Assembly (NCBI RefSeq): GCF_900205865.1 | Contig: NZ_LT906662.1 | Coordinates: forward strand, 1,749,411-1,813,410 | Direction: 5' to 3' | Length of the DNA: 64,000 nucleotides | From: Thermoanaerobacterium sp. RBIITD | Lineage (GTDB): Bacteria > Bacillota > Thermoanaerobacteria > Thermoanaerobacterales > Thermoanaerobacteraceae | Shown here: one piece after another, positions 1 through 64,000 of the stretch | Numbering within the stretch: position 1 is the stretch's first letter | Layout: each line of letters begins with the position of its first letter | Program-made: the position numbers and the translations under genes | The notes under the pieces: generated by a model | Databases searched by the model: none | The model's input: only the letters and a program-made list of their open reading frames with translations | What the model was told of the DNA's origin: nothing

Positions 1-1113
1 CCTACTTTAACTAATGCTAATATAGCAGTTTTTGCACAGGCTGGTGCAGGAAAATCATTTACCATGAAATTGATAGCCTTAAGAAGTGCGTTATTAGGAG
101 TGAGAACGGTATTTATTGATCCTGAAGGAGAGTATAAGTCGGTTGTAAATAGGGTCGGTGGTGTATATATAAATCTTGAACCTAACTGTAAATATGTTAT
201 AAATCCGTTTGACATAGAAGTTGATATTGATGATGATGGTGCTGAATATGTTAATCTTTTGCAAAAAACGAATGAAATTAAATCACTCATCAGTTTAATT
301 GTAGAAAAAATTAGTAAAACGCCTATAAGTGCATTTGAATTGTCACTTATAGAGGATTGTGTATTAGAAGAATACAGGGCATTAGGCATTACTAAAGATC
401 CAAAAAGCTTGTATGAACAGACCTTTAAAGAAGTTGATGGAAAATACTATATAGGACAAAAAAGAAAGAATATGCCGACATTATCATCATTTGTAGAAAG
501 ACTCAAAACAAAAAGCGGTGGAGAAAATATAGCACAAATATTAAAGCCTTATTTAAAAGGTGGTACAATGGGCTTATTTGACGGACAGTCCAATGTTGAT
601 TTGAAAGATAGTTTATTAATATCTTTCGATGTATCTTCTATAACTGATGAATTTTTAAAAACATATGCCTTGTCTGTTGTTACCAATTGGGTGTGGGAGA
701 GATTTGTAAAACAAGACATAAAAACAAGAAAGATAGTTATCGTTGATGAAGCATGGATGTTTATGAAATATAAATATACTGCGAACTTTCTTGAAAATCT
801 TGCAAGGAGAGCAAGAAAAAGAAATACATCATTGACATTAGCTTCACAGAGCTTTATAGAATTTTCATCAACTAATGAAGGACGTGCAGTCCTCACTAAT
901 GCAGCTACTGTGCTTCTTTTGAGACAATCTCCGACTGATATTGATTCTGTACAGGAAGTATTTCATCTTTCGCAAGGAGAAAGAGAATTTTTGCTGTCGT
1001 GTGGAATAGGTGACGCTTTAATAAAGTCTGGAAGAAATTCGACAGCGTTAAAGGTGGTGGCGTCAGATTATGAGAGAGCGTTTATTACGACTAATCCGAA
1101 TGAACAGAGCTAA
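1..1113 (+). CDS. VirB4/TrbE-type conjugation ATPase, 5' end outside window
   Basis: The frame is already open at base 1 and codes for a Walker A motif (AGAGKSFTMK) at bases 46-75, so the visible ~370 residues are the C-terminal ATPase half of a VirB4-family protein. These hexameric ATPases power assembly of the mating channel and substrate transfer at the inner face of the membrane. A Walker B-like segment (KIVIVDEAWMFM, near bases 730-770) and a following ARRARKRN segment fit the family. The N-terminal domain is missing because of the window edge. The stop overlaps the next gene by 44 bases, indicating translational coupling in a type IV secretion operon. The VirB4 assignment is firm; the subfamily is not. 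Confidence 0.9.
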   Translation, partial: PTLTNANIAVFAQAGAGKSFTMKLIALRSALLGVRTVFIDPEGEYKSVVNRVGGVYINLEPNCKYVINPFDIEVDIDDDGAEYVNLLQKTNEIKSLISLIVEKISKTPISAFELSLIEDCVLEEYRALGITKDPKSLYEQTFKEVDGKYYIGQKRKNMPTLSSFVERLKTKSGGENIAQILKPYLKGGTMGLFDGQSNVDLKDSLLISFDVSSITDEFLKTYALSVVTNWVWERFVKQDIKTRKIVIVDEAWMFMKYKYTANFLENLARRARKRNTSLTLASQSFIEFSSTNEGRAVLTNAATVLLLRQSPTDIDSVQEVFHLSQGEREFLLSCGIGDALIKSGRNSTALKVVASDYERAFITTNPNEQS

Positions 1114-3043
1114 ATTATTTGTTTTTACTTTATTGGTATCTTCCTTTATTCCTACTTTTGCTTTTGCTGAAGTGACTTTTATTGACAGGGTTTTGGCAGC
1201 ACCTTTTAATGGGTTAATTACGCTCTTTAAATCACTTGGCTTTAAATCATTAAATGATTTGGTATTTAATTTACCTAATACAACAACGGCACCTTTTACA
1301 TCAGATGAATGGAATCTTGCCATGTACTGGTATCATGCAATAGAGATAGCAACTGGAGGTCTTGCAGTTGTATCAGTAATTGTTGAAGGATACAGAATTA
1401 TGGCTGCAAGCGGAAATCCTTCTAAAAGAGCTGATGCAATGGAGAAAATAAATTTGACAATTTTAGCTTATGCCGTTATATGGTTTTTGCCTATGCTTTC
1501 GCAATTAGTATTTATGGCAAATGCACATTTAACTGAATTGTTTAAAAACATAATGCAGTCTTATGGCAGTTTTAGTTTTAACAGTACTGATTTTATTGAC
1601 AATATAAATACAGGAAATGTGTTAGCTGATGCAATTGTAAGATTTGGCTATATAGGTTTAATGATGTACTTCAATTTTTTATACACAATAAGAAAGTTTG
1701 TTTTAATAGCTATGCTTGTTGTAACGCCTATTGCTGTGTGGGGTTGGGGCATAACAGGACATAGGCAAGGACTTGAAATAGTAGTAAGTGAAATTGTTTC
1801 TAATGCTTTTATGCAGGCTTCACATGCACTTGCATTGTGCCTATATACAATACTTATTTCAAAAGGCATATCATCAGATTTTTCTACATGGTGGGCGCAA
1901 ATATTTGGCATGGTGGCTATAATACCTACTACAGCTGCCTTAAGAAATCTGTTTATGGGCTTTTTGAGGTGGCTTGGAGTTAATGAAGAAGGATATGCAG
2001 GAATGGCTATGGGTGCATTGTCAAGTTTAGGTTCTATTGCAAGCATAGCAAGTGCAGGATTTAAGAAAAAATCAGGACTTAATCCTGAAAAAGTTAGTGG
2101 CAGTAATGGCGGTGTTGCAGGTTCTGGCAACGGCGGAAACGGTACTGGAGGAGGTACTGGAGGAGGTACTGCTGGCGGTGGTATCTATGGAGGGCAAGAA
2201 GTTCCTTCAGACAGTGGCATATCAGCATTAATGACCATGCCGAAAGTGCAAAGCAATAGAGAAAATATGACTGGCGTGATAGGTAATAGTTCACCTGCTC
2301 ATGCAGTATCAGAAAACAGTTCGTTTGTTTCAATACCTTCCTCTAATAATAGCAGAGTTAATGTGCCTGGGCAAGGCTTTAAAACAGCATTGAGTACTGC
2401 ATCAAAAATAAGCAGCAAACTAAGTCCTGTAGGTCATGCAGTAGGAACTATAGCGGGTGCAGCCATGGGACTTCCTTTAGGTGCAGGTATGATAAATAAC
2501 TTTGCTAAAATTGGAAGCGGTGTTGGAAGTGTGACAACAGGTGCAGCAGGAGGTGCAATTGGTACTGTCGGAAGTTTTGCTGCACAGACAATAGGCTATA
2601 AATATGCTACAGATGATCCAAACAGAAAGTATGTAGATGAGAGTGGTAACGGACTTATAAAAGGTGTGCAGACTGATGATGGTATGATGTATTATATGCC
2701 TGATGATGAAGGATATGCAGACATTCAGCCGTCAGCAACGTTTGCTACAGAAGCACAAGCTTATAGTGCTGGATATAGACCTTACAGCAGAGCAGGTATT
2801 GGAGACAGAATAAAAAATATCACTGGTTCAGAACATCCTTATGATGGTGCAGGTAAAATGATAGGTGCAACATTGGCATCACCTTTAGGTACAAAAGCTG
2901 CAAATATAGGAGGTAATGTCGGCGAAGGTTTTGCAAGAGGAACAAGAAAAGTAGGAGGTGCAGTAGTATCTGGTGTGCAAAAAGGATATCAATGGATAAA
3001 AAATATATCCGATGATCCTGATAATTTCAGATGGAAGCAATAA
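1070..3043 (+). CDS. VirB6/TrbL-like polytopic membrane protein of the type IV secretion system
   Basis: 657 residues. It begins with a basic stretch and a signal-like hydrophobic segment (VFTLLVSSFIPTFAFA), followed by about six membrane segments up to residue ~300. A Gly/Ser-rich linker (~345-375) and a soluble Gly/Ala-rich tail follow. This layout matches VirB6/TrbL channel proteins of Gram-positive conjugation systems. The start at 1070 has AAGGTGGTG about ten bases upstream; an internal ATG at 1100 is possible but has no ribosome site. It overlaps the VirB4 gene and is followed by a terminator and the VirB1-like hydrolase gene. The assignment rests on topology and context, not on a sequence motif. 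Confidence 0.7.
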   Translation: MRERLLRLIRMNRAKLFVFTLLVSSFIPTFAFAEVTFIDRVLAAPFNGLITLFKSLGFKSLNDLVFNLPNTTTAPFTSDEWNLAMYWYHAIEIATGGLAVVSVIVEGYRIMAASGNPSKRADAMEKINLTILAYAVIWFLPMLSQLVFMANAHLTELFKNIMQSYGSFSFNSTDFIDNINTGNVLADAIVRFGYIGLMMYFNFLYTIRKFVLIAMLVVTPIAVWGWGITGHRQGLEIVVSEIVSNAFMQASHALALCLYTILISKGISSDFSTWWAQIFGMVAIIPTTAALRNLFMGFLRWLGVNEEGYAGMAMGALSSLGSIASIASAGFKKKSGLNPEKVSGSNGGVAGSGNGGNGTGGGTGGGTAGGGIYGGQEVPSDSGISALMTMPKVQSNRENMTGVIGNSSPAHAVSENSSFVSIPSSNNSRVNVPGQGFKTALSTASKISSKLSPVGHAVGTIAGAAMGLPLGAGMINNFAKIGSGVGSVTTGAAGGAIGTVGSFAAQTIGYKYATDDPNRKYVDESGNGLIKGVQTDDGMMYYMPDDEGYADIQPSATFATEAQAYSAGYRPYSRAGIGDRIKNITGSEHPYDGAGKMIGATLASPLGTKAANIGGNVGEGFARGTRKVGGAVVSGVQKGYQWIKNISDDPDNFRWKQ

Positions 3044-3070
3044 TACGCTGTTAAGTCAGCGTATTTTTTT
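3043..3070 (+). terminator. Rho-independent terminator
   Basis: ATACGCTG and CAGCGTAT form an 8-bp stem with loop TTAAGT, followed by seven T. It sits directly on the stop codon of the VirB6-like gene. The ribosome site of the next gene follows immediately, so downstream expression needs read-through. Confidence 0.8.
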
Positions 3071-3072
3071 GG

Positions 3073-4767
3073 GTGGTGATTGATACGGGAGAAAAACTTA
3101 AAAATCTTTTTAAGAATAAAGCAAAGAAAAAAGTATTGGCTTTTTTATTGCAACCTCATGTTTTAGCTATAGCAGGTATTTTTTTTCTTATTTTATTAGG
3201 TGTATTTTTGCTTTTGGGGATATTCGGTACAGCTTATGATGACGGTACAGTAAATAAGAATGGTGCTAGAGCGCAAGAAATCGAAACATCTTTAAATCCG
3301 CCTATCTTGTCAACTGACAAAATGGAAAAACAATTTTTCTTGCCTTATGGAATACCTTATGCAATAGAGCTATATGCAACAGACTGGAATGATACACTTA
3401 ATAAAGAGATGGTTTCTAGTATAACAAAAGAATTAAATCCTATTTTTACTTATACAGACTTCACAGAAACAATAGAAACAATAACTAGCACTAAAGATAG
3501 TAAAGGTGAATGGCATACTACACAGACAATACAAAAGATTCCACAAAAATTTATTACAGTTGCAAATACCTATGCAGGTGTTTATACAATGCAATATAAG
3601 GTTATGAATAAAAAAGAAGAGAATGACAGTTCTGACGTTCATCAAACCATTATTACGACATATCTTCAAAGAGTTGGTATGGATTTTTCACCTGACTGGA
3701 CTAGACTAGATGCAGTTATTGCAAAATATGCTTCAAAGAATATACCATTTCAAAAAACTGTAGTAAAAGGAGGACAGATTATATATCCTTTTGATGGCGA
3801 TTATCAAGTAACATCACCTTTCGGTTCAAGAAATGATCCTATGAAACAAAATAACGTTGAATTTCATACAGGAATAGATTTCGGAGTACCGCTAGGAACG
3901 CCGATAAAAGCAGTGGCAGACGGTGTTGTTGTACAAGCTGGGTCTAATGATGGGTATGGTAATTCAGTAACTATAGATCATGGCGGTGGAATGATAACAT
4001 TATATGGACATTTATCAAAAGTGATGGTTTCTGAAGGTCAAAAAGTTAAGCAAGTTGATGTAATTGGATTATCAGGAAACACAGGAAGGTCAAATGGACC
4101 ACATTTACATTTTGAAATACGTCAAAATGGTCAACCTGTTGATCCGTCAAGTTATTTATCAGGAGTTGATAGTTTTAGTGGCGGTGAAGTAAACTATGTA
4201 ACAGAACTGAATAGAGTAATGTTATTAGAAACTTCAGAGTCTTTAATGACGAAGCAGCAAAATGTAGAATGGCTTCTTTCTGATAATGTAAGCTTTGATT
4301 CAAACGCTGGAAGCGATCCACATCAAGTTTATAATGTTAATCCCGGTGAAGTACCACAAGAATTATTACCTGTATTCAAAGCAGCAGGTTCAAAATATAA
4401 CATACCATGGGTTGTATTAGCAGCGATAGCATATAGAGAATCAAGCTTTAATCCAAATGCTATTGGACCATATTTAGTGGATTTTAATACAAGTGCAGAA
4501 GGAATGATGCAGTTTTTGCCGTCTACTTTTCAGGCATTTGCTGTTGATGGGAATAATGATGGCGTAAAAAGTGTATTTGAACCTGAAGATGCTATATATA
4601 CCGCAGCAAATTATTTAAGTTCTAATTACAGACGTTATAAGGCACAAGATATGAGTAGTGATGATGCTTTAAGGAAAGCAATATGGGATTATAACCATGC
4701 TTGGTGGTATGTAGATCAAGTAATGTCAATTGCAGATAAATATGCACAAAAATATAATGCACAATAA
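3073..4767 (+). CDS. VirB1-like bifunctional cell-wall hydrolase (M23 peptidase + lytic transglycosylase)
   Basis: About 564 residues. A membrane segment lies at ~25-50. An M23 endopeptidase domain spans ~255-360, with the zinc ligands in HTGIDFG and the HLHFEI motif. A lytic transglycosylase domain spans ~430-560, with catalytic Glu in YRESSF and a later GMMQFLPSTF motif. Such two-domain enzymes open the peptidoglycan so that a conjugation channel can cross the Gram-positive wall; the protein is probably membrane-anchored with its catalytic part outside. It follows the VirB4 and VirB6-like genes. The start is uncertain: GTG codons at 3073 and 3076 lie inside the GGTGGTGAT ribosome-site-like sequence, so initiation may be slightly further downstream at a rare codon. 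Confidence 0.88.
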   Translation: MVIDTGEKLKNLFKNKAKKKVLAFLLQPHVLAIAGIFFLILLGVFLLLGIFGTAYDDGTVNKNGARAQEIETSLNPPILSTDKMEKQFFLPYGIPYAIELYATDWNDTLNKEMVSSITKELNPIFTYTDFTETIETITSTKDSKGEWHTTQTIQKIPQKFITVANTYAGVYTMQYKVMNKKEENDSSDVHQTIITTYLQRVGMDFSPDWTRLDAVIAKYASKNIPFQKTVVKGGQIIYPFDGDYQVTSPFGSRNDPMKQNNVEFHTGIDFGVPLGTPIKAVADGVVVQAGSNDGYGNSVTIDHGGGMITLYGHLSKVMVSEGQKVKQVDVIGLSGNTGRSNGPHLHFEIRQNGQPVDPSSYLSGVDSFSGGEVNYVTELNRVMLLETSESLMTKQQNVEWLLSDNVSFDSNAGSDPHQVYNVNPGEVPQELLPVFKAAGSKYNIPWVVLAAIAYRESSFNPNAIGPYLVDFNTSAEGMMQFLPSTFQAFAVDGNNDGVKSVFEPEDAIYTAANYLSSNYRRYKAQDMSSDDALRKAIWDYNHAWWYVDQVMSIADKYAQKYNAQ

Positions 4768-4808
4768 TACATCTATATATTGACAAAACATATAATTAGA
4801 TGTACTAT
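4768..4808 (+). promoter_or_regulatory. Promoter with 37-bp inverted-repeat operator (copy 1 of 3)
   Basis: TACATCTA (4768-4775) and TAGATGTA (4797-4804) form an inverted repeat with 21 bases between. A TTGACA -35 box (4780-4785) lies inside it, and a TACTAT -10 (4803-4808, spacer 17) overlaps the right half. Near-identical architecture occurs at 25119 and 53016. It drives the membrane protein gene starting at 4843. Confidence 0.75.
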
Positions 4809-4842
4809 ATATGTAGCAAATATTTTTGAAAGAAGTGATAAT

Positions 4843-5403
4843 ATGGGAATATTAAATGCATTACTTGATCTTTTAAGCAAAATAATGATGCCTTTCATTT
4901 TTATTTATCTTGTATTGAATCGTCTTTTACAGGAAGTTGGAAAGATAATTGCTTATGCTTTTGGCGGTTTGATGTTCATATATATAGTATCTATTTCTTT
5001 CATGCTTATGGTAGGCGATACAGCAGAAGCGAAAAATAATTTTGTAGGACTTGCAGGTGACATGAGAACATATTTTGAACAACTTCCATCAAAAATACCT
5101 AATTGGATTCAGACTGCAACAGCATATTTGCAGACACACATTTTTATCAGAAATCTTTTGTTTGTATATTTGATAGGTTTTGCATGTTATCATTTTATAG
5201 ATATATATAATTATAGACAGGAACGGAAAAACAGAGTTATAAGCAGTAATCAAAATGTACAGCAAGATAATAACACTTATGACCCTACTGGAGGTTTTAC
5301 AAAAGCACATTTTGATGTTTATTTTCCTGAAGGCTGGGAAGAAAGAAGAAAAGCCTTTAAGGAACAAATTAAAAATGTTAATAATAAAAAAACAGGCACT
5401 TAA
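4843..5403 (+). CDS. Membrane protein of unknown function, conjugation operon
   Basis: 186 residues (MGILNALLDLLSKIMMPF...). Hydrophobic segments lie at roughly 8-30, 35-60 and 105-125, followed by a charged cytosolic tail. The start at 4843 follows AGAAGTGATA; in-frame codons further upstream fall inside the promoter. I do not recognise the family. Position after VirB1 and its own TTGACA promoter suggest an accessory component of the same secretion system under separate control. The last codons (Thr-Gly-Thr-stop) are built from the terminator hairpin, with TAA in its loop. Confidence 0.6.
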   Translation: MGILNALLDLLSKIMMPFIFIYLVLNRLLQEVGKIIAYAFGGLMFIYIVSISFMLMVGDTAEAKNNFVGLAGDMRTYFEQLPSKIPNWIQTATAYLQTHIFIRNLLFVYLIGFACYHFIDIYNYRQERKNRVISSNQNVQQDNNTYDPTGGFTKAHFDVYFPEGWEERRKAFKEQIKNVNNKKTGT

Positions 5404-5413
5404 TTGTGCCTGT
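5392..5413 (+). terminator. Terminator hairpin containing the upstream stop codon
   Basis: ACAGGCAC and GTGCCTGT form a perfect 8-bp stem around TTAATT, and the TAA stop of the upstream gene is in the loop. The T-run after it is broken by AAAA, so termination is likely partial. Confidence 0.6.
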
Positions 5414-5440
5414 TAAAATTTTTTAAAGTTGGTGATATAG

Positions 5441-5752
5441 ATGTACTGCAAAGACTGCAAGTATTTTGATAATGTAGATTCTGGCAAAGGTTTCTGCCAA
5501 AAATATAAGGACAGTGTACCGTTTCTTATCGTTAATGCAGACATGAAATGCGTATTGACAAGGACTAAACTTAAATGCAAAAACTGCAAATATTGGAAGC
5601 TGGTTAAACAAGATAATGAGATTGTAGATAACTTTCATCAAATAGGTATGTGCACATATAAAGGTGCAGCATTTCCTATGTTTGCAGAAGAATTTTGTGG
5701 CTTAAATGATACAGAACTAAAGATAGCGGAAAAGGAGAATACAGGCACTTAA
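5441..5752 (+). CDS. Small Cys-rich protein with paired CxxC knuckles
   Basis: 103 residues. CKDCKYF near the start and CKNCKYW in the middle are repeated knuckles, with further Cys in GFCQKY, MCTY and FCGL. The pattern suggests two tandem zinc-binding units from an internal duplication. Function unknown. The ribosome site is TTGGTGATAT. It ends like the previous gene: Asn-Thr-Gly-Thr-stop encoded by a second ACAGGCAC terminator hairpin, which suggests the gene-end cassette was duplicated. Confidence 0.6.
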   Translation: MYCKDCKYFDNVDSGKGFCQKYKDSVPFLIVNADMKCVLTRTKLKCKNCKYWKLVKQDNEIVDNFHQIGMCTYKGAAFPMFAEEFCGLNDTELKIAEKENTGT

Positions 5753-5770
5753 AAGGTGCCTGTTTTTTTT
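5741..5770 (+). terminator. Terminator with stop codon in loop
   Basis: ACAGGCAC and GTGCCTGT stem, loop TTAAAAG, followed by eight T. The TAA of the upstream gene lies in the loop. It is nearly the same hairpin as at 5392. Confidence 0.8.
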
Positions 5771-5831
5771 GTGTCTGTCAGAGAGGAACAGGCAGGAACG
5801 TTGACATACTGCCTGTACGGACACAAAAAAA
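5763..5831. repeat. 69-base imperfect hairpin element
   Basis: Eight T plus GTGTCTG (5763-5777) can pair with CGGACAC plus seven A (5818-5831). Inside it ACAGGCAG (5788-5795) pairs with CTGCCTGT (5809-5816). The whole gap between two small genes can fold as one long stem-loop. The T-run doubles as the tail of the preceding terminator, so the structure may modulate termination or translation of the gene at 5854. Confidence 0.5.
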
Positions 5832-5853
5832 CATTAAAAGGTTTTGATAAGAC

Positions 5854-6045
5854 ATGGTCAAAACATACAAAAAAGGCGATACAATTTTCATACAAGGTAT
5901 AAGAACGTGGAAAGAACTTGTTGGTCTTGTTAAACGTGCTGAAAAAGCTGGATATAAGTATGTTGGCTATCATAATATAGAGCCTATTGGAGACGTGGCG
6001 GTGTTTGAAAAAAATAAAAGCAAAGGAGTGATACAAAAATGGTAA
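5854..6045 (+). CDS. Small hypothetical protein
   Basis: 63 residues, soluble, basic at the start, with a KELVGLVKRAEKAGYKYVG segment likely to be an amphipathic helix followed by strands. No family recognised. It overlaps the next gene by seven bases, which supports it being translated. The ribosome site is weak. Confidence 0.5.
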   Translation: MVKTYKKGDTIFIQGIRTWKELVGLVKRAEKAGYKYVGYHNIEPIGDVAVFEKNKSKGVIQKW

Positions 6046-6710
6046 TTCTCTTTACAGGTATTGAAACACTTGATAATGTATTAAAACAGGAACTTGATAA
6101 AGAAAAAATAGACTCAAGAATAGCTTTTTATGAAGATTATCCATTGAATGAAGAGAAATGTGATATGGTCGTGGTGTCACCTCACATAGATATAAAGTTG
6201 CCTTTAAAGGACTATTTGTTTGCTTTAAGACAGCGTGATAGACGTGTAATTTTACTTTTGGATAATGATAAATCTGAACATTTAGGCTATGCACTTGCAT
6301 TAGGTATTTATGATATTGTATTTGATCCAATAACGCCTGATAAAATTATAAACCGTGTAAAAAATCCTGCTAAATTTTCAGATGTACAAGGACTTTATTT
6401 AGGCTTAAGGGGTAAGGTAAATTTCTCTGGTGAAGAAATAACAAAGCCTGATGAAGAACCTGTTGTAAAGGTAGAAAGTGAACATAAAATAAAGTCTGAA
6501 ATTAAATCTGAAATAAAGCCTATTATAGAACCTAAAAAGGAACCTGAAATTGTTAAAAATGTAATTGAAATTGACGTAAATAAGCAGAATATGGCAATAG
6601 ACCAGATTGAAGGCATGATGAAACTTTTAGGATATAAATTGAAAGAGAAAAAGGACGTTAATGGTGCTTTATTGGAACTTGAACAGGCTTTGATTGAGGA
6701 AATAATTTGA
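6039..6710 (+). CDS. Receiver-like protein resembling TadZ N-terminal domains
   Basis: 223 residues. The first ~120 look like an atypical receiver fold: alternating strands and helices with VILLLDN and a final hydrophobic strand, but no clear phospho-acceptor context. Then come a Lys/Glu/Pro-rich linker (repeated IKSEIK/IKPIIEP) and a short helical tail. TadZ/CpaE proteins commonly carry such a non-canonical receiver before their ATPase; here the ATPase is absent. The C-terminal part of the TadZ-like protein at 44974 shows a comparable segment (IESLNNVLKNEM versus IETLDNVLKQEL). The ribosome site is AAAGGAGTGAT. Confidence 0.55.
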   Translation: MVILFTGIETLDNVLKQELDKEKIDSRIAFYEDYPLNEEKCDMVVVSPHIDIKLPLKDYLFALRQRDRRVILLLDNDKSEHLGYALALGIYDIVFDPITPDKIINRVKNPAKFSDVQGLYLGLRGKVNFSGEEITKPDEEPVVKVESEHKIKSEIKSEIKPIIEPKKEPEIVKNVIEIDVNKQNMAIDQIEGMMKLLGYKLKEKKDVNGALLELEQALIEEII

Positions 6711-6739
6711 TTAGAAAAAATGCGTAAGGAGGTTATTAA

Positions 6740-6952
6740 GTGAACGAGAATAAGACGTTTTGCGAAGAATGTAGAAAAGATGTTGAGTATTTGACGGAAG
6801 TTGCTGAACTTAAAGGAAAACTTAAAGGTGCAGAATATAAGTATATTGGAAAAAGAGCTATATGTACAGAATGTGGAAGTGAGGTCTATGTTGCTGAAAT
6901 AGAAGATGAAAACTTAAAAGCTTTGTATGATGCTTATTATAAGGAGAAATAA
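6740..6952 (+). CDS. YgiT-type zinc-ribbon small protein
   Basis: 70 residues from a GTG start after AAGGAGG. CEEC near residue 8 and CTEC near residue 47 give a four-Cys zinc ribbon, resembling the N-terminal zinc domain of YgiT/MqsA-type antitoxin proteins but without the HTH. No toxin-like partner is adjacent. Function unknown; a DNA- or protein-binding adaptor is possible. Confidence 0.55.
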   Translation: MNENKTFCEECRKDVEYLTEVAELKGKLKGAEYKYIGKRAICTECGSEVYVAEIEDENLKALYDAYYKEK

Positions 6953-6960
6953 ACAGTGAA

Positions 6961-7232
6961 ATGAGAAATGTCTTAAAATTGATTGCACTTCTGACAATGG
7001 TTATAGATCATGTTGGTGCGGTTTTATATCCTAATATCATTGTTTTGAGAATGATAGGAAGAATCAGTTTTCCTATTTTTGCATATTTGTTAGCTTTAGG
7101 TTATAAAAGTACACATGATGCAAAAAAATATTTAAAAAGATTATTATTGTTTGGTTTGTTATCAGAAATACCTTATATTTTGGCATTTAATAGCGATAAT
7201 TTAAACATATTTTTTACACTTGCTTTAGGATC
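6961..7232 (+). pseudogene. traX: traX, N-terminal part, split by IS605-type insertion
   Basis: The start (KLIALLTMVIDHVGAVLYPN, then RMIGRISFPIFAYLLALGY) is characteristic of the TraX family, integral membrane proteins found in conjugative elements. The frame runs through FFTLALG and then into transposon sequence at about 7232. The missing part resumes at 9612. Joining GGATC to ACGTCTT restores one frame, so this looks like a recent insertion into an intact gene. Confidence 0.8.
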
Positions 7233-7325
7233 GAACGGCGGGAATCCTCTCCAATTCATTGGAGAGATGAAAGCCAGTTTTTAATAAAACATTACTATAT
7301 GTATAATGAATTATACCAGTAATAT

Positions 7326-7354
7326 TTGAAATAAATATAAATTTATGTTATACT
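7326..7354 (+). promoter_or_regulatory. tnpA promoter, apparently leaderless
   Basis: TTGAAA (7326-7331), 17-base spacer, TATACT (7349-7354). The tnpA ATG follows only six bases after the -10 box, so the transcript would begin at or near the start codon. The same geometry occurs in copy 2. Confidence 0.7.
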
Positions 7355-7360
7355 ATACGT

Positions 7361-7771
7361 ATGAAAAAGGATAACATAATCCATGCAAGAACATGTGTAT
7401 ATAACGTCAATTATCATATCGTGTGGTCAACAAAATATAGAAAGGAAGTGTTAACAGAAAATATTCAATCATATTTAAAATCTTTGTTTGATGAAATAGC
7501 ACACGATAAAGACTTTAAAATCGCTGCAATGGAAATAATGCCAGATCATGTACATGTTTTTGTTTCTGCACATCCGAAAATATCTCCTTCATATATTGCA
7601 AAAATGTTGAAAGGAATAAGTGCGAGAAAAACATTGATGCAATATCCAGAATTGACAAAACAGTTGTGGAAGGGACATTTATGGAATTCATCTTTCTATA
7701 TTGAAACAATTGGTTCGATATCGGAAGATGTCATAAAGAAATATATTGAAAATCAGAAAACGAGAGGGTAA
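7361..7771 (+). CDS. tnpA: TnpA, Y1 HUH transposase of IS200/IS605 family
   Basis: 136 residues, the usual size. The HUH metal-binding motif is MPDHVHVFV and the catalytic Tyr is in the SSFYIETIG segment. These enzymes cut and rejoin single-stranded DNA at hairpin ends beside a short target motif, without target duplication. There is no Shine-Dalgarno; the promoter places transcription start at the ATG. Its TAA overlaps the ATG of tnpB. It is very similar to the protein at 30517. Confidence 0.95.
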   Translation: MKKDNIIHARTCVYNVNYHIVWSTKYRKEVLTENIQSYLKSLFDEIAHDKDFKIAAMEIMPDHVHVFVSAHPKISPSYIAKMLKGISARKTLMQYPELTKQLWKGHLWNSSFYIETIGSISEDVIKKYIENQKTRG

Positions 7772-9411
7772 TGCCTATGAGTGACAACACAAAAAGTGTA
7801 TTTTTATATGGCAAGCCTACAAAAGTCAAGATTAACGAATTATCAATTATGCAAAAACAATATTCACAATTAATCAATTCTTATATTGAATGCCTTTTGA
7901 ACAATCCCAATATATATCTTTACATTTTTCAAAACAATAAAAAAGATTCTAATGTAAGAAAGTTTGAAAAAGAGATAAGACATAAAAAGCTGAATTATCT
8001 TGGATCGGCATTGGGGCAAAATGCTTTTGACCATGCATTTAAAGAATTGTACAACCATTTTACACGGATTAAAAATTATATGTATGGTCTATACATTGAT
8101 AGTGGTGATATTCAGCATTTTGTTTCATCTGTTTGTCTGCTTAATGCCTCTATATTAAATCTTGATCCATTTGTAGAATTAAATAAACTTATAGATGTAA
8201 ATAAGAATAAAATGCTGAAAATAGAAAAAGCTGATGTAAAGAAAAAATATGAAAACAATATAAAACATTATAATGATTTGATTAATATGCTGCAAAAACA
8301 TACTCATAAAGAAATATACGAAATAATGTCAATGGTACGCACAACATTTTTTGAAGAGCTGGAATCGAGGAAAGTGCCATTTGTTAAAGACGCACCTATA
8401 CAGTTAGATTCAAGAGTATGCGAAATACAGGAAGCTAATCATATTGATTCTGATTATGTAATACGTGTCAAAACATTACAAAGAGGCAAATGGATGGATA
8501 TACCATTGAAAGTATCAAGACACGGAAAATGGAGACTTGACAATTATAAAAAATGCTCGCCAACAATACAAATATTAAAAAATAGGTTAATAAAGGTAAG
8601 CATTCCTGTAGAAAAGAAAACTGATGATTATGAATATACCGAAATAATTGGTGTTGATATTGGTGAGACAGAGTTGATTCATACATCAGATGATATATCA
8701 TATGGCAGTTTCAAGGAAATGACAGCATTATATGATAATATAGTACTGCCCAAACTGGGCAATAGAAGCAAGTTAAAAGCATTGATGCGGAAATACAGAA
8801 AAGAATTAAAGAAAACAACATCGGAAGAGAGAAAACATAAATTAAGAAAAAAGATTGGAAATATAAACAAAATGCTGCAAGGCAAGAAATCTTTGAACCG
8901 TGTTCTGAGAAAGTATAGCCATGCAGTAGAATGTGAAATCTCCTGTGCTGTTAAATCCTTTGTCAACGACATAAAAGATAGAAATGTTCTAGTGTCTATA
9001 GAAAACTTAAATATATTGGAATTTGACAGAGGAAGAAAAAACAACAGACGTGATTCAAATTGGGCAAGAGGACAATTACTTGAAAAAATAAAAGAAAAAC
9101 TAACATGGATAGGTAAAAAAATAGTTGAAGTGGAACCGGCATATTCATCGCAAGAATGTCCAGTATGCCACTATACTGATAGAAAAAACCGTAACGGTAA
9201 GCACTTCAAATGCCAGTATTGCGGATATGAAGATGATGCGGATCACGTTGGTGCAATAAATATAAAAAACAGAGCAGAAGATGAAGAAATAAAAGAAATA
9301 GTTAAAAAGTACCAATATAATAAAGAAAAAAGACATAGTCACCTAAAGAAGTTATTAAATGCAAGACATAAAGCATATTTGGATAGCGCAGTTGCAGGCG
9401 CAACTATATGA
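7771..9411 (+). CDS. tnpB: TnpB RNA-guided nuclease, IS605 family
   Basis: 546 residues, longer than typical ~400-residue TnpB. RuvC-type catalytic segments are GVDIGETEL (Asp near 296), VSIENLNI (Glu near 411) and DDADHVGAINI (Asp near 490). A four-Cys zinc ribbon (CPVCHY...CQYCGY) lies before the last Asp. TnpB is known to cut DNA next to the element's target motif, guided by an RNA made from the right end, which helps the transposon persist. All catalytic residues are present, so it should be active. The start could also be ATG 7777. Confidence 0.93.
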   Translation: MPMSDNTKSVFLYGKPTKVKINELSIMQKQYSQLINSYIECLLNNPNIYLYIFQNNKKDSNVRKFEKEIRHKKLNYLGSALGQNAFDHAFKELYNHFTRIKNYMYGLYIDSGDIQHFVSSVCLLNASILNLDPFVELNKLIDVNKNKMLKIEKADVKKKYENNIKHYNDLINMLQKHTHKEIYEIMSMVRTTFFEELESRKVPFVKDAPIQLDSRVCEIQEANHIDSDYVIRVKTLQRGKWMDIPLKVSRHGKWRLDNYKKCSPTIQILKNRLIKVSIPVEKKTDDYEYTEIIGVDIGETELIHTSDDISYGSFKEMTALYDNIVLPKLGNRSKLKALMRKYRKELKKTTSEERKHKLRKKIGNINKMLQGKKSLNRVLRKYSHAVECEISCAVKSFVNDIKDRNVLVSIENLNILEFDRGRKNNRRDSNWARGQLLEKIKEKLTWIGKKIVEVEPAYSSQECPVCHYTDRKNRNGKHFKCQYCGYEDDADHVGAINIKNRAEDEEIKEIVKKYQYNKEKRHSHLKKLLNARHKAYLDSAVAGATI

Positions 9412-9611
9412 ACCTCTTATACATTCATTTGTGGATAAAGTATCGAGTCTATATGCTCATTTGCATATGGCCGATATAGCTGTGCCGCAGTTGGCACACT
9501 GATAGGTTGCTGTTTGTATCGAGGTAGTGTATCTATGGTATGTATCATAGACCGAAGACGATACAGAAGGCACTGTATCAGAAGCTCTCCACTTCAGTGG
9601 AGATGAGGTTC
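9412..9611 (+). ncRNA. Right end / omega (guide) RNA scaffold of IS copy 1
   Basis: About 200 non-coding bases downstream of tnpB are conserved in copy 2 at 32575-32764. Shared blocks include ATGAACCTCTTA, TTTGTATCGAGGTAG, GACGATACAGAAGG and GAGGTTCAC. GCCGATATAGC and several inverted repeats suggest a folded scaffold. In known TnpB systems the guide is the sequence just past the right end, which here is traX coding sequence from 9612. Calling it an RNA is an inference from family knowledge plus conservation. Confidence 0.65.
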
Positions 9612-9969
9612 ACGTCTTATGGCAATAATGTTTTTTGAGAAAAAAGAAAACTTATATGTAATTATTGTTTTTTGTTTTGCTGTATTTGCACATGTCGATT
9701 ATGGCATTTATGGCGTTTTTGTGATTTTCTTTATGTATGTTTATGTTTATTATAGCAAAATGATAGGCACAATTCTATTTATTCTAGCAACGTTCGTTTA
9801 TTCTTATTTTAATGTTTTGCAGATATTTGCGATTTTATCAATACCTTTGATAGGCTTATTAGAAAATATACCGAAGGATATAGACATTAAAAAATATAAA
9901 TATATGTTTTATTGGTTCTATCCTTTGCCTTTATTGTTGTTGTTTTTATTAAAAAAAATGTTTCTTTAG
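9612..9969 (+). pseudogene. traX: traX, C-terminal part
   Basis: Continues the traX frame after the IS: a hydrophobic protein with several membrane segments (VIIVFCFAVFAHVDYGIYGVF and others) typical of the TraX C-terminus. An ATG at 9619 gives an open 116-residue frame, but there is no ribosome site, so it is a remnant rather than a gene. It would become functional again on precise excision of the transposon. Confidence 0.75.
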
Positions 9970-10021
9970 TAAAAATATGTTATGCTGATTAATAGTAAAA
10001 ATGATTCAGCCCTTCACTGGA

Positions 10022-10048
10022 CAGGTATAGTTAACCTGACTTTTTTTT
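10022..10048 (+). terminator. traX terminator
   Basis: CAGGT and ACCTG stem with a seven-base loop, then AC and eight T. Confidence 0.65.
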
Positions 10049-10075
10049 AAAAGATTTTTAAATGAAGGTGATAAA

Positions 10076-10267
10076 ATGCAAGAGGACGTTAAGGACTATT
10101 TTGATTATGTTAATCAATATATTGATAATTTGTCTGATGAAGATCTTTTAAAGTCATTAAACGAGTGTTGCGATGACATGTATGAAGAAAATGAAGAAGA
10201 AATGATATTTAGATTGATGAGAGAAAAAGAAAATGAGAAATTTAACTCCTTTGACGAGCAGGTTTGA
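10076..10267 (+). CDS. Small acidic protein
   Basis: 63 residues, rich in Asp/Glu (CCDDMYEENEEEM). It is preceded by GAAGGTGATAAA at good spacing. No family recognised. The last codons are encoded by a terminator hairpin whose loop holds the TGA stop. It lies just upstream of the parB-like gene, but a second terminator separates them. Confidence 0.5.
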   Translation: MQEDVKDYFDYVNQYIDNLSDEDLLKSLNECCDDMYEENEEEMIFRLMREKENEKFNSFDEQV

Positions 10268-10279
10268 TGCCTGCTTTTT
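10258..10279 (+). terminator. Terminator with stop codon in loop
   Basis: GCAGG, loop TTTGATG, CCTGC, then TTTTT. The TGA of the upstream small gene is in the loop. Confidence 0.75.
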
Positions 10280-10326
10280 AAATGTGCTATGGTTTTGCTT
10301 CTTTCCGTTAATAGTACCTCCAATAA

Positions 10327-10356
10327 GCAGGTTTAACGCCTGCTTTCTTTTTTTAT
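10327..10356 (+). terminator. Second terminator before the parB-like gene
   Basis: GCAGG, TTTAACG, CCTGC, then a T-rich run with one C. It lies about 50 bases after the preceding terminator and directly upstream of the next ribosome site (GGAAAGGAATGAT), so the parB-like gene may be expressed by read-through. Confidence 0.7.
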
Positions 10357-10388
10357 GTACATATTTTTTTGGAAAGGAATGATAGACA

Positions 10389-11675
10389 ATGCAGATGATT
10401 AAAGTTGAACTTTTAAAGGTACATCCACGCAACAAAGAATTTTTTGATGACATGGAAGGCGACAAGTGGAAAGACTTTGTTGAAAGTATCAAGACAAGTG
10501 GTATTATACAGCCTTTAATAGTAACTGATGATTACATTGTTATTTCAGGACATCAGAGACTTAAGGCTGCGAAAGAGTTAGACATGAAAGAGGTACCTTG
10601 TGAAATACATGAGTATACTGACAAAGATGGTATCACTGCGGAAGATTGGAAACTTAAGGATTTGCTTGAATCAAATTTAATGCAGAGAGGCATAGGAAAC
10701 ATCAATCCTATGAAGTCGGCGAGATGCATCGGTGAACTTAAAAGAATCTATGATATTAAGAAAGGCAGACCAAATAATAACAATAATGGAACAGAAAAAC
10801 AGACGCCTGGCGTCTATTTTATTAAAACACAAAAAGAACTTGCTGACAATTTAGGAATATCAGAAAGCCATTTAAAAGAATTAAATCAACTCAACAATTT
10901 GATACAGCCGTTCCAAAACCTTGTTGAGTTCGGCAGTGGTGAAAATAGCCTGCCATTAAAATTAGCATATTTTCTTGCTTCACGTACCAAAGAAGAACAA
11001 GAAGAACTTTATCAAGTATTCGGTGACACGATAGGCAAGTACAAAAAAACAGAAATCGAGCAATATCAAAAAGATATGGAAGAAATGCGCAGGAAAATGT
11101 CTGATATGCAAAACCTAACAAGGTCATTGACACAACAGAAACAAGAATTAGAAAAGCAGAAAACAGAACTTGAGCAAAAGCTTAAAAACATAAAACCTGA
11201 AGTAATAGAAAAAGTACCTGACGATTATCAGGACTTAAAAGAAACATTGAGAATTGTAAAAGAACAATCAAAACACGTTGAGGAACGTCTAAAAGAGCTT
11301 GAAAGTGAACGCCAAAATCTTGAGAAAGAAAAACAAGAATATTTAAAGGCACTTGAGGATTTAAAGACAAAAAACAAGAAACTTGAAAAAGAAAATCAGG
11401 AATATCTTAATAAGTTAACTGATTATGACCATGTGTATGCAGAACAAAGAATTAATTATAATCTGACAAGAGAAATATCGGACTTTATTGGAATTATTAA
11501 AGACTATACTGAAAAAATAGATGTGCTTTTAACCAGTAAAGGAGACTTGCAAGATAAAAATGTTGAAATACTTGTACAAAGACTTGCAAATACGCTTGAT
11601 GAAGCTTTGCAGAGAATTGATAAATGGAATACAAAAGGAGTGATGAATGTTGAATACCGAATTATTGGCAATTAA
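10389..11675 (+). CDS. ParB-family protein with long coiled coil
   Basis: 428 residues. Residues ~1-95 form a ParB/Srx-type nuclease or CTPase domain, with ISGHQRLKAAKEL matching the arginine-patch motif. An HTH region (TQKELADNLGISESHLKELN) lies at ~140-165. From ~220 to 350 it is a continuous coiled coil rich in Glu/Lys/Gln. Likely role: binding a centromere-like or regulatory DNA site for plasmid partition. No canonical ParA lies next to it; nearby P-loop proteins are TadZ-like. The coiled coil is unusually long for ParB. It overlaps the next gene by 29 bases. Confidence 0.8.
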   Translation: MQMIKVELLKVHPRNKEFFDDMEGDKWKDFVESIKTSGIIQPLIVTDDYIVISGHQRLKAAKELDMKEVPCEIHEYTDKDGITAEDWKLKDLLESNLMQRGIGNINPMKSARCIGELKRIYDIKKGRPNNNNNGTEKQTPGVYFIKTQKELADNLGISESHLKELNQLNNLIQPFQNLVEFGSGENSLPLKLAYFLASRTKEEQEELYQVFGDTIGKYKKTEIEQYQKDMEEMRRKMSDMQNLTRSLTQQKQELEKQKTELEQKLKNIKPEVIEKVPDDYQDLKETLRIVKEQSKHVEERLKELESERQNLEKEKQEYLKALEDLKTKNKKLEKENQEYLNKLTDYDHVYAEQRINYNLTREISDFIGIIKDYTEKIDVLLTSKGDLQDKNVEILVQRLANTLDEALQRIDKWNTKGVMNVEYRIIGN

Positions 11676-12402
11676 TCCTGATTCATATATATTTAAGCAA
11701 GCTGAAGAAAAAGTCAGAAAAGAACTCAATATAGCTTTTGAGATATTCATAGCAAGACAATATTCATGTATTCATTATTCTGAACTGATGGACGACATTC
11801 CCGAAGGACTTGCTTCAAAAGATAGGTTGATAAAATGGCTTAATGATGCCAAATATAAAGGGAAAATATCGAGAAAAGGCGTAATAACTTTGTATAGAGA
11901 AAAAAATCCTCAATACTTCACGAATGGTATATGGCAGGCAAGCTCATTTTGCAATTTTATATTGTTCATGAAAGAAACTTTGCTGGATAAACAGTATACC
12001 AAAAAACAGGAGATTGCAGATACCTTTAAAAGATCTTTTCAGAATGATGAGTGGTACAATTCTGCTGTTGCTGTTTCAGGTGCAAAGCTTTTGGAGGACT
12101 TGTATGACAGACATGCACTGCTGACTGATACTGCAAGAGCGTATATAAGAGAAGTCAAGCTTGTAAGACAGATGCTTTCCAGAGTTGGAAAGATAATAGG
12201 CAGAGATGGCAAGAACCACGACATAAGCGATCTTAAGGAAGATATGACCGACATTGTTGAGCATGTATTTAAAGAGGCTCTTAAAAATGCCTTTCAGTTG
12301 TATGCTGATAAACCTGAACAGAAATGTTATTTGAAATATGAAAAGGCTATTAGGCAAAATTTGATGGATATACAAAATTCAGAATTGTTGCTGTTGACGT
12401 AG
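11647..12402 (+). CDS. Unknown protein coupled to the ParB-like gene
   Basis: 251 residues, soluble, mostly helical, with no recognised motif. The start overlaps the end of the ParB-like gene (AAAGGAGTGATGAATG provides the ribosome site), so the two are translationally coupled and probably act together, for example as partition or replication accessory proteins. The N-terminal 100 residues contain a possible winged-helix pattern (SKDRLIKWLNDAKYKGKISR, then KGVITLYRE). Confidence 0.6.
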   Translation: MLNTELLAINPDSYIFKQAEEKVRKELNIAFEIFIARQYSCIHYSELMDDIPEGLASKDRLIKWLNDAKYKGKISRKGVITLYREKNPQYFTNGIWQASSFCNFILFMKETLLDKQYTKKQEIADTFKRSFQNDEWYNSAVAVSGAKLLEDLYDRHALLTDTARAYIREVKLVRQMLSRVGKIIGRDGKNHDISDLKEDMTDIVEHVFKEALKNAFQLYADKPEQKCYLKYEKAIRQNLMDIQNSELLLLT

Positions 12403-12418
12403 AAAAGAGGTGATGACA

Positions 12419-12610
12419 ATGCCTAAAAAAGACAACAAGGTTGAGATTATGAAACTGGAAGATGACGAAGGCTATTTGGTGTATGTGTCTAAACCGCCTA
12501 ACTGTATGAGTTATGGCAAGACGCCTGAAGAAGCCTTAAGGAATCTTAATGATACTATCAAATACTTAATTAAGACTGCAAAGGAACTGGAAAAAGTTAA
12601 GGTGATATAA
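12419..12610 (+). CDS. HicB-like protein 1
   Basis: 63 residues. The pattern DDEGYLVYVSKPPNCMSYG then KTPEEALRNLNDTIKYLIK matches the degenerate RNase-H-like HicB fold. The ATG at 12419 follows GAGGTGATGACA; an earlier ATG at 12410 is inside the ribosome site. No HicA toxin and no C-terminal DNA-binding domain are present. It ends one base before the next, similar gene. Confidence 0.6.
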   Translation: MPKKDNKVEIMKLEDDEGYLVYVSKPPNCMSYGKTPEEALRNLNDTIKYLIKTAKELEKVKVI

Positions 12611-12808
12611 ATGTTTGCAGATAATGCAAGAATTAAGGTTGTCAAAATCAATTTTAAGGGTTGTGAAGATGAGCTTTTTTTTGCTAGCTTGATTGACTAT
12701 CCTCGATATTCAGGCTCTGGCAAAACTTCTGAAGAAGCAATTCAAGATTTGTATAATAAAGTTAAATATCAAGTAGAAGAAGCAAAAGAGCTGGAAAGGC
12801 TGCTGTAA
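12611..12808 (+). CDS. HicB-like protein 2
   Basis: 65 residues, with the same layout as its neighbour: FFASLIDYPRYSGSG followed by KTSEEAIQDLYNKVKYQVEE. The tandem pair probably arose by duplication. It lacks a HicA partner within the window. The role is unknown; it may be an orphan antitoxin or small adaptor. Confidence 0.6.
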   Translation: MFADNARIKVVKINFKGCEDELFFASLIDYPRYSGSGKTSEEAIQDLYNKVKYQVEEAKELERLL

Positions 12809-12810
12809 AT

Positions 12811-12839
12811 GGTATGCGCATACCTTAAATTGTGGACAA
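12811..12839. promoter_or_regulatory. 14-bp palindrome plus DnaA-box-like site
   Basis: GGTATGCGCATACC (12811-12824) is a perfect palindrome. After six bases comes TGTGGACAA (12831-12839), a near match to the reverse DnaA box TGTGGATAA. The same composite with identical six-base spacing is at 48170. It lies between the HicB-like pair and a terminator. Confidence 0.5.
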
Positions 12840-12884
12840 GTATGTGCATAAGTATGTTAATAAGTTAATAAGAAGTGTGAACAA

Positions 12885-12908
12885 GCAGGCTCGATGCCTG
12901 CTTTTTTT
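12885..12908 (+). terminator. Terminator upstream of the cpaB-like gene
   Basis: GCAGGC, TCGAT, GCCTGC, then seven T. The ribosome site GGAGGTGAT of the next gene follows within four bases of the T-run. Confidence 0.8.
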
Positions 12909-12922
12909 ATGGAGGTGATAAT

Positions 12923-13501
12923 TTGAAAAGTAAAATATTTAAGTTGGCAATATTGCCTGCTCTAATAGTACTGGTAATAACATTTGTAATAATCAGTACA
13001 CAAACATCAACAAGTACAATAGTAATTGCCAAAGCAAATATAAGTTCAGGAACAATAATAACAAATGACAATGTAAATGAGCTGTTAACTACAAAGACTG
13101 TTCCTACATCAAACGTTCCAGAAGGCGTTATTAAAAGTACAAAAGATGCATTAAATAAAAAAATTAATGTAACACGTTTGAAAGGTGACTATATTTTTAA
13201 AAGTACTTTTCAGGAAGCTAAAACAGAACTTAAAACTGGAGATGTTTTAATACCTGTTGAAATACCAGCTTCTTTAAAAGACTTTATTGCAGGCAATTCA
13301 GTTTTAACAGTACAGACATTATCAAATTCACCTGATGTACCAGCACAAACAATTGAAGACTTAACAGTAGAAACAGTAATTAATGTAAATGACTCATCAG
13401 GCAAACACATATATGCAATATTAAAAACAACTAAGGATAAATCTGTTGCTTTAGCACCATTTTTAAGCAATAAAAGCTATCAAGTGATTGTAGAAAAATA
13501 G
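12923..13501 (+). CDS. CpaB/RcpC-like SAF-domain pilus assembly protein (Tad block 1)
   Basis: 192 residues from a TTG start after GGAGGTGATAA. One N-terminal membrane segment (LAILPALIVLVITFVII) is followed by a SAF domain with the hallmark IVIAKANISSGTIITNDNV. This is the usual architecture of CpaB/RcpC periplasmic or extracytoplasmic Tad proteins. It opens the first Tad block, followed by the SecA-like gene after a terminator. Confidence 0.8.
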   Translation: MKSKIFKLAILPALIVLVITFVIISTQTSTSTIVIAKANISSGTIITNDNVNELLTTKTVPTSNVPEGVIKSTKDALNKKINVTRLKGDYIFKSTFQEAKTELKTGDVLIPVEIPASLKDFIAGNSVLTVQTLSNSPDVPAQTIEDLTVETVINVNDSSGKHIYAILKTTKDKSVALAPFLSNKSYQVIVEK

Positions 13502-13530
13502 CAAGGCAAAAATAAGCCTTGCTATTTCTT
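13501..13530 (+). terminator. Terminator after cpaB-like gene
   Basis: GCAAGGC and GCCTTGC stem with loop AAAAATAA, then TATTTCTTTT. It is immediately followed by the GGAGG of the secA-like gene. Confidence 0.7.
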
Positions 13531-13546
13531 TTGGAGGAAAGTTGCT

Positions 13547-15679
13547 ATGCTTTATAAATTTATAAATAAAATAAGACTAAAAAATATTTATAGACAAATT
13601 AAAAAAGTAGAGAAATATAACGTCGAAAATATGTCTAATGAAGATTTGAAACAAGCATATAAAGAATCTCAAAATATTATTTGCAAACTTGCTGTTGTAC
13701 AAGAAGCAGTATATAGGATATTAAAAATAAGACCTTATAAAGAACAGTTAATGTGTGCTTATGCTTTATATAAAGGACATATAGCAGAAATGCCTACAGG
13801 AGAAGGAAAAACTTTGGTGGCAGCGATAGTAGCACTTTTATTAAATGATATCGTTCATATAGTGACAGTTAATGACTATCTCGCTAAAAGAGATTATATA
13901 TTAATGAAACCACTTTATGATTTCTTTGATGTTACAGTTGATTATAATTGCAAAAACAAAAACAAGAAGAATTTGTATGCTAATCAAGTGATATATACAT
14001 CAAGCAGTGAACTCATATTTGACTATTTAAGGAATGAATTAAAACCTGTATTTCAATTTCCTTTAAACAACGTGATAATAGATGAAATAGATTTTGTTTT
14101 GTTAGATAATGCATTATCAAAATTTTCAATTGCAACAAGTAAATACGAAAATATAAATATAAAAAATTTTAAAATAGCAAAAGAAATAATGCCTATGTTT
14201 AAGTGCAAAGAAGTTAGCAGAAGAAATTTTAACAACTATGTTGAAGAAGAAGATGTACATTGTGTTTATTCAGAATATTATGGTACTGCATATTTCACAG
14301 AAGAAGGAATGAAACTAATCGAGAAAATTTTTGGTAAAGATACGTTTTATAAAAACATTGATTTATATAAAGCACTTCTTGCTACAATTGAAGCAAATTT
14401 ATTGTTTAAAAACGGAAAAGATTATATAATTCAGGATAATCAAATTGTATTGATAAATCGTGCAAATGGAAGAAAAATGGTTAATAGTAAACTTGATGCT
14501 CAACTTCATACAGCAATAGAAATAAAGGAAAATGTTCCAGTGACATTAAAAAACTCTCTTAATTATAGTATGTCATATCAGGTATTCTTTAAAAAATATA
14601 AAAATATGGTTGGTATGAGTGGTACTATATATTCAGCATATAAAGAATTTGAAGAATTGTATAAAGTACCTACAGTTGTTATACCAAGTCATAATGAAAG
14701 TAAAAGAATAGATTATGCAGATTTAATATTTAATACAAAAAAAGAAAAATATGAATATTTGCTTTATAGTTTAAAATATAAAAGAAATAAAAATCAGCCT
14801 ATACTAATAATAACAGGAAATGATGAGGAATCAAATAAAGTACATGAAATGCTTAAAAATAATAATATTCACTCTAATCTCTTAAATTCATATACAGAAG
14901 ATTTGGAAGATGAAATAATAAGAAAAGCTGGAATACACGGTGCAATTACAGTATCAACAAACATGGTTGGGAGAGGAACTGATATAAAAATTGATGAAGA
15001 AACAAAAAAGAAAAATGGTTTAAAACTGATATGTTTAAATAGGTTTTTAGATAAAAGAATCGATGATCAAGTCAGAGGACGTACAGCTAGACAAGGTGAT
15101 ATTGGCGAATGCATATTTTATATATCTTTGGAAGATGACATATTTAATTATATGAATAGCAGCGAATATAAAAAATTTATCAAGTCTATTAAAACTACTA
15201 AAATAAATATAACAAAGATATTAGATAAAATACAAAAAGATATAAATTTAAGAAACTATAAAGTACGTAAAATAAATTACATTTTGGATTTTATATTAGA
15301 GCAGCAAAAATTATCTATTGAAGCATGGAAGGAATATTTAAAAGAAAAAGATATGAATTTTATTTTGAAAGACGTGGAAAATAAAAAAATCAAAAAATCA
15401 GTATACAATAATTATTTATCATTTGGAAAAGAACTTTCTACTAAACTTTATTTAAGTCTTGTCGATTTTATTATAAGTGAGCAATATTTATTATTACGAA
15501 GTGATATGGAAGATATAAAGCATTATTTGCAGTATTATAATTTATCTGAAAAAGATGCTATAACCGAGTATGAAAGAATATGCAATAAGCAAGTCGATAA
15601 GTTTAAAGACATCACTTTGGAACTGATTGAAAATCATTTTGCTACTGCCAAAATTGATAAAATTAGATGGGGAGGTTGA
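13547..15679 (+). CDS. Accessory SecA-type translocase ATPase
   Basis: 710 residues, shorter than housekeeping SecA (~800-900), and without the C-terminal zinc-binding tail. Walker A is MPTGEGKT (~83-90), Walker B is DEID (~179), and the second RecA domain carries STNMVGRGTDIKI and GRTARQGDIG. SecA proteins drive polypeptides through SecYEG. A second, element-borne SecA suggests a dedicated route for selected substrates. It lies between cpaB and three genes for exported or unusual proteins, so those surface proteins are plausible clients. The family call is secure; the client list is inference. Confidence 0.9.
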   Translation: MLYKFINKIRLKNIYRQIKKVEKYNVENMSNEDLKQAYKESQNIICKLAVVQEAVYRILKIRPYKEQLMCAYALYKGHIAEMPTGEGKTLVAAIVALLLNDIVHIVTVNDYLAKRDYILMKPLYDFFDVTVDYNCKNKNKKNLYANQVIYTSSSELIFDYLRNELKPVFQFPLNNVIIDEIDFVLLDNALSKFSIATSKYENINIKNFKIAKEIMPMFKCKEVSRRNFNNYVEEEDVHCVYSEYYGTAYFTEEGMKLIEKIFGKDTFYKNIDLYKALLATIEANLLFKNGKDYIIQDNQIVLINRANGRKMVNSKLDAQLHTAIEIKENVPVTLKNSLNYSMSYQVFFKKYKNMVGMSGTIYSAYKEFEELYKVPTVVIPSHNESKRIDYADLIFNTKKEKYEYLLYSLKYKRNKNQPILIITGNDEESNKVHEMLKNNNIHSNLLNSYTEDLEDEIIRKAGIHGAITVSTNMVGRGTDIKIDEETKKKNGLKLICLNRFLDKRIDDQVRGRTARQGDIGECIFYISLEDDIFNYMNSSEYKKFIKSIKTTKINITKILDKIQKDINLRNYKVRKINYILDFILEQQKLSIEAWKEYLKEKDMNFILKDVENKKIKKSVYNNYLSFGKELSTKLYLSLVDFIISEQYLLLRSDMEDIKHYLQYYNLSEKDAITEYERICNKQVDKFKDITLELIENHFATAKIDKIRWGG

Positions 15680-15685
15680 TATTTG

Positions 15686-16525
15686 ATGAGAAGAATAATA
15701 ATTATTTCACTTTTTATTTTATCAATCATAATTTTTTCATTTGCTTATGCGGAAAGTAACGGTCAAAAAACTTCTAATTCTATTACAACACCTGTTAGTG
15801 TATCGGATTTACTTCTTAATAAAGTTGCAGGATATCCTGATATAAAAATTTATAAGTCCAATATTAAAATATATATTGAAAATAAACTGGTTGATTTTGA
15901 AAAGATTTATGGTGCATCTCTAATAAGTATTAATGGAAGAATAATGCTTCCTGCAAGAGCATTTACTTATTATAATGACGGCATAATGAGTAATTCGGAT
16001 GGTACACCACATAATTCAACGTATGTTCAATACTATCCAGACGTACAATTTAAAACAGATATGCCTAAGATGATGAGAACAGATGGTATAAAAAGCGGTA
16101 CATGGATTATGTTGCAATATAATGTACCTAATTCAGAATATGAATATCATGCTAATATGATACAAAACTTTCAGTGTGCAACGTCTTATTACCAAAAACA
16201 TGGCAATGGATTTGAGATTTCTCATAAAACATACAAAATGGATATTCCTCCTTTAGTAACTGATATAGATGGTGGAACAACATATTTACCATTAAGAGTG
16301 CAAGCATATTTATTTGGTTTTGGTGTTAAGTATGATGCACAGAATAATGCAGTTTATATAAGTAAAGATATACCACAGGAATTTGGAGATGGCATAGAAC
16401 TATTAAAAAATGATCCACAATATCAAGATCAGTATGTTGGTGAGAATGTCAATATGTATATGAATTATGGTACTTATCTTCAAAACGGTCAAATAAAAAA
16501 TATTCCAATATGGGACGGAAAGTAA
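15686..16525 (+). CDS. Secreted protein with copper amine oxidase N-terminal-like repeats
   Basis: 279 residues, with a signal peptide (RRIIIISLFILSIIIFSFAYA). Two stretches fit the copper-amine-oxidase N-terminal-like domain of Firmicute surface proteins: GRIMLPARAFTYY and TYLPLRVQAYLFGFGVKY. A TTG at 15683 is an alternative start; ribosome site GGAGG at 15671. Four bases separate it from the SecA-like gene, so the two are one transcription unit. It is paralogous to the protein at 25232. The domain usually mediates protein or surface contacts and is not itself an oxidase. Confidence 0.75.
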   Translation: MRRIIIISLFILSIIIFSFAYAESNGQKTSNSITTPVSVSDLLLNKVAGYPDIKIYKSNIKIYIENKLVDFEKIYGASLISINGRIMLPARAFTYYNDGIMSNSDGTPHNSTYVQYYPDVQFKTDMPKMMRTDGIKSGTWIMLQYNVPNSEYEYHANMIQNFQCATSYYQKHGNGFEISHKTYKMDIPPLVTDIDGGTTYLPLRVQAYLFGFGVKYDAQNNAVYISKDIPQEFGDGIELLKNDPQYQDQYVGENVNMYMNYGTYLQNGQIKNIPIWDGK

Positions 16526-16538
16526 GATATAAATAATT

Positions 16539-16586
16539 CCTCCAAAAAAAGAATCACTTTAGAAGTGGTTCTTTTTTTTTTGGAGG
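16539..16586 (+). promoter_or_regulatory. Terminator-like hairpin that can mask the ribosome site of the radical SAM gene
   Basis: Core stem GAATCACTT (16551-16559) with AAGTGGTTC (16563-16571). The flanking A7 (16544-16550) pairs with the T-run (16572-16581), and CCTCC (16539-16543) pairs with GGAGG (16582-16586), the ribosome site of the next gene. One stem of about 21 pairs therefore both resembles a terminator and sequesters the Shine-Dalgarno sequence. Confidence 0.65.
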
Positions 16587-16593
16587 TGTTATG

Positions 16594-18309
16594 ATGAATT
16601 ATAAAAAAATAATAAAAGAATACCTATCTGACAATAAAATAGAGTTTGACACAGATAATAGTTTTACAAAAATAATAATTATAACAGATAAACAAGATAA
16701 ATGGTTCTATTTTGCAAAACGTGTAAATGAAAATAATAAAATTATAAATGTTAAAAGTGCAGATAAAGAACATATTGAAGTAATATTTGATAAGAAGAAC
16801 AAGAGTGCATATCAGCGGTTTTACAATGCACTTTTAAAAAAATATTACACTGTTGCGCCAAAATTAAAATATTTTTCAGTTTTGATAAAACCTACGCACC
16901 GATGTAATCTTGACTGCAAATACTGTTATGATAAACCTTACAGAGAGAGAATAAAAAATGACATGTCATTTATAACATTAGACAGGATATTTAAACTTTT
17001 GTCAGAATACACAGAACGATTGCAGCTTATTTGGCATGGTGGAGAGCCTACTATGGTTGGTATACAGTGGTATATAAAAGCTTATGAAGAAGTAATATCA
17101 AAATATCCGATGCTTGAAATAGATTCTTATATAATGTCTAATGGTATCAATTATAATGAAAAATGGTTTAACATTTTTAAGCAATATAAGATTTCTCCTG
17201 GTATGTCTTACAATGCAATGTATCAAGAAAAATTAAGAGTATCGAATCAGAAAAATCAAAATTCAGAAGCTGATAAAAAAATAAATCAAAAGTTGGAAGA
17301 TATATTAAAACTTTCTTCTGAAATTGGTCCTAAAATAGGTACAATAGATGTAATAACAAAAGAAAATTATAAGGATCAAATTCAAATATATGAATACTAT
17401 AAAAAAATTGGCATTAGTACCAGTATGAATATGGTATTTCATACAAAACAGACAGAAAAAAATGATCTAGAATTATCGCCTGAAAAATATGAAAAGGAAT
17501 TTATAAAGTATTTTAAATACTGGCTGTATGATAAAAATGGTACTTATGAACGTTCCGCTGCTGAAATGCTTTCAATTGTTATTGGCGATATGAATGGCGC
17601 AACTTGCAGAAACCACGATTGCCGTTATCATTGGATAGGTATAAATCCATTAGGAGAAATTTATCCTTGTGACAGATACTATCCTGAAAAATATAAAATG
17701 ACTACAGTATTTGATATAAATAGTATTGATGAAGCATTTAACACTAAAGGCTATGAAACTTTTGTAAAAGAAATACAACAGCGTTTTGATACAACTTGCA
17801 AAAAGTGCGGTTATTGGTTTGCCTGTCATGGAAGTTGTAATGCTTCTGCTATCGAGTCTACTGGAAGTGCTGCTGGAGTTGAAAAAAACTATTGTGAGTT
17901 TTTTAGGCGTGCATATAATGATGTCTATGATATTTTAAGAGATGTGGATATAATACACGATGAAAACCTAAATCCCTATGCAAGAGATATTATGATAAAT
18001 AAAGGATTTTATAGCGTTAAGGATATTTATGATGTATTAGAAGAACTTGGCAGGAATATCACATTAACATATGATAAAAATGATCTTTTAAATTGTTCTG
18101 AATATAAAGTTTTTAGAGGCATTAATTTTATGACAGATACAGGTACAAAGTATAGTTTTCATGTTGATATTATTAAATCGCAGAAAACTAAAGATATAAA
18201 AGTTAATGAACAAAAGCGAAAGGAGGACTTGATAAAATATTTGATGGAGGTGGCAAAAGATGCCTATAATGACCGAGTTTCAGAATTTTGCAGTAATGGC
18301 AGTGTTTGA
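16594..18309 (+). CDS. Radical SAM / SPASM peptide-modifying enzyme
   Basis: 571 residues. The 4Fe-4S cluster motif is CNLDCKYC (near residues 104-111 from this start), followed by HGGEP. A SPASM-type Cys cluster lies at ~340-430 (CRNHDC, PCDRYY, CKKCGYWFACHGSC, later NYCEFF). The ~90-residue N-terminal extension and ~130-residue tail are unassigned. SPASM proteins typically install radical modifications in ribosomal peptides or proteins. Its gene overlaps the start of the His-Xaa-Asp repeat protein by 50 bases, making that protein the likely substrate. ATG 16591 is an alternative start, but 16594 has better spacing from GGAGG. Enzyme class is certain; chemistry and substrate are inferred. 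Confidence 0.9.
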   Translation: MNYKKIIKEYLSDNKIEFDTDNSFTKIIIITDKQDKWFYFAKRVNENNKIINVKSADKEHIEVIFDKKNKSAYQRFYNALLKKYYTVAPKLKYFSVLIKPTHRCNLDCKYCYDKPYRERIKNDMSFITLDRIFKLLSEYTERLQLIWHGGEPTMVGIQWYIKAYEEVISKYPMLEIDSYIMSNGINYNEKWFNIFKQYKISPGMSYNAMYQEKLRVSNQKNQNSEADKKINQKLEDILKLSSEIGPKIGTIDVITKENYKDQIQIYEYYKKIGISTSMNMVFHTKQTEKNDLELSPEKYEKEFIKYFKYWLYDKNGTYERSAAEMLSIVIGDMNGATCRNHDCRYHWIGINPLGEIYPCDRYYPEKYKMTTVFDINSIDEAFNTKGYETFVKEIQQRFDTTCKKCGYWFACHGSCNASAIESTGSAAGVEKNYCEFFRRAYNDVYDILRDVDIIHDENLNPYARDIMINKGFYSVKDIYDVLEELGRNITLTYDKNDLLNCSEYKVFRGINFMTDTGTKYSFHVDIIKSQKTKDIKVNEQKRKEDLIKYLMEVAKDAYNDRVSEFCSNGSV

Positions 18310-21028
18310 TACTACTGCTTTTCAAAATTTCATTAAAAGTGTGCAAGATACTCAAAGAAGTCAACCGCAGACTGAAATAGTAAACACGCATACGGATACT
18401 AATCCGCATACAGATACTAATCCTCATACTGACAATCTCGGTACGTATAATCAGTATTCACAGCACAGTGATACAGGACATTATCATTCTGACAGTACAC
18501 CACATGCTGACAGTCCAGGAAGTCATACTGACAGCACTCCTCATACAGATACACATTCAAATTCCAATAGTTATAGCAATAATAATTCAGATCATTATGA
18601 TTCGCCAGGTGGCAGTCATACAAATACGCATTATGATGGTAATACACACATGGATAATGGTCAAGCTACTGGAACACATTATAATACACATGATGATCGT
18701 GCTGTCCATAGTGATGGATATGCTCATACTGATAGGTATAATCAATGGAATACTCATACAGATACTAACGGAACTCATACTGACAGTACATCACATAATG
18801 ATTATCCCGGCAGTCATAGTGACAGTCCTTCTACTCATAGTGATTCCAATCCGCATACTGATTATACTCCGCATACAGATACAACAACACATACAGATAC
18901 AGCAACACATAACAATACTGGATTTAACCATGATAATTTTGTTCCGTCATCGCCAGCATTTTTCAATGTAGATTCAGTGTTAAAGGGAACTGTAACAATT
19001 GGTCTTTATAGTTATGACAAAAATATAGATGGGTATGGAACACAAGATACAGAAAGTAAAACAGTATATTATGATTTATATATAAGAAAAGTGATGAATT
19101 TGGATGGTTCCAGCAGTGTATCAGCATGGCAAACGCTTATAAATAATCTAATTCAGGATGCAGATGGAGGACTTACGTATAATCTAAATACTGTTGATCC
19201 TTTAGGAATTGGAAATACTGTAGTAGGTGCATGTGATGGATATTATGAAATCAAAGCAGTAGCAAGAAATTCTCCACTAAACGGGGTAACTTTCCAAAGT
19301 TCAGAAAAGGTAATAACAGTATTAATACAACAAAATGCAGCACCCGAGATTACAGTTCAAAACGGAAATGAATTCATTAACTTTATATTTAGTTATGATG
19401 GTGCAGTTAATCCGTCTGGTGAATATAAAACATATGATAAATTATATCCAGATCTGCCACAGATTCATAATGATGTAATAATAACACCACATAATGATAT
19501 ATCAACACACACAGATAATATTATACAACCGCATCAGGATATTCAGTCACAACATGCAGATATACCAGCATCACAGCATAATGATGATGTTGTGCACCAA
19601 GATATAGGTAAGAGTTATGCTCATCAAGATATAACACCTCATACTAATACTCCTGCAACTCAACATGCTGATAATATGTCACAACATATTGATATAGCAT
19701 CACAACATCAAGATACGACATCAATCCATACTGACCAACCCTCGCAACATAACAATACAAATAGTCTAATGAATAATTATCAAAATTGTATATTTGTAAA
19801 ATTTACAATGAATGATCCAGATACTGACAATTGGCAGAAAGGACAGGCATATTTGATTTCCAGCGATGGTTCAGTTATTCCTAATACTACAGTAGACATT
19901 GTTTGGGACAATGGAAGCACAATAACTGCTTCAGACGGACAGAATAAAACAGGTTACGCTTTTATACCAGCAAGTGCATTTACTTCACAAGGTATAAGCT
20001 ATAAAAATGCAAAAGTTGTATTAAAAGTGCAGGATTTTCTTGACTCTAACTGTACAAAGCCAGCAGGTGCAACGGTAGTACAATCAACAATATCAAGTAC
20101 AGACCAGACACAATTACTTGTTAATATTGACGTTGTCAAACCACATGCAACATTATTGCAAGCAAAGAAAAATTCAGACAACAGTCTGACTGCTTACTAC
20201 TATATTATTGATGATTTTCCTAATAATGTTCAAACAGCCGAATATGCAGTAACTAATTCATCATCAAAGCCACAAACATGGCAGACTGCTGTGCCTTATC
20301 AAACAATAACTAATACAATTAATCGAGATGGTACTTGGTATATACATTATCATGCAATTGATAAACTTGGCAACGAAACTTATGGATATTTTGGACCTTA
20401 TACAGTTGACGTAACAGCACCTACAATAAATGCTTCATACACTATTAACAGCAATAACATAACAATAAATGTAACAGCTTCTGATCAGACTACAGGAGTG
20501 CAATATATTACTGTAGAAGGTATTGGAACGTCTAATAATTCAAACAAAGTAAATCCATATACGGCAACATTTACTGTACCTTTAGTTCAGCAAACTTATA
20601 CAATTGATGCATATGACTATGCAGGCAATAAGGCAACTACTACACTTACCGTAGTTCCAATGTCATTAACTCCATCAATGCAAACTGTTTATGCAGCAGG
20701 GCAGGCAATGATAGTGCAAGTAAATGTCACTGGAAATCCTGACAGAGTAACAGCTCAAATGTGGTATAATTCAAATGATTACGGAAATACTGGTACAACA
20801 TCTCTTGTAAATAGAGGAAACGGTCTGTGGAGTACAAGGCACAATTCATCTGAAGGTTACGATACAGTTGTTATAATTCCTAAAAATACTCCTGATGGAA
20901 CTTATAACATAACAGTTACAGCCAACAAGAGCGTAAACGGTCAATTAATAACAAAATCAATAACAATACCAATAACAGTAAAAGGAACAATATATGACTA
21001 CTATCATAGTGAGACCAATGGACAATAG
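18260..21028 (+). CDS. Large His-Xaa-Asp repeat protein, likely radical SAM substrate / surface protein
   Basis: 922 residues. The short leader (1-43) contains no signal peptide. His-x-Asp cluster 1 spans ~44-225 (22 H-x-D by hand count, mostly HTD and HSD). A beta-rich domain follows (~228-390), then H-x-D cluster 2 (~400-500; 12 counted: HND, HQD, HAD, HID, HTD). Immunoglobulin-like beta domains (~520-800) and a C-terminal module (~805-922) ending near YDYYHSE follow. That last module recurs at the end of the protein at 39572. Ribosome site GGAGGTGG lies inside the radical SAM gene. The logic resembles His-Xaa-Ser radical SAM systems, but the motif and maturase set differ. The function of the repeats, perhaps metal binding or crosslinking, is unknown. 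Confidence 0.85.
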   Translation: MPIMTEFQNFAVMAVFDTTAFQNFIKSVQDTQRSQPQTEIVNTHTDTNPHTDTNPHTDNLGTYNQYSQHSDTGHYHSDSTPHADSPGSHTDSTPHTDTHSNSNSYSNNNSDHYDSPGGSHTNTHYDGNTHMDNGQATGTHYNTHDDRAVHSDGYAHTDRYNQWNTHTDTNGTHTDSTSHNDYPGSHSDSPSTHSDSNPHTDYTPHTDTTTHTDTATHNNTGFNHDNFVPSSPAFFNVDSVLKGTVTIGLYSYDKNIDGYGTQDTESKTVYYDLYIRKVMNLDGSSSVSAWQTLINNLIQDADGGLTYNLNTVDPLGIGNTVVGACDGYYEIKAVARNSPLNGVTFQSSEKVITVLIQQNAAPEITVQNGNEFINFIFSYDGAVNPSGEYKTYDKLYPDLPQIHNDVIITPHNDISTHTDNIIQPHQDIQSQHADIPASQHNDDVVHQDIGKSYAHQDITPHTNTPATQHADNMSQHIDIASQHQDTTSIHTDQPSQHNNTNSLMNNYQNCIFVKFTMNDPDTDNWQKGQAYLISSDGSVIPNTTVDIVWDNGSTITASDGQNKTGYAFIPASAFTSQGISYKNAKVVLKVQDFLDSNCTKPAGATVVQSTISSTDQTQLLVNIDVVKPHATLLQAKKNSDNSLTAYYYIIDDFPNNVQTAEYAVTNSSSKPQTWQTAVPYQTITNTINRDGTWYIHYHAIDKLGNETYGYFGPYTVDVTAPTINASYTINSNNITINVTASDQTTGVQYITVEGIGTSNNSNKVNPYTATFTVPLVQQTYTIDAYDYAGNKATTTLTVVPMSLTPSMQTVYAAGQAMIVQVNVTGNPDRVTAQMWYNSNDYGNTGTTSLVNRGNGLWSTRHNSSEGYDTVVIIPKNTPDGTYNITVTANKSVNGQLITKSITIPITVKGTIYDYYHSETNGQ

Positions 21029-21054
21029 ACAGGCTTTGACCTGTCTATTTTTTT
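21027..21054 (+). terminator. Terminator after the His-Xaa-Asp protein gene
   Basis: AGACAGG, CTTTGA, CCTGTCT, then A and seven T. The stem begins at the last base of the stop codon, and GGAGGTG of tadZ follows directly. Confidence 0.8.
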
Positions 21055-21072
21055 GGAGGTGTAATAAGAAAA

Positions 21073-21720
21073 ATGATAATATCAATATTTTCACCAAAAG
21101 GTGGAGTAGGAAAAACAACGTTAACTTTGGCACTTGCAAATGTAATTTCAAAAGAGAAAAGAACATGTGTGGTTGAATATGACTTTTCTCCTGGTGATTT
21201 TCCTGCTTTATTAAGTGTTTCTGAAACTAAAAATATTTTAAATGCGTTAAATGATTTAGATGGTTCAATACAAAGACCAGAAGGAAGAAATTATGATGTC
21301 ATAGTAGGTGCATATCCTGATGACTATGAAAAAATTGGTTCAAATGATGTTATACGGCTTGTAACTGAATTAGAAAAAAGATATGATGTAGTCTTATTTG
21401 ATATTCAACCAGGCTTTATAGAAAGCTGTATAGACGTCATGGGAAAATCCGAAAAAGTTATATTGGTAGTAGAAGATGAATTAAGAGTCGCTGCAAGAGT
21501 AAATAGTTTTTTGGATTGGCTAAAAATTAACGAATTAAGTGATTTAAGCAATTATTTTTACATTAAAAACAAAAGCGTGTCTAATCAGTTACAATACATT
21601 GACAAGATACGTTATAAACTTCCGATTTTGTATTCTGTGCCTTTCATAAAAAAGTTAAAAGGTATAGATGACAAACATTTAATAAAATACATGACGAAAG
21701 CAAAGGAGGCAATCTTGTGA
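21073..21720 (+). CDS. TadZ/CpaE-like MinD-family ATPase
   Basis: 215 residues with the deviant Walker A SPKGGVGKTTLTLAL at the start, a D-x-SPGDFPA switch-like segment and VVLFDIQPG as Walker B. TadZ/CpaE proteins place the Tad machine at a cell site. Here no receiver domain is attached. It overlaps cpaF by four bases. It is highly similar at the N-terminus to the protein at 44974. Confidence 0.85.
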   Translation: MIISIFSPKGGVGKTTLTLALANVISKEKRTCVVEYDFSPGDFPALLSVSETKNILNALNDLDGSIQRPEGRNYDVIVGAYPDDYEKIGSNDVIRLVTELEKRYDVVLFDIQPGFIESCIDVMGKSEKVILVVEDELRVAARVNSFLDWLKINELSDLSNYFYIKNKSVSNQLQYIDKIRYKLPILYSVPFIKKLKGIDDKHLIKYMTKAKEAIL

Positions 21721-22901
21721 GCTTAACAGAAAGAATTTCAGAAATAAAAAAAGGTGTAAATTTCTATAAGGATAAAATGTTGCTGGAATATGTACGTAAT
21801 AAGGTTTTGCAGTATGATGTCGCAGGCAATGTGACGGAAACTAGAAAGTTGTGTGATAAGTTTGTTGAAGAATATTGCAATGAACACTACACGGATGTGC
21901 CTGATAAAAACTTGTATGATTATGTGTATAATCTATTATTCGGATTAGGACCTGTTGAAAAGCACTTAAAAAATCCTGATGTAACTGATATATGGGTAAT
22001 GGGAACGAACATTATCTATATGGAAAACGGTGAGAAAAAAGATGACACAGAAACTTTTATGAGTAATGAAGATGTGATCCGTGTAATAGAAAAAATTGCA
22101 GGACAGACAAAACCTCCACAGACTATTAATGCACAGTTCCCTTCGGCAGATGTTGAGCTATACGACGGTTCACGTGCACTTTTGATAGTACCTCCTGAAT
22201 CGTTAGTACCAGTGATTACAATAAGAAAGCATACAAGCAATGCAAAAAGCTTGGAAGAATTGAAAAGCGGATATATAAACTTGACAGATGACATGATAGA
22301 GTATTTTAAAAATATTGTAACGGAAAGAAAAAACATACTTGCGGTAGGACAGACAGGTTCGGGTAAAACAACATTTTTGAATGGCCTTACATTTTATATT
22401 CAGCCTAAACACGTTGTAGCACTGCTTGAAGATACAAGAGAAATGAGCATACCTTTAAAGTATGTGTACAGCTTCAAAATAAGGAAAGGAACAGAAGATA
22501 CAAAGCCTATTACATGGACAGATATACTTAATGATTGTTTAAGAGCGAATCCTAACAGAATTATAATAGCAGAAATACGTACTCCTGAAGCTGCTTATGA
22601 ATTTTTGGATACTTTAAATTCAGGACATAAAGGTTCAATGACAACAATACATGCTTCAAGTACGGTATTAGCACTTCAAAAGCTTGAGATGAAGATAAAA
22701 GAGTATAAAGACATGGATGACCGTTCTTTAAGGACATTAATATCAAATACAATTGACGTAATAGTATATCTTGATGTTTTAGAAAATGAGGAAGGCGACA
22801 ATATTGGCAGAGTTATAAAAGAAATAGTTGAGGTAAAAGGACTAAATTCTGATAACACGTATGATTTAGATTATGTTTATAAATACGAAGAAAGCAGGTG
22901 A
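21717..22901 (+). CDS. CpaF/TadA secretion ATPase (Tad block 1)
   Basis: 394 residues from a GTG start (AAAGGAGG upstream). Walker A is GQTGSGKTTFLNGL (~204-217). ALLEDTREM, AEIRTPEA and the SGHKGSMTTIHAS segment are diagnostic of type II/IV CpaF-VirB11 ATPases. It powers pilin assembly by the TadB/TadC platform encoded immediately downstream. It is complete and has a divergent paralogue at 36579. Confidence 0.93.
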   Translation: MSLTERISEIKKGVNFYKDKMLLEYVRNKVLQYDVAGNVTETRKLCDKFVEEYCNEHYTDVPDKNLYDYVYNLLFGLGPVEKHLKNPDVTDIWVMGTNIIYMENGEKKDDTETFMSNEDVIRVIEKIAGQTKPPQTINAQFPSADVELYDGSRALLIVPPESLVPVITIRKHTSNAKSLEELKSGYINLTDDMIEYFKNIVTERKNILAVGQTGSGKTTFLNGLTFYIQPKHVVALLEDTREMSIPLKYVYSFKIRKGTEDTKPITWTDILNDCLRANPNRIIIAEIRTPEAAYEFLDTLNSGHKGSMTTIHASSTVLALQKLEMKIKEYKDMDDRSLRTLISNTIDVIVYLDVLENEEGDNIGRVIKEIVEVKGLNSDNTYDLDYVYKYEESR

Positions 22902-22905
22902 TATT

Positions 22906-23811
22906 TTGATAATAAGTGTGTTTGCTGCTGTATTGGTCTTTTTATTAGGACTTACTTTTCTTGCAATAAACGATTATAAAAAGTACCGCATACAGATACG
23001 TTTAAACAGGCAATTAATAAAGCCTGAAGAAGTACATTACAGTATGTTTCAAGGACTTGGAAAGTTTTATGATAAGCTTACTGAAAGCCTTGTCAGTGCT
23101 GGTATAAAAATAAAAACTGATGATTTTATACTTTATTTTTTATATGTTTCACTGACACTTTTTGTTATTACTATGATTAAGTTTGGTTTGATGTATTCAA
23201 TACTTTCTATAGTTGTGTTAGTGGTACTGATTAAATTTTTCTTAAATAACAGAAAATCAAGCATAAGATTTAAGACTGAACAGGAATTTGGCGTTTTTGC
23301 AACTGATTTGGCTGTTGTGCTGCGTGTCAATCCTAATTTTTTATCTGCTATTTCTGATGTAACAAAGTATACTAAACCTATATTAAGAGAGCATTTAGAC
23401 AAGGTAATAACAAATGTTAATTCAGGTATGACTATAGAAGATGCACTGTTAAGGTTTAAAGACGATGTTATATATTCAAGCATAATAACTTCGTGGATTG
23501 ACAGTATCTTATATGCTATGGAGACAGGTGCAAATTTAATTGATGTATGTGCAAGTTCGGCTGAAAAAGTAAATAAAAAACTGCAAAGAGGTCTTAAGGT
23601 AAAATCTCTTACATCAAATACAAAAGGTTTAATAATTGCTATTTTAGGCATTATCTTAATATTTATACCAATTTTGATTTCAAGTTCTCCTGACTTTCAA
23701 TCGGCGTATTCAACAGTAATGGGTCATATAATTCTATCCATTGTTTTAGGCAGTTTTGTGATTACGACTTACTTGATTTTGAAATCAATAGACAAGATGG
23801 TAAAAATGTGA
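22906..23811 (+). CDS. TadB-like platform protein (Tad block 1)
   Basis: 301 residues from a TTG start four bases after cpaF (ribosome site GCAGGTGAT). It has an N-terminal membrane segment, a pair of segments at ~80-120 and a C-terminal pair at ~245-295, flanking the cytosolic T2SF-type helical domain (LAVVLRVNPNFLSAISD... METGANL). This is the usual TadB arrangement. Confidence 0.82.
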   Translation: MIISVFAAVLVFLLGLTFLAINDYKKYRIQIRLNRQLIKPEEVHYSMFQGLGKFYDKLTESLVSAGIKIKTDDFILYFLYVSLTLFVITMIKFGLMYSILSIVVLVVLIKFFLNNRKSSIRFKTEQEFGVFATDLAVVLRVNPNFLSAISDVTKYTKPILREHLDKVITNVNSGMTIEDALLRFKDDVIYSSIITSWIDSILYAMETGANLIDVCASSAEKVNKKLQRGLKVKSLTSNTKGLIIAILGIILIFIPILISSSPDFQSAYSTVMGHIILSIVLGSFVITTYLILKSIDKMVKM

Positions 23812-23821
23812 GGTGTTCTTT

Positions 23822-24604
23822 ATGATAGATAAATTGACAAGTTTTTTTAAGCCTTTTATAAAAAGGAGAATTTCTGAAGATTTTTTGAGTTCAATGGATC
23901 GGAACATAAAAACAATAGCAGGTGTAGACATAGCTTTGCCTGATACGAAAGGTTATCTTCAAGTTTTTGTTTTTCGTGTTAAAGACGTGTACGAAATGCT
24001 TTCTGTCCTTGCAGTGATGATATTTTTATCTGTTGTTTTTATTATGTTAGGTATTTTGAGAGGTATGGCAGCAAACGGTATTGTAATGGCAATTGCACTT
24101 ATAGCATTGACACTTTCAAGATATACAGGCAAACTTAAAAAGTTTAAAGATCAGTTTCAAAGAGAGCTTCCTGATGTAATAGATGCTATGCTTCAAGGCT
24201 TGAAGGTTGGAACGCCTGTTGAAAGTGTTTTAGATTATGTATCAAAATCTAAAAAGAGCATAGTTACTCCTTTTTTAAAAGAGGTAGTTATGAGGATAAA
24301 TGCAGGAGAATCTCTTCGTGACGCTTTAGACAATGTTTCACCAAAGACATTGTCGCCTGATTTTCAGCGTATAGCAAGGATTTTGTCAATGAGATCTCAA
24401 ACAACAACAGATATAGTGAGTTCATTAGAAAGACTTCAGGAAAACATGGAACTTGAGCTTGAAACAAAAATAATATCTATGGCAGAAAATGCGCCTATAA
24501 AATATACACTTCATATATTTGTAGGCTACGTAATTCCGTTTATACTTGTAATTGTGTATCCTCTGATATTGATGATATTCAAGTTCATGGGTCAAGTCAG
24601 TTGA
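23822..24604 (+). CDS. TadC-like platform protein (Tad block 1)
   Basis: 260 residues. The T2SF domain has FQRELPDVIDAMLQGLKVG and AGESLRDALDNV, with membrane segments at ~55-100 and a hydrophobic C-terminus (FVGYVIPFILVIVYPLILM). It pairs with TadB to form the inner-membrane platform. ATG 23822 follows GAGGTG; the upstream in-frame GTG at 23813 lies in the ribosome site. Confidence 0.82.
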   Translation: MIDKLTSFFKPFIKRRISEDFLSSMDRNIKTIAGVDIALPDTKGYLQVFVFRVKDVYEMLSVLAVMIFLSVVFIMLGILRGMAANGIVMAIALIALTLSRYTGKLKKFKDQFQRELPDVIDAMLQGLKVGTPVESVLDYVSKSKKSIVTPFLKEVVMRINAGESLRDALDNVSPKTLSPDFQRIARILSMRSQTTTDIVSSLERLQENMELELETKIISMAENAPIKYTLHIFVGYVIPFILVIVYPLILMIFKFMGQVS

Positions 24605-24617
24605 GGAGGAACAAGAC

Positions 24618-25073
24618 ATGTTAAAAGATGAGAAAGGTTCTGGTATGCTGTTTACAGTTTTTTATCTTGTGCTAATATTTGGACTTTTGATTATAGGCGT
24701 TGATTTATTTTATCAGGTAGGAACAGAAAGAGCAAATATTAATACTGCGTGTGTACAATCTTCAGAAAAAATCCAGTATTCTATATTGAAATCTCAAGAT
24801 GGACAGAGCGGAAATGAGTACGATAATAAGCATATAGTTTCTAATTCATTATACTTTGACAAGCAAAATGCTATAAACATTGTAACTCAAGTATTCAATG
24901 AATATGGATATACTATTAATAACGTTGATGTTTCTTTAAATGACTATACTCTTACAATAACAGGCAACGTTGCATTAAAAACTAAAAATGTTTTAAACAA
25001 ACTTACAAGAAATCAAACTTTATATGTACCTATAAATTACCATAGCAGAATATTTAAAAACTATCAGGAATAA
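24618..25073 (+). CDS. TadE-like pseudopilin
   Basis: 151 residues. EKGSG precedes a hydrophobic helix (MLFTVFYLVLIFGLLIIG), a class III prepilin-like N-terminus similar to the other KGS proteins of this window. The rest is a small extracellular domain. It is probably cleaved by the prepilin peptidase encoded at 47319 and assembled as a minor pilin. Last gene of the TadZ-CpaF-TadB-TadC run. Confidence 0.7.
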   Translation: MLKDEKGSGMLFTVFYLVLIFGLLIIGVDLFYQVGTERANINTACVQSSEKIQYSILKSQDGQSGNEYDNKHIVSNSLYFDKQNAINIVTQVFNEYGYTINNVDVSLNDYTLTITGNVALKTKNVLNKLTRNQTLYVPINYHSRIFKNYQE

Positions 25074-25075
25074 GA

Positions 25076-25099
25076 GCAGGCTTGATGCCTGCCTTTTTT
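25076..25099 (+). terminator. Terminator ending Tad block 1
   Basis: GCAGGC, TTGAT, GCCTGC, then CTTTTTT. It is followed by a real promoter at 25119, unlike most terminators here. Confidence 0.8.
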
Positions 25100-25118
25100 A
25101 ATGCTTGTTAAGTTTTAG

Positions 25119-25159
25119 TACATCTATATATTGACAAAAACTATAAATAGGTGTACACT
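25119..25159 (+). promoter_or_regulatory. Promoter with 37-bp inverted-repeat operator (copy 2 of 3)
   Basis: TACATCTA (25119-25126) and TAGGTGTA (25148-25155), 21 bases apart. TTGACA is at 25131-25136, and TACACT with a 17-base spacer is at 25154-25159. It has the same geometry as at 4768, and drives the secreted protein gene at 25232 with a ~65-base leader. Confidence 0.75.
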
Positions 25160-25231
25160 ATATCTTGTAAGGAAAAATGTTGTAAGACATAAAAGTTGTA
25201 GTAAAATATTAATGAAGGAGTGATGCCACAT

Positions 25232-26149
25232 ATGAAGAAAACATTAAAAGTAGCATTAAGTGCATTATTAATAAGCACGATGTTAATACCAGCAGCAGGC
25301 TTTGCAGATAAAACATCAAATAGCGTAACATTAACGTCTACAACAATGACAACGACAAGTACAGCAAGCACGACAACTAATACGCCAGCAGCAAGTTCAC
25401 ATCATATAGCAGGACTTCCTAATGAGCCTGTATATGAGTCTAATCCGAACATATATATAGAAGGCAAAAAGGTTGACTTTAGAAATACTCAGGAAATACA
25501 AAAGGTTAATGGAACATATCAGGTTGTAACAGTTAACAGACCTATATTAATTGTTCGTGGACGTGTAATGATGCCTTTGAGAGCTTTTATATATTACATT
25601 ACAAATTATGTGAACGTGGTTAAAAGTCAGGTGGGCGGTGCTGTTGGACCTCCTGATATTGTATACTGGGATCCTGGATATAAATCAAACAGACCTGATG
25701 GATTTATAATTAACTCTGTAAGGTATGATAATGAATTAAATGGTTCTGGTTATCCAATGCCTGCTGATCCGTGGAAGTTAGGCTTTTTTATAAGAATGCC
25801 ATATATAGTTAAAGCTATAGACAATCCATATCATTATATGTTATTTAAGACTGATGTGCCACCTTTAATAATGGACGATGGTGTGACATACTTGCCGTTG
25901 AGAGCTGAAGCAAATGCCTTTGGATATGGCGTAAAGTTTGATCAGGCAACGAATTCAATATATATAAGCAAAAACTTGCCAATAGAATATGGAGATCAGT
26001 TCAAAAAAATTACTGATGTTGTACCGCCTAATGGTATGATATCTGGTAATGTTGGAGTTATAGCATTTGACGGTAACACAGGTCAATTATATACTATGAC
26101 AGATACTTATGGAAATTACACAACTCAATATGTAGAACCGTGGAAATAA
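25232..26149 (+). CDS. Secreted copper amine oxidase N-like surface protein 2
   Basis: 305 residues. Signal peptide MKKTLKVALSALLISTMLIP... ending AAGFAD is followed by a Thr/Ser-rich stretch. The same two domain halves as in the protein at 15686 follow: GRVMMPLRAFIYYI and VTYLPLRAEANAFGYGVKF. GTG 25220 and ATG 25223 are alternative starts, but ATG 25232 begins the signal peptide and lies 11 bases from AAGGAG. It is controlled by the shared operator and lies upstream of the giant surface protein. Confidence 0.78.
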   Translation: MKKTLKVALSALLISTMLIPAAGFADKTSNSVTLTSTTMTTTSTASTTTNTPAASSHHIAGLPNEPVYESNPNIYIEGKKVDFRNTQEIQKVNGTYQVVTVNRPILIVRGRVMMPLRAFIYYITNYVNVVKSQVGGAVGPPDIVYWDPGYKSNRPDGFIINSVRYDNELNGSGYPMPADPWKLGFFIRMPYIVKAIDNPYHYMLFKTDVPPLIMDDGVTYLPLRAEANAFGYGVKFDQATNSIYISKNLPIEYGDQFKKITDVVPPNGMISGNVGVIAFDGNTGQLYTMTDTYGNYTTQYVEPWK

Positions 26150-26199
26150 GGCAGGGAATATCCTGTCTTATTTTTTTGAGGACATAAGTCCTCTTTTTT
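26148..26199 (+). terminator. Two consecutive terminators
   Basis: First an imperfect hairpin AAGGCAGGGA / TCCTGTCTT plus ATTTTTTT. Then GAGGAC, ATAA, GTCCTC (26178-26193) with six T. GGAGGTGAT follows three bases later. Confidence 0.75.
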
Positions 26200-26215
26200 A
26201 TGGAGGTGATTTTTA

Positions 26216-29200
26216 ATGATAAAAGACCTTCTAATATTTAAAGAAAGAGAGGAGGTGAAAAACAAAACGAAAAAAGCAATACCGCTAATATTATCAGGAA
26301 TAATGATATTTGGCAGCATAGCATATACTCCTGTGAAAGCAAAAGCGGATACTCCTGCAATATCAGACAATGGTACAACATACGTGACAGTCCATATTCA
26401 CAGAGAGCTTACAGCAGAACAATATCAAAAAATAAAAGCTTCAGGCGGTGATCCATCACACTTCACAGACAATACTTTTTCAATAGATGACCTGATAAAA
26501 GCAGGTGCAGTAATACCTGATGGTGAAAGAATTGTATCGGCAGAAGTAACAAGTTCGTCAAACGGACAGGCAAGAGTGATGTCAACATCAGACAGTGGAT
26601 TGACAATAGGAACATGGGGCGGAAATGTAGAGCCTGATATGAACAGTCTCCAGTTTTCTTGGGCGCATATAAAGCACTACTATAGCTATATGGCATATTC
26701 ATCTACTTTGATAGGTCAAGATGATCACTTTAAGATGCCACGTACATTAGGATATGATCAACTGTTTATGCAAATAACAAATCCGCCTGGAATAAACAGT
26801 ATCTTAAAAAATTACGCACAAAATCCAGAAAATCCTAGTATAACAATAGATGGTGCAAATAGTGATAGTGATAAAGCAGGCTGGCAAGTTGCAACATTTG
26901 ATGCGTCCAATATAGATCAGGCAAAAACAAGTACAACATATAAAAAAGATGGAATACCTGCAATACTCTTAAATCCAGATAAAGATTATACATCGCCTCA
27001 AGGTTATGTAAGTGATCAAGGTAAATATTTTGTCAATGATGCACCGCCTGTGTGGAGCAATACGGAAGGCAGCGATAATGTTAATTATGCTTCATGGGTA
27101 CAAAAAACTGATAGTGGAGATTATCAATTTGGTAAAGGCAAGCAAATATCAAATATGCAGGTATATCCTCAATTTGACTTTTACCTTATGACAGAAGGCA
27201 AAACAGCAGCGTCACGATACGATACAAACTATGTAGCACTGTATTTTCCGCTTCATAAAGAAAGCAACGGAGAATATCTCTATTTAGGCGATCCAAATTC
27301 AAATAATGTTCCAAAAGAATTAATAGGACATGACTATAATAATTGGATACCAACAACACTAGCAGATCAAATAAATCCTTTGACTGGCAGTAAGTATGAT
27401 TTAAGACGTGATCCAAATACAGGCATGTACTATCAGGTTCAGCCTAACGGACAATGGGGTTCTAATGGATGGTACTTTTTGAGATATGTGTATGATGAAA
27501 CAACAGGAAAATATGTACCTTTAACAGACTTAAGATATCCTAATGGCAGTCCTGTGCAAATTGTATATGGTGATGGAGTACCTAATGCTCAAATAATAGG
27601 TGCGTCATATATTTTACTTCCTCCTCAATATAAAGGACATAAAATAAAAGCCTTTGTGTATAACACAGATGTAGGCTTTGATTTTGGTATTGATGTACGT
27701 GTAATGAAATCTAATAAGTACATTTTTGATACTGATGTAACGCTTAAAATAACATACTCAAATGGCAGTGGACTAGTGATAACAAAGACAGTAGACAGAC
27801 CTTATATAAACATTGGAGAGAGCGACTACTATGAGGTGACAGTTAAAAATACATCAGATAAGCCTGTTGACAATGTTGTTGTAACTGACCAAATGCCACA
27901 AGGACTTAAATATGTAAGCATTGAGCCTTCAATTGGCTATTACAATGGATATATGTGGTATATAGGTACGTTAGAGCCTAATCAGACTGCTATATTGAAA
28001 GCAAATGTAATTGCAGTAAGCAACGGTGAATACGTAAATAGTGCAGTGGTAAATAATAAGGCAGCTTCTGCAACAATATTTGTCGGTGATTATCAGGCAA
28101 CTGGAAACCTGACAGTATCAGAAATCCATACATTTGACCAAAACAACCATGACACAGCAATTATAAGCAAACCTCAATACGTCCATATAGCTGTTGATAC
28201 AAAATCGCTTTATCAGTTTCATGGAACAGCAACTGCAAGGCTGTATATAAATCATAATCTAGTAAACACTCAAATAGTAAACTATGATCCATTCGGTGAA
28301 AAATCAGTCGATTTCGGTTCGTACTATTTGACAGGTACAGAACTGATAACAGCGACAATCGACTATAACAATCCAGTATATCAGGGCGATAATGATGGTT
28401 CTAAAGCAGGTGAAATGTTCCATAACACGGACAATGACAGGCTTTTAAAAGAAACACAATACAAAGACAATGTCCTTAATAAACAGCTTGAAGGCGGACA
28501 GAAAGAAGTATCTGGAGGTACATTAGATGTAAAATTTGATTTTACAGGAACTACAAAAAATCCTTATAACAACATGGACGAGGCTATGGTAGGTGACAGT
28601 ATAGGCACTGTAAATTATACAGAGGATTCAAACTGGGTTTATGACAGGTATATTGTTGAAAGCCTTAATCACTACGTTGCAAATAGCAGTCCTTGGGGCA
28701 CTCATCAGGAAAATCCGACAAGCCATAAGGTGCTTGTAAATCCAGAAAATGCGTCTTATACAGATAACTTTAATTGGTACTTGCCTACAAGTCCTTATCC
28801 AGGCGGACCATTAAATCAAGAATCAATATCGTTTACGACACTTCCAGTAATGCAAGGATCAAGCGGTTCAAATACAAATTATTGGACTGATTATTATCAG
28901 TGGAACGTAATAACAGGTTCTTATGTGAACTCTTGGTGGGAAGATTATGGATATTGGACGACAGAATATTATTCGTGGACTGATAGTGATGGCAACGTAC
29001 ATTTTGGCTCATATAGTTTATATCATCCTGTACCTGTAAAAGTATCATCCGGTCCTATAACGTATCAAGATTTAGGCAATCCTGAATATACGTCAACTGG
29101 AGTAACAAATTACAATGTTTCATGGGGTCAGATTAATCTGCTGCCTGTATCTGGCAAAAGATATGATGACGATCATTATAACATAGAAAGTTATTCATAT

Positions 29201-30343
29201 GATATGTGGGTAACATTGACAGATTGGGATTATTACAAAAATCAAATGTACTGGACAGGTATACCGCAGCACTTCGGCATGGATAAAAAGCCGTTAAGAG
29301 TATATTACAACAATGCGCCTGTAGCTTATTTTTCAGTTGTAGGTGATGTAAACGGCGTTAATAAAAATAATAAAATATCTCTGCAAGACCTGTCATATGA
29401 TCCTGATTTTGATCCTATTGTAGCTTGGAAATGGAATATAGACGGAAATGTGTTTACAGACAAAACAGCAGCAGAAAATTACTTAAATACGGTTGCGGTA
29501 AATCAGCCAGGCTATCATCTAATAAAGCTATCAGTTGAGGACAATCCAACAGGCAGGTATTCAAGATTAAAAGCAAGATGGTCTGACGTATATATGAAAA
29601 CACTTCAGATATATCCTGAAAACAACTCTCCAGTGTCATATAAGGCACAAATAACGTTTGACAGAGATGTGGTATATACGTTATGGCATCCGTCAGTACC
29701 TTCAATAGCAATAGACAGTGAACAACATTCATTCTTAAAAGTGCATGTAAAAGTAACTGACATAGGCTATTGGACGTATGAATACGGAGTAAATGGAGAG
29801 AAAATATTGAGATTTGTACCGCTTGATTTGACTAAAGTAGATGAACCTGAAACACTCGTGGTGCGTTATAAGGACGCAGGCAGACAAACGATAACGCCTA
29901 AATACGTTAAAAACCTGAAACAGGACAAAAATAGTTTTGAATATGATGCGTATTTTGAGTATCCTAAAGCAGGACAGATTGACTTAAATGACATTTACTA
30001 TGCTAATCAAGGTATAAATCCGTACACAAAAGATACAAAGATGGTATTTCCGTTTGAGGTAGAAAAGTACGGGAAAGTAGACACGCTTGTAAAAGACAAT
30101 GTTGCAATCAATGCTTTTGATCCGACGTTTGCGAATCCTCCTGGACCTGATGTGACCTATTTTGAGCGTATACATGGACTTGGAATAGCACGTGTGGATC
30201 ATTACTTGTTAAAGGACAACAAACTGTACCTTAAAATGCAGCCTGATCCTTTAATGAAACCTGTGCCTTTTATTGGACGGAAAGATACTCAAATAGACAA
30301 TAAACTTGAATATGATGTAGACCATCAGGTTTATCCTTACTAG
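26216..30343 (+). CDS. Giant surface protein with DUF11-like and PKD-like domains
   Basis: 1375 residues. A signal peptide (AIPLILSGIMIFGSIAYTPVKAKA) begins about 18 residues in. A DUF11-type repeat lies at ~525-630 (GESDYYEVTVKNTSDKPVDN, then VVTDQMPQGLKYV). A PKD-like segment lies at ~1035-1110 (VGDVNGVNKNNKISLQDLSY). The rest is Tyr/Trp/Asn-rich beta sequence. No sortase motif or C-terminal anchor helix is visible, so attachment would be by another route. ATG 26216 has GGAGGTGAT; a GTG at 26255 next to GAGGAG is a less likely alternative. Probably an adhesin or appendage component. Confidence 0.8.
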   Translation: MIKDLLIFKEREEVKNKTKKAIPLILSGIMIFGSIAYTPVKAKADTPAISDNGTTYVTVHIHRELTAEQYQKIKASGGDPSHFTDNTFSIDDLIKAGAVIPDGERIVSAEVTSSSNGQARVMSTSDSGLTIGTWGGNVEPDMNSLQFSWAHIKHYYSYMAYSSTLIGQDDHFKMPRTLGYDQLFMQITNPPGINSILKNYAQNPENPSITIDGANSDSDKAGWQVATFDASNIDQAKTSTTYKKDGIPAILLNPDKDYTSPQGYVSDQGKYFVNDAPPVWSNTEGSDNVNYASWVQKTDSGDYQFGKGKQISNMQVYPQFDFYLMTEGKTAASRYDTNYVALYFPLHKESNGEYLYLGDPNSNNVPKELIGHDYNNWIPTTLADQINPLTGSKYDLRRDPNTGMYYQVQPNGQWGSNGWYFLRYVYDETTGKYVPLTDLRYPNGSPVQIVYGDGVPNAQIIGASYILLPPQYKGHKIKAFVYNTDVGFDFGIDVRVMKSNKYIFDTDVTLKITYSNGSGLVITKTVDRPYINIGESDYYEVTVKNTSDKPVDNVVVTDQMPQGLKYVSIEPSIGYYNGYMWYIGTLEPNQTAILKANVIAVSNGEYVNSAVVNNKAASATIFVGDYQATGNLTVSEIHTFDQNNHDTAIISKPQYVHIAVDTKSLYQFHGTATARLYINHNLVNTQIVNYDPFGEKSVDFGSYYLTGTELITATIDYNNPVYQGDNDGSKAGEMFHNTDNDRLLKETQYKDNVLNKQLEGGQKEVSGGTLDVKFDFTGTTKNPYNNMDEAMVGDSIGTVNYTEDSNWVYDRYIVESLNHYVANSSPWGTHQENPTSHKVLVNPENASYTDNFNWYLPTSPYPGGPLNQESISFTTLPVMQGSSGSNTNYWTDYYQWNVITGSYVNSWWEDYGYWTTEYYSWTDSDGNVHFGSYSLYHPVPVKVSSGPITYQDLGNPEYTSTGVTNYNVSWGQINLLPVSGKRYDDDHYNIESYSYDMWVTLTDWDYYKNQMYWTGIPQHFGMDKKPLRVYYNNAPVAYFSVVGDVNGVNKNNKISLQDLSYDPDFDPIVAWKWNIDGNVFTDKTAAENYLNTVAVNQPGYHLIKLSVEDNPTGRYSRLKARWSDVYMKTLQIYPENNSPVSYKAQITFDRDVVYTLWHPSVPSIAIDSEQHSFLKVHVKVTDIGYWTYEYGVNGEKILRFVPLDLTKVDEPETLVVRYKDAGRQTITPKYVKNLKQDKNSFEYDAYFEYPKAGQIDLNDIYYANQGINPYTKDTKMVFPFEVEKYGKVDTLVKDNVAINAFDPTFANPPGPDVTYFERIHGLGIARVDHYLLKDNKLYLKMQPDPLMKPVPFIGRKDTQIDNKLEYDVDHQVYPY

Positions 30344-30383
30344 AAAGCAGGAGTACTTAATGTATTCCTGCTTTTGTTTTTTT
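30344..30383 (+). terminator. Terminator of the giant surface protein gene
   Basis: AAAGCAGGA and TCCTGCTTT with a 13-base loop, then TGTTTTTTT. The IS605-type copy 2 is inserted directly behind its T-run. Confidence 0.75.
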
Positions 30384-30481
30384 AGGATCATAGGCGGGAA
30401 TCCTCTCCAATTCATTGGAGAGATGAAAGCCGTTTTTTTATTATTACAATACCATGTGTAGAATCATAATGAATATAGATA

Positions 30482-30510
30482 TTGAATATAAGTGAAAAAT
30501 ATAGTATACT
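30482..30510 (+). promoter_or_regulatory. tnpA promoter of copy 2, leaderless geometry
   Basis: TTGAAT (30482-30487), 17-base spacer, TATACT (30505-30510); ATG is six bases after the -10 box. Confidence 0.7.
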
Positions 30511-30516
30511 ATATGT

Positions 30517-30927
30517 ATGGAAAAGAATAACTTAATTCATGCAAGGACATGTGTATACAATGTTAATTATCACATCGTTTGGTCTACAAAATATAGAAAG
30601 GAGGTATTGACTGAAGATATACAAGAATATCTCAAATCGTTGTTTGGTGAAATAGCAAATGACAAGGGATTTATAATAGCTTCAATGGAAATAATGCCAG
30701 ACCATGTACATGTATTTGTATCCGCACATCCGCAAGTAGCACCTTCATACATTGTTAAAATGCTTAAAGGAATAAGTGCCAGAAGAACATTAATGAAGTA
30801 TCCTGAACTGACAAAACAATTATGGAAAGGACATCTTTGGAATTCATCATTCTATATCGAAACAATTGGTTCCATATCTGAAGATGTAATAAAAAAATAC
30901 ATTGAACATCAAAAGACAAGGGGGTGA
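30517..30927 (+). CDS. tnpA: TnpA, Y1 transposase, copy 2
   Basis: 136 residues, with HUH motif MPDHVHVFV and Tyr in SSFYIETIG, as in copy 1. Substitutions are scattered (KISPSYIAKM versus QVAPSYIVKM), while the catalytic residues are unchanged, indicating purifying selection rather than decay. Confidence 0.95.
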   Translation: MEKNNLIHARTCVYNVNYHIVWSTKYRKEVLTEDIQEYLKSLFGEIANDKGFIIASMEIMPDHVHVFVSAHPQVAPSYIVKMLKGISARRTLMKYPELTKQLWKGHLWNSSFYIETIGSISEDVIKKYIEHQKTRG

Positions 30928-30933
30928 AATGAT

Positions 30934-32574
30934 ATGAGTGCAAAAACTAAAAGTGTATTTTTGTATGGTAAACCTACCAATATAAAATTAACTGAAATAT
31001 TAACTATGCAAAAACTGTATACCCAACTTGTTAATACTTACATTGACCTTTTAATTAATAATAAAAATTTATACTTAACAATTTTTCTTAACAATAAAAA
31101 AGATAGTGAGATACGTCAATTCGAAAAAAATCAGCGAAATAAGTGTGGATTAAATTATCTTGGTTCGGCTTTGGGACAAAACGCATTTGATCATGCATTA
31201 AAAGAGTTGCATAATCATTTTATCAGAATAAAAAACTATATGTATGGCTTATACGTGAATAAGGGCGATATTAGCAATTTTATATCATCAACGACATTAT
31301 TAAATGCTTCATTACTTAAACTCAATCCTTACGCTGAATTAAATCGATTAATAGATGTTAATCAAAAAATTATTGATGAGAAAAATGGTAAATGCACAAA
31401 AGAATATGAAAATAAGATATTGTTCTATAAAGAATTGCTTGCTATGCTTTATAAGCATACTAGTGAAGAAATACAATTCATGATGTCAACAGTACGCACA
31501 ACATTTTTTGAAGAACTTGCTGCAAGAAAAATGCCTGAAATAAAAGACGCACCAATACAATTAGATTCAAGACTGTGCAAGATAGAAAAGGCAGATCATA
31601 TAAAAGCGGATTATGTAATACGTGTTAAAACACTCAAAAAAGGAAAATGGATTGACATACCACTCAAGACATCCAATGATTCGGCGAGAAGGCTTAACCA
31701 ATATAAAAATGGATCACCCACAATAAAAGTCTTAAAATCAGGTTTGATAAGAGTAAGCGTGCCAGTAGAAAAGAAAACAAAAGAATATAAATATGACAAA
31801 ATCATTGGTATAGATGTCGGAGAAACAGAACTTATTCATACATCAGAAAACAAAATATATGGCAGTTTCAAACAAATGATAGAAATATATGATTTAACTG
31901 TTCTTCCTAAATTATCGAACAGAAGCAAATTAAAAGCACTAATGAGAAAATACAGGAAAGAAATCAAAAAGGCGAATGATGAAAACAAAAAACAGAAACT
32001 AAGGGAAAAAATAGGGAATATTAATAAAATGCTGCAAGGAAGAAAGTCTCTGAACCGTGTTCTGAGATCATATAATCATGCAGTCAATAAAGAAATATCT
32101 TCTGCCATTAAAGGATTTATAAATGACGTAAAAGGTAAAGAAATACTTGTATCAATGGAAGATCTGAATATACTGGAATTTGACCGTGGCAGGAAAAGCA
32201 ACAGACGTGATACTAACTGGGCAAGAGGACAGCTGCTTAAAAAGATGCAGGAAAAACTGGAATGGCACGGGGTAAAATTTGTAGGAGTCGAACCTGCATA
32301 TACATCACAGGAATGTCCCATATGTCATAATGCAAACAAGAAAAATCGAAACGGTAAACAATTCAAATGTATATGTTGCGGATATGAAGATGACGCAGAT
32401 CACGTAGGTGCAATAAATATAGCAAAGAGAGCTGAAGACAAAGAAATAGCAGAAATAGTGGAGAAATACAAATATAATAAAAAATATAGGCATAATAAGC
32501 TAAAAATGTTGCTTAATGAAAGACATAATAAATATATGGATAGCGTAGCTATTACGCAAATAATAGCCATATGA
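30934..32574 (+). CDS. tnpB: TnpB RNA-guided nuclease, copy 2
   Basis: 546 residues, the same length as copy 1. RuvC segments GIDVGETEL, VSMEDLNI and DDADHVGAINI and the zinc ribbon CPICHN...CICCGY are all intact. It starts six bases after tnpA (GGGGGTGAAATGAT). Predicted to be active; its guide would come from sequence beyond 32764. Confidence 0.93.
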   Translation: MSAKTKSVFLYGKPTNIKLTEILTMQKLYTQLVNTYIDLLINNKNLYLTIFLNNKKDSEIRQFEKNQRNKCGLNYLGSALGQNAFDHALKELHNHFIRIKNYMYGLYVNKGDISNFISSTTLLNASLLKLNPYAELNRLIDVNQKIIDEKNGKCTKEYENKILFYKELLAMLYKHTSEEIQFMMSTVRTTFFEELAARKMPEIKDAPIQLDSRLCKIEKADHIKADYVIRVKTLKKGKWIDIPLKTSNDSARRLNQYKNGSPTIKVLKSGLIRVSVPVEKKTKEYKYDKIIGIDVGETELIHTSENKIYGSFKQMIEIYDLTVLPKLSNRSKLKALMRKYRKEIKKANDENKKQKLREKIGNINKMLQGRKSLNRVLRSYNHAVNKEISSAIKGFINDVKGKEILVSMEDLNILEFDRGRKSNRRDTNWARGQLLKKMQEKLEWHGVKFVGVEPAYTSQECPICHNANKKNRNGKQFKCICCGYEDDADHVGAINIAKRAEDKEIAEIVEKYKYNKKYRHNKLKMLLNERHNKYMDSVAITQIIAI

Positions 32575-32764
32575 ACCTCTTACCTTCCATACGGGGATGA
32601 AGTATCGAGATTATTTGCTCATTTGCAGATAGCCGATATAGCACAACAGATTGGTTACTGTTTGTATCGAGGTAGGTAAATCATCTATGGGTATGTTCCA
32701 TAGAACCGAGGACGATACAGAAGGGGCTTAATCTGATGCTCTCTACTTTAGTAGAGAGAGGTTC
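32575..32764 (+). ncRNA. Right end / omega (guide) RNA scaffold of IS copy 2
   Basis: Conserved with 9412-9611: ATGAACCTCTTA, AGCCGATATAGC, TTTGTATCGAGGTAG, GACGATACAGAAGG, GAGGTTCAC. Differences are concentrated in loops and in the spacer, as expected for a structured RNA. Confidence 0.65.
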
Positions 32765-32766
32765 AC

Positions 32767-32792
32767 GCACTCTTTTGAGTGCCTTTTTTTTT
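32767..32792 (+). terminator. Terminator displaced by IS copy 2
   Basis: GCACTC, TTTT, GAGTGC, then C and nine T. It is now the first sequence after the IS and upstream of the pilin array. Confidence 0.75.
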
Positions 32793-32836
32793 GTGCACGT
32801 AAAAGTGCCAATAAAAAATTTTTAGGAGGTAGTTTT

Positions 32837-33019
32837 ATGAATTTAACAAATTTACTCAAAAAATCAAAGAAAGGTTCTGCGGAGATAGTTGCTTTTGCAA
32901 TACTTTTGATCTTCATTGTAGTTGCAGCAGGACCACAGATTAAGCAGCTTGGTCAGACAGTAGTATCAGGTGTAACAAACACTAACACACAGGTACAACA
33001 GACTCTTGGCACAAATTAA
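32837..33019 (+). CDS. Flp-like pilin A1
   Basis: 60 residues: a basic leader (LLKKSKKGS), Glu at +3 after Gly-Ser, a hydrophobic helix (EIVAFAILLIFIVVAAG) and a short Thr/Gln-rich tail. This is the size and layout of Flp pilins with class III leaders cut by a TadV-type peptidase. First of five closely related A-type copies; strong TTAGGAGG ribosome site. Confidence 0.82.
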   Translation: MNLTNLLKKSKKGSAEIVAFAILLIFIVVAAGPQIKQLGQTVVSGVTNTNTQVQQTLGTN

Positions 33020-33050
33020 CAATAACACATAAAGTTTAGGAGGTGTTGCT

Positions 33051-33233
33051 ATGAGTTTAACAGGTTTACTCAAGAAATCAAAGAAAGGCTCTGCTGAAAT
33101 AGTTGCCTTTGCAATACTTTTGATCTTCATTGTAGTTGCAGCAGGACCACAGATTAAGCAGCTTGGTCAGACAGTAGTATCAGGTGTAACAAACACTAAC
33201 ACACAGGTACAACAGACTCTTGGCACAAATTAA
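33051..33233 (+). CDS. Flp-like pilin A2
   Basis: 60 residues, differing from A1 only at two positions near the start (MSLTG versus MNLTN). The upstream region differs from that of A1 and matches that of A3, so A2 and A3 form a tandem duplication of about 214 bases. Confidence 0.82.
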   Translation: MSLTGLLKKSKKGSAEIVAFAILLIFIVVAAGPQIKQLGQTVVSGVTNTNTQVQQTLGTN

Positions 33234-33264
33234 CAATAACACATAAAGTTTAGGAGGTGTTGCT

Positions 33265-33447
33265 ATGAGTTTAACAGGTTTACTCAAGAAATCAAAGAAA
33301 GGCTCTGCTGAAATAGTTGCCTTTGCAATACTCTTAATCTTTATAGTAGTTGCAGCAGGACCACAGATTAAGCAGCTTGGTCAGACAGTTGTTAATGGCG
33401 TTTCAAATACCAATACACAAGTGCAACAAACATTAGGTACTCATTAA
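33265..33447 (+). CDS. Flp-like pilin A3
   Basis: 60 residues. The first half is identical to A2. The last third uses different codons and residues (NGVSNTNTQVQQTLGTH) and is shared at the DNA level with the silent copy A4. This mosaic pattern points to gene conversion or unequal crossing-over within the array. Confidence 0.82.
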   Translation: MSLTGLLKKSKKGSAEIVAFAILLIFIVVAAGPQIKQLGQTVVNGVSNTNTQVQQTLGTH

Positions 33448-33454
33448 TTTTTAT

Positions 33455-33487
33455 ATGCACTCCTTTGTGGGTGCATTATTTTTGTAA
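33455..33487 (+). terminator. Terminator between pilins A3 and B1
   Basis: ATGCAC...GTGCAT stem with inner CC/GG pairs, then TATTTTTG. The same hairpin follows A4 (around 33939) and, with small changes, A5 (43398). Confidence 0.65.
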
Positions 33488-33510
33488 AAAAATTTTAAGG
33501 AGGTTTTAAA

Positions 33511-33705
33511 ATGTTAACAAACATAAAAAACAAAGTTGTAAAATTTATTTCAGACAGGAAAGGTTCTGATGTGGTAACAGTAGTCGCAATAATAGCATTT
33601 GCAGTAGCAGTAATACTTTTTGCACTTCCTACAACAAGAGATGCAATAGTAAACTTTGTTTCAAATGTAATGTCAAAGTTAACAAGTACAGCAGTAGGAA
33701 ATTAA
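33511..33705 (+). CDS. Flp-like pilin B1
   Basis: 64 residues: leader ISDRKGSD, then helix VVTVVAIIAFAVAVILFALP, then TTRDAIVNFVSNVMSKL. It is a different pilin type from the A series but has the same KGS processing site. Nearly identical to B2 (33995), with two substitutions (V11A and D to E in TTRDA). Confidence 0.78.
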   Translation: MLTNIKNKVVKFISDRKGSDVVTVVAIIAFAVAVILFALPTTRDAIVNFVSNVMSKLTSTAVGN

Positions 33706-33748
33706 GGCACGTAAAAGTGCCAATAAAAAAATTTTAGGAGGTAGTTTT

Positions 33749-33931
33749 ATAGATTTAACAAATTTACTTAAAAAATCAAAGAAAGGCTCTGCTGAAATAG
33801 TTGCCTTTGCAATACTCTTAATCTTTATAGTAGTTGCAGCAGGACCACAGATTAAGCAGCTTGGTCAGACAGTTGTTAATGGCGTTTCAAATACCAATAC
33901 ACAAGTGCAACAAACATTAGGTACTCATTAA
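33749..33931 (+). pseudogene. Pilin A4: silent copy with ATA in place of the ATG start
   Basis: A full 60-codon A-type pilin frame with intact ribosome site (TTTTAGGAGGTAGTTTT), but the start codon is ATA (33749-33751) and the next codon is GAT instead of AAT. The rest has no stop or frameshift and matches A3. No alternative ATG/GTG/TTG lies at usable spacing. It is either silent or very weakly translated. Confidence 0.8.
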
Positions 33932-33994
33932 TTTTTATATGCACTCCTTTGCGGGTGCATTATTTTTGTAAAAAAATTTTAAGGAGGTTTTAAA

Positions 33995-34189
33995 ATGTTA
34001 ACAAACATAAAAAACAAAGCTGTAAAATTTATTTCAGACAGGAAAGGTTCTGATGTGGTAACAGTAGTCGCAATAATAGCATTTGCAGTAGCAGTAATAC
34101 TTTTTGCACTTCCTACAACAAGAGAAGCAATAGTAAACTTTGTTTCAAATGTAATGTCAAAGTTAACAAGTACAGCAGTAGGAAATTAA
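33995..34189 (+). CDS. Flp-like pilin B2
   Basis: 64 residues, two substitutions from B1. The A4-B2 unit (about 33710-34196) is a duplicate of the A3-B1 unit, including the intervening terminator hairpin. Confidence 0.78.
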   Translation: MLTNIKNKAVKFISDRKGSDVVTVVAIIAFAVAVILFALPTTREAIVNFVSNVMSKLTSTAVGN

Positions 34190-34220
34190 GGCACGTAAAA
34201 AGTGCCTTAATTTTTTTTTT
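34186..34220 (+). terminator. Terminator after the pilin array
   Basis: TTAAGGCAC and GTGCCTTAA with a 7-base loop, followed by ten T. GGAGGTG of the tadE-like gene follows. Confidence 0.8.
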
Positions 34221-34234
34221 AGGAGGTGTAATTT

Positions 34235-34651
34235 GTGTTTAAAAAGTTTTTAAAAGACAAAAAAGGCTCTGAATTTATAAATTTTATAGTATGGGTACCG
34301 TTTTTGCTTATATTAATTGTCGTTATTTCACAGATAGCTATAATGGGCTATGATCAAGTCGTCGTACAGGAAACGTCTCTTGTTGCTGCAAAGAGTGCTG
34401 CACAAAATCCTGACACAATAGAAGTTTCAGCACAGCAGGCAGCAGATAATTTTGCAGGCAAATTTCTTCCTGATTGGAGTGATAAATCAACAATAAATGT
34501 TAGTTATCCTGATACCAATCCAGGCAGTGAGGTCACAGTAACAATACATTATATATTTCCTAAATACGCATTTTACACAAATATTTTAAAGCGACCAAGC
34601 ACTGATTATGTTAAAGGACAAAGTATGCAGATTATAGAGGAAAGACCGTGA
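34235..34651 (+). CDS. TadE-like pseudopilin
   Basis: 138 residues from a GTG start. KKGSEF precedes the helix INFIVWVPFLLILIVVISQ, with Glu close to the cleavage site as in TadE. The C-terminal domain is extracellular. It heads the second Tad operon and follows the pilin array, as in typical tad loci. Confidence 0.78.
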   Translation: MFKKFLKDKKGSEFINFIVWVPFLLILIVVISQIAIMGYDQVVVQETSLVAAKSAAQNPDTIEVSAQQAADNFAGKFLPDWSDKSTINVSYPDTNPGSEVTVTIHYIFPKYAFYTNILKRPSTDYVKGQSMQIIEERP

Positions 34652-34655
34652 GATA

Positions 34656-35174
34656 ATGATATATTATTTAGGTGGTATTTTTTATATGCTGGTAAAAGTA
34701 ATATATGTTTTTGACTTTCTGTTTGATATTTTAACAGCCTTTATTGAAATGTTTTTTAAAAGGCTTACTCCTGTATTTGTTTTGACTTTTGGAGAAATCA
34801 AACAGGGCATGAGCTTGAAACATTTATATAAAACTTACAGACGTTATGATTATTTTAAGAATAAAGATGTGGTACGCAAAAATATCATAAATGATTATAT
34901 AGGCTCTTTTAAGGATATAGCTGAAAAGAATAAAGGCAAAACTTATAAATTTGCGACTAATATGTTTATATATAAAAACGTGCTTTTAAAACTTGAACAA
35001 GAACATATTCTTACATGTAAAAGATTAGATGATACCTTAATGATTATTCCTCAACCGTCAGAAAAACTTGTGTTAATGAGTTCAAAGACTGTATTAAAAA
35101 ATTTATTTAATCCTGATTTTTATAAACAGGTATTTAAGCGTGAATATGTATATGTATATGAATTAACTTTTTGA
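34656..35174 (+). CDS. Unknown protein in Tad block 2
   Basis: 172 residues with a hydrophobic N-terminal 45 residues (one or two membrane segments) and a basic soluble domain (IYKNVLLKLEQEHILTCKRL). Family not recognised. Five bases from the tadE-like gene and twelve from the next gene, so it is part of the operon and probably a membrane-associated assembly factor. Confidence 0.55.
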   Translation: MIYYLGGIFYMLVKVIYVFDFLFDILTAFIEMFFKRLTPVFVLTFGEIKQGMSLKHLYKTYRRYDYFKNKDVVRKNIINDYIGSFKDIAEKNKGKTYKFATNMFIYKNVLLKLEQEHILTCKRLDDTLMIIPQPSEKLVLMSSKTVLKNLFNPDFYKQVFKREYVYVYELTF

Positions 35175-35186
35175 GGAGGTGCAAAA

Positions 35187-35987
35187 TTGAAAAAGATAAT
35201 AATTACTTTGCTTGCTATTATTGCTTTTGCAGGTGGCTATCTGGTATATTACAATTCACTGCCTGTTGCAAATGTAAATGGAGAAAAAATAACTGTTTAT
35301 GAGTTTAAAAAAGCATTAAGCAAGACAGAACAAAAAATTCAAGGTGTTAAAAACCAAAAGATTAATGGAAAGACGTTTAAAGAAATATATAAGGAACAAT
35401 TATTAAACAACATGATAAATAAAAAGTTGATGCTTAATAAGTCACTTAAAGAAGGAATTAAAGGAAAAAATGACACTGATATAATAAATAAACTGATTGC
35501 AAAAAAAACAAGTTATGTAGGTGTATCTGATGATGAAATTAAAAAGTATTATGAACAGCATAAAAATGACTATGTATACGCAGATATATATAGGATAGAT
35601 TTAAAAAATGAAAAAGATGCAGACAATGTTTTAAATATGCTAAACAAAGGCAGTAATTTTTCTGACTTGGCTAAAAAGTATTCAATAGATACTGCAACGA
35701 AAGATAATGGCGGTTATGTAGGAAATCTTCCATTAAGTCAATATTCTGCAACAATAAATTATAATTTAAAGTCTAATGGTGTGGTAGAAGTAAAACTTAT
35801 TTCAGGCATATATGAGATAGTAAAAGTTGATAATATAGGAACAAAATCGCTTGATGATATTAAAGATTCTATAAAAGAAACACTTCTTGATGTAAAAAAA
35901 CAAAATGCACTTAAAGATTTTACTTACAATTTAAGAAAAACCGCAAAGATTTCAATTAATAATTCTCTGTTAAATAATGTAAAGTGA
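35187..35987 (+). CDS. PrsA/PpiC-like peptidyl-prolyl isomerase (SurA-type chaperone)
   Basis: 266 residues from a TTG start with GAGGAGG. A signal/anchor helix (IIITLLAIIAFAGGYLVYY) is followed by ANVNGEKITVYEFKKAL, typical of SurA_N/PrsA N-domains, and a parvulin-like core (LLNKG-type segment at ~140-190, DTATKDNGGYVG). It likely folds exported pilins or surface proteins outside the membrane. Confidence 0.78.
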   Translation: MKKIIITLLAIIAFAGGYLVYYNSLPVANVNGEKITVYEFKKALSKTEQKIQGVKNQKINGKTFKEIYKEQLLNNMINKKLMLNKSLKEGIKGKNDTDIINKLIAKKTSYVGVSDDEIKKYYEQHKNDYVYADIYRIDLKNEKDADNVLNMLNKGSNFSDLAKKYSIDTATKDNGGYVGNLPLSQYSATINYNLKSNGVVEVKLISGIYEIVKVDNIGTKSLDDIKDSIKETLLDVKKQNALKDFTYNLRKTAKISINNSLLNNVK

Positions 35988-35998
35988 GGTGTTGAAAC

Positions 35999-36565
35999 TT
36001 GCAAAAAATAGTGTATTGGAGTGCAGCAGAGCTGACTTCAAAAACAGAACTTGCAATAAAAAGAGCTGAAAAGGAAAAAGGCAGAACGGTGTTAATTGAC
36101 TTTAAAGAGTTTATACCTGACATATATAGATATTACGGACTTGAATATAAGTCTAAAACAGAACTTATTGCAATGTATGAAGGAGGACAAAGTGACATAT
36201 CTCAATTTCTTAATAAAAAAAATTCTATGTATGTTTTTACAGGTTTTGATAAGTATGAGTACATGAAATTTACTCCTGAACATTTGGCATATATAATAAG
36301 CGTTCTCGATTTTGATATGGCTGTATTTGATGTAAATGCAGGTATATATTTTACTGATACTTATGTTGCCTTGAAATATGCTGATGAAATAAACGTGGTG
36401 ATGGAACCTGACAATTTGTCTTATTACATTAATGCTGAAATGATAAAGTTTGTATGTGACAACTGGAAAATAGACAAAGCTAAAATGACAGGACTTATAG
36501 CAGGAAAACATGCAGACGTTGATAGCGCAAAAGAAATAACAGGCATAAAAGTTAAAAAAGTGTAA
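35999..36565 (+). CDS. TadZ-like protein with degenerate P-loop
   Basis: 188 residues from a TTG start. The order of elements resembles MinD/TadZ: WSAAELTSKTELAI stands where SPKGGVGKTTLAL is expected, and MAVFDVNAGIYFTD resembles the Walker B region (FDIQPG). The P-loop glycines are missing, so ATP binding is doubtful. It lies directly before cpaF of block 2, where tadZ normally sits, so it may be a structural, non-hydrolysing TadZ. Confidence 0.65.
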   Translation: MQKIVYWSAAELTSKTELAIKRAEKEKGRTVLIDFKEFIPDIYRYYGLEYKSKTELIAMYEGGQSDISQFLNKKNSMYVFTGFDKYEYMKFTPEHLAYIISVLDFDMAVFDVNAGIYFTDTYVALKYADEINVVMEPDNLSYYINAEMIKFVCDNWKIDKAKMTGLIAGKHADVDSAKEITGIKVKKV

Positions 36566-36578
36566 AGAGGGTGTTAAT

Positions 36579-37664
36579 GTGCTAATAAATCCTTATGAAG
36601 TAGATTTAGATAAAGCTCAAGATGTTGACATAAAGGAAATATCTGACAAATTCACTTACGAAAAATCAAAAGTAATAAACGACTATTCCAGCAATAGGAT
36701 CAGTGAAAGTGCATTAGACAATGAAATTATTGCGTTTTTAGCAGAAAGGAAAATATCAAGCGAAAAATTAAAAGATGTTAAGGATATGCTTTTTGGATAT
36801 GGTATATTGCAGCCTTATATTGATGATCCAGATATTACTGATACATTAGTTAATGATCCTGAAACAATATTTATAAAAAAGTACGGAAATAAAATGAAGG
36901 TAAATAAAAGCTTTAAGAGTGAACAGGAACTATTGAAATACTGTCAAAAAATAGTTGCAATGAACGGCGGTACAATAAATCAAAATCAAGCACAGGCGGT
37001 TGTAACAGACAGATTAAGAAATTTGAGGATTGTAGTTAGTCTGCCTCCTATCGCTGCGAAATCACCTACTATCTGCATTAGAAAGCCTTCTGCGTCACAA
37101 AGCTTGTTAAATTTAGAGAAGTCAGGAATGTTTGATGGAAACACAAGAGAACGCTTAAAACAAATGGTAAAAAACTACAAGACAATAATTATAGCTGGCA
37201 AAGGCGGTTCAGGCAAAACTACTTTAATGGGTGCATTAATTAATGAAATTCCTTTAAATGACAGAGCGTTGTTGATACAGGAAACAATGGAGATCGTACC
37301 AAAGCATCCAGATATAATAACACAGTTAGTCAGAATATCAGATAATCCTGAAGTCAAAAATTATACATTGTTTGATTTGACACGTGCAGCATTGTTACAG
37401 AGCCTTGACAGGATTTTTATAGGTGAAATGAAAGATAAAGAAGCTTTTGACTTTTTTAATGCCGTTTATACAGGACATAAAGGTTCAATGGCAACAATAC
37501 ACGCTAATTCAGCAGACGAAGTTATAAACAGACTTCTTTATTTGATGAGCAGAGCCGATTCAGATATGAAAGAAGATACGTTAAGAGAAATGCTTGAAAA
37601 TTCACTTGACGTAGTAATATTCCTTGAAAAATATAAAATCAAGGAAATAAAGGAGTTGAGATGA
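36579..37664 (+). CDS. CpaF/TadA secretion ATPase (Tad block 2)
   Basis: 361 residues from GTG. Walker A is GKGGSGKTTLMGAL (~205-218), with QETMEIVPKHP and TGHKGSMATIHANS as in CpaF. It is divergent from the block 1 CpaF, so the blocks are not a recent duplication. Overlaps tadB by four bases. Confidence 0.92.
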   Translation: MLINPYEVDLDKAQDVDIKEISDKFTYEKSKVINDYSSNRISESALDNEIIAFLAERKISSEKLKDVKDMLFGYGILQPYIDDPDITDTLVNDPETIFIKKYGNKMKVNKSFKSEQELLKYCQKIVAMNGGTINQNQAQAVVTDRLRNLRIVVSLPPIAAKSPTICIRKPSASQSLLNLEKSGMFDGNTRERLKQMVKNYKTIIIAGKGGSGKTTLMGALINEIPLNDRALLIQETMEIVPKHPDIITQLVRISDNPEVKNYTLFDLTRAALLQSLDRIFIGEMKDKEAFDFFNAVYTGHKGSMATIHANSADEVINRLLYLMSRADSDMKEDTLREMLENSLDVVIFLEKYKIKEIKELR

Positions 37665-38479
37665 TGATAATACTTGCCCTGATTCCTGTTGCAGCGGTTG
37701 TTATTTATCTTGTTTTAACTAATCTTGAGATAAAAGATAACAGCATAACAAATAAATTAGATGCTGTAATTAATGTCTTTGGTTTAAATAAATACAAATT
37801 AAACGGCAAAACAGTTTTTGTAATATTAATAGTTTTGTTAACTGCAATTGTTTTTAAAATGCTTTTTACAGGTTTTTATATGGGTATATTAGTTTTAGGC
37901 GTTGCTATGTACGCTTTAAATTATGTGCTTAATATGATTATAGAGAACAAAACAAAAAAAATAGACAAAATTTATTTAAACTTTTTAAACGTGTATACGA
38001 ATTTTTTTAATACGTACAATAATTGTCCTGACGCTTTGAGAGAAGCTGGAAAATTTGTAGGCGAACCTTTAAAAAGCATTATTAAGCGTAATATGCTTTT
38101 ATATGACACATCGTCAAAGACATTTTTAGAAACATTAGACGCTATTAATAACAGCGTTTTAAATGCTGAATTCAGAAAGTTTGTGAGTTTTACAAAAATA
38201 TATGAAAAATATGGCGGAAATTATAATGAAATATTAACTCATTTAAGAGAGCAGGCATTGAAAAATATGCAGATAAGAACTGAAAGAGAGTCAAATGCAA
38301 CTACTGCAACTTTTGTAATAGGCGGAACAATAGCATTAAGTTTACTTTCACTTATAGGTTTAAACCAGATGGATATAGATGTGCTGACACATACAATACA
38401 AGGCTGGGCAGTTATCGGATTTAATATATTTGCTTATATTGCTGGCATATATGTAATTAAAAATATTGCACAAAGCTGA
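37661..38479 (+). CDS. TadB-like platform protein (Tad block 2)
   Basis: 272 residues: N-terminal membrane helix, pair at ~55-90, T2SF-type domain (NVYTNFFNTYNNCPDALREA, RTERESNATTATFV), C-terminal pair of membrane segments. Translationally coupled to cpaF. Confidence 0.78.
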   Translation: MMIILALIPVAAVVIYLVLTNLEIKDNSITNKLDAVINVFGLNKYKLNGKTVFVILIVLLTAIVFKMLFTGFYMGILVLGVAMYALNYVLNMIIENKTKKIDKIYLNFLNVYTNFFNTYNNCPDALREAGKFVGEPLKSIIKRNMLLYDTSSKTFLETLDAINNSVLNAEFRKFVSFTKIYEKYGGNYNEILTHLREQALKNMQIRTERESNATTATFVIGGTIALSLLSLIGLNQMDIDVLTHTIQGWAVIGFNIFAYIAGIYVIKNIAQS

Positions 38480-38496
38480 AAAAGAGGTGATATGTT

Positions 38497-39297
38497 TTGT
38501 TTTTTTATATAGCTTTGATACTGCTTTTAATGATCCTTATATATTTGTTTTTAAGCTCATATAATGTTTTTGCAAATAAAAAGAAATACGGTGATAAAGA
38601 AGATTTAAAGTTTAAATACATGAATGAAGGTACACGTGCAAAGATTAATAAGAGACTTGAAAGGCTTGATTATCCTTTTGGTATGAACGCTGATAAATAT
38701 GTACTTTATAAATTTACTTTAACAGTTTTGGGCTTATGGTATTTATATATGAATAAAGTTCAAGGAATTCAAGCGGTTATATTTATAATTGGCATGTTCT
38801 TTTTAATTGATATTTATTTGTACTTAAAAGAGCGTGATATAAGAAGTATTGTAAAAAAGGAATTGCCTACAATAGTAGACATATTTGAAATTGGTTCTAC
38901 AACAAACATGGACTATGGTGATGTTCTTTTGATATGTGCAAATTCAGTAAAATCGGACTGGTTAAAGAGAAGGCTTAATAAAATAAGTGCTGAATATTTT
39001 GTTAGCAAAGATAAAGATAAAATGATAAAATCACTAAAAAACCTTGCAGATATATATGAAATAGATGTATTTGTAAGCGCACTTGAACAGAAAGATGTCA
39101 CTGGCAGGTCAAAGGAAATGCTTCAGGCTTTATCACAATTAATGTTCAGTTCAGTAATAGCACATGCACAAAAAGAGAATAAGGCGTCAGATTATAAGGT
39201 TATGGCTGCTGTATTTTTGATAACTGTTGGTATTTTTGCAATATACATGACTTCATATATGCCTGAACTTATGAGTGGACTTAAAACAATCTTTTAA
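38497..39297 (+). CDS. TadC-like platform protein (Tad block 2)
   Basis: 266 residues from a TTG start after AAGAGGTGAT. Membrane segments at ~1-20, ~65-110 and ~240-260 flank a T2SF-type domain (KKELPTIVDIFEIGSTTNMD). Last gene before a terminator. Confidence 0.75.
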   Translation: MFFYIALILLLMILIYLFLSSYNVFANKKKYGDKEDLKFKYMNEGTRAKINKRLERLDYPFGMNADKYVLYKFTLTVLGLWYLYMNKVQGIQAVIFIIGMFFLIDIYLYLKERDIRSIVKKELPTIVDIFEIGSTTNMDYGDVLLICANSVKSDWLKRRLNKISAEYFVSKDKDKMIKSLKNLADIYEIDVFVSALEQKDVTGRSKEMLQALSQLMFSSVIAHAQKENKASDYKVMAAVFLITVGIFAIYMTSYMPELMSGLKTIF

Positions 39298-39323
39298 GCA
39301 CGTGTCAAAGCGTGCTTTTTTTT
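39296..39323 (+). terminator. Terminator after tadC of block 2
   Basis: AAGCACG and CGTGCTT with a 7-8 base loop, then a run of T. Confidence 0.8.
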
Positions 39324-39358
39324 ATTGTGAAAAATTAAAAAAATGGAGGAGATATTTT

Positions 39359-39520
39359 ATGAATCAAAAAACTAAATGGTATGTATTGATGGGTCTTGTT
39401 GCTTTTATAGGTGCGTATGCTTATGTTGCACCGCACGTGTCAGTTACAATATCAAGAATTGTTGTTGCTTTATGGGCATTAGGAGTGCTTGCTGTGGCTT
39501 TGATTAAGCGCAAAGAATAA
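39359..39520 (+). CDS. Small two-helix membrane protein
   Basis: 53 residues with two hydrophobic segments (VLMGLVAFIGAYAYV and ISRIVVALWALGVLAVALI) and a basic tail. Good ribosome site (GGAGGAGAT). No KGS prepilin motif, so it is probably not a pilin. Confidence 0.55.
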   Translation: MNQKTKWYVLMGLVAFIGAYAYVAPHVSVTISRIVVALWALGVLAVALIKRKE

Positions 39521-39526
39521 GTGTTG

Positions 39527-39554
39527 AGGACAGGTGTTGAGCCTGTCCTTTTTT
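39527..39554 (+). terminator. Terminator
   Basis: AGGACAGG, TGTTGAG, CCTGTCCT, then six T; AGGAGG of the next gene follows within three bases. Confidence 0.8.
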
Positions 39555-39571
39555 GTTAGGAGGTGAGAATT

Positions 39572-42500
39572 GTGAAGATTATAAGTACATTAAAAGAAAA
39601 GAAAAAATATTTTATAGTATCTTTAATTATTTTATTATTTGTTATAATTTTGATTTTCGCTTATGCAAGTAGTAGTCTAACATTAACTGCAACGCCTAAT
39701 TCACAAGGAAATTATATTCATTTGCAGTGGAATGTACCTGATAGTACACAACCATATACCTATATGTTGTATATGAAAAAACCTGGAGATTCAGGATTTC
39801 AAACAATACCTGCAAAAAGTCAAGTTAAAGTTTTGAACGTATATCCACCTTCTGCTTATACAATATCATTTTCAGGAAATTGGACAAGAGCAAGTGGATA
39901 TGGGTATAACAGTCAATATGGATACGAAAGTACTAATCATACAAATAAATCAACTTCTTCAACATCATTAACAGTAAACATGCCATCATCAGGAACAATA
40001 TCTTTTTGGTATATGGTTAGTAGTGAAACTAATTATGATTTTATTCACTTCTATATTGACGGGCAGGAAAAACTTGAAAACAGTGGTAATTTGGGCTGGC
40101 AACAAGTATCATTTTCTGTATCAGCAGGACAGCATACATTTACATGGTCGTATACAAAAGATATATCAGTAAGCAGTTATAATGATACTGCTTATATTGA
40201 CAATGTCAGTATAACAGGTATAGGTACTTTTACATTTGAAAGTTCAGACTCACTGCAAATAGGTGGGCAAATACCTAATATCACATTTACAAACTGGCAA
40301 GGACAAACATATACATTGCCAAAGTCAGCAAGTTTAAAGATGTGGATGGAACAGCCTAATAGTGATGATCCCAAAGGTTATGGCAAGGGTTTAATAAGTG
40401 TTGATGCAGTATCTATAACAGATTTTAATAATAATCCTAATGCTTATCTTAAAAATACTGATGGCTCTTGGAAATATGATGTTGTATATTTTGGTGCCTG
40501 GGATAATAATAATGGTTTTGATTTAAGTGCTTCTGCTGAAAATATGGTAGAAACATTTATACAGAATGGCAGAGGCATATTATTAGGACATGATACCATT
40601 GCTCATGCTGTTAGTTTACCATATAATGCAACTCCATTTGAACAGAATTTCCAAAAATTAGCACAATACTTAAACATTCAGGAAGTACCGTCACAATATA
40701 ACGGTATGGCACCACCGCAACTACCTAATACTTATCAAACATGGGGTAGTACAAAAGTAACTATCAGCAAAAAAGGTTTGCTTACCAATTATCCGTGGCA
40801 AATTGGCGATGTTGGAACTATTTTAAGTGTACCATATACACATACAGGTTTTGAAATTGCTAATGGCGATATATGGTTAAGATTTGCTGATATAGAACCT
40901 TTTATTGCTTATGATATTAATGGAAGTCCATATTATCCTAATATAGGTTGGACAGATTCTATTATAAATGCATGGCAGCAAAATCCTGCACTGAATATGA
41001 ATTGGTATCTTACAACATGGAACAATACAGCCATGATTCAGACAGGTCATAGTAACGGTGATGCAACACCTGATGAACAAAAAATACTTGCAAATACTTT
41101 ATTTTACCTTGCACAAGTAACAGACCAAACAAGTTGGGATGATCACATGGGACAAGATGTAACATCACCAGATAAACCTAAAATAACGAATATCCAAAAG
41201 AATGGTAATAATATTAATATTACTCTTTCTGATAATGATGAAGGCACAACATATAGTTATTATGTAGAAGCAACTGGAATGAACAATGGTACAAAAATAG
41301 ATTCTAATACGGTAACAACCACAATAACATCAGGTATAAAAGGTTATTCAGTCGTAATAGATAATAATCCTAATACTGTTCCTGATAATACTATTGATAC
41401 AACAAGTTCCAACTTTTCAACCACATATTCAGGAAGTAATTTTTATGTACACGTAAAAGCTATTGATAATGCAGGTAATGTATCTGATGTATATACGTAT
41501 TGTTATTCAAAACCATTTATTACAGCAATTCCAGTGCCTTCTCAAAATGCTATACAGCTCAATTGGGGCATAAATGATACTTCGCAGACATATTTATACA
41601 TGGTATATAAGAAAGATGTTAATGATTCGGAATTTCAAACTATACCTGTTAAAGATCACTTAAAGGTTTTAAATGTATATCCTTATATACCTATATTGCA
41701 AGATTGGATGAATAATTACGGACAAGGTAAAATATCAGTTGATAGTGTGTCGATTGATACTTTCAATAGCAATCCTTCGATTATATGGAATTATGATGTT
41801 GCTGTTTTTGGATTTGCTGATAGCAATAATTCTAAAGATATAAATATTCAAGCAAAAAATGAATTGACAAATTATATTGAAAGTGGGAGAGGTGTCCTAT
41901 TTGGGCATGATACGATTAGAGTTTTTGCATTGCCTAATTTTACTTCATTAGATACATTTATTAATATGCAATCTTTTGATAGTTCAAGTGGGATACCTTG
42001 GGTTAACGGATATATGAATGATGGTGTTGCTGGAAATAATTGGTCAGGACATTCGCTGGTTAGAATCACAAAAAAAGGACTTTTAACCAATTATCCTTGG
42101 CAAATTGGAGATGTTGGAACTGATCTTGTGGTACCTTATACACATGATGTATATCAAGTAGCTAATGGTGATATATGGATGAAGTTTGTAGATCAAAATG
42201 ATCCTAATATGACGAACAATGCTAATTTTTATCTAACAACGTGGAACAATACAGCTATGATACAGACGGGACATAGTATTTATCCAGGTGTACCTCCATC
42301 ACAATATGCTACTGAAGATGAACAAAAACTAATAGCAAATACTATATTTTATCTTGGGCAAGTAACAACAGATACAAGTTGGTTAGACCATTCAGCTCAA
42401 GACTTGACACCTCCTGATACAGTTAGTGGTATAACAGCATCACAAAAAGACAATCAGATTAATATTAGTTGGAATGTTCCGAAAGATAATGGAAACACAT

Positions 42501-43138
42501 ATGAGTATTATGTGCAGGCGACAGGTAATTCTGATAATTTAAAAAGACTATCCGACACAGTAAGTGCAACAATTACAACAGGTATAAAAGGTTATTCTTA
42601 TGTAATAGATCAAAATCCTAATACAGAGCCTGATAATACTATAGATACAACATTAAACAATATAACAGTATCTATTAATAAAGAAGGAACATATTATATT
42701 CATATAAAAGCAATAGATAATGCTGGCAATGCTTCTCAAACAGCAACATACCAGTTTTTTGTACAATCACCAATAACAATATCAACTAATATGCAAACAA
42801 CTTATGCAGCAGGTCAGGCAATAAAAGTTAATATAACGACAACAGGACCAGTGTATAGAGTAACAGCACAAATGTGGTATTCATCAAATGAATATTCTTC
42901 TACTGGTATAACTGATCTTGTAGGTGGTAATGGAAGTTGGCATACAAGACAAAGCAGTTCTGAAGGGTATGACACAGTAGTAATAATTCCTAAAAATACT
43001 CCAGATGGAACGTATAATATAATCATTACGGCGTATGCAAAATATCCTGATGGAACAACGGACACAAAGTCAATAACAATACCAATAACGGTAAAAGGAT
43101 CGATATATGATTACTACCATAGCGAAATTAACAATTAA
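39572..43138 (+). CDS. Large surface protein with duplicated DUF5057-like units and shared C-terminal module
   Basis: 1188 residues from GTG 39572 (AGGAGGTGAGAATT upstream; a GTG at 39563 lies within the ribosome site). A signal/anchor helix (YFIVSLIILLFVIILIFAYA) leads. Two long units each contain FQTIP...KVLNVYP, LLTNYPWQIGDVGT, WNNTAMIQTGHS and LANTLFYLAQVT-like segments. A CBM-like jelly-roll segment (~95-225, HFYIDGQEKLENS ... TAYIDNVSITG) is inserted only in the first unit. The C-terminal ~115 residues are shared with the His-Xaa-Asp protein (SEGYDTVVIIPKNTPDGTYN, ending YDYYHSE). Function unknown; likely appendage-associated. Confidence 0.8.
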   Translation: MKIISTLKEKKKYFIVSLIILLFVIILIFAYASSSLTLTATPNSQGNYIHLQWNVPDSTQPYTYMLYMKKPGDSGFQTIPAKSQVKVLNVYPPSAYTISFSGNWTRASGYGYNSQYGYESTNHTNKSTSSTSLTVNMPSSGTISFWYMVSSETNYDFIHFYIDGQEKLENSGNLGWQQVSFSVSAGQHTFTWSYTKDISVSSYNDTAYIDNVSITGIGTFTFESSDSLQIGGQIPNITFTNWQGQTYTLPKSASLKMWMEQPNSDDPKGYGKGLISVDAVSITDFNNNPNAYLKNTDGSWKYDVVYFGAWDNNNGFDLSASAENMVETFIQNGRGILLGHDTIAHAVSLPYNATPFEQNFQKLAQYLNIQEVPSQYNGMAPPQLPNTYQTWGSTKVTISKKGLLTNYPWQIGDVGTILSVPYTHTGFEIANGDIWLRFADIEPFIAYDINGSPYYPNIGWTDSIINAWQQNPALNMNWYLTTWNNTAMIQTGHSNGDATPDEQKILANTLFYLAQVTDQTSWDDHMGQDVTSPDKPKITNIQKNGNNINITLSDNDEGTTYSYYVEATGMNNGTKIDSNTVTTTITSGIKGYSVVIDNNPNTVPDNTIDTTSSNFSTTYSGSNFYVHVKAIDNAGNVSDVYTYCYSKPFITAIPVPSQNAIQLNWGINDTSQTYLYMVYKKDVNDSEFQTIPVKDHLKVLNVYPYIPILQDWMNNYGQGKISVDSVSIDTFNSNPSIIWNYDVAVFGFADSNNSKDINIQAKNELTNYIESGRGVLFGHDTIRVFALPNFTSLDTFINMQSFDSSSGIPWVNGYMNDGVAGNNWSGHSLVRITKKGLLTNYPWQIGDVGTDLVVPYTHDVYQVANGDIWMKFVDQNDPNMTNNANFYLTTWNNTAMIQTGHSIYPGVPPSQYATEDEQKLIANTIFYLGQVTTDTSWLDHSAQDLTPPDTVSGITASQKDNQINISWNVPKDNGNTYEYYVQATGNSDNLKRLSDTVSATITTGIKGYSYVIDQNPNTEPDNTIDTTLNNITVSINKEGTYYIHIKAIDNAGNASQTATYQFFVQSPITISTNMQTTYAAGQAIKVNITTTGPVYRVTAQMWYSSNEYSSTGITDLVGGNGSWHTRQSSSEGYDTVVIIPKNTPDGTYNIIITAYAKYPDGTTDTKSITIPITVKGSIYDYYHSEINN

Positions 43139-43163
43139 GCAGGCTTAATGCCTGCCTTTTTTT
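43139..43163 (+). terminator. Terminator
   Basis: GCAGGC, TTAAT, GCCTGC, then CTTTTTTT, beginning one base after the stop. Confidence 0.8.
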
Positions 43164-43207
43164 ATGCACGTAAAAGTGCCAGTAAAAAATTTTTAGGAGG
43201 TAGTTTT

Positions 43208-43390
43208 ATGAATTTAACAAATTTACTCAAAAAATCAAAGAAAGGTTCTGCTGAAATAGTCGCTTTTGCAGTACTTTTAATCTTCATTGTGGTAGCAGCA
43301 GGACCAGAGATTAAAAAACTGGGTCAGACAGTGGTATCAGGTGTAACAAGCACTAACACGCAAGTACAGCAGACTCTTGGCACATATTAA
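43208..43390 (+). CDS. Flp-like pilin A5
   Basis: 60 residues, A-type (KKSKKGSAEIVAFAVLLIF), with a few changes from A1 (PEIKKLG, TSTNTQ). Its upstream block (GTAAAAGTGCC... AGGAGGTAGTTTT) is nearly the same as that of A1 and A4 although it lies 9 kb away. It starts the minor-pilin cluster. Confidence 0.8.
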   Translation: MNLTNLLKKSKKGSAEIVAFAVLLIFIVVAAGPEIKKLGQTVVSGVTSTNTQVQQTLGTY

Positions 43391-43397
43391 TTTTTAA

Positions 43398-43423
43398 ATG
43401 CACTCCTTTGTGAGTGCATTTAT
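43398..43423 (+). terminator. Terminator after pilin A5
   Basis: ATGCACTC, CTTTGT, GAGTGCAT, then TTATC; a weak T-run suggests partial read-through to the next gene. Confidence 0.6.
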
Positions 43424-43442
43424 CTTGGAGGTGATTAAGATT

Positions 43443-43856
43443 GTGAAAAACAAAAAAGGAAGTGCTGAAATAATTGCTTTTCTTCTGATTTTACCATTTT
43501 TGCTTTTACCATTATTTAATTCGCTGCAAAACTATATAGCGTTAAATAGGAGTGATGCTTTGAAACAAGTTACAAGACTTGCAATATTAAGGGCAGAAAC
43601 GGACGGAGGGTTAACGCCAAATGATGTCACCGAAATTATGAATACACTTAAAATGAAAGGCTTTGATACAAGTAAAGTACACATAGATTATACGCCAGCA
43701 CCAGTGAATTATGGAGGTGAGGTATCAGTGAGAATACAATACAGCACACAAATAACAAGCTTTACTATTGGGTTAGGAGGTCTTATGAAAAATGTTCAAA
43801 ATATTACAATGGCATACGGACCAATCACATCCATCAGCAAGCATTATCAGAGATAA
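43443..43856 (+). CDS. TadE/DUF4320-like pseudopilin
   Basis: 137 residues from GTG (GGAGGTGATTAAGATT upstream). KNKKGSAEI precedes a hydrophobic helix (IAFLLILPFLLLPLF), followed by an extracellular domain. It overlaps the next gene by 65 bases. Confidence 0.7.
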   Translation: MKNKKGSAEIIAFLLILPFLLLPLFNSLQNYIALNRSDALKQVTRLAILRAETDGGLTPNDVTEIMNTLKMKGFDTSKVHIDYTPAPVNYGGEVSVRIQYSTQITSFTIGLGGLMKNVQNITMAYGPITSISKHYQR

Positions 43857-44352
43857 AAAAGGATCTGCCGTATTGATATTTGCTCTTTTAATAACAATAA
43901 TTCTCTTGCTTGCAAATATAGCTTATGTAAATTACAGAGTATTGTTAGCGAAAAGAGATATGGTCGATGATGCAATTACAACATCGGCATTAGCAACATT
44001 AAATGTAATAGATCCGGTACAAATGGCATACGGAAAAATACAATTTGATAATCAAGCAGTTGAAGATTGGCAAAGTTATAGCAATCCATTTTTGTCATAT
44101 TTAGAAAAAAATCTCAATCTGGATCAAAATTTAAATCCCATAGATAATAAAAGCATAATAAAGTATATAAATATAAATGACGTAAAAGTATATTATCCAG
44201 GTGATACAATGTACAATGGATTAATTGCAGCGAAACCTTCGATTTACGTAAGTATGGATGTTGTAGTAACAAATATATTAAATAAAAATGTAACTTTAAA
44301 TGTACAAAAAATAGTTGATATAGATTATCAATTAAATACAAATATTAATTAA
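43792..44352 (+). CDS. TadG/TadE-like pseudopilin
   Basis: 186 residues. An N-terminal stretch of ~20 residues precedes DKKGSAVLIFALLITIILLLANIAY, the same KGS-plus-helix pattern. The long overlap with the preceding gene supports coupled translation. AGGAGG lies about ten bases before the ATG. Confidence 0.7.
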   Translation: MFKILQWHTDQSHPSASIIRDKKGSAVLIFALLITIILLLANIAYVNYRVLLAKRDMVDDAITTSALATLNVIDPVQMAYGKIQFDNQAVEDWQSYSNPFLSYLEKNLNLDQNLNPIDNKSIIKYININDVKVYYPGDTMYNGLIAAKPSIYVSMDVVVTNILNKNVTLNVQKIVDIDYQLNTNIN

Positions 44353-44365
44353 AGGAGTTGGTAAT

Positions 44366-44959
44366 GTGAAAAAAACATACATGATGTTCATTTCAGCAGT
44401 TTTAGCAATCTTGATAGTAGGAGGTGAATATGTTTATCTTACAGGGCAACAAAAAACTGTTAATGTGGTCGTAGCAACACAAGACATAATGCCTAATGAA
44501 TCTTTGCAAGGCAAAACCGCTATTGTAAAAGCTTATTCAACAGCAGGAAATGTGCTTAACAGTCCTAAAGGCTATGCAGCAGTTAAAATAAAAAAAGGTT
44601 CTTTAATAACTGATGAAATGGTAAAAGATCAATCGTATAACAGTGATTTAAAAAAGGTTTCCGTAAAGGTTGATTTAACAAGTGCAGTAACAGGTTATGT
44701 CAAACAAGGTTCCTATGTTGATATAGGCTTTGAGCCTAAACAAAACAACGGACAGCCTTCGTCATTACAGCCAGGAATTATATTAAAGCATGTACAGGTT
44801 CTTACGCTTCTTGATAATAACGGACAAGAGATAGGACACAGTACAAACGCTTATGCTAATTCCACTCCTGCAAGTGTGGTTCTTCTAATGTCAGATGATG
44901 ATGCTGTTAAACTTAAAAATTATGAAAGTCAAGGCTCAATATACTTTATAGCTTATTAA
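44366..44959 (+). CDS. CpaB/RcpC-like SAF-domain protein (Tad block 2)
   Basis: 197 residues from GTG after AAAGGAG. An N-terminal membrane helix is followed by a SAF domain (VVVATQDIMPNESLQGKTAIV) and an RcpC-like domain with VTGYVKQGSYVDIGF. Second CpaB of the window. Confidence 0.82.
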   Translation: MKKTYMMFISAVLAILIVGGEYVYLTGQQKTVNVVVATQDIMPNESLQGKTAIVKAYSTAGNVLNSPKGYAAVKIKKGSLITDEMVKDQSYNSDLKKVSVKVDLTSAVTGYVKQGSYVDIGFEPKQNNGQPSSLQPGIILKHVQVLTLLDNNGQEIGHSTNAYANSTPASVVLLMSDDDAVKLKNYESQGSIYFIAY

Positions 44960-44973
44960 GGAGAGTGATAAAT

Positions 44974-46443
44974 TTGCTAATATCAATATTTTCACCAAAA
45001 GGTGGAGTAGGAAAAACAACTTTAACATTGTCGCTGGCAGAATGTATGTCAAAGGAGAAAAAAACATGTGCAGTGGAGTTTGACTTTTCTCCTGGCGATT
45101 TTCCTGCAACATTAGATGTTGATAAAAACAAAAATATATTAAAAGCAATTAATTTCGGTATAAAAGAAACAATTCAAAGACCTTATAAGCAAAACTTTGA
45201 TGTAATTGCAGGCGGTTATCCAGATACGCATGAAAAAATAGATTCAGATAAACTTAATAAGCTTATAGATGAACTTGTTAATGAATATGAAGTTGCTATA
45301 TTTGATATACAGCCAGGCTTGATAAAAAACAGTGTAGATATTTTAAAACGTTCAGACAAAATTTTAATAATCATGGAAGATAAGATACCTGTATCAGTTA
45401 GAACTGCACGGATACTTAATTGGGGGATGTTAAACAGCACAATAGATATAAATAAAGTTCATATACTTGTAAATATGGCAAAAGGAAATTTAAAAAATAT
45501 TCCTGATAATATTGTAGAATATATTGTTCCTTATCTTGGTAATAAAATTACATTTCAATCCAATGTACTATTAAAGCAAATGTTAGGACTTGTGGATGTG
45601 ATTTTAGAGCGTGACAAAAAAGGTTTATTCAAAAAATCACGTAAAACAATTGATATTAAAGACATAGAAAAATTCGTACAGGAAAAAACACAGGAAGTTG
45701 TTGAAGATGACAATTTTGAAGAATTAAATATCACCATTGATAATAATAAAAATGTTGCTGTTATTCAGAGTGAAGAAAAGGAGGCATGCAATTTGGTATA
45801 TATCAAAACAAATATTGAATCGCTTAATAATGTATTAAAAAATGAAATGTCAAATAATGAAAATATAGGAGGTATAACTGATGACTTTGACAAATGCAGT
45901 ATTGCTATAGTATCAGCAAGTTCAAAAGAAGAAATTGACAAACTTGTTGATAGCAATAAAAATCTCGTAATTTTCTTGTCACCAAATAGAAATGATTTAA
46001 AAGAATATGCACTTAAAAAAGGCATTAAATACGTGTATGCTGGTGAATGTTCTATTTCTGATATTGTTTATGCAACAGAGAATATGATTGGCAAATCACA
46101 AGAAGAGAACTACAATATTGCGCCTAATAATATTCAAAATAGCGCAGACGAAATAAAATCAGAAAATGAACCAGACACACGATTAGAAATAAATCCAGAA
46201 ATAAAGCAGCCAGATGCTATGACATTGGAAGAAATAACTGTATTAGTTGGCAACTATGTGGAAAAAAGAATTAATGAAGAAAAAAGCAAAATGACTGCTG
46301 AAATAAATAATTTGCGTCAGGAAAATGAACAATTAAAAGAAAGTTTGGAACTAAAGAATAAAGAAATTGAGGCATTAAAGAGTGATTTGGACAGAAAGAA
46401 AAAAGCAGTGGAACAGTTTAAAGAATTATTATCAAGCTTTTAG
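44974..46443 (+). CDS. TadZ/CpaE-like ATPase with C-terminal receiver-like domain and coiled coil
   Basis: 489 residues. The TTG at 44974 follows GGAGAGTGATAAA. Walker A is SPKGGVGKTTLTLSL, Walker B VAIFDIQPG. After ~270 comes a receiver-like segment (IESLNNVLKNEM... NLVIFLSPN) and a coiled coil at the end. Domain order is reversed compared with usual CpaE, in which the receiver comes first. The N-terminal 100 residues are very like the TadZ at 21073. Confidence 0.8.
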   Translation: MLISIFSPKGGVGKTTLTLSLAECMSKEKKTCAVEFDFSPGDFPATLDVDKNKNILKAINFGIKETIQRPYKQNFDVIAGGYPDTHEKIDSDKLNKLIDELVNEYEVAIFDIQPGLIKNSVDILKRSDKILIIMEDKIPVSVRTARILNWGMLNSTIDINKVHILVNMAKGNLKNIPDNIVEYIVPYLGNKITFQSNVLLKQMLGLVDVILERDKKGLFKKSRKTIDIKDIEKFVQEKTQEVVEDDNFEELNITIDNNKNVAVIQSEEKEACNLVYIKTNIESLNNVLKNEMSNNENIGGITDDFDKCSIAIVSASSKEEIDKLVDSNKNLVIFLSPNRNDLKEYALKKGIKYVYAGECSISDIVYATENMIGKSQEENYNIAPNNIQNSADEIKSENEPDTRLEINPEIKQPDAMTLEEITVLVGNYVEKRINEEKSKMTAEINNLRQENEQLKESLELKNKEIEALKSDLDRKKKAVEQFKELLSSF

Positions 46444-46489
46444 AAAGGAGGATAAGGCATACCATAAAAGGTATGCCTTTACTAAAAAT
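46444..46489 (+). promoter_or_regulatory. Ribosome site separated from its start by a hairpin
   Basis: AAAGGAGG (46444-46451) is followed by the 8-bp stem GGCATACC / GGTATGCC (46456-46477) and then TTTACTAAAAAT before ATG 46490. No start codon lies at normal distance from the AAAGGAGG. Folding shortens the gap to about 16 bases. It could alternatively act as a weak terminator. Confidence 0.45.
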
Positions 46490-47314
46490 ATGAAACTTTT
46501 AGTGTCAACTAATGTTGAAAATATAAAAAAACTTAAAGAAAAGGATATTGACGTTGCTTTGTCAAAAACATCTGCACAATTAAAGCTTGATACCAAAAAA
46601 TATGATACTGTAATTAAAGATAACATTGATATTAGAGAGTTAAATTTTAACAACGTTATAGACATTAAAGATTATGCAAAGGATATTAAAACTGACATAA
46701 AGCTTTTTAAGCAAGAAGTCATTTCTGTGTATTCTCAAAAAGGTGGTTTAGGAAAAACAACTTTGGTAAAAAAGTTCTCGGAAAGTTTTCAAAAGACATT
46801 AAAAGTCTTGATAATAGACTTAAATTTTTCTGATGGCGGTTCTGATTTGAGCTATATGCTTAATCTTCCTGTTATTCCTCATTTAGGAATGTATTTAAAG
46901 GACAGAAGCAAAAAAAGTTTTATAGAAAATCTCGTTTATTACAAAGACAATATATATGTGATGCAGTCTCCGCCTAAAATCAATTTGATAGATGACATAA
47001 CAGATAAAGACATTATAGACATTATAACCTATGCAAGAAGTGAGTTTGACATAATACTGTTGGATCTGCCTAACAGCAAAAATTCTTTTGTTATGACGGC
47101 TTTGGAACAATCTACGAAAATTGTGGTTCTTTCATCAGGCTATCCTTCTGAATTGAAACGTATTAAAGAAAATTTGAATGGATTGAATTATATTGTTGTT
47201 TTTAAAAAACCTGTGCAAGGATATAGTGAAATTGCGAATACGCTAAATATGGCTTATATAAAGGTTAATGATCTTGACGTATCTTTTATTTTACCAAAAA
47301 TATTGAAAGGGTGA
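46490..47314 (+). CDS. MinD/TadZ-like ATPase with N-terminal receiver-like domain
   Basis: 274 residues. A small alpha/beta N-domain (~1-75) is followed by Walker A YSQKGGLGKTTLVKKF and Walker B IILLDLPN. The order receiver then ATPase fits CpaE. The frame is open further upstream without a start, so ATG 46490 is chosen although its ribosome site is distant. Confidence 0.75.
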   Translation: MKLLVSTNVENIKKLKEKDIDVALSKTSAQLKLDTKKYDTVIKDNIDIRELNFNNVIDIKDYAKDIKTDIKLFKQEVISVYSQKGGLGKTTLVKKFSESFQKTLKVLIIDLNFSDGGSDLSYMLNLPVIPHLGMYLKDRSKKSFIENLVYYKDNIYVMQSPPKINLIDDITDKDIIDIITYARSEFDIILLDLPNSKNSFVMTALEQSTKIVVLSSGYPSELKRIKENLNGLNYIVVFKKPVQGYSEIANTLNMAYIKVNDLDVSFILPKILKG

Positions 47315-47318
47315 TGTT

Positions 47319-47756
47319 GTGAACATACTTTTTAGCATACCTGTAGTGCTTCTGACGGCTTATGCAGCTTATACAGACATAAAAAGAAAAGAAATAGATG
47401 ATTGGGTGTCAATAGTCATTGTCGTTTATGGTTTTATTGTTAACTCAATTTTGGATCGTTCAAAATTAATTGAAAGTTTGTTTTATGCATTTGTAATATT
47501 TGTATCACTATACCTTGTATATTTGATTACTAACGGCAGCATTGGCGGTGGTGATGTTAAACTTCTTACGGCTTTAGCTTTTTATTTTTCTGATAAGATT
47601 GTTGTATTGCTGTTTTTGTCAAGTGTTATTGCTTTTTTATATGGAATTGTGAAAGGCATTAAAGAAAAGACATATTTGAAAACTGAAACAGTTTTTGCAC
47701 CTGCAATTTTCGCTGCAACAGTGCTTACCATACCGTTGATGAAGGTGATAATGTGA
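47319..47756 (+). CDS. Prepilin peptidase (TadV/CpaA, type IV A24 family)
   Basis: 145 residues, about five membrane segments. The two catalytic Asp of the aspartyl protease family are in AYTDIKRKEI and GGGDVKLLTAL. It is the only prepilin peptidase in the window, so it probably processes all KGS proteins of both Tad blocks. GTG start; overlaps the next small gene by four bases. Confidence 0.9.
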   Translation: MNILFSIPVVLLTAYAAYTDIKRKEIDDWVSIVIVVYGFIVNSILDRSKLIESLFYAFVIFVSLYLVYLITNGSIGGGDVKLLTALAFYFSDKIVVLLFLSSVIAFLYGIVKGIKEKTYLKTETVFAPAIFAATVLTIPLMKVIM

Positions 47757-47935
47757 GCAATAAGACAATTAATCTGGGACATGCAGACAAGCCTGTATGT
47801 CCTAAATGTGGCAAACGTGATTATATTATTATAGACTACAATGTTTCTGACAAAATGGAACTTGGCATGTACTGGTTTAAGGTCAGGTGCAAAAACTGCA
47901 AGCAAAAATTCAAGTATTATAAGGACTTGGAATAA
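47753..47935 (+). CDS. Small zinc-ribbon protein
   Basis: 60 residues with CPKCGKRD and CKNCKQKF. GTG start overlapping the prepilin peptidase stop. Function unknown. Confidence 0.55.
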   Translation: MSNKTINLGHADKPVCPKCGKRDYIIIDYNVSDKMELGMYWFKVRCKNCKQKFKYYKDLE

Positions 47936-47962
47936 AAGTTTTGGAGAGAAGGTGGATTATTT

Positions 47963-48169
47963 GTGACAAACCCTATACAGCGTCAAAGAAATACCAAACA
48001 ACTCATATATATAACTTTATATTTTTCAGTTATTTTATTTTTTAACTTTTTATTTAGTGCAAGCAGATTTTTTGATTTGACTTTTTTACGGGTAATTGTA
48101 TTGTTTTTGGATATAACAGTGTTAATCAGCGGTATTGTAAAAACATACAAAGTAATAGGAAGCTTATAA
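47963..48169 (+). CDS. Small two-helix membrane protein
   Basis: 68 residues from GTG, with two hydrophobic segments (YITLYFSVILFFNFLF and FLRVIVLFLDITVLISGIV). Last gene of the Tad block 2 run. Function unknown. Confidence 0.5.
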   Translation: MTNPIQRQRNTKQLIYITLYFSVILFFNFLFSASRFFDLTFLRVIVLFLDITVLISGIVKTYKVIGSL

Positions 48170-48198
48170 GGTATGCGCATACCTTTTTCTGTGGATAA
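48170..48198. promoter_or_regulatory. 14-bp palindrome plus DnaA box
   Basis: GGTATGCGCATACC (48170-48183), six bases, then TGTGGATAA (48190-48198), a perfect DnaA box on the minus strand. It is the same composite as at 12811. The palindrome plus TTTTT could also work as a terminator. Confidence 0.55.
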
Positions 48199-48199
48199 A

Positions 48200-48226
48200 G
48201 ACAGGTTTAACGCCTGTCTTTTTTTA
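48200..48226 (+). terminator. Terminator
   Basis: GACAGG, TTTAAC, GCCTGTC, then seven T, followed by GGAGG of the next gene. Confidence 0.75.
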
Positions 48227-48239
48227 TGGAGGTAATGGA

Positions 48240-49148
48240 ATGAGTAAAAATATAAGAAAAATTGTAGTTTTAGCTTTGTTTTTTCTGATAATCTTTTCAG
48301 AAGCTTTTGCATACCAATTGACATTTGTAGATCAATCTTTAGAAAATTGCACTACAGTTTCGAGTAATTATATCGATGTTTTACAAACAATTAAACAAGG
48401 AAATTCGTATATTATAAAAAATTTGGAAAACGGAACTCAACTAACAGTAATTAATAGTAATAAACAGGAATATTTAGGAACTTTTTTGTTTTTAAAACAA
48501 GGTATAAAAAAATATATTTTGCCATTTGATTATGAGTATATCTATAAAGAATATCAAGAAGCAGGTTTTACAAGTATTCCAGATATAACTGTACTTAATA
48601 CTCGTACTTATGATTGGTACGTGGATCAAGGCTTTACAGGAAAATACAACGATTCTAATTGTGGTCCTGCAACAACCCTAATGGCATTAAGATGGGTCTA
48701 TCCAAATACAAAAATAACGGTAGAACAAGAAAGAGAAGAAATACATCCAGATGGATCGTGGTGGTGGACGTATGATATATACAATTATTTAAAGAAAAAT
48801 AAGGTAGATGCAGCTTATAAACATATAAATGATGCTAAAGATCTACAAAATATTATAGATGATGGAAATATTGCAATATTAGATATAAATCCAATCAAAA
48901 TATCAAAAGGGTATAATAGAATTGGAGATATTTATCCGACTGATACAGGACATTTCATAGTATTAATGGGATATGCAAAAGCTGGCAATAATACTTATTT
49001 TGAAATATTTGATCCTGCAAGCTATGGGCAAAAGTCTGACAATATTCCTATAAGGCAAGGTAGATATTATATATCAAATGAATTATTAAATGCAATAAAT
49101 GCTAGATGGCCATATGCAATAGTACTGACTGCTCTCCGCCACAAGTGA
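48240..49148 (+). CDS. Secreted C39-like cysteine peptidase, 3' end disrupted by an IS
   Basis: 302 residues as it stands. A signal peptide (IVVLALFFLIIFSEAFA) leads. The catalytic Cys is in YNDSNCGPATTLMAL, the His in DTGHFIVLMGY and the Asp/Asn in FEIFDPASYG, as in the peptidase C39-like family. The reading frame crosses into IS sequence at about 49134 (LRHK tail). Joining the bases before the insert to those after 51315 gives VLTAKLQGN and a TAG, i.e. the original end. Only the last five residues are lost, so it may still be active. Confidence 0.75.
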   Translation: MSKNIRKIVVLALFFLIIFSEAFAYQLTFVDQSLENCTTVSSNYIDVLQTIKQGNSYIIKNLENGTQLTVINSNKQEYLGTFLFLKQGIKKYILPFDYEYIYKEYQEAGFTSIPDITVLNTRTYDWYVDQGFTGKYNDSNCGPATTLMALRWVYPNTKITVEQEREEIHPDGSWWWTYDIYNYLKKNKVDAAYKHINDAKDLQNIIDDGNIAILDINPIKISKGYNRIGDIYPTDTGHFIVLMGYAKAGNNTYFEIFDPASYGQKSDNIPIRQGRYYISNELLNAINARWPYAIVLTALRHK

Positions 49149-49149
49149 C

Positions 49150-49333
49150 AGAGGTTCTGTTTACTTGAAGGCTTCTCTTGTACTCTCAAGATGCGTTGTA
49201 CGATTAATCTGCATATTGCATCTTCTACATCATACAAGTACTGACCTCTTTCAACAGACTTTACTATCTATATCTCTTATGAGATATTAGCGATAGCTTA
49301 AGGCATGGAGTCTACATCCCTTAAAAGTTTTTT
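49150..49333 (-). ncRNA. Right end / omega RNA region of IS copy 3
   Basis: 184 non-coding bases between the IS end and the tnpB stop, with several inverted repeats (ATCTCTTATGAGAT among them). By position this is where the guide RNA scaffold lies in TnpB systems. No second copy is present to test conservation. Confidence 0.45.
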
Positions 49334-50785
49334 CTAAATATCTATACTTTTTACTAATTTTTTTGTTTTTTTCATTTCTTTTAACCTGTTTATTTCTTCG
49401 GCATGGAGTTTAAGAAAGTTATCAAATTTTTCAATACATTTGTTTCTGTCTATTTTGTCGTTTTCTGTATTTTGTAGAAGATAAGCTGAATACAAATCAC
49501 GTTGCACCTTTATTGTTTTTCCTTTATAGCTGAAATAATTCCATCTATCTGAGAGCTCTTTTTTAATATAAGTGTCTTCTATATGGTTATATTGACTTGC
49601 CTTGACTTTAGTTTTGTTTACTTTAATTAATTTTTTCCCAAAATAAGATAACTTTATTTCTATGTTATTAAGCAATTTTTTTGGTGCTTTATTTAAAAGA
49701 GAATTTCCAAAGCGTTTTTTTCTATTAAATCTTTTAGTTTTCCTGTTTACAGTTGTTTGTTTTGTCTTCTTTTGCAATGCGCTATAATCCATGTCTTCCA
49801 CTTTTATATTATCTCCTAATGATATGATATAATTTGCCAGTTTATTATGACTTTGCTGTCTTATTTCCGCTCTCTTTCGGTATCTGTCTCTTAACTGCAT
49901 TTGCGTTTTTATATATTTTTTACTTTTCTTCCATTTGCCTTTCGTACCTTTTTTAACTGTACCATTTTCATTATAATTATCTGGGTTCGTTGTTCTTCTG
50001 CTTCTGTCCAATTTTCTTTGCAGTTTTATAATTTCTTTGTCTACACCTTCTGTTTCAGGAGATAATTCAAGGAGATTAACTAAGGTGTCTGTTACAATAG
50101 CTATTGTCTGTGTTCCTGCATCAAGGCCAATATCACCATTCCCTATTTCTCTTTCTTTAAGAGGAGGTATACCTTCTAAAATTAGTTGTACATAATACTT
50201 GTACCTATTTTTAACATATTGACGGAATACCCTGCAATATTTAACTCTGCTTTGAATTGCTGTCTGTGCATATTTATCATTTGATTTTATAACAATTGGT
50301 ATTTTGAGATTGTTCCATTCTATATATCCATCTTTATATCTTATTCCAGAGGTGTTTGTTTTACCCTCCAGCGAAATGTCTTCATCATATCTTTTGAAAT
50401 GTACTTTTTTAGCTTTACCGAAAATTAATTTGTTAACTGCGTCCAATGCTCTTTCGGTTAGCTTTTGAGCAGTTAAACTGTCAATATTCTTCTTGAATTT
50501 ATTTTGCATTGGTGCAACATAGGAATCTATATATGATATTGTTAATTTATATTTTTTTCTTAATGCATTAAATTTCTCATTTCGTTTTTTGCCTTTTGGC
50601 ATTTTACAAACTTTCCGATATTCTTTACTTTCTAACATGAGTTTATAATTTTTATATGCTTCAGCTAAACACGCATTGTATATCAGTCTGCCTATTTTAA
50701 ACCTTTTATCAAGAATATCTTCTTGATATTTTTGTGTTTTTAAGTTCAGGGTTAAAACAAAAGAAGGTGTCTTATTCCTTGTCAT
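49334..50785 (-). CDS. tnpB: TnpB-like RuvC nuclease lacking the zinc ribbon
   Basis: 483 residues. RuvC segments are present: GDIGLDAGTQTIAIV, KVEDMDYSAL and KVQRDLYSAYLLQNT. Between the second and third, where a CxxC...CxxC ribbon is normal, the sequence reads KASQYNHIEDTYIKKELSDR followed by WNYFSYKGK, with no Cys. The three acidic residues remain, so cleavage may be retained. The N-terminal region is Lys-rich. It is not closely related to the other two TnpB copies. Confidence 0.85.
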   Translation of the reverse strand: MTRNKTPSFVLTLNLKTQKYQEDILDKRFKIGRLIYNACLAEAYKNYKLMLESKEYRKVCKMPKGKKRNEKFNALRKKYKLTISYIDSYVAPMQNKFKKNIDSLTAQKLTERALDAVNKLIFGKAKKVHFKRYDEDISLEGKTNTSGIRYKDGYIEWNNLKIPIVIKSNDKYAQTAIQSRVKYCRVFRQYVKNRYKYYVQLILEGIPPLKEREIGNGDIGLDAGTQTIAIVTDTLVNLLELSPETEGVDKEIIKLQRKLDRSRRTTNPDNYNENGTVKKGTKGKWKKSKKYIKTQMQLRDRYRKRAEIRQQSHNKLANYIISLGDNIKVEDMDYSALQKKTKQTTVNRKTKRFNRKKRFGNSLLNKAPKKLLNNIEIKLSYFGKKLIKVNKTKVKASQYNHIEDTYIKKELSDRWNYFSYKGKTIKVQRDLYSAYLLQNTENDKIDRNKCIEKFDNFLKLHAEEINRLKEMKKTKKLVKSIDI

Positions 50786-50794
50786 AATATCGCC

Positions 50795-51199
50795 TCATTT
50801 TATTTTTGACCATTGTTCTTCTATATACTTTTTTATTGTTTCAGTGCTTACATTACCTGTTGTTGCACAAAAATATGAATTAGTCCATATTTTCCCTCTT
50901 GCTTTTAAGTCAGGAAATTGTTTTGATATTCTAAATCCTGTTACACCTTTTATTTTATTCATTAATTCAGCAGGGCTGTATTGTGGAACTACACTGATTT
51001 GCAAATGTATGTGATCTGGCATTATCTCCATTGCAAGTATTTCATAATTGTATTTTTCGCTTAATTCTATTATTGTGTTTTTTATTAGATCAATAACTTT
51101 AGGATCATCTAATATTTTTCTCCTATATTTTGGTATCCAAACAAAATGATAGTTGATCAAAAATTTTGCATGTCTTGTTGTCTTGTATTGTGTATTCAT
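50795..51199 (-). CDS. tnpA: TnpA, Y1 transposase, copy 3
   Basis: 134 residues with MPDHIHLQISV (HUH) and a Tyr in IWTNSYFCATTGNVS. Complete, nine bases upstream of its tnpB. Clearly divergent from the other two TnpA proteins. Confidence 0.93.
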   Translation of the reverse strand: MNTQYKTTRHAKFLINYHFVWIPKYRRKILDDPKVIDLIKNTIIELSEKYNYEILAMEIMPDHIHLQISVVPQYSPAELMNKIKGVTGFRISKQFPDLKARGKIWTNSYFCATTGNVSTETIKKYIEEQWSKIK

Positions 51200-51219
51200 A
51201 ATTAATAACCCCTGAAATT

Positions 51220-51248
51220 ATTATACTATTTAAGTGATAATAATTCAA
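51220..51248 (-). promoter_or_regulatory. tnpA promoter of IS copy 3
   Basis: On the minus strand: TTGAAT (51248-51243), 17-base spacer, TATAAT (51225-51220). A ~15-base leader precedes the ATG at 51199. Confidence 0.7.
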
Positions 51249-51331
51249 GTGTCGTCAAATCTATTTAAGAATACATAAGCATTCATCCCCATCACAAGTG
51301 ATGAGGCTTTCTGCTAAGCTTCAAGGTAATT

Positions 51332-51358
51332 AGACAGGTTTAACGCCTGTCTTTTTTT
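51332..51358 (+). terminator. Original terminator of the C39-like gene
   Basis: AGACAGG, TTTAACG, CCTGTCT, then seven T. It sits right after the displaced TAG at 51331-51333. Confidence 0.75.
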
Positions 51359-51402
51359 ATGTACACAAAAAATTATAAAAATTCATAGAAAGGATGATAT
51401 GT

Positions 51403-51651
51403 ATGCAAATCACAAAAACAGAATTCAGAAAATACGATAAAGGAGGCAATCTTAAAGGCTTTTGCAGGGTCGTTTTTGACGACTGTTTTGCAATCGAAAC
51501 ACGCCTAATTCAAGGCAAAAATGGAGTTTTTGTATCATTACCTGTTTACACTAATAAAGAAGGAAAACATAGGAATACAGCATATCCTCTAACAAAGGAG
51601 ATGAGAAATGCAATAATAGAAGCAGTTTTAAAAGCATATAAAGAAGCATAA
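51403..51651 (+). CDS. spoVG: SpoVG-family protein
   Basis: 82 residues: MQITKTEFRKYDKGGNLKGF, then VVFDDCFAIETRLIQGKNGVFVSLP and a C-terminal TKEMRNAIIEAVLKAYKEA match SpoVG, a small nucleic-acid-binding regulator. ATG 51403 follows AAGGATGAT; an upstream ATG (51394) is less likely. Mobile-element copies of spoVG are known in Firmicutes. A role in regulating element genes is plausible. Confidence 0.8.
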   Translation: MQITKTEFRKYDKGGNLKGFCRVVFDDCFAIETRLIQGKNGVFVSLPVYTNKEGKHRNTAYPLTKEMRNAIIEAVLKAYKEA

Positions 51652-51655
51652 TAAC

Positions 51656-51686
51656 AGGCGGACAATGTTCCGCCTTATATTTTTTC
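51656..51686 (+). terminator. Terminator after spoVG
   Basis: AGGCGGA, CAATGT, TCCGCCT, then TATATTTTTT; GAGGTGATG of the next gene follows. Confidence 0.75.
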
Positions 51687-51697
51687 GAGGTGATGAA

Positions 51698-52210
51698 ATG
51701 ACAATAGAACAAGAACTGAAAAAACACCATATACGGACAGCAAAGCTTTGTGAGGAAATTGCAAAGGAACTCAATATGCCATATAACGATCTGATTAATC
51801 TTCTTCTTGCTGCACAGTTGCATGATATAGGCAAACTTAAAGTACCTGAAAAAATTTTATTAAAGCCTAACAAGTTGACTGAAAAAGAAATGGAGATCAT
51901 GAAAAAACATACTATATGGGGCTTTGAGAAAATCAAAGAAATGAAAATGGACGATATGGTTGCTAATGCTGTTTTGCACCACCATGAGCGTTATGATGGA
52001 AAAGGCTATCCACAAGGCTTAAAAGGAAATGATATACCGTATTTTGCACGTATTATAACTATTGCAGACGCCTATGATGTTATGATTAATGAGCGTGTCT
52101 ATAAAAAAGCGTTAAGCGTAGAAGAAGCTTTAAAGGAACTCAAAAACAATGCAGGAACACAGTTTGATCGTGAAATAGTAAGCCTGTTTATAGACAAAAT
52201 AAATAAATAG
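51698..52210 (+). CDS. HD-GYP domain phosphodiesterase
   Basis: 170 residues, a stand-alone HD-GYP domain. HDIGK (~42-46), HHHERYDGKGYP (~95-106) and DAYDVM are the expected metal- and substrate-binding motifs. HD-GYP enzymes usually degrade cyclic di-GMP, which regulates pili and surface attachment, so it could tie the Tad genes to second-messenger state. Confidence 0.85.
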   Translation: MTIEQELKKHHIRTAKLCEEIAKELNMPYNDLINLLLAAQLHDIGKLKVPEKILLKPNKLTEKEMEIMKKHTIWGFEKIKEMKMDDMVANAVLHHHERYDGKGYPQGLKGNDIPYFARIITIADAYDVMINERVYKKALSVEEALKELKNNAGTQFDREIVSLFIDKINK

Positions 52211-52255
52211 GTATACAATGATGTAGAGAAAAAAACATAACAAGGAGAGAGTTAA

Positions 52256-52987
52256 ATGGCAGAACGTAGATGTCCTGTATGTGGTGGAGAATTAGTAACT
52301 GTATATAAAACTTTTGAGGTAGATGGTAAAGACAAGGTTGAAAATGTTCCTGTAATAATGTGTCCTAAATGCAACATTTCATTGGTTAATACAGACCTTT
52401 TGATAAACATAACGGAGAGGTCTAAATTAGAAAATAAAGATGAGATTTTAGAAGAACTGAAAGAAGCTAAAACTGACGAAGAAATAAGAAATGTTTTAGA
52501 ACAATACAAAGCACAAAATCACATAAGAGAAATTTTAAATGAGAAAAAACTGTCTTATCACTGGCTTGCTTATATATTAGGTGTTTCAAGTAATTACATT
52601 CGTGATATTGCAACAAATAACAGATCGATAAGGATAAAAACAGCCTTAAAGATCGCTTATGCTCTAGGTGTTAACATAAGTGAACTGTATACACTTGAAA
52701 AGGAAAATAAAAATACAGACAGGGCATTAGTTTGTATCTGTAAAATAACTGAAGATGATAAGAAATTAAAAGAAGAGTTAAAAAGGCTTAATGTAAAAAT
52801 TTATATAGAAGATGTTCTTAAAGAAAAAGGCTTGCAAAAAATTCAACTTGCGAGGAGATTAGGAATAGCAAAAGCAAGTTTGTACAAAATCCTTAATATT
52901 ACAAAAGAAAATATGCAAATTGAAACAGGTTTAAAAATAGCCTATGCACTTGGAGTTGATATAAACAGAATATTCACTTTGGAATAG
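52256..52987 (+). CDS. Zinc-ribbon plus double helix-turn-helix regulator
   Basis: 243 residues. CPVCGG and CPKC form a YgiT/MqsA-like zinc domain (1-45). An XRE-type HTH follows at ~100-150 (HWLAYILGVSSNYIRDIATN) and a second at ~185-240 (IQLARRLGIAKASLYKILN). Both end in a similar ALKIAYALGV/GLKIAYALGV segment, indicating internal duplication. Ribosome site AAGGAGAGAG. It lies just upstream of the operator-bearing ssb promoter, making it a candidate for the protein that binds the widely spaced inverted repeat. That link is inference. Confidence 0.75.
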   Translation: MAERRCPVCGGELVTVYKTFEVDGKDKVENVPVIMCPKCNISLVNTDLLINITERSKLENKDEILEELKEAKTDEEIRNVLEQYKAQNHIREILNEKKLSYHWLAYILGVSSNYIRDIATNNRSIRIKTALKIAYALGVNISELYTLEKENKNTDRALVCICKITEDDKKLKEELKRLNVKIYIEDVLKEKGLQKIQLARRLGIAKASLYKILNITKENMQIETGLKIAYALGVDINRIFTLE

Positions 52988-53011
52988 CAGGTTTTGATAC
53001 CTGCTATTTTT
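52985..53011 (+). terminator. Terminator overlapping the regulator stop
   Basis: TAGCAGGT and ACCTGCTA stem, loop TTTGAT, then TTTTTAT. Confidence 0.75.
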
Positions 53012-53015
53012 ATAG

Positions 53016-53056
53016 TATATCTGTTTATTGACTTTACACATAAATAGATGTACTAT
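53016..53056 (+). promoter_or_regulatory. ssb promoter with 37-bp inverted-repeat operator (copy 3 of 3)
   Basis: TATATCTG (53016-53023) and TAGATGTA (53045-53052) with 21 bases between. TTGACT is at 53028-53033, TACTAT with a 17-base spacer at 53051-53056, and TATAAT is also present at 53054-53059. Same architecture as at 4768 and 25119. Confidence 0.72.
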
Positions 53057-53081
53057 AATAATAGGAAAGGGAGTTGATATT

Positions 53082-53510
53082 ATGTTAAACAAAGTCATAT
53101 TAATAGGACGTTTGACAAAAGACCCTGTGGAACATAACACACAGAGTGGTCATAAGGCAGTGCGCTTTACATTGGCCGTTGACAGAAATTTTAAGGACGC
53201 TAACGGAAATAAGCAAGCTGACTTTATAAGTGTAGTTGCATGGAACCAGCTTGCGGACTTTATTGTTAAGTATTGCAAGAAAGGCAAAGAAATAGCAATA
53301 GTTGGGCGATTGCAGACAGGCAGTTATACAGGACAGGACGGACAGAAAAGATACACGACTGATGTGGTAGTAGAGGATATACAGCTTCTGTCCGATCCAA
53401 AAGGCAATAGTGACAGCAATAAAGGTGCAAAAAATAATGCTAAAAACAGTGATGACGATTTTAACTTTGACGGCTTTGAAGAAATTAATACAGAAGGTTT
53501 GCCATTTTAA
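53082..53510 (+). CDS. ssb: Single-stranded DNA-binding protein
   Basis: 142 residues: OB-fold start MLNKVILIGRLTKDPV, then DFISVVAWNQLADFI and GRLQTGSYTGQDG, and an acidic C-terminus ending EGLPF, the protein-interaction tip typical of SSB. It protects ssDNA during conjugation or replication of the element. ATG 53082 follows AAAGGGAGTTGAT. Confidence 0.93.
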   Translation: MLNKVILIGRLTKDPVEHNTQSGHKAVRFTLAVDRNFKDANGNKQADFISVVAWNQLADFIVKYCKKGKEIAIVGRLQTGSYTGQDGQKRYTTDVVVEDIQLLSDPKGNSDSNKGAKNNAKNSDDDFNFDGFEEINTEGLPF

Positions 53511-53515
53511 TCGCT

Positions 53516-53539
53516 GGAGAAGGTGTATCCTTCTCCTTT
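53516..53539 (+). terminator. Terminator after ssb
   Basis: GGAGAAGG, TGTAT, CCTTCTCC, then TTTAT; weak T-run. Confidence 0.6.
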
Positions 53540-53568
53540 ATAAATCAACTTAATAGGAGGTTTTATGT

Positions 53569-54573
53569 ATGAACATAGGTCTTGATTTAGGTTATGGCTA
53601 CGTGAAGGGCGTAAATGACAAAGGCAAAAGAATACTTTTCCCTTCAATAGTCAGCATAGGCTTTGACAGACTTCTTTCAGGTCTATTTAATTCCAACGAA
53701 AGTATTGTTGAAAATATGTATGTAAAGATTGCTGACGATGACGGTGAAAAAAGCTACTACATTGGCGAACTGGCAAAAAGAGAAGGCTTTTCAGATGCAT
53801 TTTTACTAGATATAGATAAGCATAATCAGGAAGAAACAAAAGCTCTACTTGCAGCAGCGACTGCACTCCTAATGTCAGATGATGATAACACAATCAATAT
53901 AGCAACAGGATTGCCTTTAGAACAATATCAAACGTACAAAAAACAATTTCAGGAAGAGATTGAAGGATATAAGGCAATAGTATCATTTCCAGAATACAAC
54001 CTAACAAGAATCGTTAAGTTCGATAAGGTTATAATATTTCCTCAGGCAGCGGGTGCAGTATATCATGCACTCATGGATAATATTAACAAGTACATGATTA
54101 AAAATTCATATATAGTTTTAGTGGATATAGGTTTTAAAACAACTGACTACGTAACATTCTTAATAGATAATCGCCTTCGCTTTTTGCCAGACTTTTCAGG
54201 TACAATAGATACAGGCATATCAAAAATATTTACAGCTCTTGGTAAACTCTATACACAAAAAACAGGTGCAAGTACAAACACAGAAGGACTTATGGAAATT
54301 TTAAAAGACAATAACATATATTTTAGAGGGCAGTATATAAGCTTTGAAAAAGAAGTTAATATCTTAAAAAATGAATTAGCAAGACTTGTTAAGAAGGGTA
54401 TTTTAGACAAACTTAAGGACGAATATGAAAAAATTAGCACAATGTTTATAGCAGGTGGCGGTGGCAAAGATCTGTACCCGTTTTTTAAAGATGCGCATGC
54501 AAATGTTGAGCTTGTTAAAGATGCACAGTTTGCTAACGCTTATGGTTTTTTGAAGGTATGTCAGATGCAGTAA
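53569..54573 (+). CDS. parM: ParM/StbA-like actin-fold partition ATPase
   Basis: 334 residues. Actin-fold signatures are GLDLGYGYVKGV (phosphate 1), VLVDIGFKTTDYV (phosphate 2) and TMFIAGGGGKDLYPFF (adenosine region). It forms filaments that push plasmid copies apart. Ribosome site TAGGAGG. A HTH-like gene, six TGTCGACA sites and a ParR-like gene follow, giving a complete type II partition locus. Confidence 0.85.
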   Translation: MNIGLDLGYGYVKGVNDKGKRILFPSIVSIGFDRLLSGLFNSNESIVENMYVKIADDDGEKSYYIGELAKREGFSDAFLLDIDKHNQEETKALLAAATALLMSDDDNTINIATGLPLEQYQTYKKQFQEEIEGYKAIVSFPEYNLTRIVKFDKVIIFPQAAGAVYHALMDNINKYMIKNSYIVLVDIGFKTTDYVTFLIDNRLRFLPDFSGTIDTGISKIFTALGKLYTQKTGASTNTEGLMEILKDNNIYFRGQYISFEKEVNILKNELARLVKKGILDKLKDEYEKISTMFIAGGGGKDLYPFFKDAHANVELVKDAQFANAYGFLKVCQMQ

Positions 54574-54597
54574 AATTTTTTCAGGAGGAATATGTAA

Positions 54598-54962
54598 TGA
54601 GAAAAAAATATACTTTTTATGATTCCAAAGATAAAAATTCAGATCTTAATATTGTAAAAAAGTTTGGAATAGAAAAATGTTGTGAAGTAATGTCGTTATA
54701 TTATGCTGAACATCAAATAGAAGATATTGCCAGAGATTTGGATTTGTCAGAAGATCAAGTATTGTTAATTATAACAAGTCATATGGCTGCTTTTGAAGGA
54801 GAACGTGCCGAGAAAGATGTTGAAGCATATAGTACTTTATATGATGGTGTAAAAAGTTTTTTAGATGGCGAAGAAACATTAACTGATTTAAAAAAACTTT
54901 TAAAAGAAAGCAGAGATTTATTGGATCCTTGTGATGGATGGGATGACAAAGACGAAAATTAA
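54598..54962 (+). CDS. Small HTH-like protein of the partition locus
   Basis: 121 residues. The segment EHQIEDIARDLDLSEDQVLLII looks like a helix-turn-helix, followed by an acidic helical tail. The ATG at 54598 has TCAGGAGGAATATGTA upstream; a longer in-frame start inside parM is unlikely. It could be a second centromere-binding or regulatory protein. Family not recognised. Confidence 0.6.
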
Positions 54963-54967
54963 TATCT

Positions 54968-55200
54968 TGTCGACATTTTAATTTCTTAATTGCTACTGTT
55001 TTTAGGCTTTTAAAAAGGTATAAAGTCGACATTTTTACTAAAGGATTGTCGACACGAAAAAATGGTGATATACTGAACAAGTAATTGTAAAATAATTAAA
55101 TATGTCGACAACTATATTAAAACAAAAGATAAAATTGTCGACATATTTGTTTTTGCTATTGGTATTATGTTGTAATATATTGAGAAGGATGGTGTCGACA
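54968..55200. repeat. Six GTCGACA sites in three pairs, candidate parC centromere/operator
   Basis: TGTCGACA occurs at 54968, 55047, 55103, 55136 and 55193, and AGTCGACA at 55024. Start-to-start distances are 56, 23, 56, 33 and 57, so the sites pair at 56-57 bases. A promoter-like TTGCTA/TATATT (17-base spacer) lies between the last two, and the sixth site overlaps the region just before the ParR-like start codon. Confidence 0.8.
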
Positions 55201-55202
55201 TT

Positions 55203-55496
55203 ATGGCAAAATATACTTTTAGAACAAAGGTTGACGATAAAGAACTTGATGAAATATTATCTTCATTGCAAGGAACAGAAAGAGCTGATTTTATTAGGAA
55301 TGCCTTATATTTTTATGTTAAAAATAAAGATATAATAAATAATTTATACAATGATATTGCAGACATTAAAAAAATATTGAATGAAATTAAAAGAACTGGT
55401 GTAAATGTTAAAGAGGATTTAAAAGAACCTGAAAAAGATATTTCAGACTCTAACGATATTTTGAACGAGATGGTAAATAGTTTTTTAAATCTGTAA
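55203..55496 (+). CDS. parR: ParR-like ribbon-helix-helix centromere-binding protein
   Basis: 97 residues. The N-terminus KYTFRTKVDDKELDEILSSL followed by RADFIRNALYFYVKNK fits a ribbon-helix-helix DNA-binding domain. The C-terminal half is a helical/acidic tail suited to contacting the filament protein. Its own start is directly behind the last TGTCGACA site, so it probably represses itself by binding the repeats. The ParR name is inferred from context. Confidence 0.7.
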   Translation: MAKYTFRTKVDDKELDEILSSLQGTERADFIRNALYFYVKNKDIINNLYNDIADIKKILNEIKRTGVNVKEDLKEPEKDISDSNDILNEMVNSFLNL

Positions 55497-55517
55497 GGCT
55501 TTGAGCCTTATTTTTTT
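55494..55517 (+). terminator. Terminator of the partition locus
   Basis: TAAGGCT, TTG, AGCCTTA, then seven T; overlaps the TAA stop. Confidence 0.75.
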
Positions 55518-55582
55518 ATGTATTGCAAAATGTGTTTACTGTGCTTGAGTTGTACATTTATAAGGAAAGGGGTGTGTATGAT

Positions 55583-55786
55583 ATGGAACAGAAAAGAAGG
55601 CTTAATGTACGTGTTGATGTGGACTCACCAATCTGGCATGAAAGGAACATGAGCGAAACTACACGCAAGGCTTTGGATTTCTATTATACCTTTTGGCATA
55701 CTACAAACAATGTTTTGGACAAGATAGAATACATCTTAAAAGAGATTGAAAGGAAGGATAAAGATGAGTCGGGAAATAAAAGTTGA
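55583..55786 (+). CDS. Small ribbon-helix-helix-like protein
   Basis: 67 residues (MEQKRRLNVRVDVDSPIWHE then NMSETTRKALDFYYTFW), which suggests a short strand plus two helices as in CopG/Arc types. Ribosome site GGAAAGGGG. It overlaps the RusA-like gene by 23 bases. Function unknown, probably DNA-binding. Confidence 0.55.
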   Translation: MEQKRRLNVRVDVDSPIWHERNMSETTRKALDFYYTFWHTTNNVLDKIEYILKEIERKDKDESGNKS

Positions 55787-56294
55787 TTTAAAATACTTGT
55801 TAAATACTTATAACGATATTGAAAAAGCAAGAATGAACCTGTATTGGGCTGTCAATAAGTGTTTAAGAAGCGGTGAGAAACCTGATATTGTATTGCCATG
55901 TGACGACGTTAAGGCTGAAATGACAGATGACATTGTTAAAGTTATTGTGCCTGATTTCCCTGCTAGGTTAATGTCTATTAAAAAAATAGAAAAAAGCAGA
56001 TGGACTGATAATATTATGTATGCTTTAAAAAACCTTAATGAAAGCATATATTTTGAAAAGGCTTTTATCTTTATTAAGTTTTATATGCCAGTTAAAAATT
56101 CTGATATAGACAATTGGGATATAAAGCCTATTATAGACGGTATTAAACATTCTGAAATTATACCTGATGATACTTACGATTATTTATCATTTGGTTTTAA
56201 TGCAAGATTTAGTGAAGAGCCTAAAACAGAAATTTACATTTTTGACTATAATAAACTGGAAAAAATTCTGCCTAAAATCCTGCAAGAATCTTAA
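55764..56294 (+). CDS. RusA-like Holliday junction resolvase-type protein
   Basis: 176 residues. The C-terminal part has the RusA pattern DIDNWDIKPIIDGIKHSEII then PDDTYDYLSFGFNARF: acidic residues in D-x-DN and DD are the metal ligands of the family. The N-terminal ~75 residues are extra. RusA enzymes resolve four-way junctions; with RecA and SSB here it suggests element-encoded recombination. ATG 55764 has GGAAGGATAAAG. Confidence 0.7.
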   Translation: MSREIKVDLKYLLNTYNDIEKARMNLYWAVNKCLRSGEKPDIVLPCDDVKAEMTDDIVKVIVPDFPARLMSIKKIEKSRWTDNIMYALKNLNESIYFEKAFIFIKFYMPVKNSDIDNWDIKPIIDGIKHSEIIPDDTYDYLSFGFNARFSEEPKTEIYIFDYNKLEKILPKILQES

Positions 56295-57335
56295 AAATAA
56301 CCTATCCTTTTTCTAAATGAAAAATTGCCATTTTTAAGCCTTGAAAAAATGTCTAAAAACGCATAAAAAATGATAGGTAGTAAAAAAGATAGGTTAAAAA
56401 TTGTTCTCAAAGTATTGAAAAATTAAAAAAACGTCTCAATTTAAAAGCATAAAAAATTATCGAAGTACTTCCGAAGGTACACTAAAAAATCGAGACCACA
56501 AAGACACGCTTAAAAATGCAGTGATAAAAAAGAAATGACCGCTGGAAAAAATAATAAAGTTTTATGCAAAAAATTACCTTTAAATAAGGCAGAGGAAAAA
56601 TAAAATGACAATAGAAAATATGCTTTCAATGCACGCAAGACATAAGATTAGAGAAAAGCAGAGAAAAAAAATTGATGCAGGCAGACAAAAAGTATTTGAT
56701 GCACGCAAAGTACAAACTTAAAAGAAGGCAGAGGGAAAAGCGAAATAACGCAAAAAAAAAGTTTGTCAATGCACGCAAGAGACAGGCAGGAAAGAAGGCA
56801 GAGAGAAGAGCAAAAAACGCCGAAGCAGGCTGATGCCGAATGTAAAAAGGCAACGAAAAAAGCACAATTAAAGCCAATTTCAAGCATGGCGAGATATGGC
56901 ACGAAATCAAGCATAAAAAAGGCAGAGGTAAGGCTGAAAAAAGGTAAGAGGTAAGGCTTCTAATGCACGCAAAACATAAAGGTCAAGGCGGAAGTGATAA
57001 AAAGTGTGAAACAAGAATAAAAAATTCAGTGAAAAAATCTTTAATAACAGGCACTTAAAAAAGCAGTGATAAAAAACCTAAAAGTTTCTAAATAAAATCC
57101 AGAATAAGGCTTTGATACAAGCCTTAATAAAGCTGCTGATAAGCCTGAAAATAAACCTGATAAAACTAAAAATAAAATCTAATATAAGACTTTGTTAAAA
57201 ATAAAACAAACTTAAATATATTTTAAAAAGGCTTGAAATAAAGGTGATTTGGCGTAATGCAAAATGTATAATTAGAGTAAAAGCAATAAAAAGTACGGTA
57301 AATGTTAAAAATTTAACATGAAAGGAGAAACGATA
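56295..57335. other. 1-kb non-coding, purine-rich region (candidate replication origin)
   Basis: No credible gene. The + strand is strongly A/G-biased. An inverted repeat AACCTATC (near 56299) faces GATAGGT and GATAGGTT (near 56373 and 56388), and a near-palindrome GTACTTCCGAAGGTAC lies near 56465. The ~70-bp repeats are listed separately. AAGGCTT/AAGCCTT forms a hairpin at 57106-57125. A TATAAT at 57267 and the palindrome GTTAAAAATTTAAC (57304-57317) precede the replication-relaxation-type gene. Two short Lys/Arg-rich frames (56605-56721, 56763-56954) look like by-products of base composition. Confidence 0.5.
56588..56972 (+). repeat. Degenerate ~70-bp tandem repeat
   Basis: GGCAGAG-type blocks start at 56588, 56657, 56727, 56797 (spacing 69-70) and again at 56921. 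ATGCACGCAA occurs at 56629, 56699, 56769 (exactly 70 apart) and 56963. Each unit is therefore GGCAGAG(G)AAAA... then ATGCACGCAA about 41 bases on. A 70-base period is not a multiple of three, which argues against a coding repeat. Confidence 0.7.
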
Positions 57336-58232
57336 ATGGACAAAAACATAGAACTAACAGAACGTGATGTAAAACTTTTAAAAGATCTTGCAGAATTAAG
57401 TGTAATAAAAGTAGAAAATGTAAATAAAATATATGAGTCAAATGCGTACTATTTAAAAAGACTGTTGGACTTAAAAAAGGCACATTATGTAAGACGCTTG
57501 AAAGGCTACGTGATGCTTGGAGTAAACGGAATGAAATATGCTAAAGAGCAAGGATGGGAAGTAAAACATGCGCCTTCAGAACATGGGCAAAAGGAACGTG
57601 TGCAAAAAATAAGTGATCTGTATTATGACTTTAAAGGAAGTGAATGGACGTTTATAGACAGCCGAAAAGTAAAAGAGCAGAAAAAGTCATTGGATAGAGG
57701 AAGTAACTTTTTAGGGCTTTTAGTAGGACGCACAGAATATGCCATATATAACATAGGGAAAAGACCTGACGAAAAGAAAATAACGCTCATAAAAAAGGAA
57801 CAGGAAAAGCTGCATAGAATAGGCATATACAGAACGATAGTGTTTTATGAAGATTCGCAGGCACGTGAAATGTACGGAACAGAAGGCATAGGCTTGAAAG
57901 AGCAATTGCTGCTGCCTTATCCGTATGGAATAGAACTTGTAAAGAAACATGGAGAGCGTGATTTAGTAGAGGAAGTAGCTGTAAAGGTTTACGGAAAGAA
58001 CTTAAAAGAGCCTGACTGGAAGGAAGCAGATTACACTGTAGATAATAAACAGGTAATGGTGCTTGTAATGAACGATGTGGAAAAGATCGCAAAAATAAAG
58101 AATTACTTTGAACTGGCGCAATACAGGTATACGAGAACGGAGGAAATCGAAATATTGTGTCTGGAAGAACAAGAAGAAATGTTCAGAGAAATGTTTCCTG
58201 AGTGCAGCATAAGGACGGTGGAGGAAGTATGA
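57336..58232 (+). CDS. Replication-relaxation-like winged-helix protein
   Basis: 298 residues. LTERDVKLLKDLAELSVIKV then NVNKIYESNAYYLKRLLDLKK and HYVRRLKGYVMLGVNGMKYA fit the winged-helix N-domain of Replic_Relax family proteins found on conjugative plasmids. The C-terminal part has a possible nuclease-like alpha/beta fold (RTIVFYEDSQ). ATG 57336 follows AAAGGAGAAACGATA. It lies next to the repeat region, so it may bind it. Confidence 0.7.
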   Translation: MDKNIELTERDVKLLKDLAELSVIKVENVNKIYESNAYYLKRLLDLKKAHYVRRLKGYVMLGVNGMKYAKEQGWEVKHAPSEHGQKERVQKISDLYYDFKGSEWTFIDSRKVKEQKKSLDRGSNFLGLLVGRTEYAIYNIGKRPDEKKITLIKKEQEKLHRIGIYRTIVFYEDSQAREMYGTEGIGLKEQLLLPYPYGIELVKKHGERDLVEEVAVKVYGKNLKEPDWKEADYTVDNKQVMVLVMNDVEKIAKIKNYFELAQYRYTRTEEIEILCLEEQEEMFREMFPECSIRTVEEV

Positions 58233-58732
58233 ACAAAAAAGGCATGATAAATATCACGCCATTAATAGCAGCATATTTAGGATTTATTGTGACATTGATA
58301 CTTCCTCACTACTTGACGTTCAATTTTCCGTTCAGTATAAGGTTAATTAATAAACCATTAAGTTTGCCTGAAGAAATTATGTTAGGTATAATGATAGCAC
58401 CTATAATACTGCTTATATTGCTTCTTCCAGTAGCCTATATAATAGAGAAACATGTTAAACTAATGGCGCAAAAACATACGGAAAACATGCAAATATCAAT
58501 AATCAAAATCACGGAACCAAGTACGTGGAGCAAGGTCTATCATTGCCATATCAAGTCTGACAAAATAGACACAGACTGCAAAATAATATGCTATAAGGAT
58601 TCACAAATAATAAAGTCAGTTATATTTCCGAAAGACTGGAGAAAAAAGAATCAAGAGCTATATAAATATTATTATTATATATCCGATATAATAGGAAATG
58701 AGGTGAAAAAATGTATTTTATCACAGTCATAG
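58229..58732 (+). CDS. Two-helix membrane protein of unknown function
   Basis: 167 residues; hydrophobic segments at ~9-28 and ~50-82, then a soluble domain with Cys (HCHIKSDKIDTDCKIICYK). Overlaps the previous gene by four bases, so it is coupled. Family not recognised. Confidence 0.55.
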   Translation: MNKKGMINITPLIAAYLGFIVTLILPHYLTFNFPFSIRLINKPLSLPEEIMLGIMIAPIILLILLLPVAYIIEKHVKLMAQKHTENMQISIIKITEPSTWSKVYHCHIKSDKIDTDCKIICYKDSQIIKSVIFPKDWRKKNQELYKYYYYISDIIGNEVKKCILSQS

Positions 58733-59007
58733 AAGACTTTGATAAAGATTATGGCGTCAAAGGATGCAGCCGATGTGTAGGCTATTATAACACGTTTGAG
58801 AAGGCTAATAAAGCAGTGCGAGAAAACAAATGCGATCTATGGGAAACATGCTATAATTATGCAGTAATAGAGAAAATAGAAGAAGGACTTTATCAAACTT
58901 CTTATGAAAAACGTTGGTTTTATAAATTTGATTGTGATAAAGGCATATATGAGCCTATAGAAGAACCTGAAGAAGTCAAACATTGGTGCAATTTTGCTAT
59001 TGGATAA
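58711..59007 (+). CDS. Small soluble hypothetical protein
   Basis: 98 residues, acidic, aromatic- and Cys-containing (MYFITVIEDFDKDYGVKGCS, RCVGYYNTFEKANKAV). The pattern resembles small uncharacterised phage/plasmid proteins that begin YFIT. Ribosome site ATGAGGTGAAAAA, overlapping the preceding gene. Confidence 0.55.
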   Translation: MYFITVIEDFDKDYGVKGCSRCVGYYNTFEKANKAVRENKCDLWETCYNYAVIEKIEEGLYQTSYEKRWFYKFDCDKGIYEPIEEPEEVKHWCNFAIG

Positions 59008-59032
59008 AAACAAATAAAATATTCAGAAAAAA

Positions 59033-59134
59033 TTGCGGAAAGTTAATGTGATATAGTATAATGTTTAATAAGAGGGACTTTTTTCTCCGATTGTTCCTCC
59101 CGCCAAAAAAGGTATGCGCATAAACACGCATACC
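59033..59134 (+). ncRNA. Candidate small RNA with promoter and terminator
   Basis: Promoter TTGCGG (59033-59038), 18-base spacer, TATAAT (59057-59062), predicting a start near 59069. The transcript can form GAGGGAC / GTTCCTC with a U/C-rich loop, and carries TGTTCCTCCCGCC, which contains an anti-Shine-Dalgarno CCTCC. It ends at the GGTATGCG/CGCATACC hairpin (59111-59134). No start codon or frame of useful length is present. Confidence 0.45.
59111..59134. terminator. Bidirectional terminator at the recA 3' end
   Basis: GGTATGCG, eight-base loop, CGCATACC. On the minus strand it is followed by TTTTTT and serves recA; on the plus strand it is followed by TAATTTTCT. Confidence 0.75.
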
Positions 59135-60168
59135 TAATTTTCTATCATGCTGTCATCAGCGGAAGATTTAATTTTATCAAAAGCTAGATTATAGTTTTCT
59201 CTTATTTTCTTTTCAATTTCGTCAGCAAGCTCTTTGTGATCTTTTAAATACTGTTTGGCATTTTCTCTGCCTTGTCCAAGCTTAAGGTCACCATAAGAGT
59301 ACCAAGCACCGCTTTTCTCAATTATTTCAATGTTCGTTCCAATGTCTAATAAACTTCCTTCTTTAGAAATGCCTTCACCGTACATGATGTCCACTTCAGC
59401 CTGCTTAAAAGGCGGTGCAACCTTATTTTTCACAACCTTTATACGTGTTCGGTTTCCTACAATATCATTGCCTTGTTTTATACCATCAACTTTCCTGACG
59501 TCCAGTCTAATAGTTGCATAAAACTTGAGTGCACGTCCGCCAGGTGTTGTTTCAGGATTTCCAAAAGAAACACCGACTTTTTCACGTAACTGATTAATAA
59601 AAATAACAGTGGACCTTGTTTTACTGACAATTCCAGCAAGTTTTCTTAAGGCTTGTGACATAAGCCTTGCCTGAAGTCCGACATGAGAGTCGCCCATGTC
59701 ACCATCAATTTCAGCTTTAGGTACAAGAGCAGCGACTGAATCAACAACAACAAGGTCAACAGCAGAACTGTGAACAAGCGCATCAACAATTTCAAGAGCT
59801 TGTTCGCCTGTGTCAGGCTGTGAAACCAATAAATTAACAAGATCAATGCCTAACTTTTGGGCATACGTAGGGTCAAGTGCATGTTCAGCATCAATAAAGG
59901 CACTGGTACCTCCTAATTTCTGTGCTTCAGCAATCATGTGCAATGCCAGAGTGGTTTTGCCAGAAGATTCAGGACCGAAAATTTCAATTATGCGTCCTCT
60001 AGGAATTCCTCCAACACCTAAAGCAATGTCAAGTTCAAGACAGCCTGTAGGGATAACTTCTATGTTAGCTTTGGGAGTATCTCCAAGACGCATAATAGAA
60101 CCTTTGCCAAATTGCTTCTCTATTTGCATTATAGCCTTTTCTAATGCCTTTTGCTTTTCTTCTTCCAT
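59134..60168 (-). CDS. recA: RecA recombinase (element-borne)
   Basis: 344 residues, full length. Walker A is [21 protein letters not shown] is Walker [21 protein letters not shown] is loop L2 and the [20 protein letters not shown] region is L1. ATG at 60168 is favoured (GGGAGGAATATATTG upstream); a TTG at 60171 is possible. It is the only gene besides the IS copy 3 genes on the minus strand. A TATAAT lies at 60208-60203, with no good -35 and no recognisable Gram-positive LexA box (CGAAC-N4-GTTCG). A chromosomal recA presumably also exists, so this would be a second copy. Confidence 0.95.
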
Positions 60169-60265
60169 CAATATATTCCTCCCTTGCAGTGGTTATATAT
60201 TAATTATAGCAGGAATTAATGAATAAATAAGAACTTTTTGCCGAATTAATTAACAAATATTACAA

Positions 60266-60279
60266 GGTATGCGCATACC
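60266..60279. promoter_or_regulatory. GGTATGCGCATACC palindrome upstream of recA
   Basis: Perfect 14-bp palindrome, identical to those at 12811 and 48170. It lies ~100 bases upstream of the recA start and is not followed by a T-run on either strand, so here it cannot be a terminator and is better explained as a protein-binding site. Confidence 0.5.
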
Positions 60280-60402
60280 GAAAATATGCAGTAAATGTAT
60301 AAAAAGTACACAATATAAGGACATGTATAGAAAAATACAGAGTTTATATCCATCATACAAAGACATTATAAAAAATTATACAAAAACTTAATAAAATATT
60401 AA

Positions 60403-60430
60403 ACGGACTTAAATAAGTTCGTTTTTTTTA
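60403..60430 (+). terminator. Terminator in the leader of the radical SAM gene
   Basis: AACGGACTT and AAGTTCGTT with loop AAAT, then a run of T. It terminates transcripts from an unidentified upstream start, within ~35 bases of the next ribosome site (AAAAGGAGAGA). Confidence 0.75.
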
Positions 60431-60463
60431 TTTACAAAAAATAAAAAAAAAGGAGAGATAAAG

Positions 60464-61258
60464 ATGTCTAAAATATTCATATTGCCATATAAAGGTGAAA
60501 TAATAAGCGAAATACGTCCAGCTTATTTTTTAAAGGCTTTCGGAAAGGAACCGTTACCAATGCGAATATTTTCTTTTGGCAAATGTAATTTTAACTGCGA
60601 GTATTGCAAAAGAGGAGGGCAATGGAAAAATGAAGATGGCAGCATTTTATATGCTGTACAAGTAGAAGAAAATATCCTATATAAAAAAATAGACGAAACA
60701 ATAAGTTCACGACAAGTTATAAGATTGTCAGGAGGAGATCCGTGTATGTACAAAAGATTATCATTAGAAATGCTCAAATATGCAAAACAAAAAGGTGGAA
60801 TAACAAGCATAGCACATAATGGATCATCTGTAGAACTAGCAAAAATAATATATCCTTATCTTGATTTTGCATCAATAGACGTAAAAGCATCTAATGCAGC
60901 AAAATTTGCAGAGCTTACAGGTCTAACCAAAAGCAAATCAGAAAAAATGCTAAATAATTCATATAAGGTCCAAAAAATACTATCAGAAAATGGAGTATTG
61001 GTAGATATAAGAACATGCGTATTCGCTGATACAACAATAGAAGATTTATTGATAATAGGAAAGAGAATACAAGAAAGTGGAAATATTGCAAATAAGTTTT
61101 GGACTATAAGGTTATATGATGAGATTAAAGGGTCAAATAAGAAAACATTAAAAGAAGAAAATACATTAAAAATGTTAGAAATAGTTAAAAAAGAAATACC
61201 AAATTTAAAAATTGGGATAAGAGCAAAATGGGAACCTGAAGGTTTCATATACCTATAA
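60464..61258 (+). CDS. Radical SAM protein, QueE/activating-enzyme-like size
   Basis: 264 residues. The cluster motif is CNFNCEYCK, followed by RLSGGDPCMY (GGE-like motif in the form GGDP). No SPASM or extra Cys clusters are present. Overall size resembles small radical SAM activases and QueE-like proteins. The substrate is not indicated by neighbours. The gene has its own terminator-containing leader. Confidence 0.82.
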   Translation: MSKIFILPYKGEIISEIRPAYFLKAFGKEPLPMRIFSFGKCNFNCEYCKRGGQWKNEDGSILYAVQVEENILYKKIDETISSRQVIRLSGGDPCMYKRLSLEMLKYAKQKGGITSIAHNGSSVELAKIIYPYLDFASIDVKASNAAKFAELTGLTKSKSEKMLNNSYKVQKILSENGVLVDIRTCVFADTTIEDLLIIGKRIQESGNIANKFWTIRLYDEIKGSNKKTLKEENTLKMLEIVKKEIPNLKIGIRAKWEPEGFIYL

Positions 61259-61288
61259 AAAGTTTATCAAATCAATCAAAAAAACAAA

Positions 61289-61344
61289 ACGTACTTTGCA
61301 TGTACGTCAAAACACTTGTAAAAGGCTTAAAATCAGGCTATAAT
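61289..61344 (+). promoter_or_regulatory. HU promoter with upstream inverted repeat
   Basis: TTGTAA (61316-61321), 17-base spacer, TATAAT (61339-61344). Upstream ACGTAC (61289-61294) and GTACGT (61302-61307) form an inverted repeat separated by seven bases, a possible operator. Confidence 0.7.
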
Positions 61345-61379
61345 AAAGCAAGACCAAAAACATTAAGGAGGCGTTTTTT

Positions 61380-61661
61380 ATGAACAAAAGTGAATTAGTC
61401 AGCAAAATAGCCGAAAAATCAGGCTTAACCAAAAAAGATTCTGAAAAGGCATTAGACGCTTTTGTAGAAAGCATTATGGAAGCGTTGCAAAATGGCGACA
61501 AGGTACAACTAGTAGGTTTTGGTACGTTTGAGATCCGTAACAGGGCAAAGAGAAAAGGCAGGAATCCGCAGACAGGAGAAGAAATAACAATACCAGCAAC
61601 AAAAGCACCTGCGTTTAAAGCAGGTACAGAACTAAAAAAAGCAGTGTCAGGAAATAATTAA
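61380..61661 (+). CDS. hup: HU-family DNA-bending protein
   Basis: 93 residues: [41 protein letters not shown] and [18 protein letters not shown] are the hallmark HU segments, including the DNA-intercalating arm with Asn-Pro. Ribosome site AAGGAGG. Probably packs or remodels element DNA. Confidence 0.95.
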
Positions 61662-61672
61662 GGAGAAGTGGT

Positions 61673-62044
61673 ATGGCAATAAAAAAATTTACAGTCAACA
61701 CAAGGATTGACTATAGCACGTTAATTAAACTGCAAAATCAGTGCCGAGAAATGCACACAACACCATCATCTTTCTTAAGAGATCTTTTAGAAAAATCTGT
61801 AGATGGGGGAAATATATGTACTACTGAAAAAATTTATAAGACTTACAACGAAACTTCAAACATTTTTTATGACAGAAACAATATTTATGTAATAGGCAAT
61901 GTATCTATTGAAGAAGATATAATAAAAGACAAAATTAATAAGTATGTTAATCAACACAATTATGATGTTATTAATGTTATTTATACGGAAAATGCAAATG
62001 TTATAAATATTGAGAGAAAAAACGAGAAAAATAAACAAAATTAA
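61673..62044 (+). CDS. Possible ribbon-helix-helix protein
   Basis: 123 residues. FTVNTRIDYSTLIKLQNQC then REMHTTPSSFLRDLLEKSVD is consistent with a CopG-like N-domain. The rest is Asn/Ile/Tyr-rich and unassigned. It starts 11 bases after hup (AAGGAGAAGTGGT) and is probably co-transcribed. Confidence 0.55.
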   Translation: MAIKKFTVNTRIDYSTLIKLQNQCREMHTTPSSFLRDLLEKSVDGGNICTTEKIYKTYNETSNIFYDRNNIYVIGNVSIEEDIIKDKINKYVNQHNYDVINVIYTENANVINIERKNEKNKQN

Positions 62045-62106
62045 ATATAATATCAAATAATCAATTATAACAATGAATTATTGTGTAAAATCACATATTA
62101 TGAGCG

Positions 62107-62135
62107 TATACAAAGTAAACAATACATGCTATAAT
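62107..62135 (+). promoter_or_regulatory. Promoter of the Y RNA / Ro60 unit
   Basis: TATACA (62107-62112), 17-base spacer, TATAAT (62130-62135); predicted start near 62142. Confidence 0.7.
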
Positions 62136-62152
62136 AAACATGTAAGACAAAG

Positions 62153-62226
62153 ATGAGGCGCATTAAGGGGTTACTTCGTATACTTTTGGATGTATATTAT
62201 TAGTACCTCTTAAAAATTTTCCTCAT
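62153..62226 (+). ncRNA. Short Y-RNA-like module without tRNA-like domain
   Basis: ATGAGG (62153-62158) can pair with CCTCAT (62221-62226), enclosing the stem AAGGGGTTACT / AGTACCTCTT. Its 5' sequence (GAGGCGCATTAAGGGG then TTACTTCG) resembles that of the next module (GAGGCGTTAGGACGGG then ATACTTCG), suggesting a tandem duplicate. An alternative pairing joins 62155-62164 with 62390-62399. Confidence 0.5.
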
Positions 62227-62242
62227 TTGATATTTTACATAT

Positions 62243-62374
62243 GCACGAGGCGTTAGGACGGGATACTTCGCTTGTTAAGCCGGGAATCGCAGGTTCGAAT
62301 CCTGCCCGCAGGAAATCCTGCGGTAGCCAAGAGGTAAGGCACCGTTATGTACCTGTCCGCTTCATTCCTCGTAT
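62243..62374 (+). ncRNA. Y RNA with tRNA-like domain (YrlA type)
   Basis: Base stem CGAGG (62246-62250) with CCTCG (62367-62371), then GGACGGG (62256-62262) with CCTGTCC (62352-62358). The inner part is a permuted tRNA: T-arm GCAGG-TTCGAAT-CCTGC (62289-62305), then a 7-bp acceptor-like stem CCGCAGG / CCTGCGG (62306-62323) closed by the loop AAAT, then TA and D-arm GCC-AAGAGGTAA-GGC (62326-62340). Bacterial YrlA RNAs are known to carry such a closed tRNA mimic and to bind Rsr/Ro60; the Ro60 gene lies directly downstream. Confidence 0.85.
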
Positions 62375-62424
62375 TCCATGTAAAATAGAAATGCGCCTCC
62401 AAAGATAAAAAGGAGGTTATTTTT

Positions 62425-63921
62425 ATGTCAAGAGCAAAAGAATTATTTTCAGTAAAAATGGCAGACACAACAAATAGAGAAGGTTATCCAGCTTATACTA
62501 GATCACTGGAAGAACAATATGTACAGACATTGCTCACAAACACTATCGGAAACACATTTTATGCCGATAGTAATACATTGTTGAGTGAAGCTAATGCATT
62601 GCACGATCAGATGTTAGAAAAAAATCCAAACTTTGTTGCAAAGGCATTAATCTTTGCACGCAACAGAGGATTGATGAGATTGCAGCCTATATTTGGACTT
62701 GCAAAGTTATCTTCTGTATCACCAGAATTGTTTTCGAAGATTTTCACTAATGTAATACTTATTCCTTCTGACTTGCAAGACTTTATGATGATATTAGAAG
62801 GACAAGGCAGAGGACAGGGAGGACGTGCTGTAAAGCGACAAGTATCAAAGTTCCTTAACTCTGTTTCTGAATACTGGGCAATTAAATACAATGGGCATGG
62901 TCGTGGATACAGTCTTGGCGATATTGTAAAGACAGCACATCCAAAGCCTATTTCTGATAAGCAAAAAGCTATATTTGCATATCTTGTCGGCAAGGAATAT
63001 GACAAGATGCAAGTACCGCAAATATCAGCTTATGAAGCTTTAAAGAAAACGACAGATACAAAAGAACAGATCTCTCTTATACAAGAAGGCAGACTTCCAC
63101 ATGAGGTGGTAACAGGTGTTATAAAGCCTGATAAAGAAATCTGGAACGCTATTCTCCATCAAATGCCAATATTTGCTTTGTTGAGAAATTTGAACACGTT
63201 AGACAGAGCAGGAGTACTTGATGAAAACAGAGAATATATAACGTCTGTTCTAAACGATCCAGAAAGACTTGCAAAATCCAAAATATTGCCATTTAGGTTC
63301 GTCACTGCCTTTTATCAGGTGAAAAAGGCATGGATAAAAGACGCATTAAGACAGGCAGTGGAACTCACATTTGATAACTTGCCTGATATTCCTGGGAAAA
63401 CAGCAGTGTTTTTAGACGTGTCAGAATCAATGGATGGTGATTATTTACGAACAGGTTCAGTATTCGCACTTGCTCTTTATAAGAAAACAAATGGCAATGG
63501 CATATTCTGGACGTTTGATACAAGAGTATATGATCCACAACCTTCCATGTACGACTCAATTTTAACGCAAGCTGAAAGGATAGAGGCTAGAGGAGGCACA
63601 GACACAGGTGCACCAGTGGAAAAATTAAGAAAAGATAATGTCTATGTAGATAACATAATAATTATCACAGACGAACAGCAAAACACTGGTTCACCATTCT
63701 ACAAGGAATTAGAAAAGTACCGTCGCTCAATCAATCCAAACACAAAAGCCTTTGTCATAGACATTGCACCATATCGTTCTTCAATGGTTCCGCCAACTGA
63801 CAAAAATACTCATTATATCTACGGTTGGTCTGAAACAGTGCTTGAGTATATTGCAATGTCAATCAAAGGTTATGGTAGCATGATCGAGGATATTGGTCAA
63901 ATAGAAATAGGACAGGCATAA
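62425..63921 (+). CDS. rsr: Ro60/Rsr-like TROVE-vWA RNA-binding protein
   Basis: 498 residues. An N-terminal HEAT-like TROVE ring (~15-330; ALIFARNRGLMRLQPIFGLA, KRQVSKFLNSVSEYWAIKYN) is followed by a C-terminal vWA domain (~335-498) with MIDAS segments DVSESMDG, a Thr in GGTDTG and ITDEQ. Ro60 proteins bind Y RNAs and the ends of misfolded or damaged RNAs. Placement next to a YrlA-type RNA confirms the assignment. AAGGAGG at 62410 is the ribosome site. The stop lies in the loop of its terminator. Ro60 is best known from chromosomes; carriage on a conjugation-type element is notable. Confidence 0.95.
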   Translation: MSRAKELFSVKMADTTNREGYPAYTRSLEEQYVQTLLTNTIGNTFYADSNTLLSEANALHDQMLEKNPNFVAKALIFARNRGLMRLQPIFGLAKLSSVSPELFSKIFTNVILIPSDLQDFMMILEGQGRGQGGRAVKRQVSKFLNSVSEYWAIKYNGHGRGYSLGDIVKTAHPKPISDKQKAIFAYLVGKEYDKMQVPQISAYEALKKTTDTKEQISLIQEGRLPHEVVTGVIKPDKEIWNAILHQMPIFALLRNLNTLDRAGVLDENREYITSVLNDPERLAKSKILPFRFVTAFYQVKKAWIKDALRQAVELTFDNLPDIPGKTAVFLDVSESMDGDYLRTGSVFALALYKKTNGNGIFWTFDTRVYDPQPSMYDSILTQAERIEARGGTDTGAPVEKLRKDNVYVDNIIIITDEQQNTGSPFYKELEKYRRSINPNTKAFVIDIAPYRSSMVPPTDKNTHYIYGWSETVLEYIAMSIKGYGSMIEDIGQIEIGQA

Positions 63922-63940
63922 TACCTGTCCACAATTTTTT
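63910..63940 (+). terminator. Terminator containing the rsr stop codon
   Basis: GGACAGG and CCTGTCC with loop CATAATA, then ACAATTTTTTT. The TAA at 63919-63921 lies in the loop. Confidence 0.75.
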
Positions 63941-63950
63941 TAAAATTGTA

Positions 63951-63978
63951 TTGACAAAAACAAAAAATGTGCTAGAAT
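63951..63978 (+). promoter_or_regulatory. Promoter for a gene beyond the window
   Basis: TTGACA (63951-63956), 16-base spacer, TAGAAT (63973-63978). It lacks the 37-bp inverted repeat of the other TTGACA promoters. Confidence 0.65.
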
Positions 63979-64000
63979 AAAATCAAGTTAAGTTTTTTAG

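Follow-up and report, generated by a model that had tools for sequence, protein, structure and literature searches.

The known triceptide substrates are short peptides, not proteins of 922 aa. The enzymes that modify them link residues i and i+2, and the bonds listed in a review of the group are C7(Trp)-Cβ(Asn/Asp), C3(Tyr)-Cβ(Asp) and C2(His)-Cβ(Ala or Arg), with a His-Asp cyclophane not among the pairs (PMC11002830). The title of the paper on ChlB, one of the triceptide enzymes, names it a multiple cyclophane synthase; that paper appears as a reference in PMC12636437. A radical SAM module has also been reported from the Thermus phages Cumys and phiMa, although the repeat protein of that module is not described in the report (PMC11437467).

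The locus considered here lies within a 64,000-nucleotide stretch of DNA (the window) and consists of a radical SAM/SPASM enzyme gene followed by the gene of a protein with two His-x-Asp arrays (Table 1). The gene pair probably encodes a maturase and its large substrate, with His-to-Asp Cβ cyclophanes formed on an exported surface-type protein. A first-pass annotation of this DNA had read the pair as an enzyme and substrate in which the repeats are modified or crosslinked, and that reading is partly supported as a whole: the pair looks like a system of its own with crosslinking as the best-supported chemistry for its arrays, the bond itself being putative, whereas metal binding as a shared purpose is not supported and the tie to Tad loci is too narrow.

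Table 1. Features of the locus, in window coordinates
Feature	Position	Strand	Basis or remark
SecA2-like accessory SecA, 710 aa, candidate exporter	13547..15679	+	family matches; 84% homologue in G028
Secreted-type protein, copper amine oxidase N-terminal-type domain (PF07833)	15683..16525	+	syntenic in G028
Radical SAM/SPASM enzyme, 572 aa	16591..18309	+	Radical_SAM and SPASM domains
His-x-Asp array protein, 922 aa, predicted substrate	18260..21028	+	H-x-D motif counts
Array 1, residues 44-226	18389..18937	+	22 H-x-D and 5 H-x-N; middle residue mainly T/S; conserved in G028 orthologue
Array 2, residues 403-499	19466..19756	+	12 H-x-D and 2 H-x-N; middle residue N/Q/A/T/I; absent from G028 orthologue
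C-terminal domain of array protein, residues 799-921	20654..21022	+	common to 1191-aa protein and relatives' giant proteins
Tad/Flp-type assembly genes: MinD/ParA-like ATPase, T2SSE ATPase, two T2SSF membrane proteins	21073..24604	+	
Giant Ig-like surface protein, 1191 aa	39563..43138	+	C-terminal domain common with array protein; no H-x-D arrays

The two genes share a strand and overlap by exactly 50 bp, as first annotated. The enzyme reading frame opens at the first of two adjacent ATGs, the second of which (16594) had been given as the start, and the array gene begins behind a good ribosome site (TGGAGGTGGCAAAAG-ATG). The array protein holds 34 H-x-D motifs, 22 at residues 44-211 and 12 at residues 403-490, along with seven H-x-N motifs. 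Earlier hand counts of 22 and 12 were therefore exact, and the total is well above that of shuffled versions of the protein (maximum 11, mean 3.9 in 2000 trials); the middle residues of the two clusters, T/S and N/Q/A/T, likewise agree with the original description. Asp or Asn occupies the position two residues after His in 27 of 28 cases in cluster 1 and in all 14 in cluster 2 (41 of 42 in total), whereas the other offsets reach no more than 7 of 28.

A close enzyme-array pair of this kind is known within bacteria from only two genomes, that of the window and a second genome of the same genus (G028). In the G028 orthologue of the array protein, array 1 is conserved and cluster 2 is entirely absent, so cluster 2 is dispensable. 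Over the 27 motifs compared, His is kept in 26 and the +2 position stays D or N in 26, with several D/N swaps at +2 where His stays, while the middle residue is kept in only 19. The C-terminal domain of the array protein is 67% identical to that of the 1191-aa protein and 43-45% identical to giant proteins in four relatives that lack the enzyme (G018, G024, G032 and G033). No signal peptide was seen in the array protein by eye; this and the lack of array 2 in the orthologue had been missed at first pass. The AlphaFold2 model of the array protein (pLDDT 32, from a three-row alignment) is too poor for any claim about its fold.

The enzyme is akin to cyclophane-forming and sulfatase-maturase SPASM enzymes. 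Its Radical_SAM (PF04055, E 1e-11) and SPASM (PF13186) domains both score above their cut-offs, and the layout comprises an extra N-terminal domain (approximately residues 1-85), a SAM barrel with the CxxxCxxC motif (C105, C109 and C112), the SPASM cysteines and a C-terminal region (490-572) that is of low confidence in an AlphaFold2 model with a mean pLDDT of 80.9. Fold comparison of residues 93-470 ranked anSMEcpe best (Z 33.8) and ChlB as the second family (Z 32.0, with Z of about 32 over 346-347 residues); ChlB is also the only sequence match of the enzyme among solved structures (E 1e-8). When compared with NCBIfam profiles, the enzyme reaches no curated full-length family cut-off. The best match is the anaerobic sulfatase maturase family TIGR03942 (142.8 bits versus a cut-off of 349.45), followed by DynA (NF041298, 134 bits), and scores against cyclophane families are 80 bits for YhhB (cut-off 445), 78 for AmcB (425), 75 for GrrM (310) and 52 for FxsB (370). 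As in sulfatase maturases, where it is the catalytic base, an Asp is kept after a SPASM-region Cys (C360-D361). No sulfatase was found among the scanned neighbouring genes of the pair.

Homologues of the enzyme adjoin dense Ω-x-[D/N] arrays (Ω being H, Y, F or W) at other Tad loci, in prophage tail loci, on many viral contigs and in cultured Thermus phages, where the array proteins Cumys_13 and phiLo_137 carry 54 and 75 motifs, respectively. Aromatic exchange at the first motif position is seen in the YSNYSNYSNYGDW proteins at other Tad loci. In a reverse search, viral contigs were scanned for His-Thr-Asp/Asn arrays without using the enzyme as a query. A related enzyme was located nearby or on the same contig for 22 of 28 distinct arrays with intact flanks, versus 1 of 31 controls (Fisher 1.4e-9). 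This count sets aside the low-complexity hits L214, L217, L252, L253 and L277 and the near-perfect tandem L209 (probably unrelated), as well as the contig-edge arrays L204, L223 and L230 as undecidable; the raw count was 31 of 46. The six intact-flank loci with no recognisable radical SAM gene are all fragments, and family searches gave no match for a 358-388-aa protein 3' of the arrays in the exception loci L227, L244 and L282. A scan of 398 genomes from the phylum placed the HTD-array pattern exclusively in the two that carry the enzyme. Co-occurrence, which the first-pass annotation had proposed to check, largely holds, and repeat proteins without a radical SAM neighbour, which it had said would count against its reading, were the minority in the reverse search.

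The spacing of the motif is consistent across these arrays. In 37 non-redundant arrays, 95% of 1063 His residues have D or N at +2, versus 5-14% at offsets 1 and 3-5, and the corresponding +2 values for Y, F and W in enzyme-linked arrays are 46, 52 and 37%. Array-linked enzymes fall into several separate groups of a tree built without reference HxsB/C, ChlB, YhhB, GrrM, DynA and anSME sequences (9 label changes versus 25 in shuffles). At least two H-x-D motifs are present at the C-terminal end of 26 of 61 array-linked enzymes versus none of 133 others, and some relatives carry 73-101-aa proteins with aromatic-x-D motifs. Enzyme type alone is not predictive of arrays, because Vibrio phage D479 and two human-gut phage records have related radical SAM genes with no array nearby; six Clostridia enzymes that group near that of the window (L043-L046, L049 and L051) are also without arrays. 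Coupling of the radical SAM enzyme and the array protein as enzyme and substrate is well supported. The original tie to the Tad pilus is too narrow, as the system is mostly seen in phage tail loci.

In the window, the pair is flanked by the SecA-like gene and by Tad-type genes (T2SSE ATPases and T2SSF proteins), which confirms the accessory SecA and Tad context annotated earlier; the Tad-type genes are syntenic in G028 at 95-98% identity. G028, which also has the pair, is alone in having a close homologue of the SecA2-like protein; SecA matches in the rest of the class reach only 33-37%. Genome G000 has two SecA matches, one of them at 36% elsewhere in the chromosome, which indicates a second SecA beside the housekeeping one. 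Against the curated family TIGR03714, the SecA2-like protein scores 396 bits, under the cut-off of 930.

We infer the bond, the number of bonds per protein, the export route and the mechanical role as follows. In the cytosol, the radical SAM enzyme would abstract a hydrogen from the beta carbon of every motif Asp (or Asn) in the array protein, and this carbon would then couple to the imidazole ring of the motif's own His, two positions earlier. The predicted product is a series of three-residue cyclophanes, each with a mass change of -2 Da and amounting to approximately 34-41 rings per protein, positioned along two probably disordered linkers that the rings may stiffen and shield from proteases. 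The array protein would subsequently be exported, probably via the SecA2 that occurs only with it, to function on the cell surface beside the Tad pilus. The role of an appendage tip proposed at first pass is a guess.

Counted against the cyclophane reading are the sulfatase-maturase identity of the nearest family and fold, the retained C360-D361, the profile scores under every family cut-off, the lack of a His-Asp pair in the review, the size of the substrate, the six array loci with no recognisable radical SAM gene and the restriction of the close pair within bacteria to two genomes. A different radical reaction on the same motifs is rather unlikely, whether a dynobactin-like bond from a His nitrogen to the beta carbon, epimerisation or an alteration of the Asp beta carbon for completion by a second enzyme. 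It gains from the rank of DynA, which is also the best family match for several array-linked relatives, and from the third gene of the phage modules, which carries DUF483 and sometimes methyltransferase-like domains. However, H, Y, F and W interchange freely as first residue of the motif, which suits a crosslink to a ring carbon better than a bond to an imidazole nitrogen; epimerisation has no need for an aromatic residue two positions upstream; and no DUF483-like gene was found next to the pair in the window. Conversion of the middle residue to formylglycine was dropped because that residue varies freely. The sulfatase-maturase matches, together with the status of His and Asp as common metal ligands, could also be taken to mean that the arrays are metal-binding strings and that the adjacent radical SAM gene serves some other substrate, for example as a sulfatase maturase. 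This is improbable: the linkage holds whether the search starts from the enzyme or from the arrays and spans several enzyme groups, the array-linked enzymes themselves frequently have H-x-D tails, and ordinary sulfatase maturase loci in the same scan have no arrays. Homologous arrays of relatives carry F, W or Y for H, so metal binding, suggested at first pass, is not the shared purpose.

Modification of DNA, as proposed for the related module of Cumys and phiMa, is very doubtful. Homologues do occur near deazapurine DNA-modification genes in cyanobacteria (PMC11437467), but in the Cumys module a neighbouring gene, unexplained in that report, directly follows tail and baseplate genes and has a 344-aa product in which 54 H-x-D/N motifs are present, and the enzyme groups among peptide-modifying SPASM enzymes. 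There is similarly very little probability that the pair is a divergent His-Xaa-Ser (Hxs) system: the general plan of a radical SAM maturase with a His-x repeat protein is the same and H-x-S also satisfies the aromatic-X2-X3 rule, but the window pair has a single maturase, where Hxs has two, and its motif ends in D/N instead of Ser. No Hxs family, HxsB included, is among the best 25 of 39 family matches of the enzyme, and its relatives score only approximately 43-78 bits against the HxsB cut-off of 370. As the first-pass annotation had maintained, the single-maturase His-x-Asp pair looks like its own kind of enzyme-substrate system, distinct from Hxs.

The pairing, present in both pilus and phage tail loci, points to a mechanism, not described so far, by which small rings are built into large structural proteins. 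Chances are about even that poly-cyclophane structural proteins constitute a general undescribed class in bacteria and tailed phages, in which large pilus-associated or tail proteins carry aromatic-x-[D/N] motifs by the tens, a dedicated SPASM radical SAM enzyme closes each motif into a strained ring, and the outcome is covalently stiffened, protease-resistant fibres. If the cyclophane reading is true, radical SAM ring closure is not confined to the short peptides in which it is known and also serves to make large structural proteins, phage virion parts among them; a function would be suggested for members of the phage radical SAM family phrog_1802, and the published DNA-modification guess for the Thermus phages would be replaced. 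Stiff, cyclised protein fibres that are genetically encoded would also come within reach. The open Hxs question would become more approachable because H-x-S fits the same three-residue rule.

Compared with described systems, anSMEcpe is nearest to the window enzyme by fold and NCBIfam score, yet that score is far under the family cut-off and the gene context differs. In Hxs (HxsA/B/C), a radical SAM maturase adjoins the repeat protein as it does here, whereas the new system has no Hxs profile match at cut-off and is found with Tad pili and phage tails. The Cumys/phiMa module, which lies among structural genes, pairs a homologous-type enzyme with a protein bearing a dense H-x-D array, but differs in carrying DUF483 and in its published reading (PMC11437467). 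TvgA/TvgB, which yield poly-cyclopropylglycine, resemble the proposal in the repeated action of a sulfatase-maturase-type radical SAM enzyme on a repetitive substrate, although Val is modified in TVGG repeats of a peptide, so that motif and product differ (PMC9062424). The triceptide enzymes (XncB, OscB/GrrM, MscB, YxdB, HaaB, YhhB and ChlB) share the SPASM radical SAM type with the window enzyme, which lies under all family cut-offs. A short precursor peptide is replaced here by a large multidomain protein with 34-41 motifs, and the pairing of His with Asp/Asn is unlisted; the rule Ω1-X2-X3 matches the window motif, in which position i is aromatic and X3, at i+2, is conserved, and Asn/Asp as X3 for Trp, Asp as X3 for Tyr and His as first residue are already known among triceptides.

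The gene positions and 50-base overlap that the first-pass annotation gave for the radical SAM enzyme and its 922-aa neighbour, both on the + strand, are confirmed, and a good ribosome site precedes the start of the second gene. The two H-x-D clusters described there are likewise recovered, at residues 44-211 (array 1, 22 motifs) and 403-490 (array 2, 12 motifs), the total far exceeding the maximum of 11 obtained in shuffled sequences. The register of D/N relative to His is strict: the residue at +2 is D or N for 27 of 28 His in array 1 and all 14 in array 2, with D/N rare at other offsets.

Radical SAM and array genes of the window (unprefixed positions) and of cultured Thermus phages
Feature	Position	Remarks
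Radical SAM/SPASM enzyme gene	16591-18309	Radical_SAM and SPASM domains in product
H-x-D array protein gene	18260-21028	34 H-x-D and 7 H-x-N
Cumys array protein/radical SAM region	L300:6961-9251	tail region
phiMa array protein/radical SAM region	L302:4964-7251	tail region
phiLo array protein region	L301:13807-15231	

Of 36 further genomes in the class, just one, the same-genus G028, has a close enzyme (85% identity); synteny there spans the island from a cpaB-like gene through the giant surface proteins. The G028 array protein contains array 1 and lacks array 2. Across 27 aligned array 1 motifs, His is conserved in 26 and the third position is D/N in 26, with several D/N exchanges (HTN to HVD, HMD to HTN, HNN to HTD, HSN to HSD) and one aromatic swap to WNN; the middle residue is identical in 19 of 27 and linker positions in 70 of 102. 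His and D/N are therefore the selected positions.

The linkage of enzyme and array was evaluated in both search directions. Scans with the enzyme alignment cover 80 bacterial/archaeal and 80 viral loci; in many of the viral loci a dense aromatic-x-[DN] protein adjoins the enzyme, and the ordinary sulfatase-maturase loci within the scan contain no such arrays. The reverse test scans viral contigs for triple His-Thr-Asp/Asn patterns without using the enzyme as a criterion. True arrays occur in 46 of the 97 matching stretches, and a related enzyme is located in the piece or whole contig for 31 of these (raw count; Fisher 3.8e-9). After near-duplicates, contig-edge arrays and low-complexity matches were removed by hand, post hoc on data already seen, the enzyme accompanies 22 of 28 arrays versus 1 of 31 controls, which are pattern matches without arrays (Fisher 1.4e-9). 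The six arrays with no related enzyme found (L227, L231, L237, L239, L244 and L282) are all on fragments. On three of these related-phage fragments with H-x-D/N arrays (L227:6030-7457, L244:3395-5518, L282:2774-4583), the gene following the array encodes a 358-388-aa product that matches nothing in Pfam and may be an alternative enzyme. Within the phylum, two of 398 genomes contain the Asp version of the search pattern, and these are exactly the pair-bearing ones.

A search of the same 398 genomes returned enzyme relatives of 26-33% identity. In G337, three occupy a phage-tail-like locus that also encodes a 385-aa protein rich in H-x-[DN] and Y-x-[DN]. Three genomes of one other genus (G212, G236, G283) and a Dichloromethanomonas MAG (L048) have Tad-type loci in which the enzyme neighbours a protein of 240-310 aa carrying YSNYSNYSNYGDW-type repeats. 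In such Tad loci, enzyme and Y-x-N array protein are separated by a peptidase U32-like gene (L039:9141-10343; equivalents in L035-L038 and L048). Two prophage-type loci (L034:8004-14049, L123:4364-7794) hold several adjacent radical SAM genes, one of a different subtype (MNxxLxNxCNLNCxYCFA), round a single Y/H-x-[DN] array protein, a possible division of labour. Proteins of 73-101 aa with Y-x-D/H-x-D near related enzymes (L071:2547-2768, L050:8034-8339) look like ordinary precursor peptides.

In 37 non-redundant enzyme-linked arrays, D/N follows at +2 for 95% of 1063 His (860 D, 153 N), 46% of Y, 52% of F and 37% of W, compared with 5-14% at offsets 1 and 3-5 from His; the arrays were chosen by aromatic-x-[DN] density, which inflates the absolute percentages, and the informative features are the offset profile and aromatic exchange. 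In a 74-enzyme tree, the array label changes 9 times versus 25 in shuffles and array-linked enzymes occupy several separate groups, so the link arose or persisted several times. At least two H-x-D motifs of their own end 26 of 61 array-linked enzymes and 0 of 133 others (e.g. L240:2321-3556, L236:103-1680, L224:1353-2786), perhaps for self-modification or substrate mimicry; the window enzyme has no such tail.

Triceptide enzymes couple the ring of an aromatic residue i to the beta carbon of residue i+2, with known pairs including Trp-Asn/Asp, Tyr-Asp, His-Ala and His-Arg (PMC11002830). Because aromatic-x-[D/N] arrays, H/Y/F/W exchange, D/N exchange and a free middle residue are the footprint to be expected from such an enzyme, we favour, from motif and enzyme kinship, a reading in which the enzyme would close a ring between His and Asp within each H-x-D motif. 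The main rival is a different radical chemistry on the same motif. Metal binding, suggested in the first-pass annotation, is disfavoured as the common function of the arrays, since F and W stand in for His and cannot replace it as ligands. For the Thermus phages Cumys and phiMa, the radical SAM module has been proposed to modify DNA (PMC11437467). These phages and phiLo all carry the enzyme, with array proteins of 54 (Cumys), 53 (phiMa) and 75 (phiLo) H-x-D/N motifs; in Cumys and phiMa, baseplate and tail collar genes are followed by the array gene and directly by the enzyme, and in phiLo the array gene is ~4.4 kb from the enzyme on the opposite strand. An array beside the enzyme argues for protein as the substrate. 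The literature search returned no report that pairs arrays of this kind with radical SAM enzymes; novelty is provisional, as subscription papers were largely outside its coverage.

Close kin of the SecA2-type gene are confined to the two pair-bearing genomes and no signal peptide is visible by eye in the array protein, which makes SecA2 its likely candidate exporter. The array protein shares its C-terminal domain with giant surface-type proteins, which marks it as belonging to the surface or an appendage. For the window pair, the Tad link is one of gene position. G028 has one more protein bearing this domain, of 831 aa, encoded next to the giant protein (L018:3882-6377); the window lacks a counterpart at the equivalent place. 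An IS200/IS605-type pair (30517-32574; TnpA-like, 136 aa; TnpB-like, 546 aa, with a Cas12f1-like TNB domain) is inserted between two Tad gene sets.

The structure predicted for the window enzyme has fairly good confidence (pLDDT 80.9), and residues 93-470 match the folds of anSMEcpe (Z 33.8) and ChlB (Z 32.0). ChlB, a multiple cyclophane synthase by the title of its paper (reference list of PMC12636437), is the sole solved-structure match at the sequence level. NCBIfam matches include sulfatase maturase, DynA, YhhB, AmcB and GrrM, all below cut-offs. The C360-D361 pair resembles sulfatase maturases, and most phage relatives have C-G at this position.
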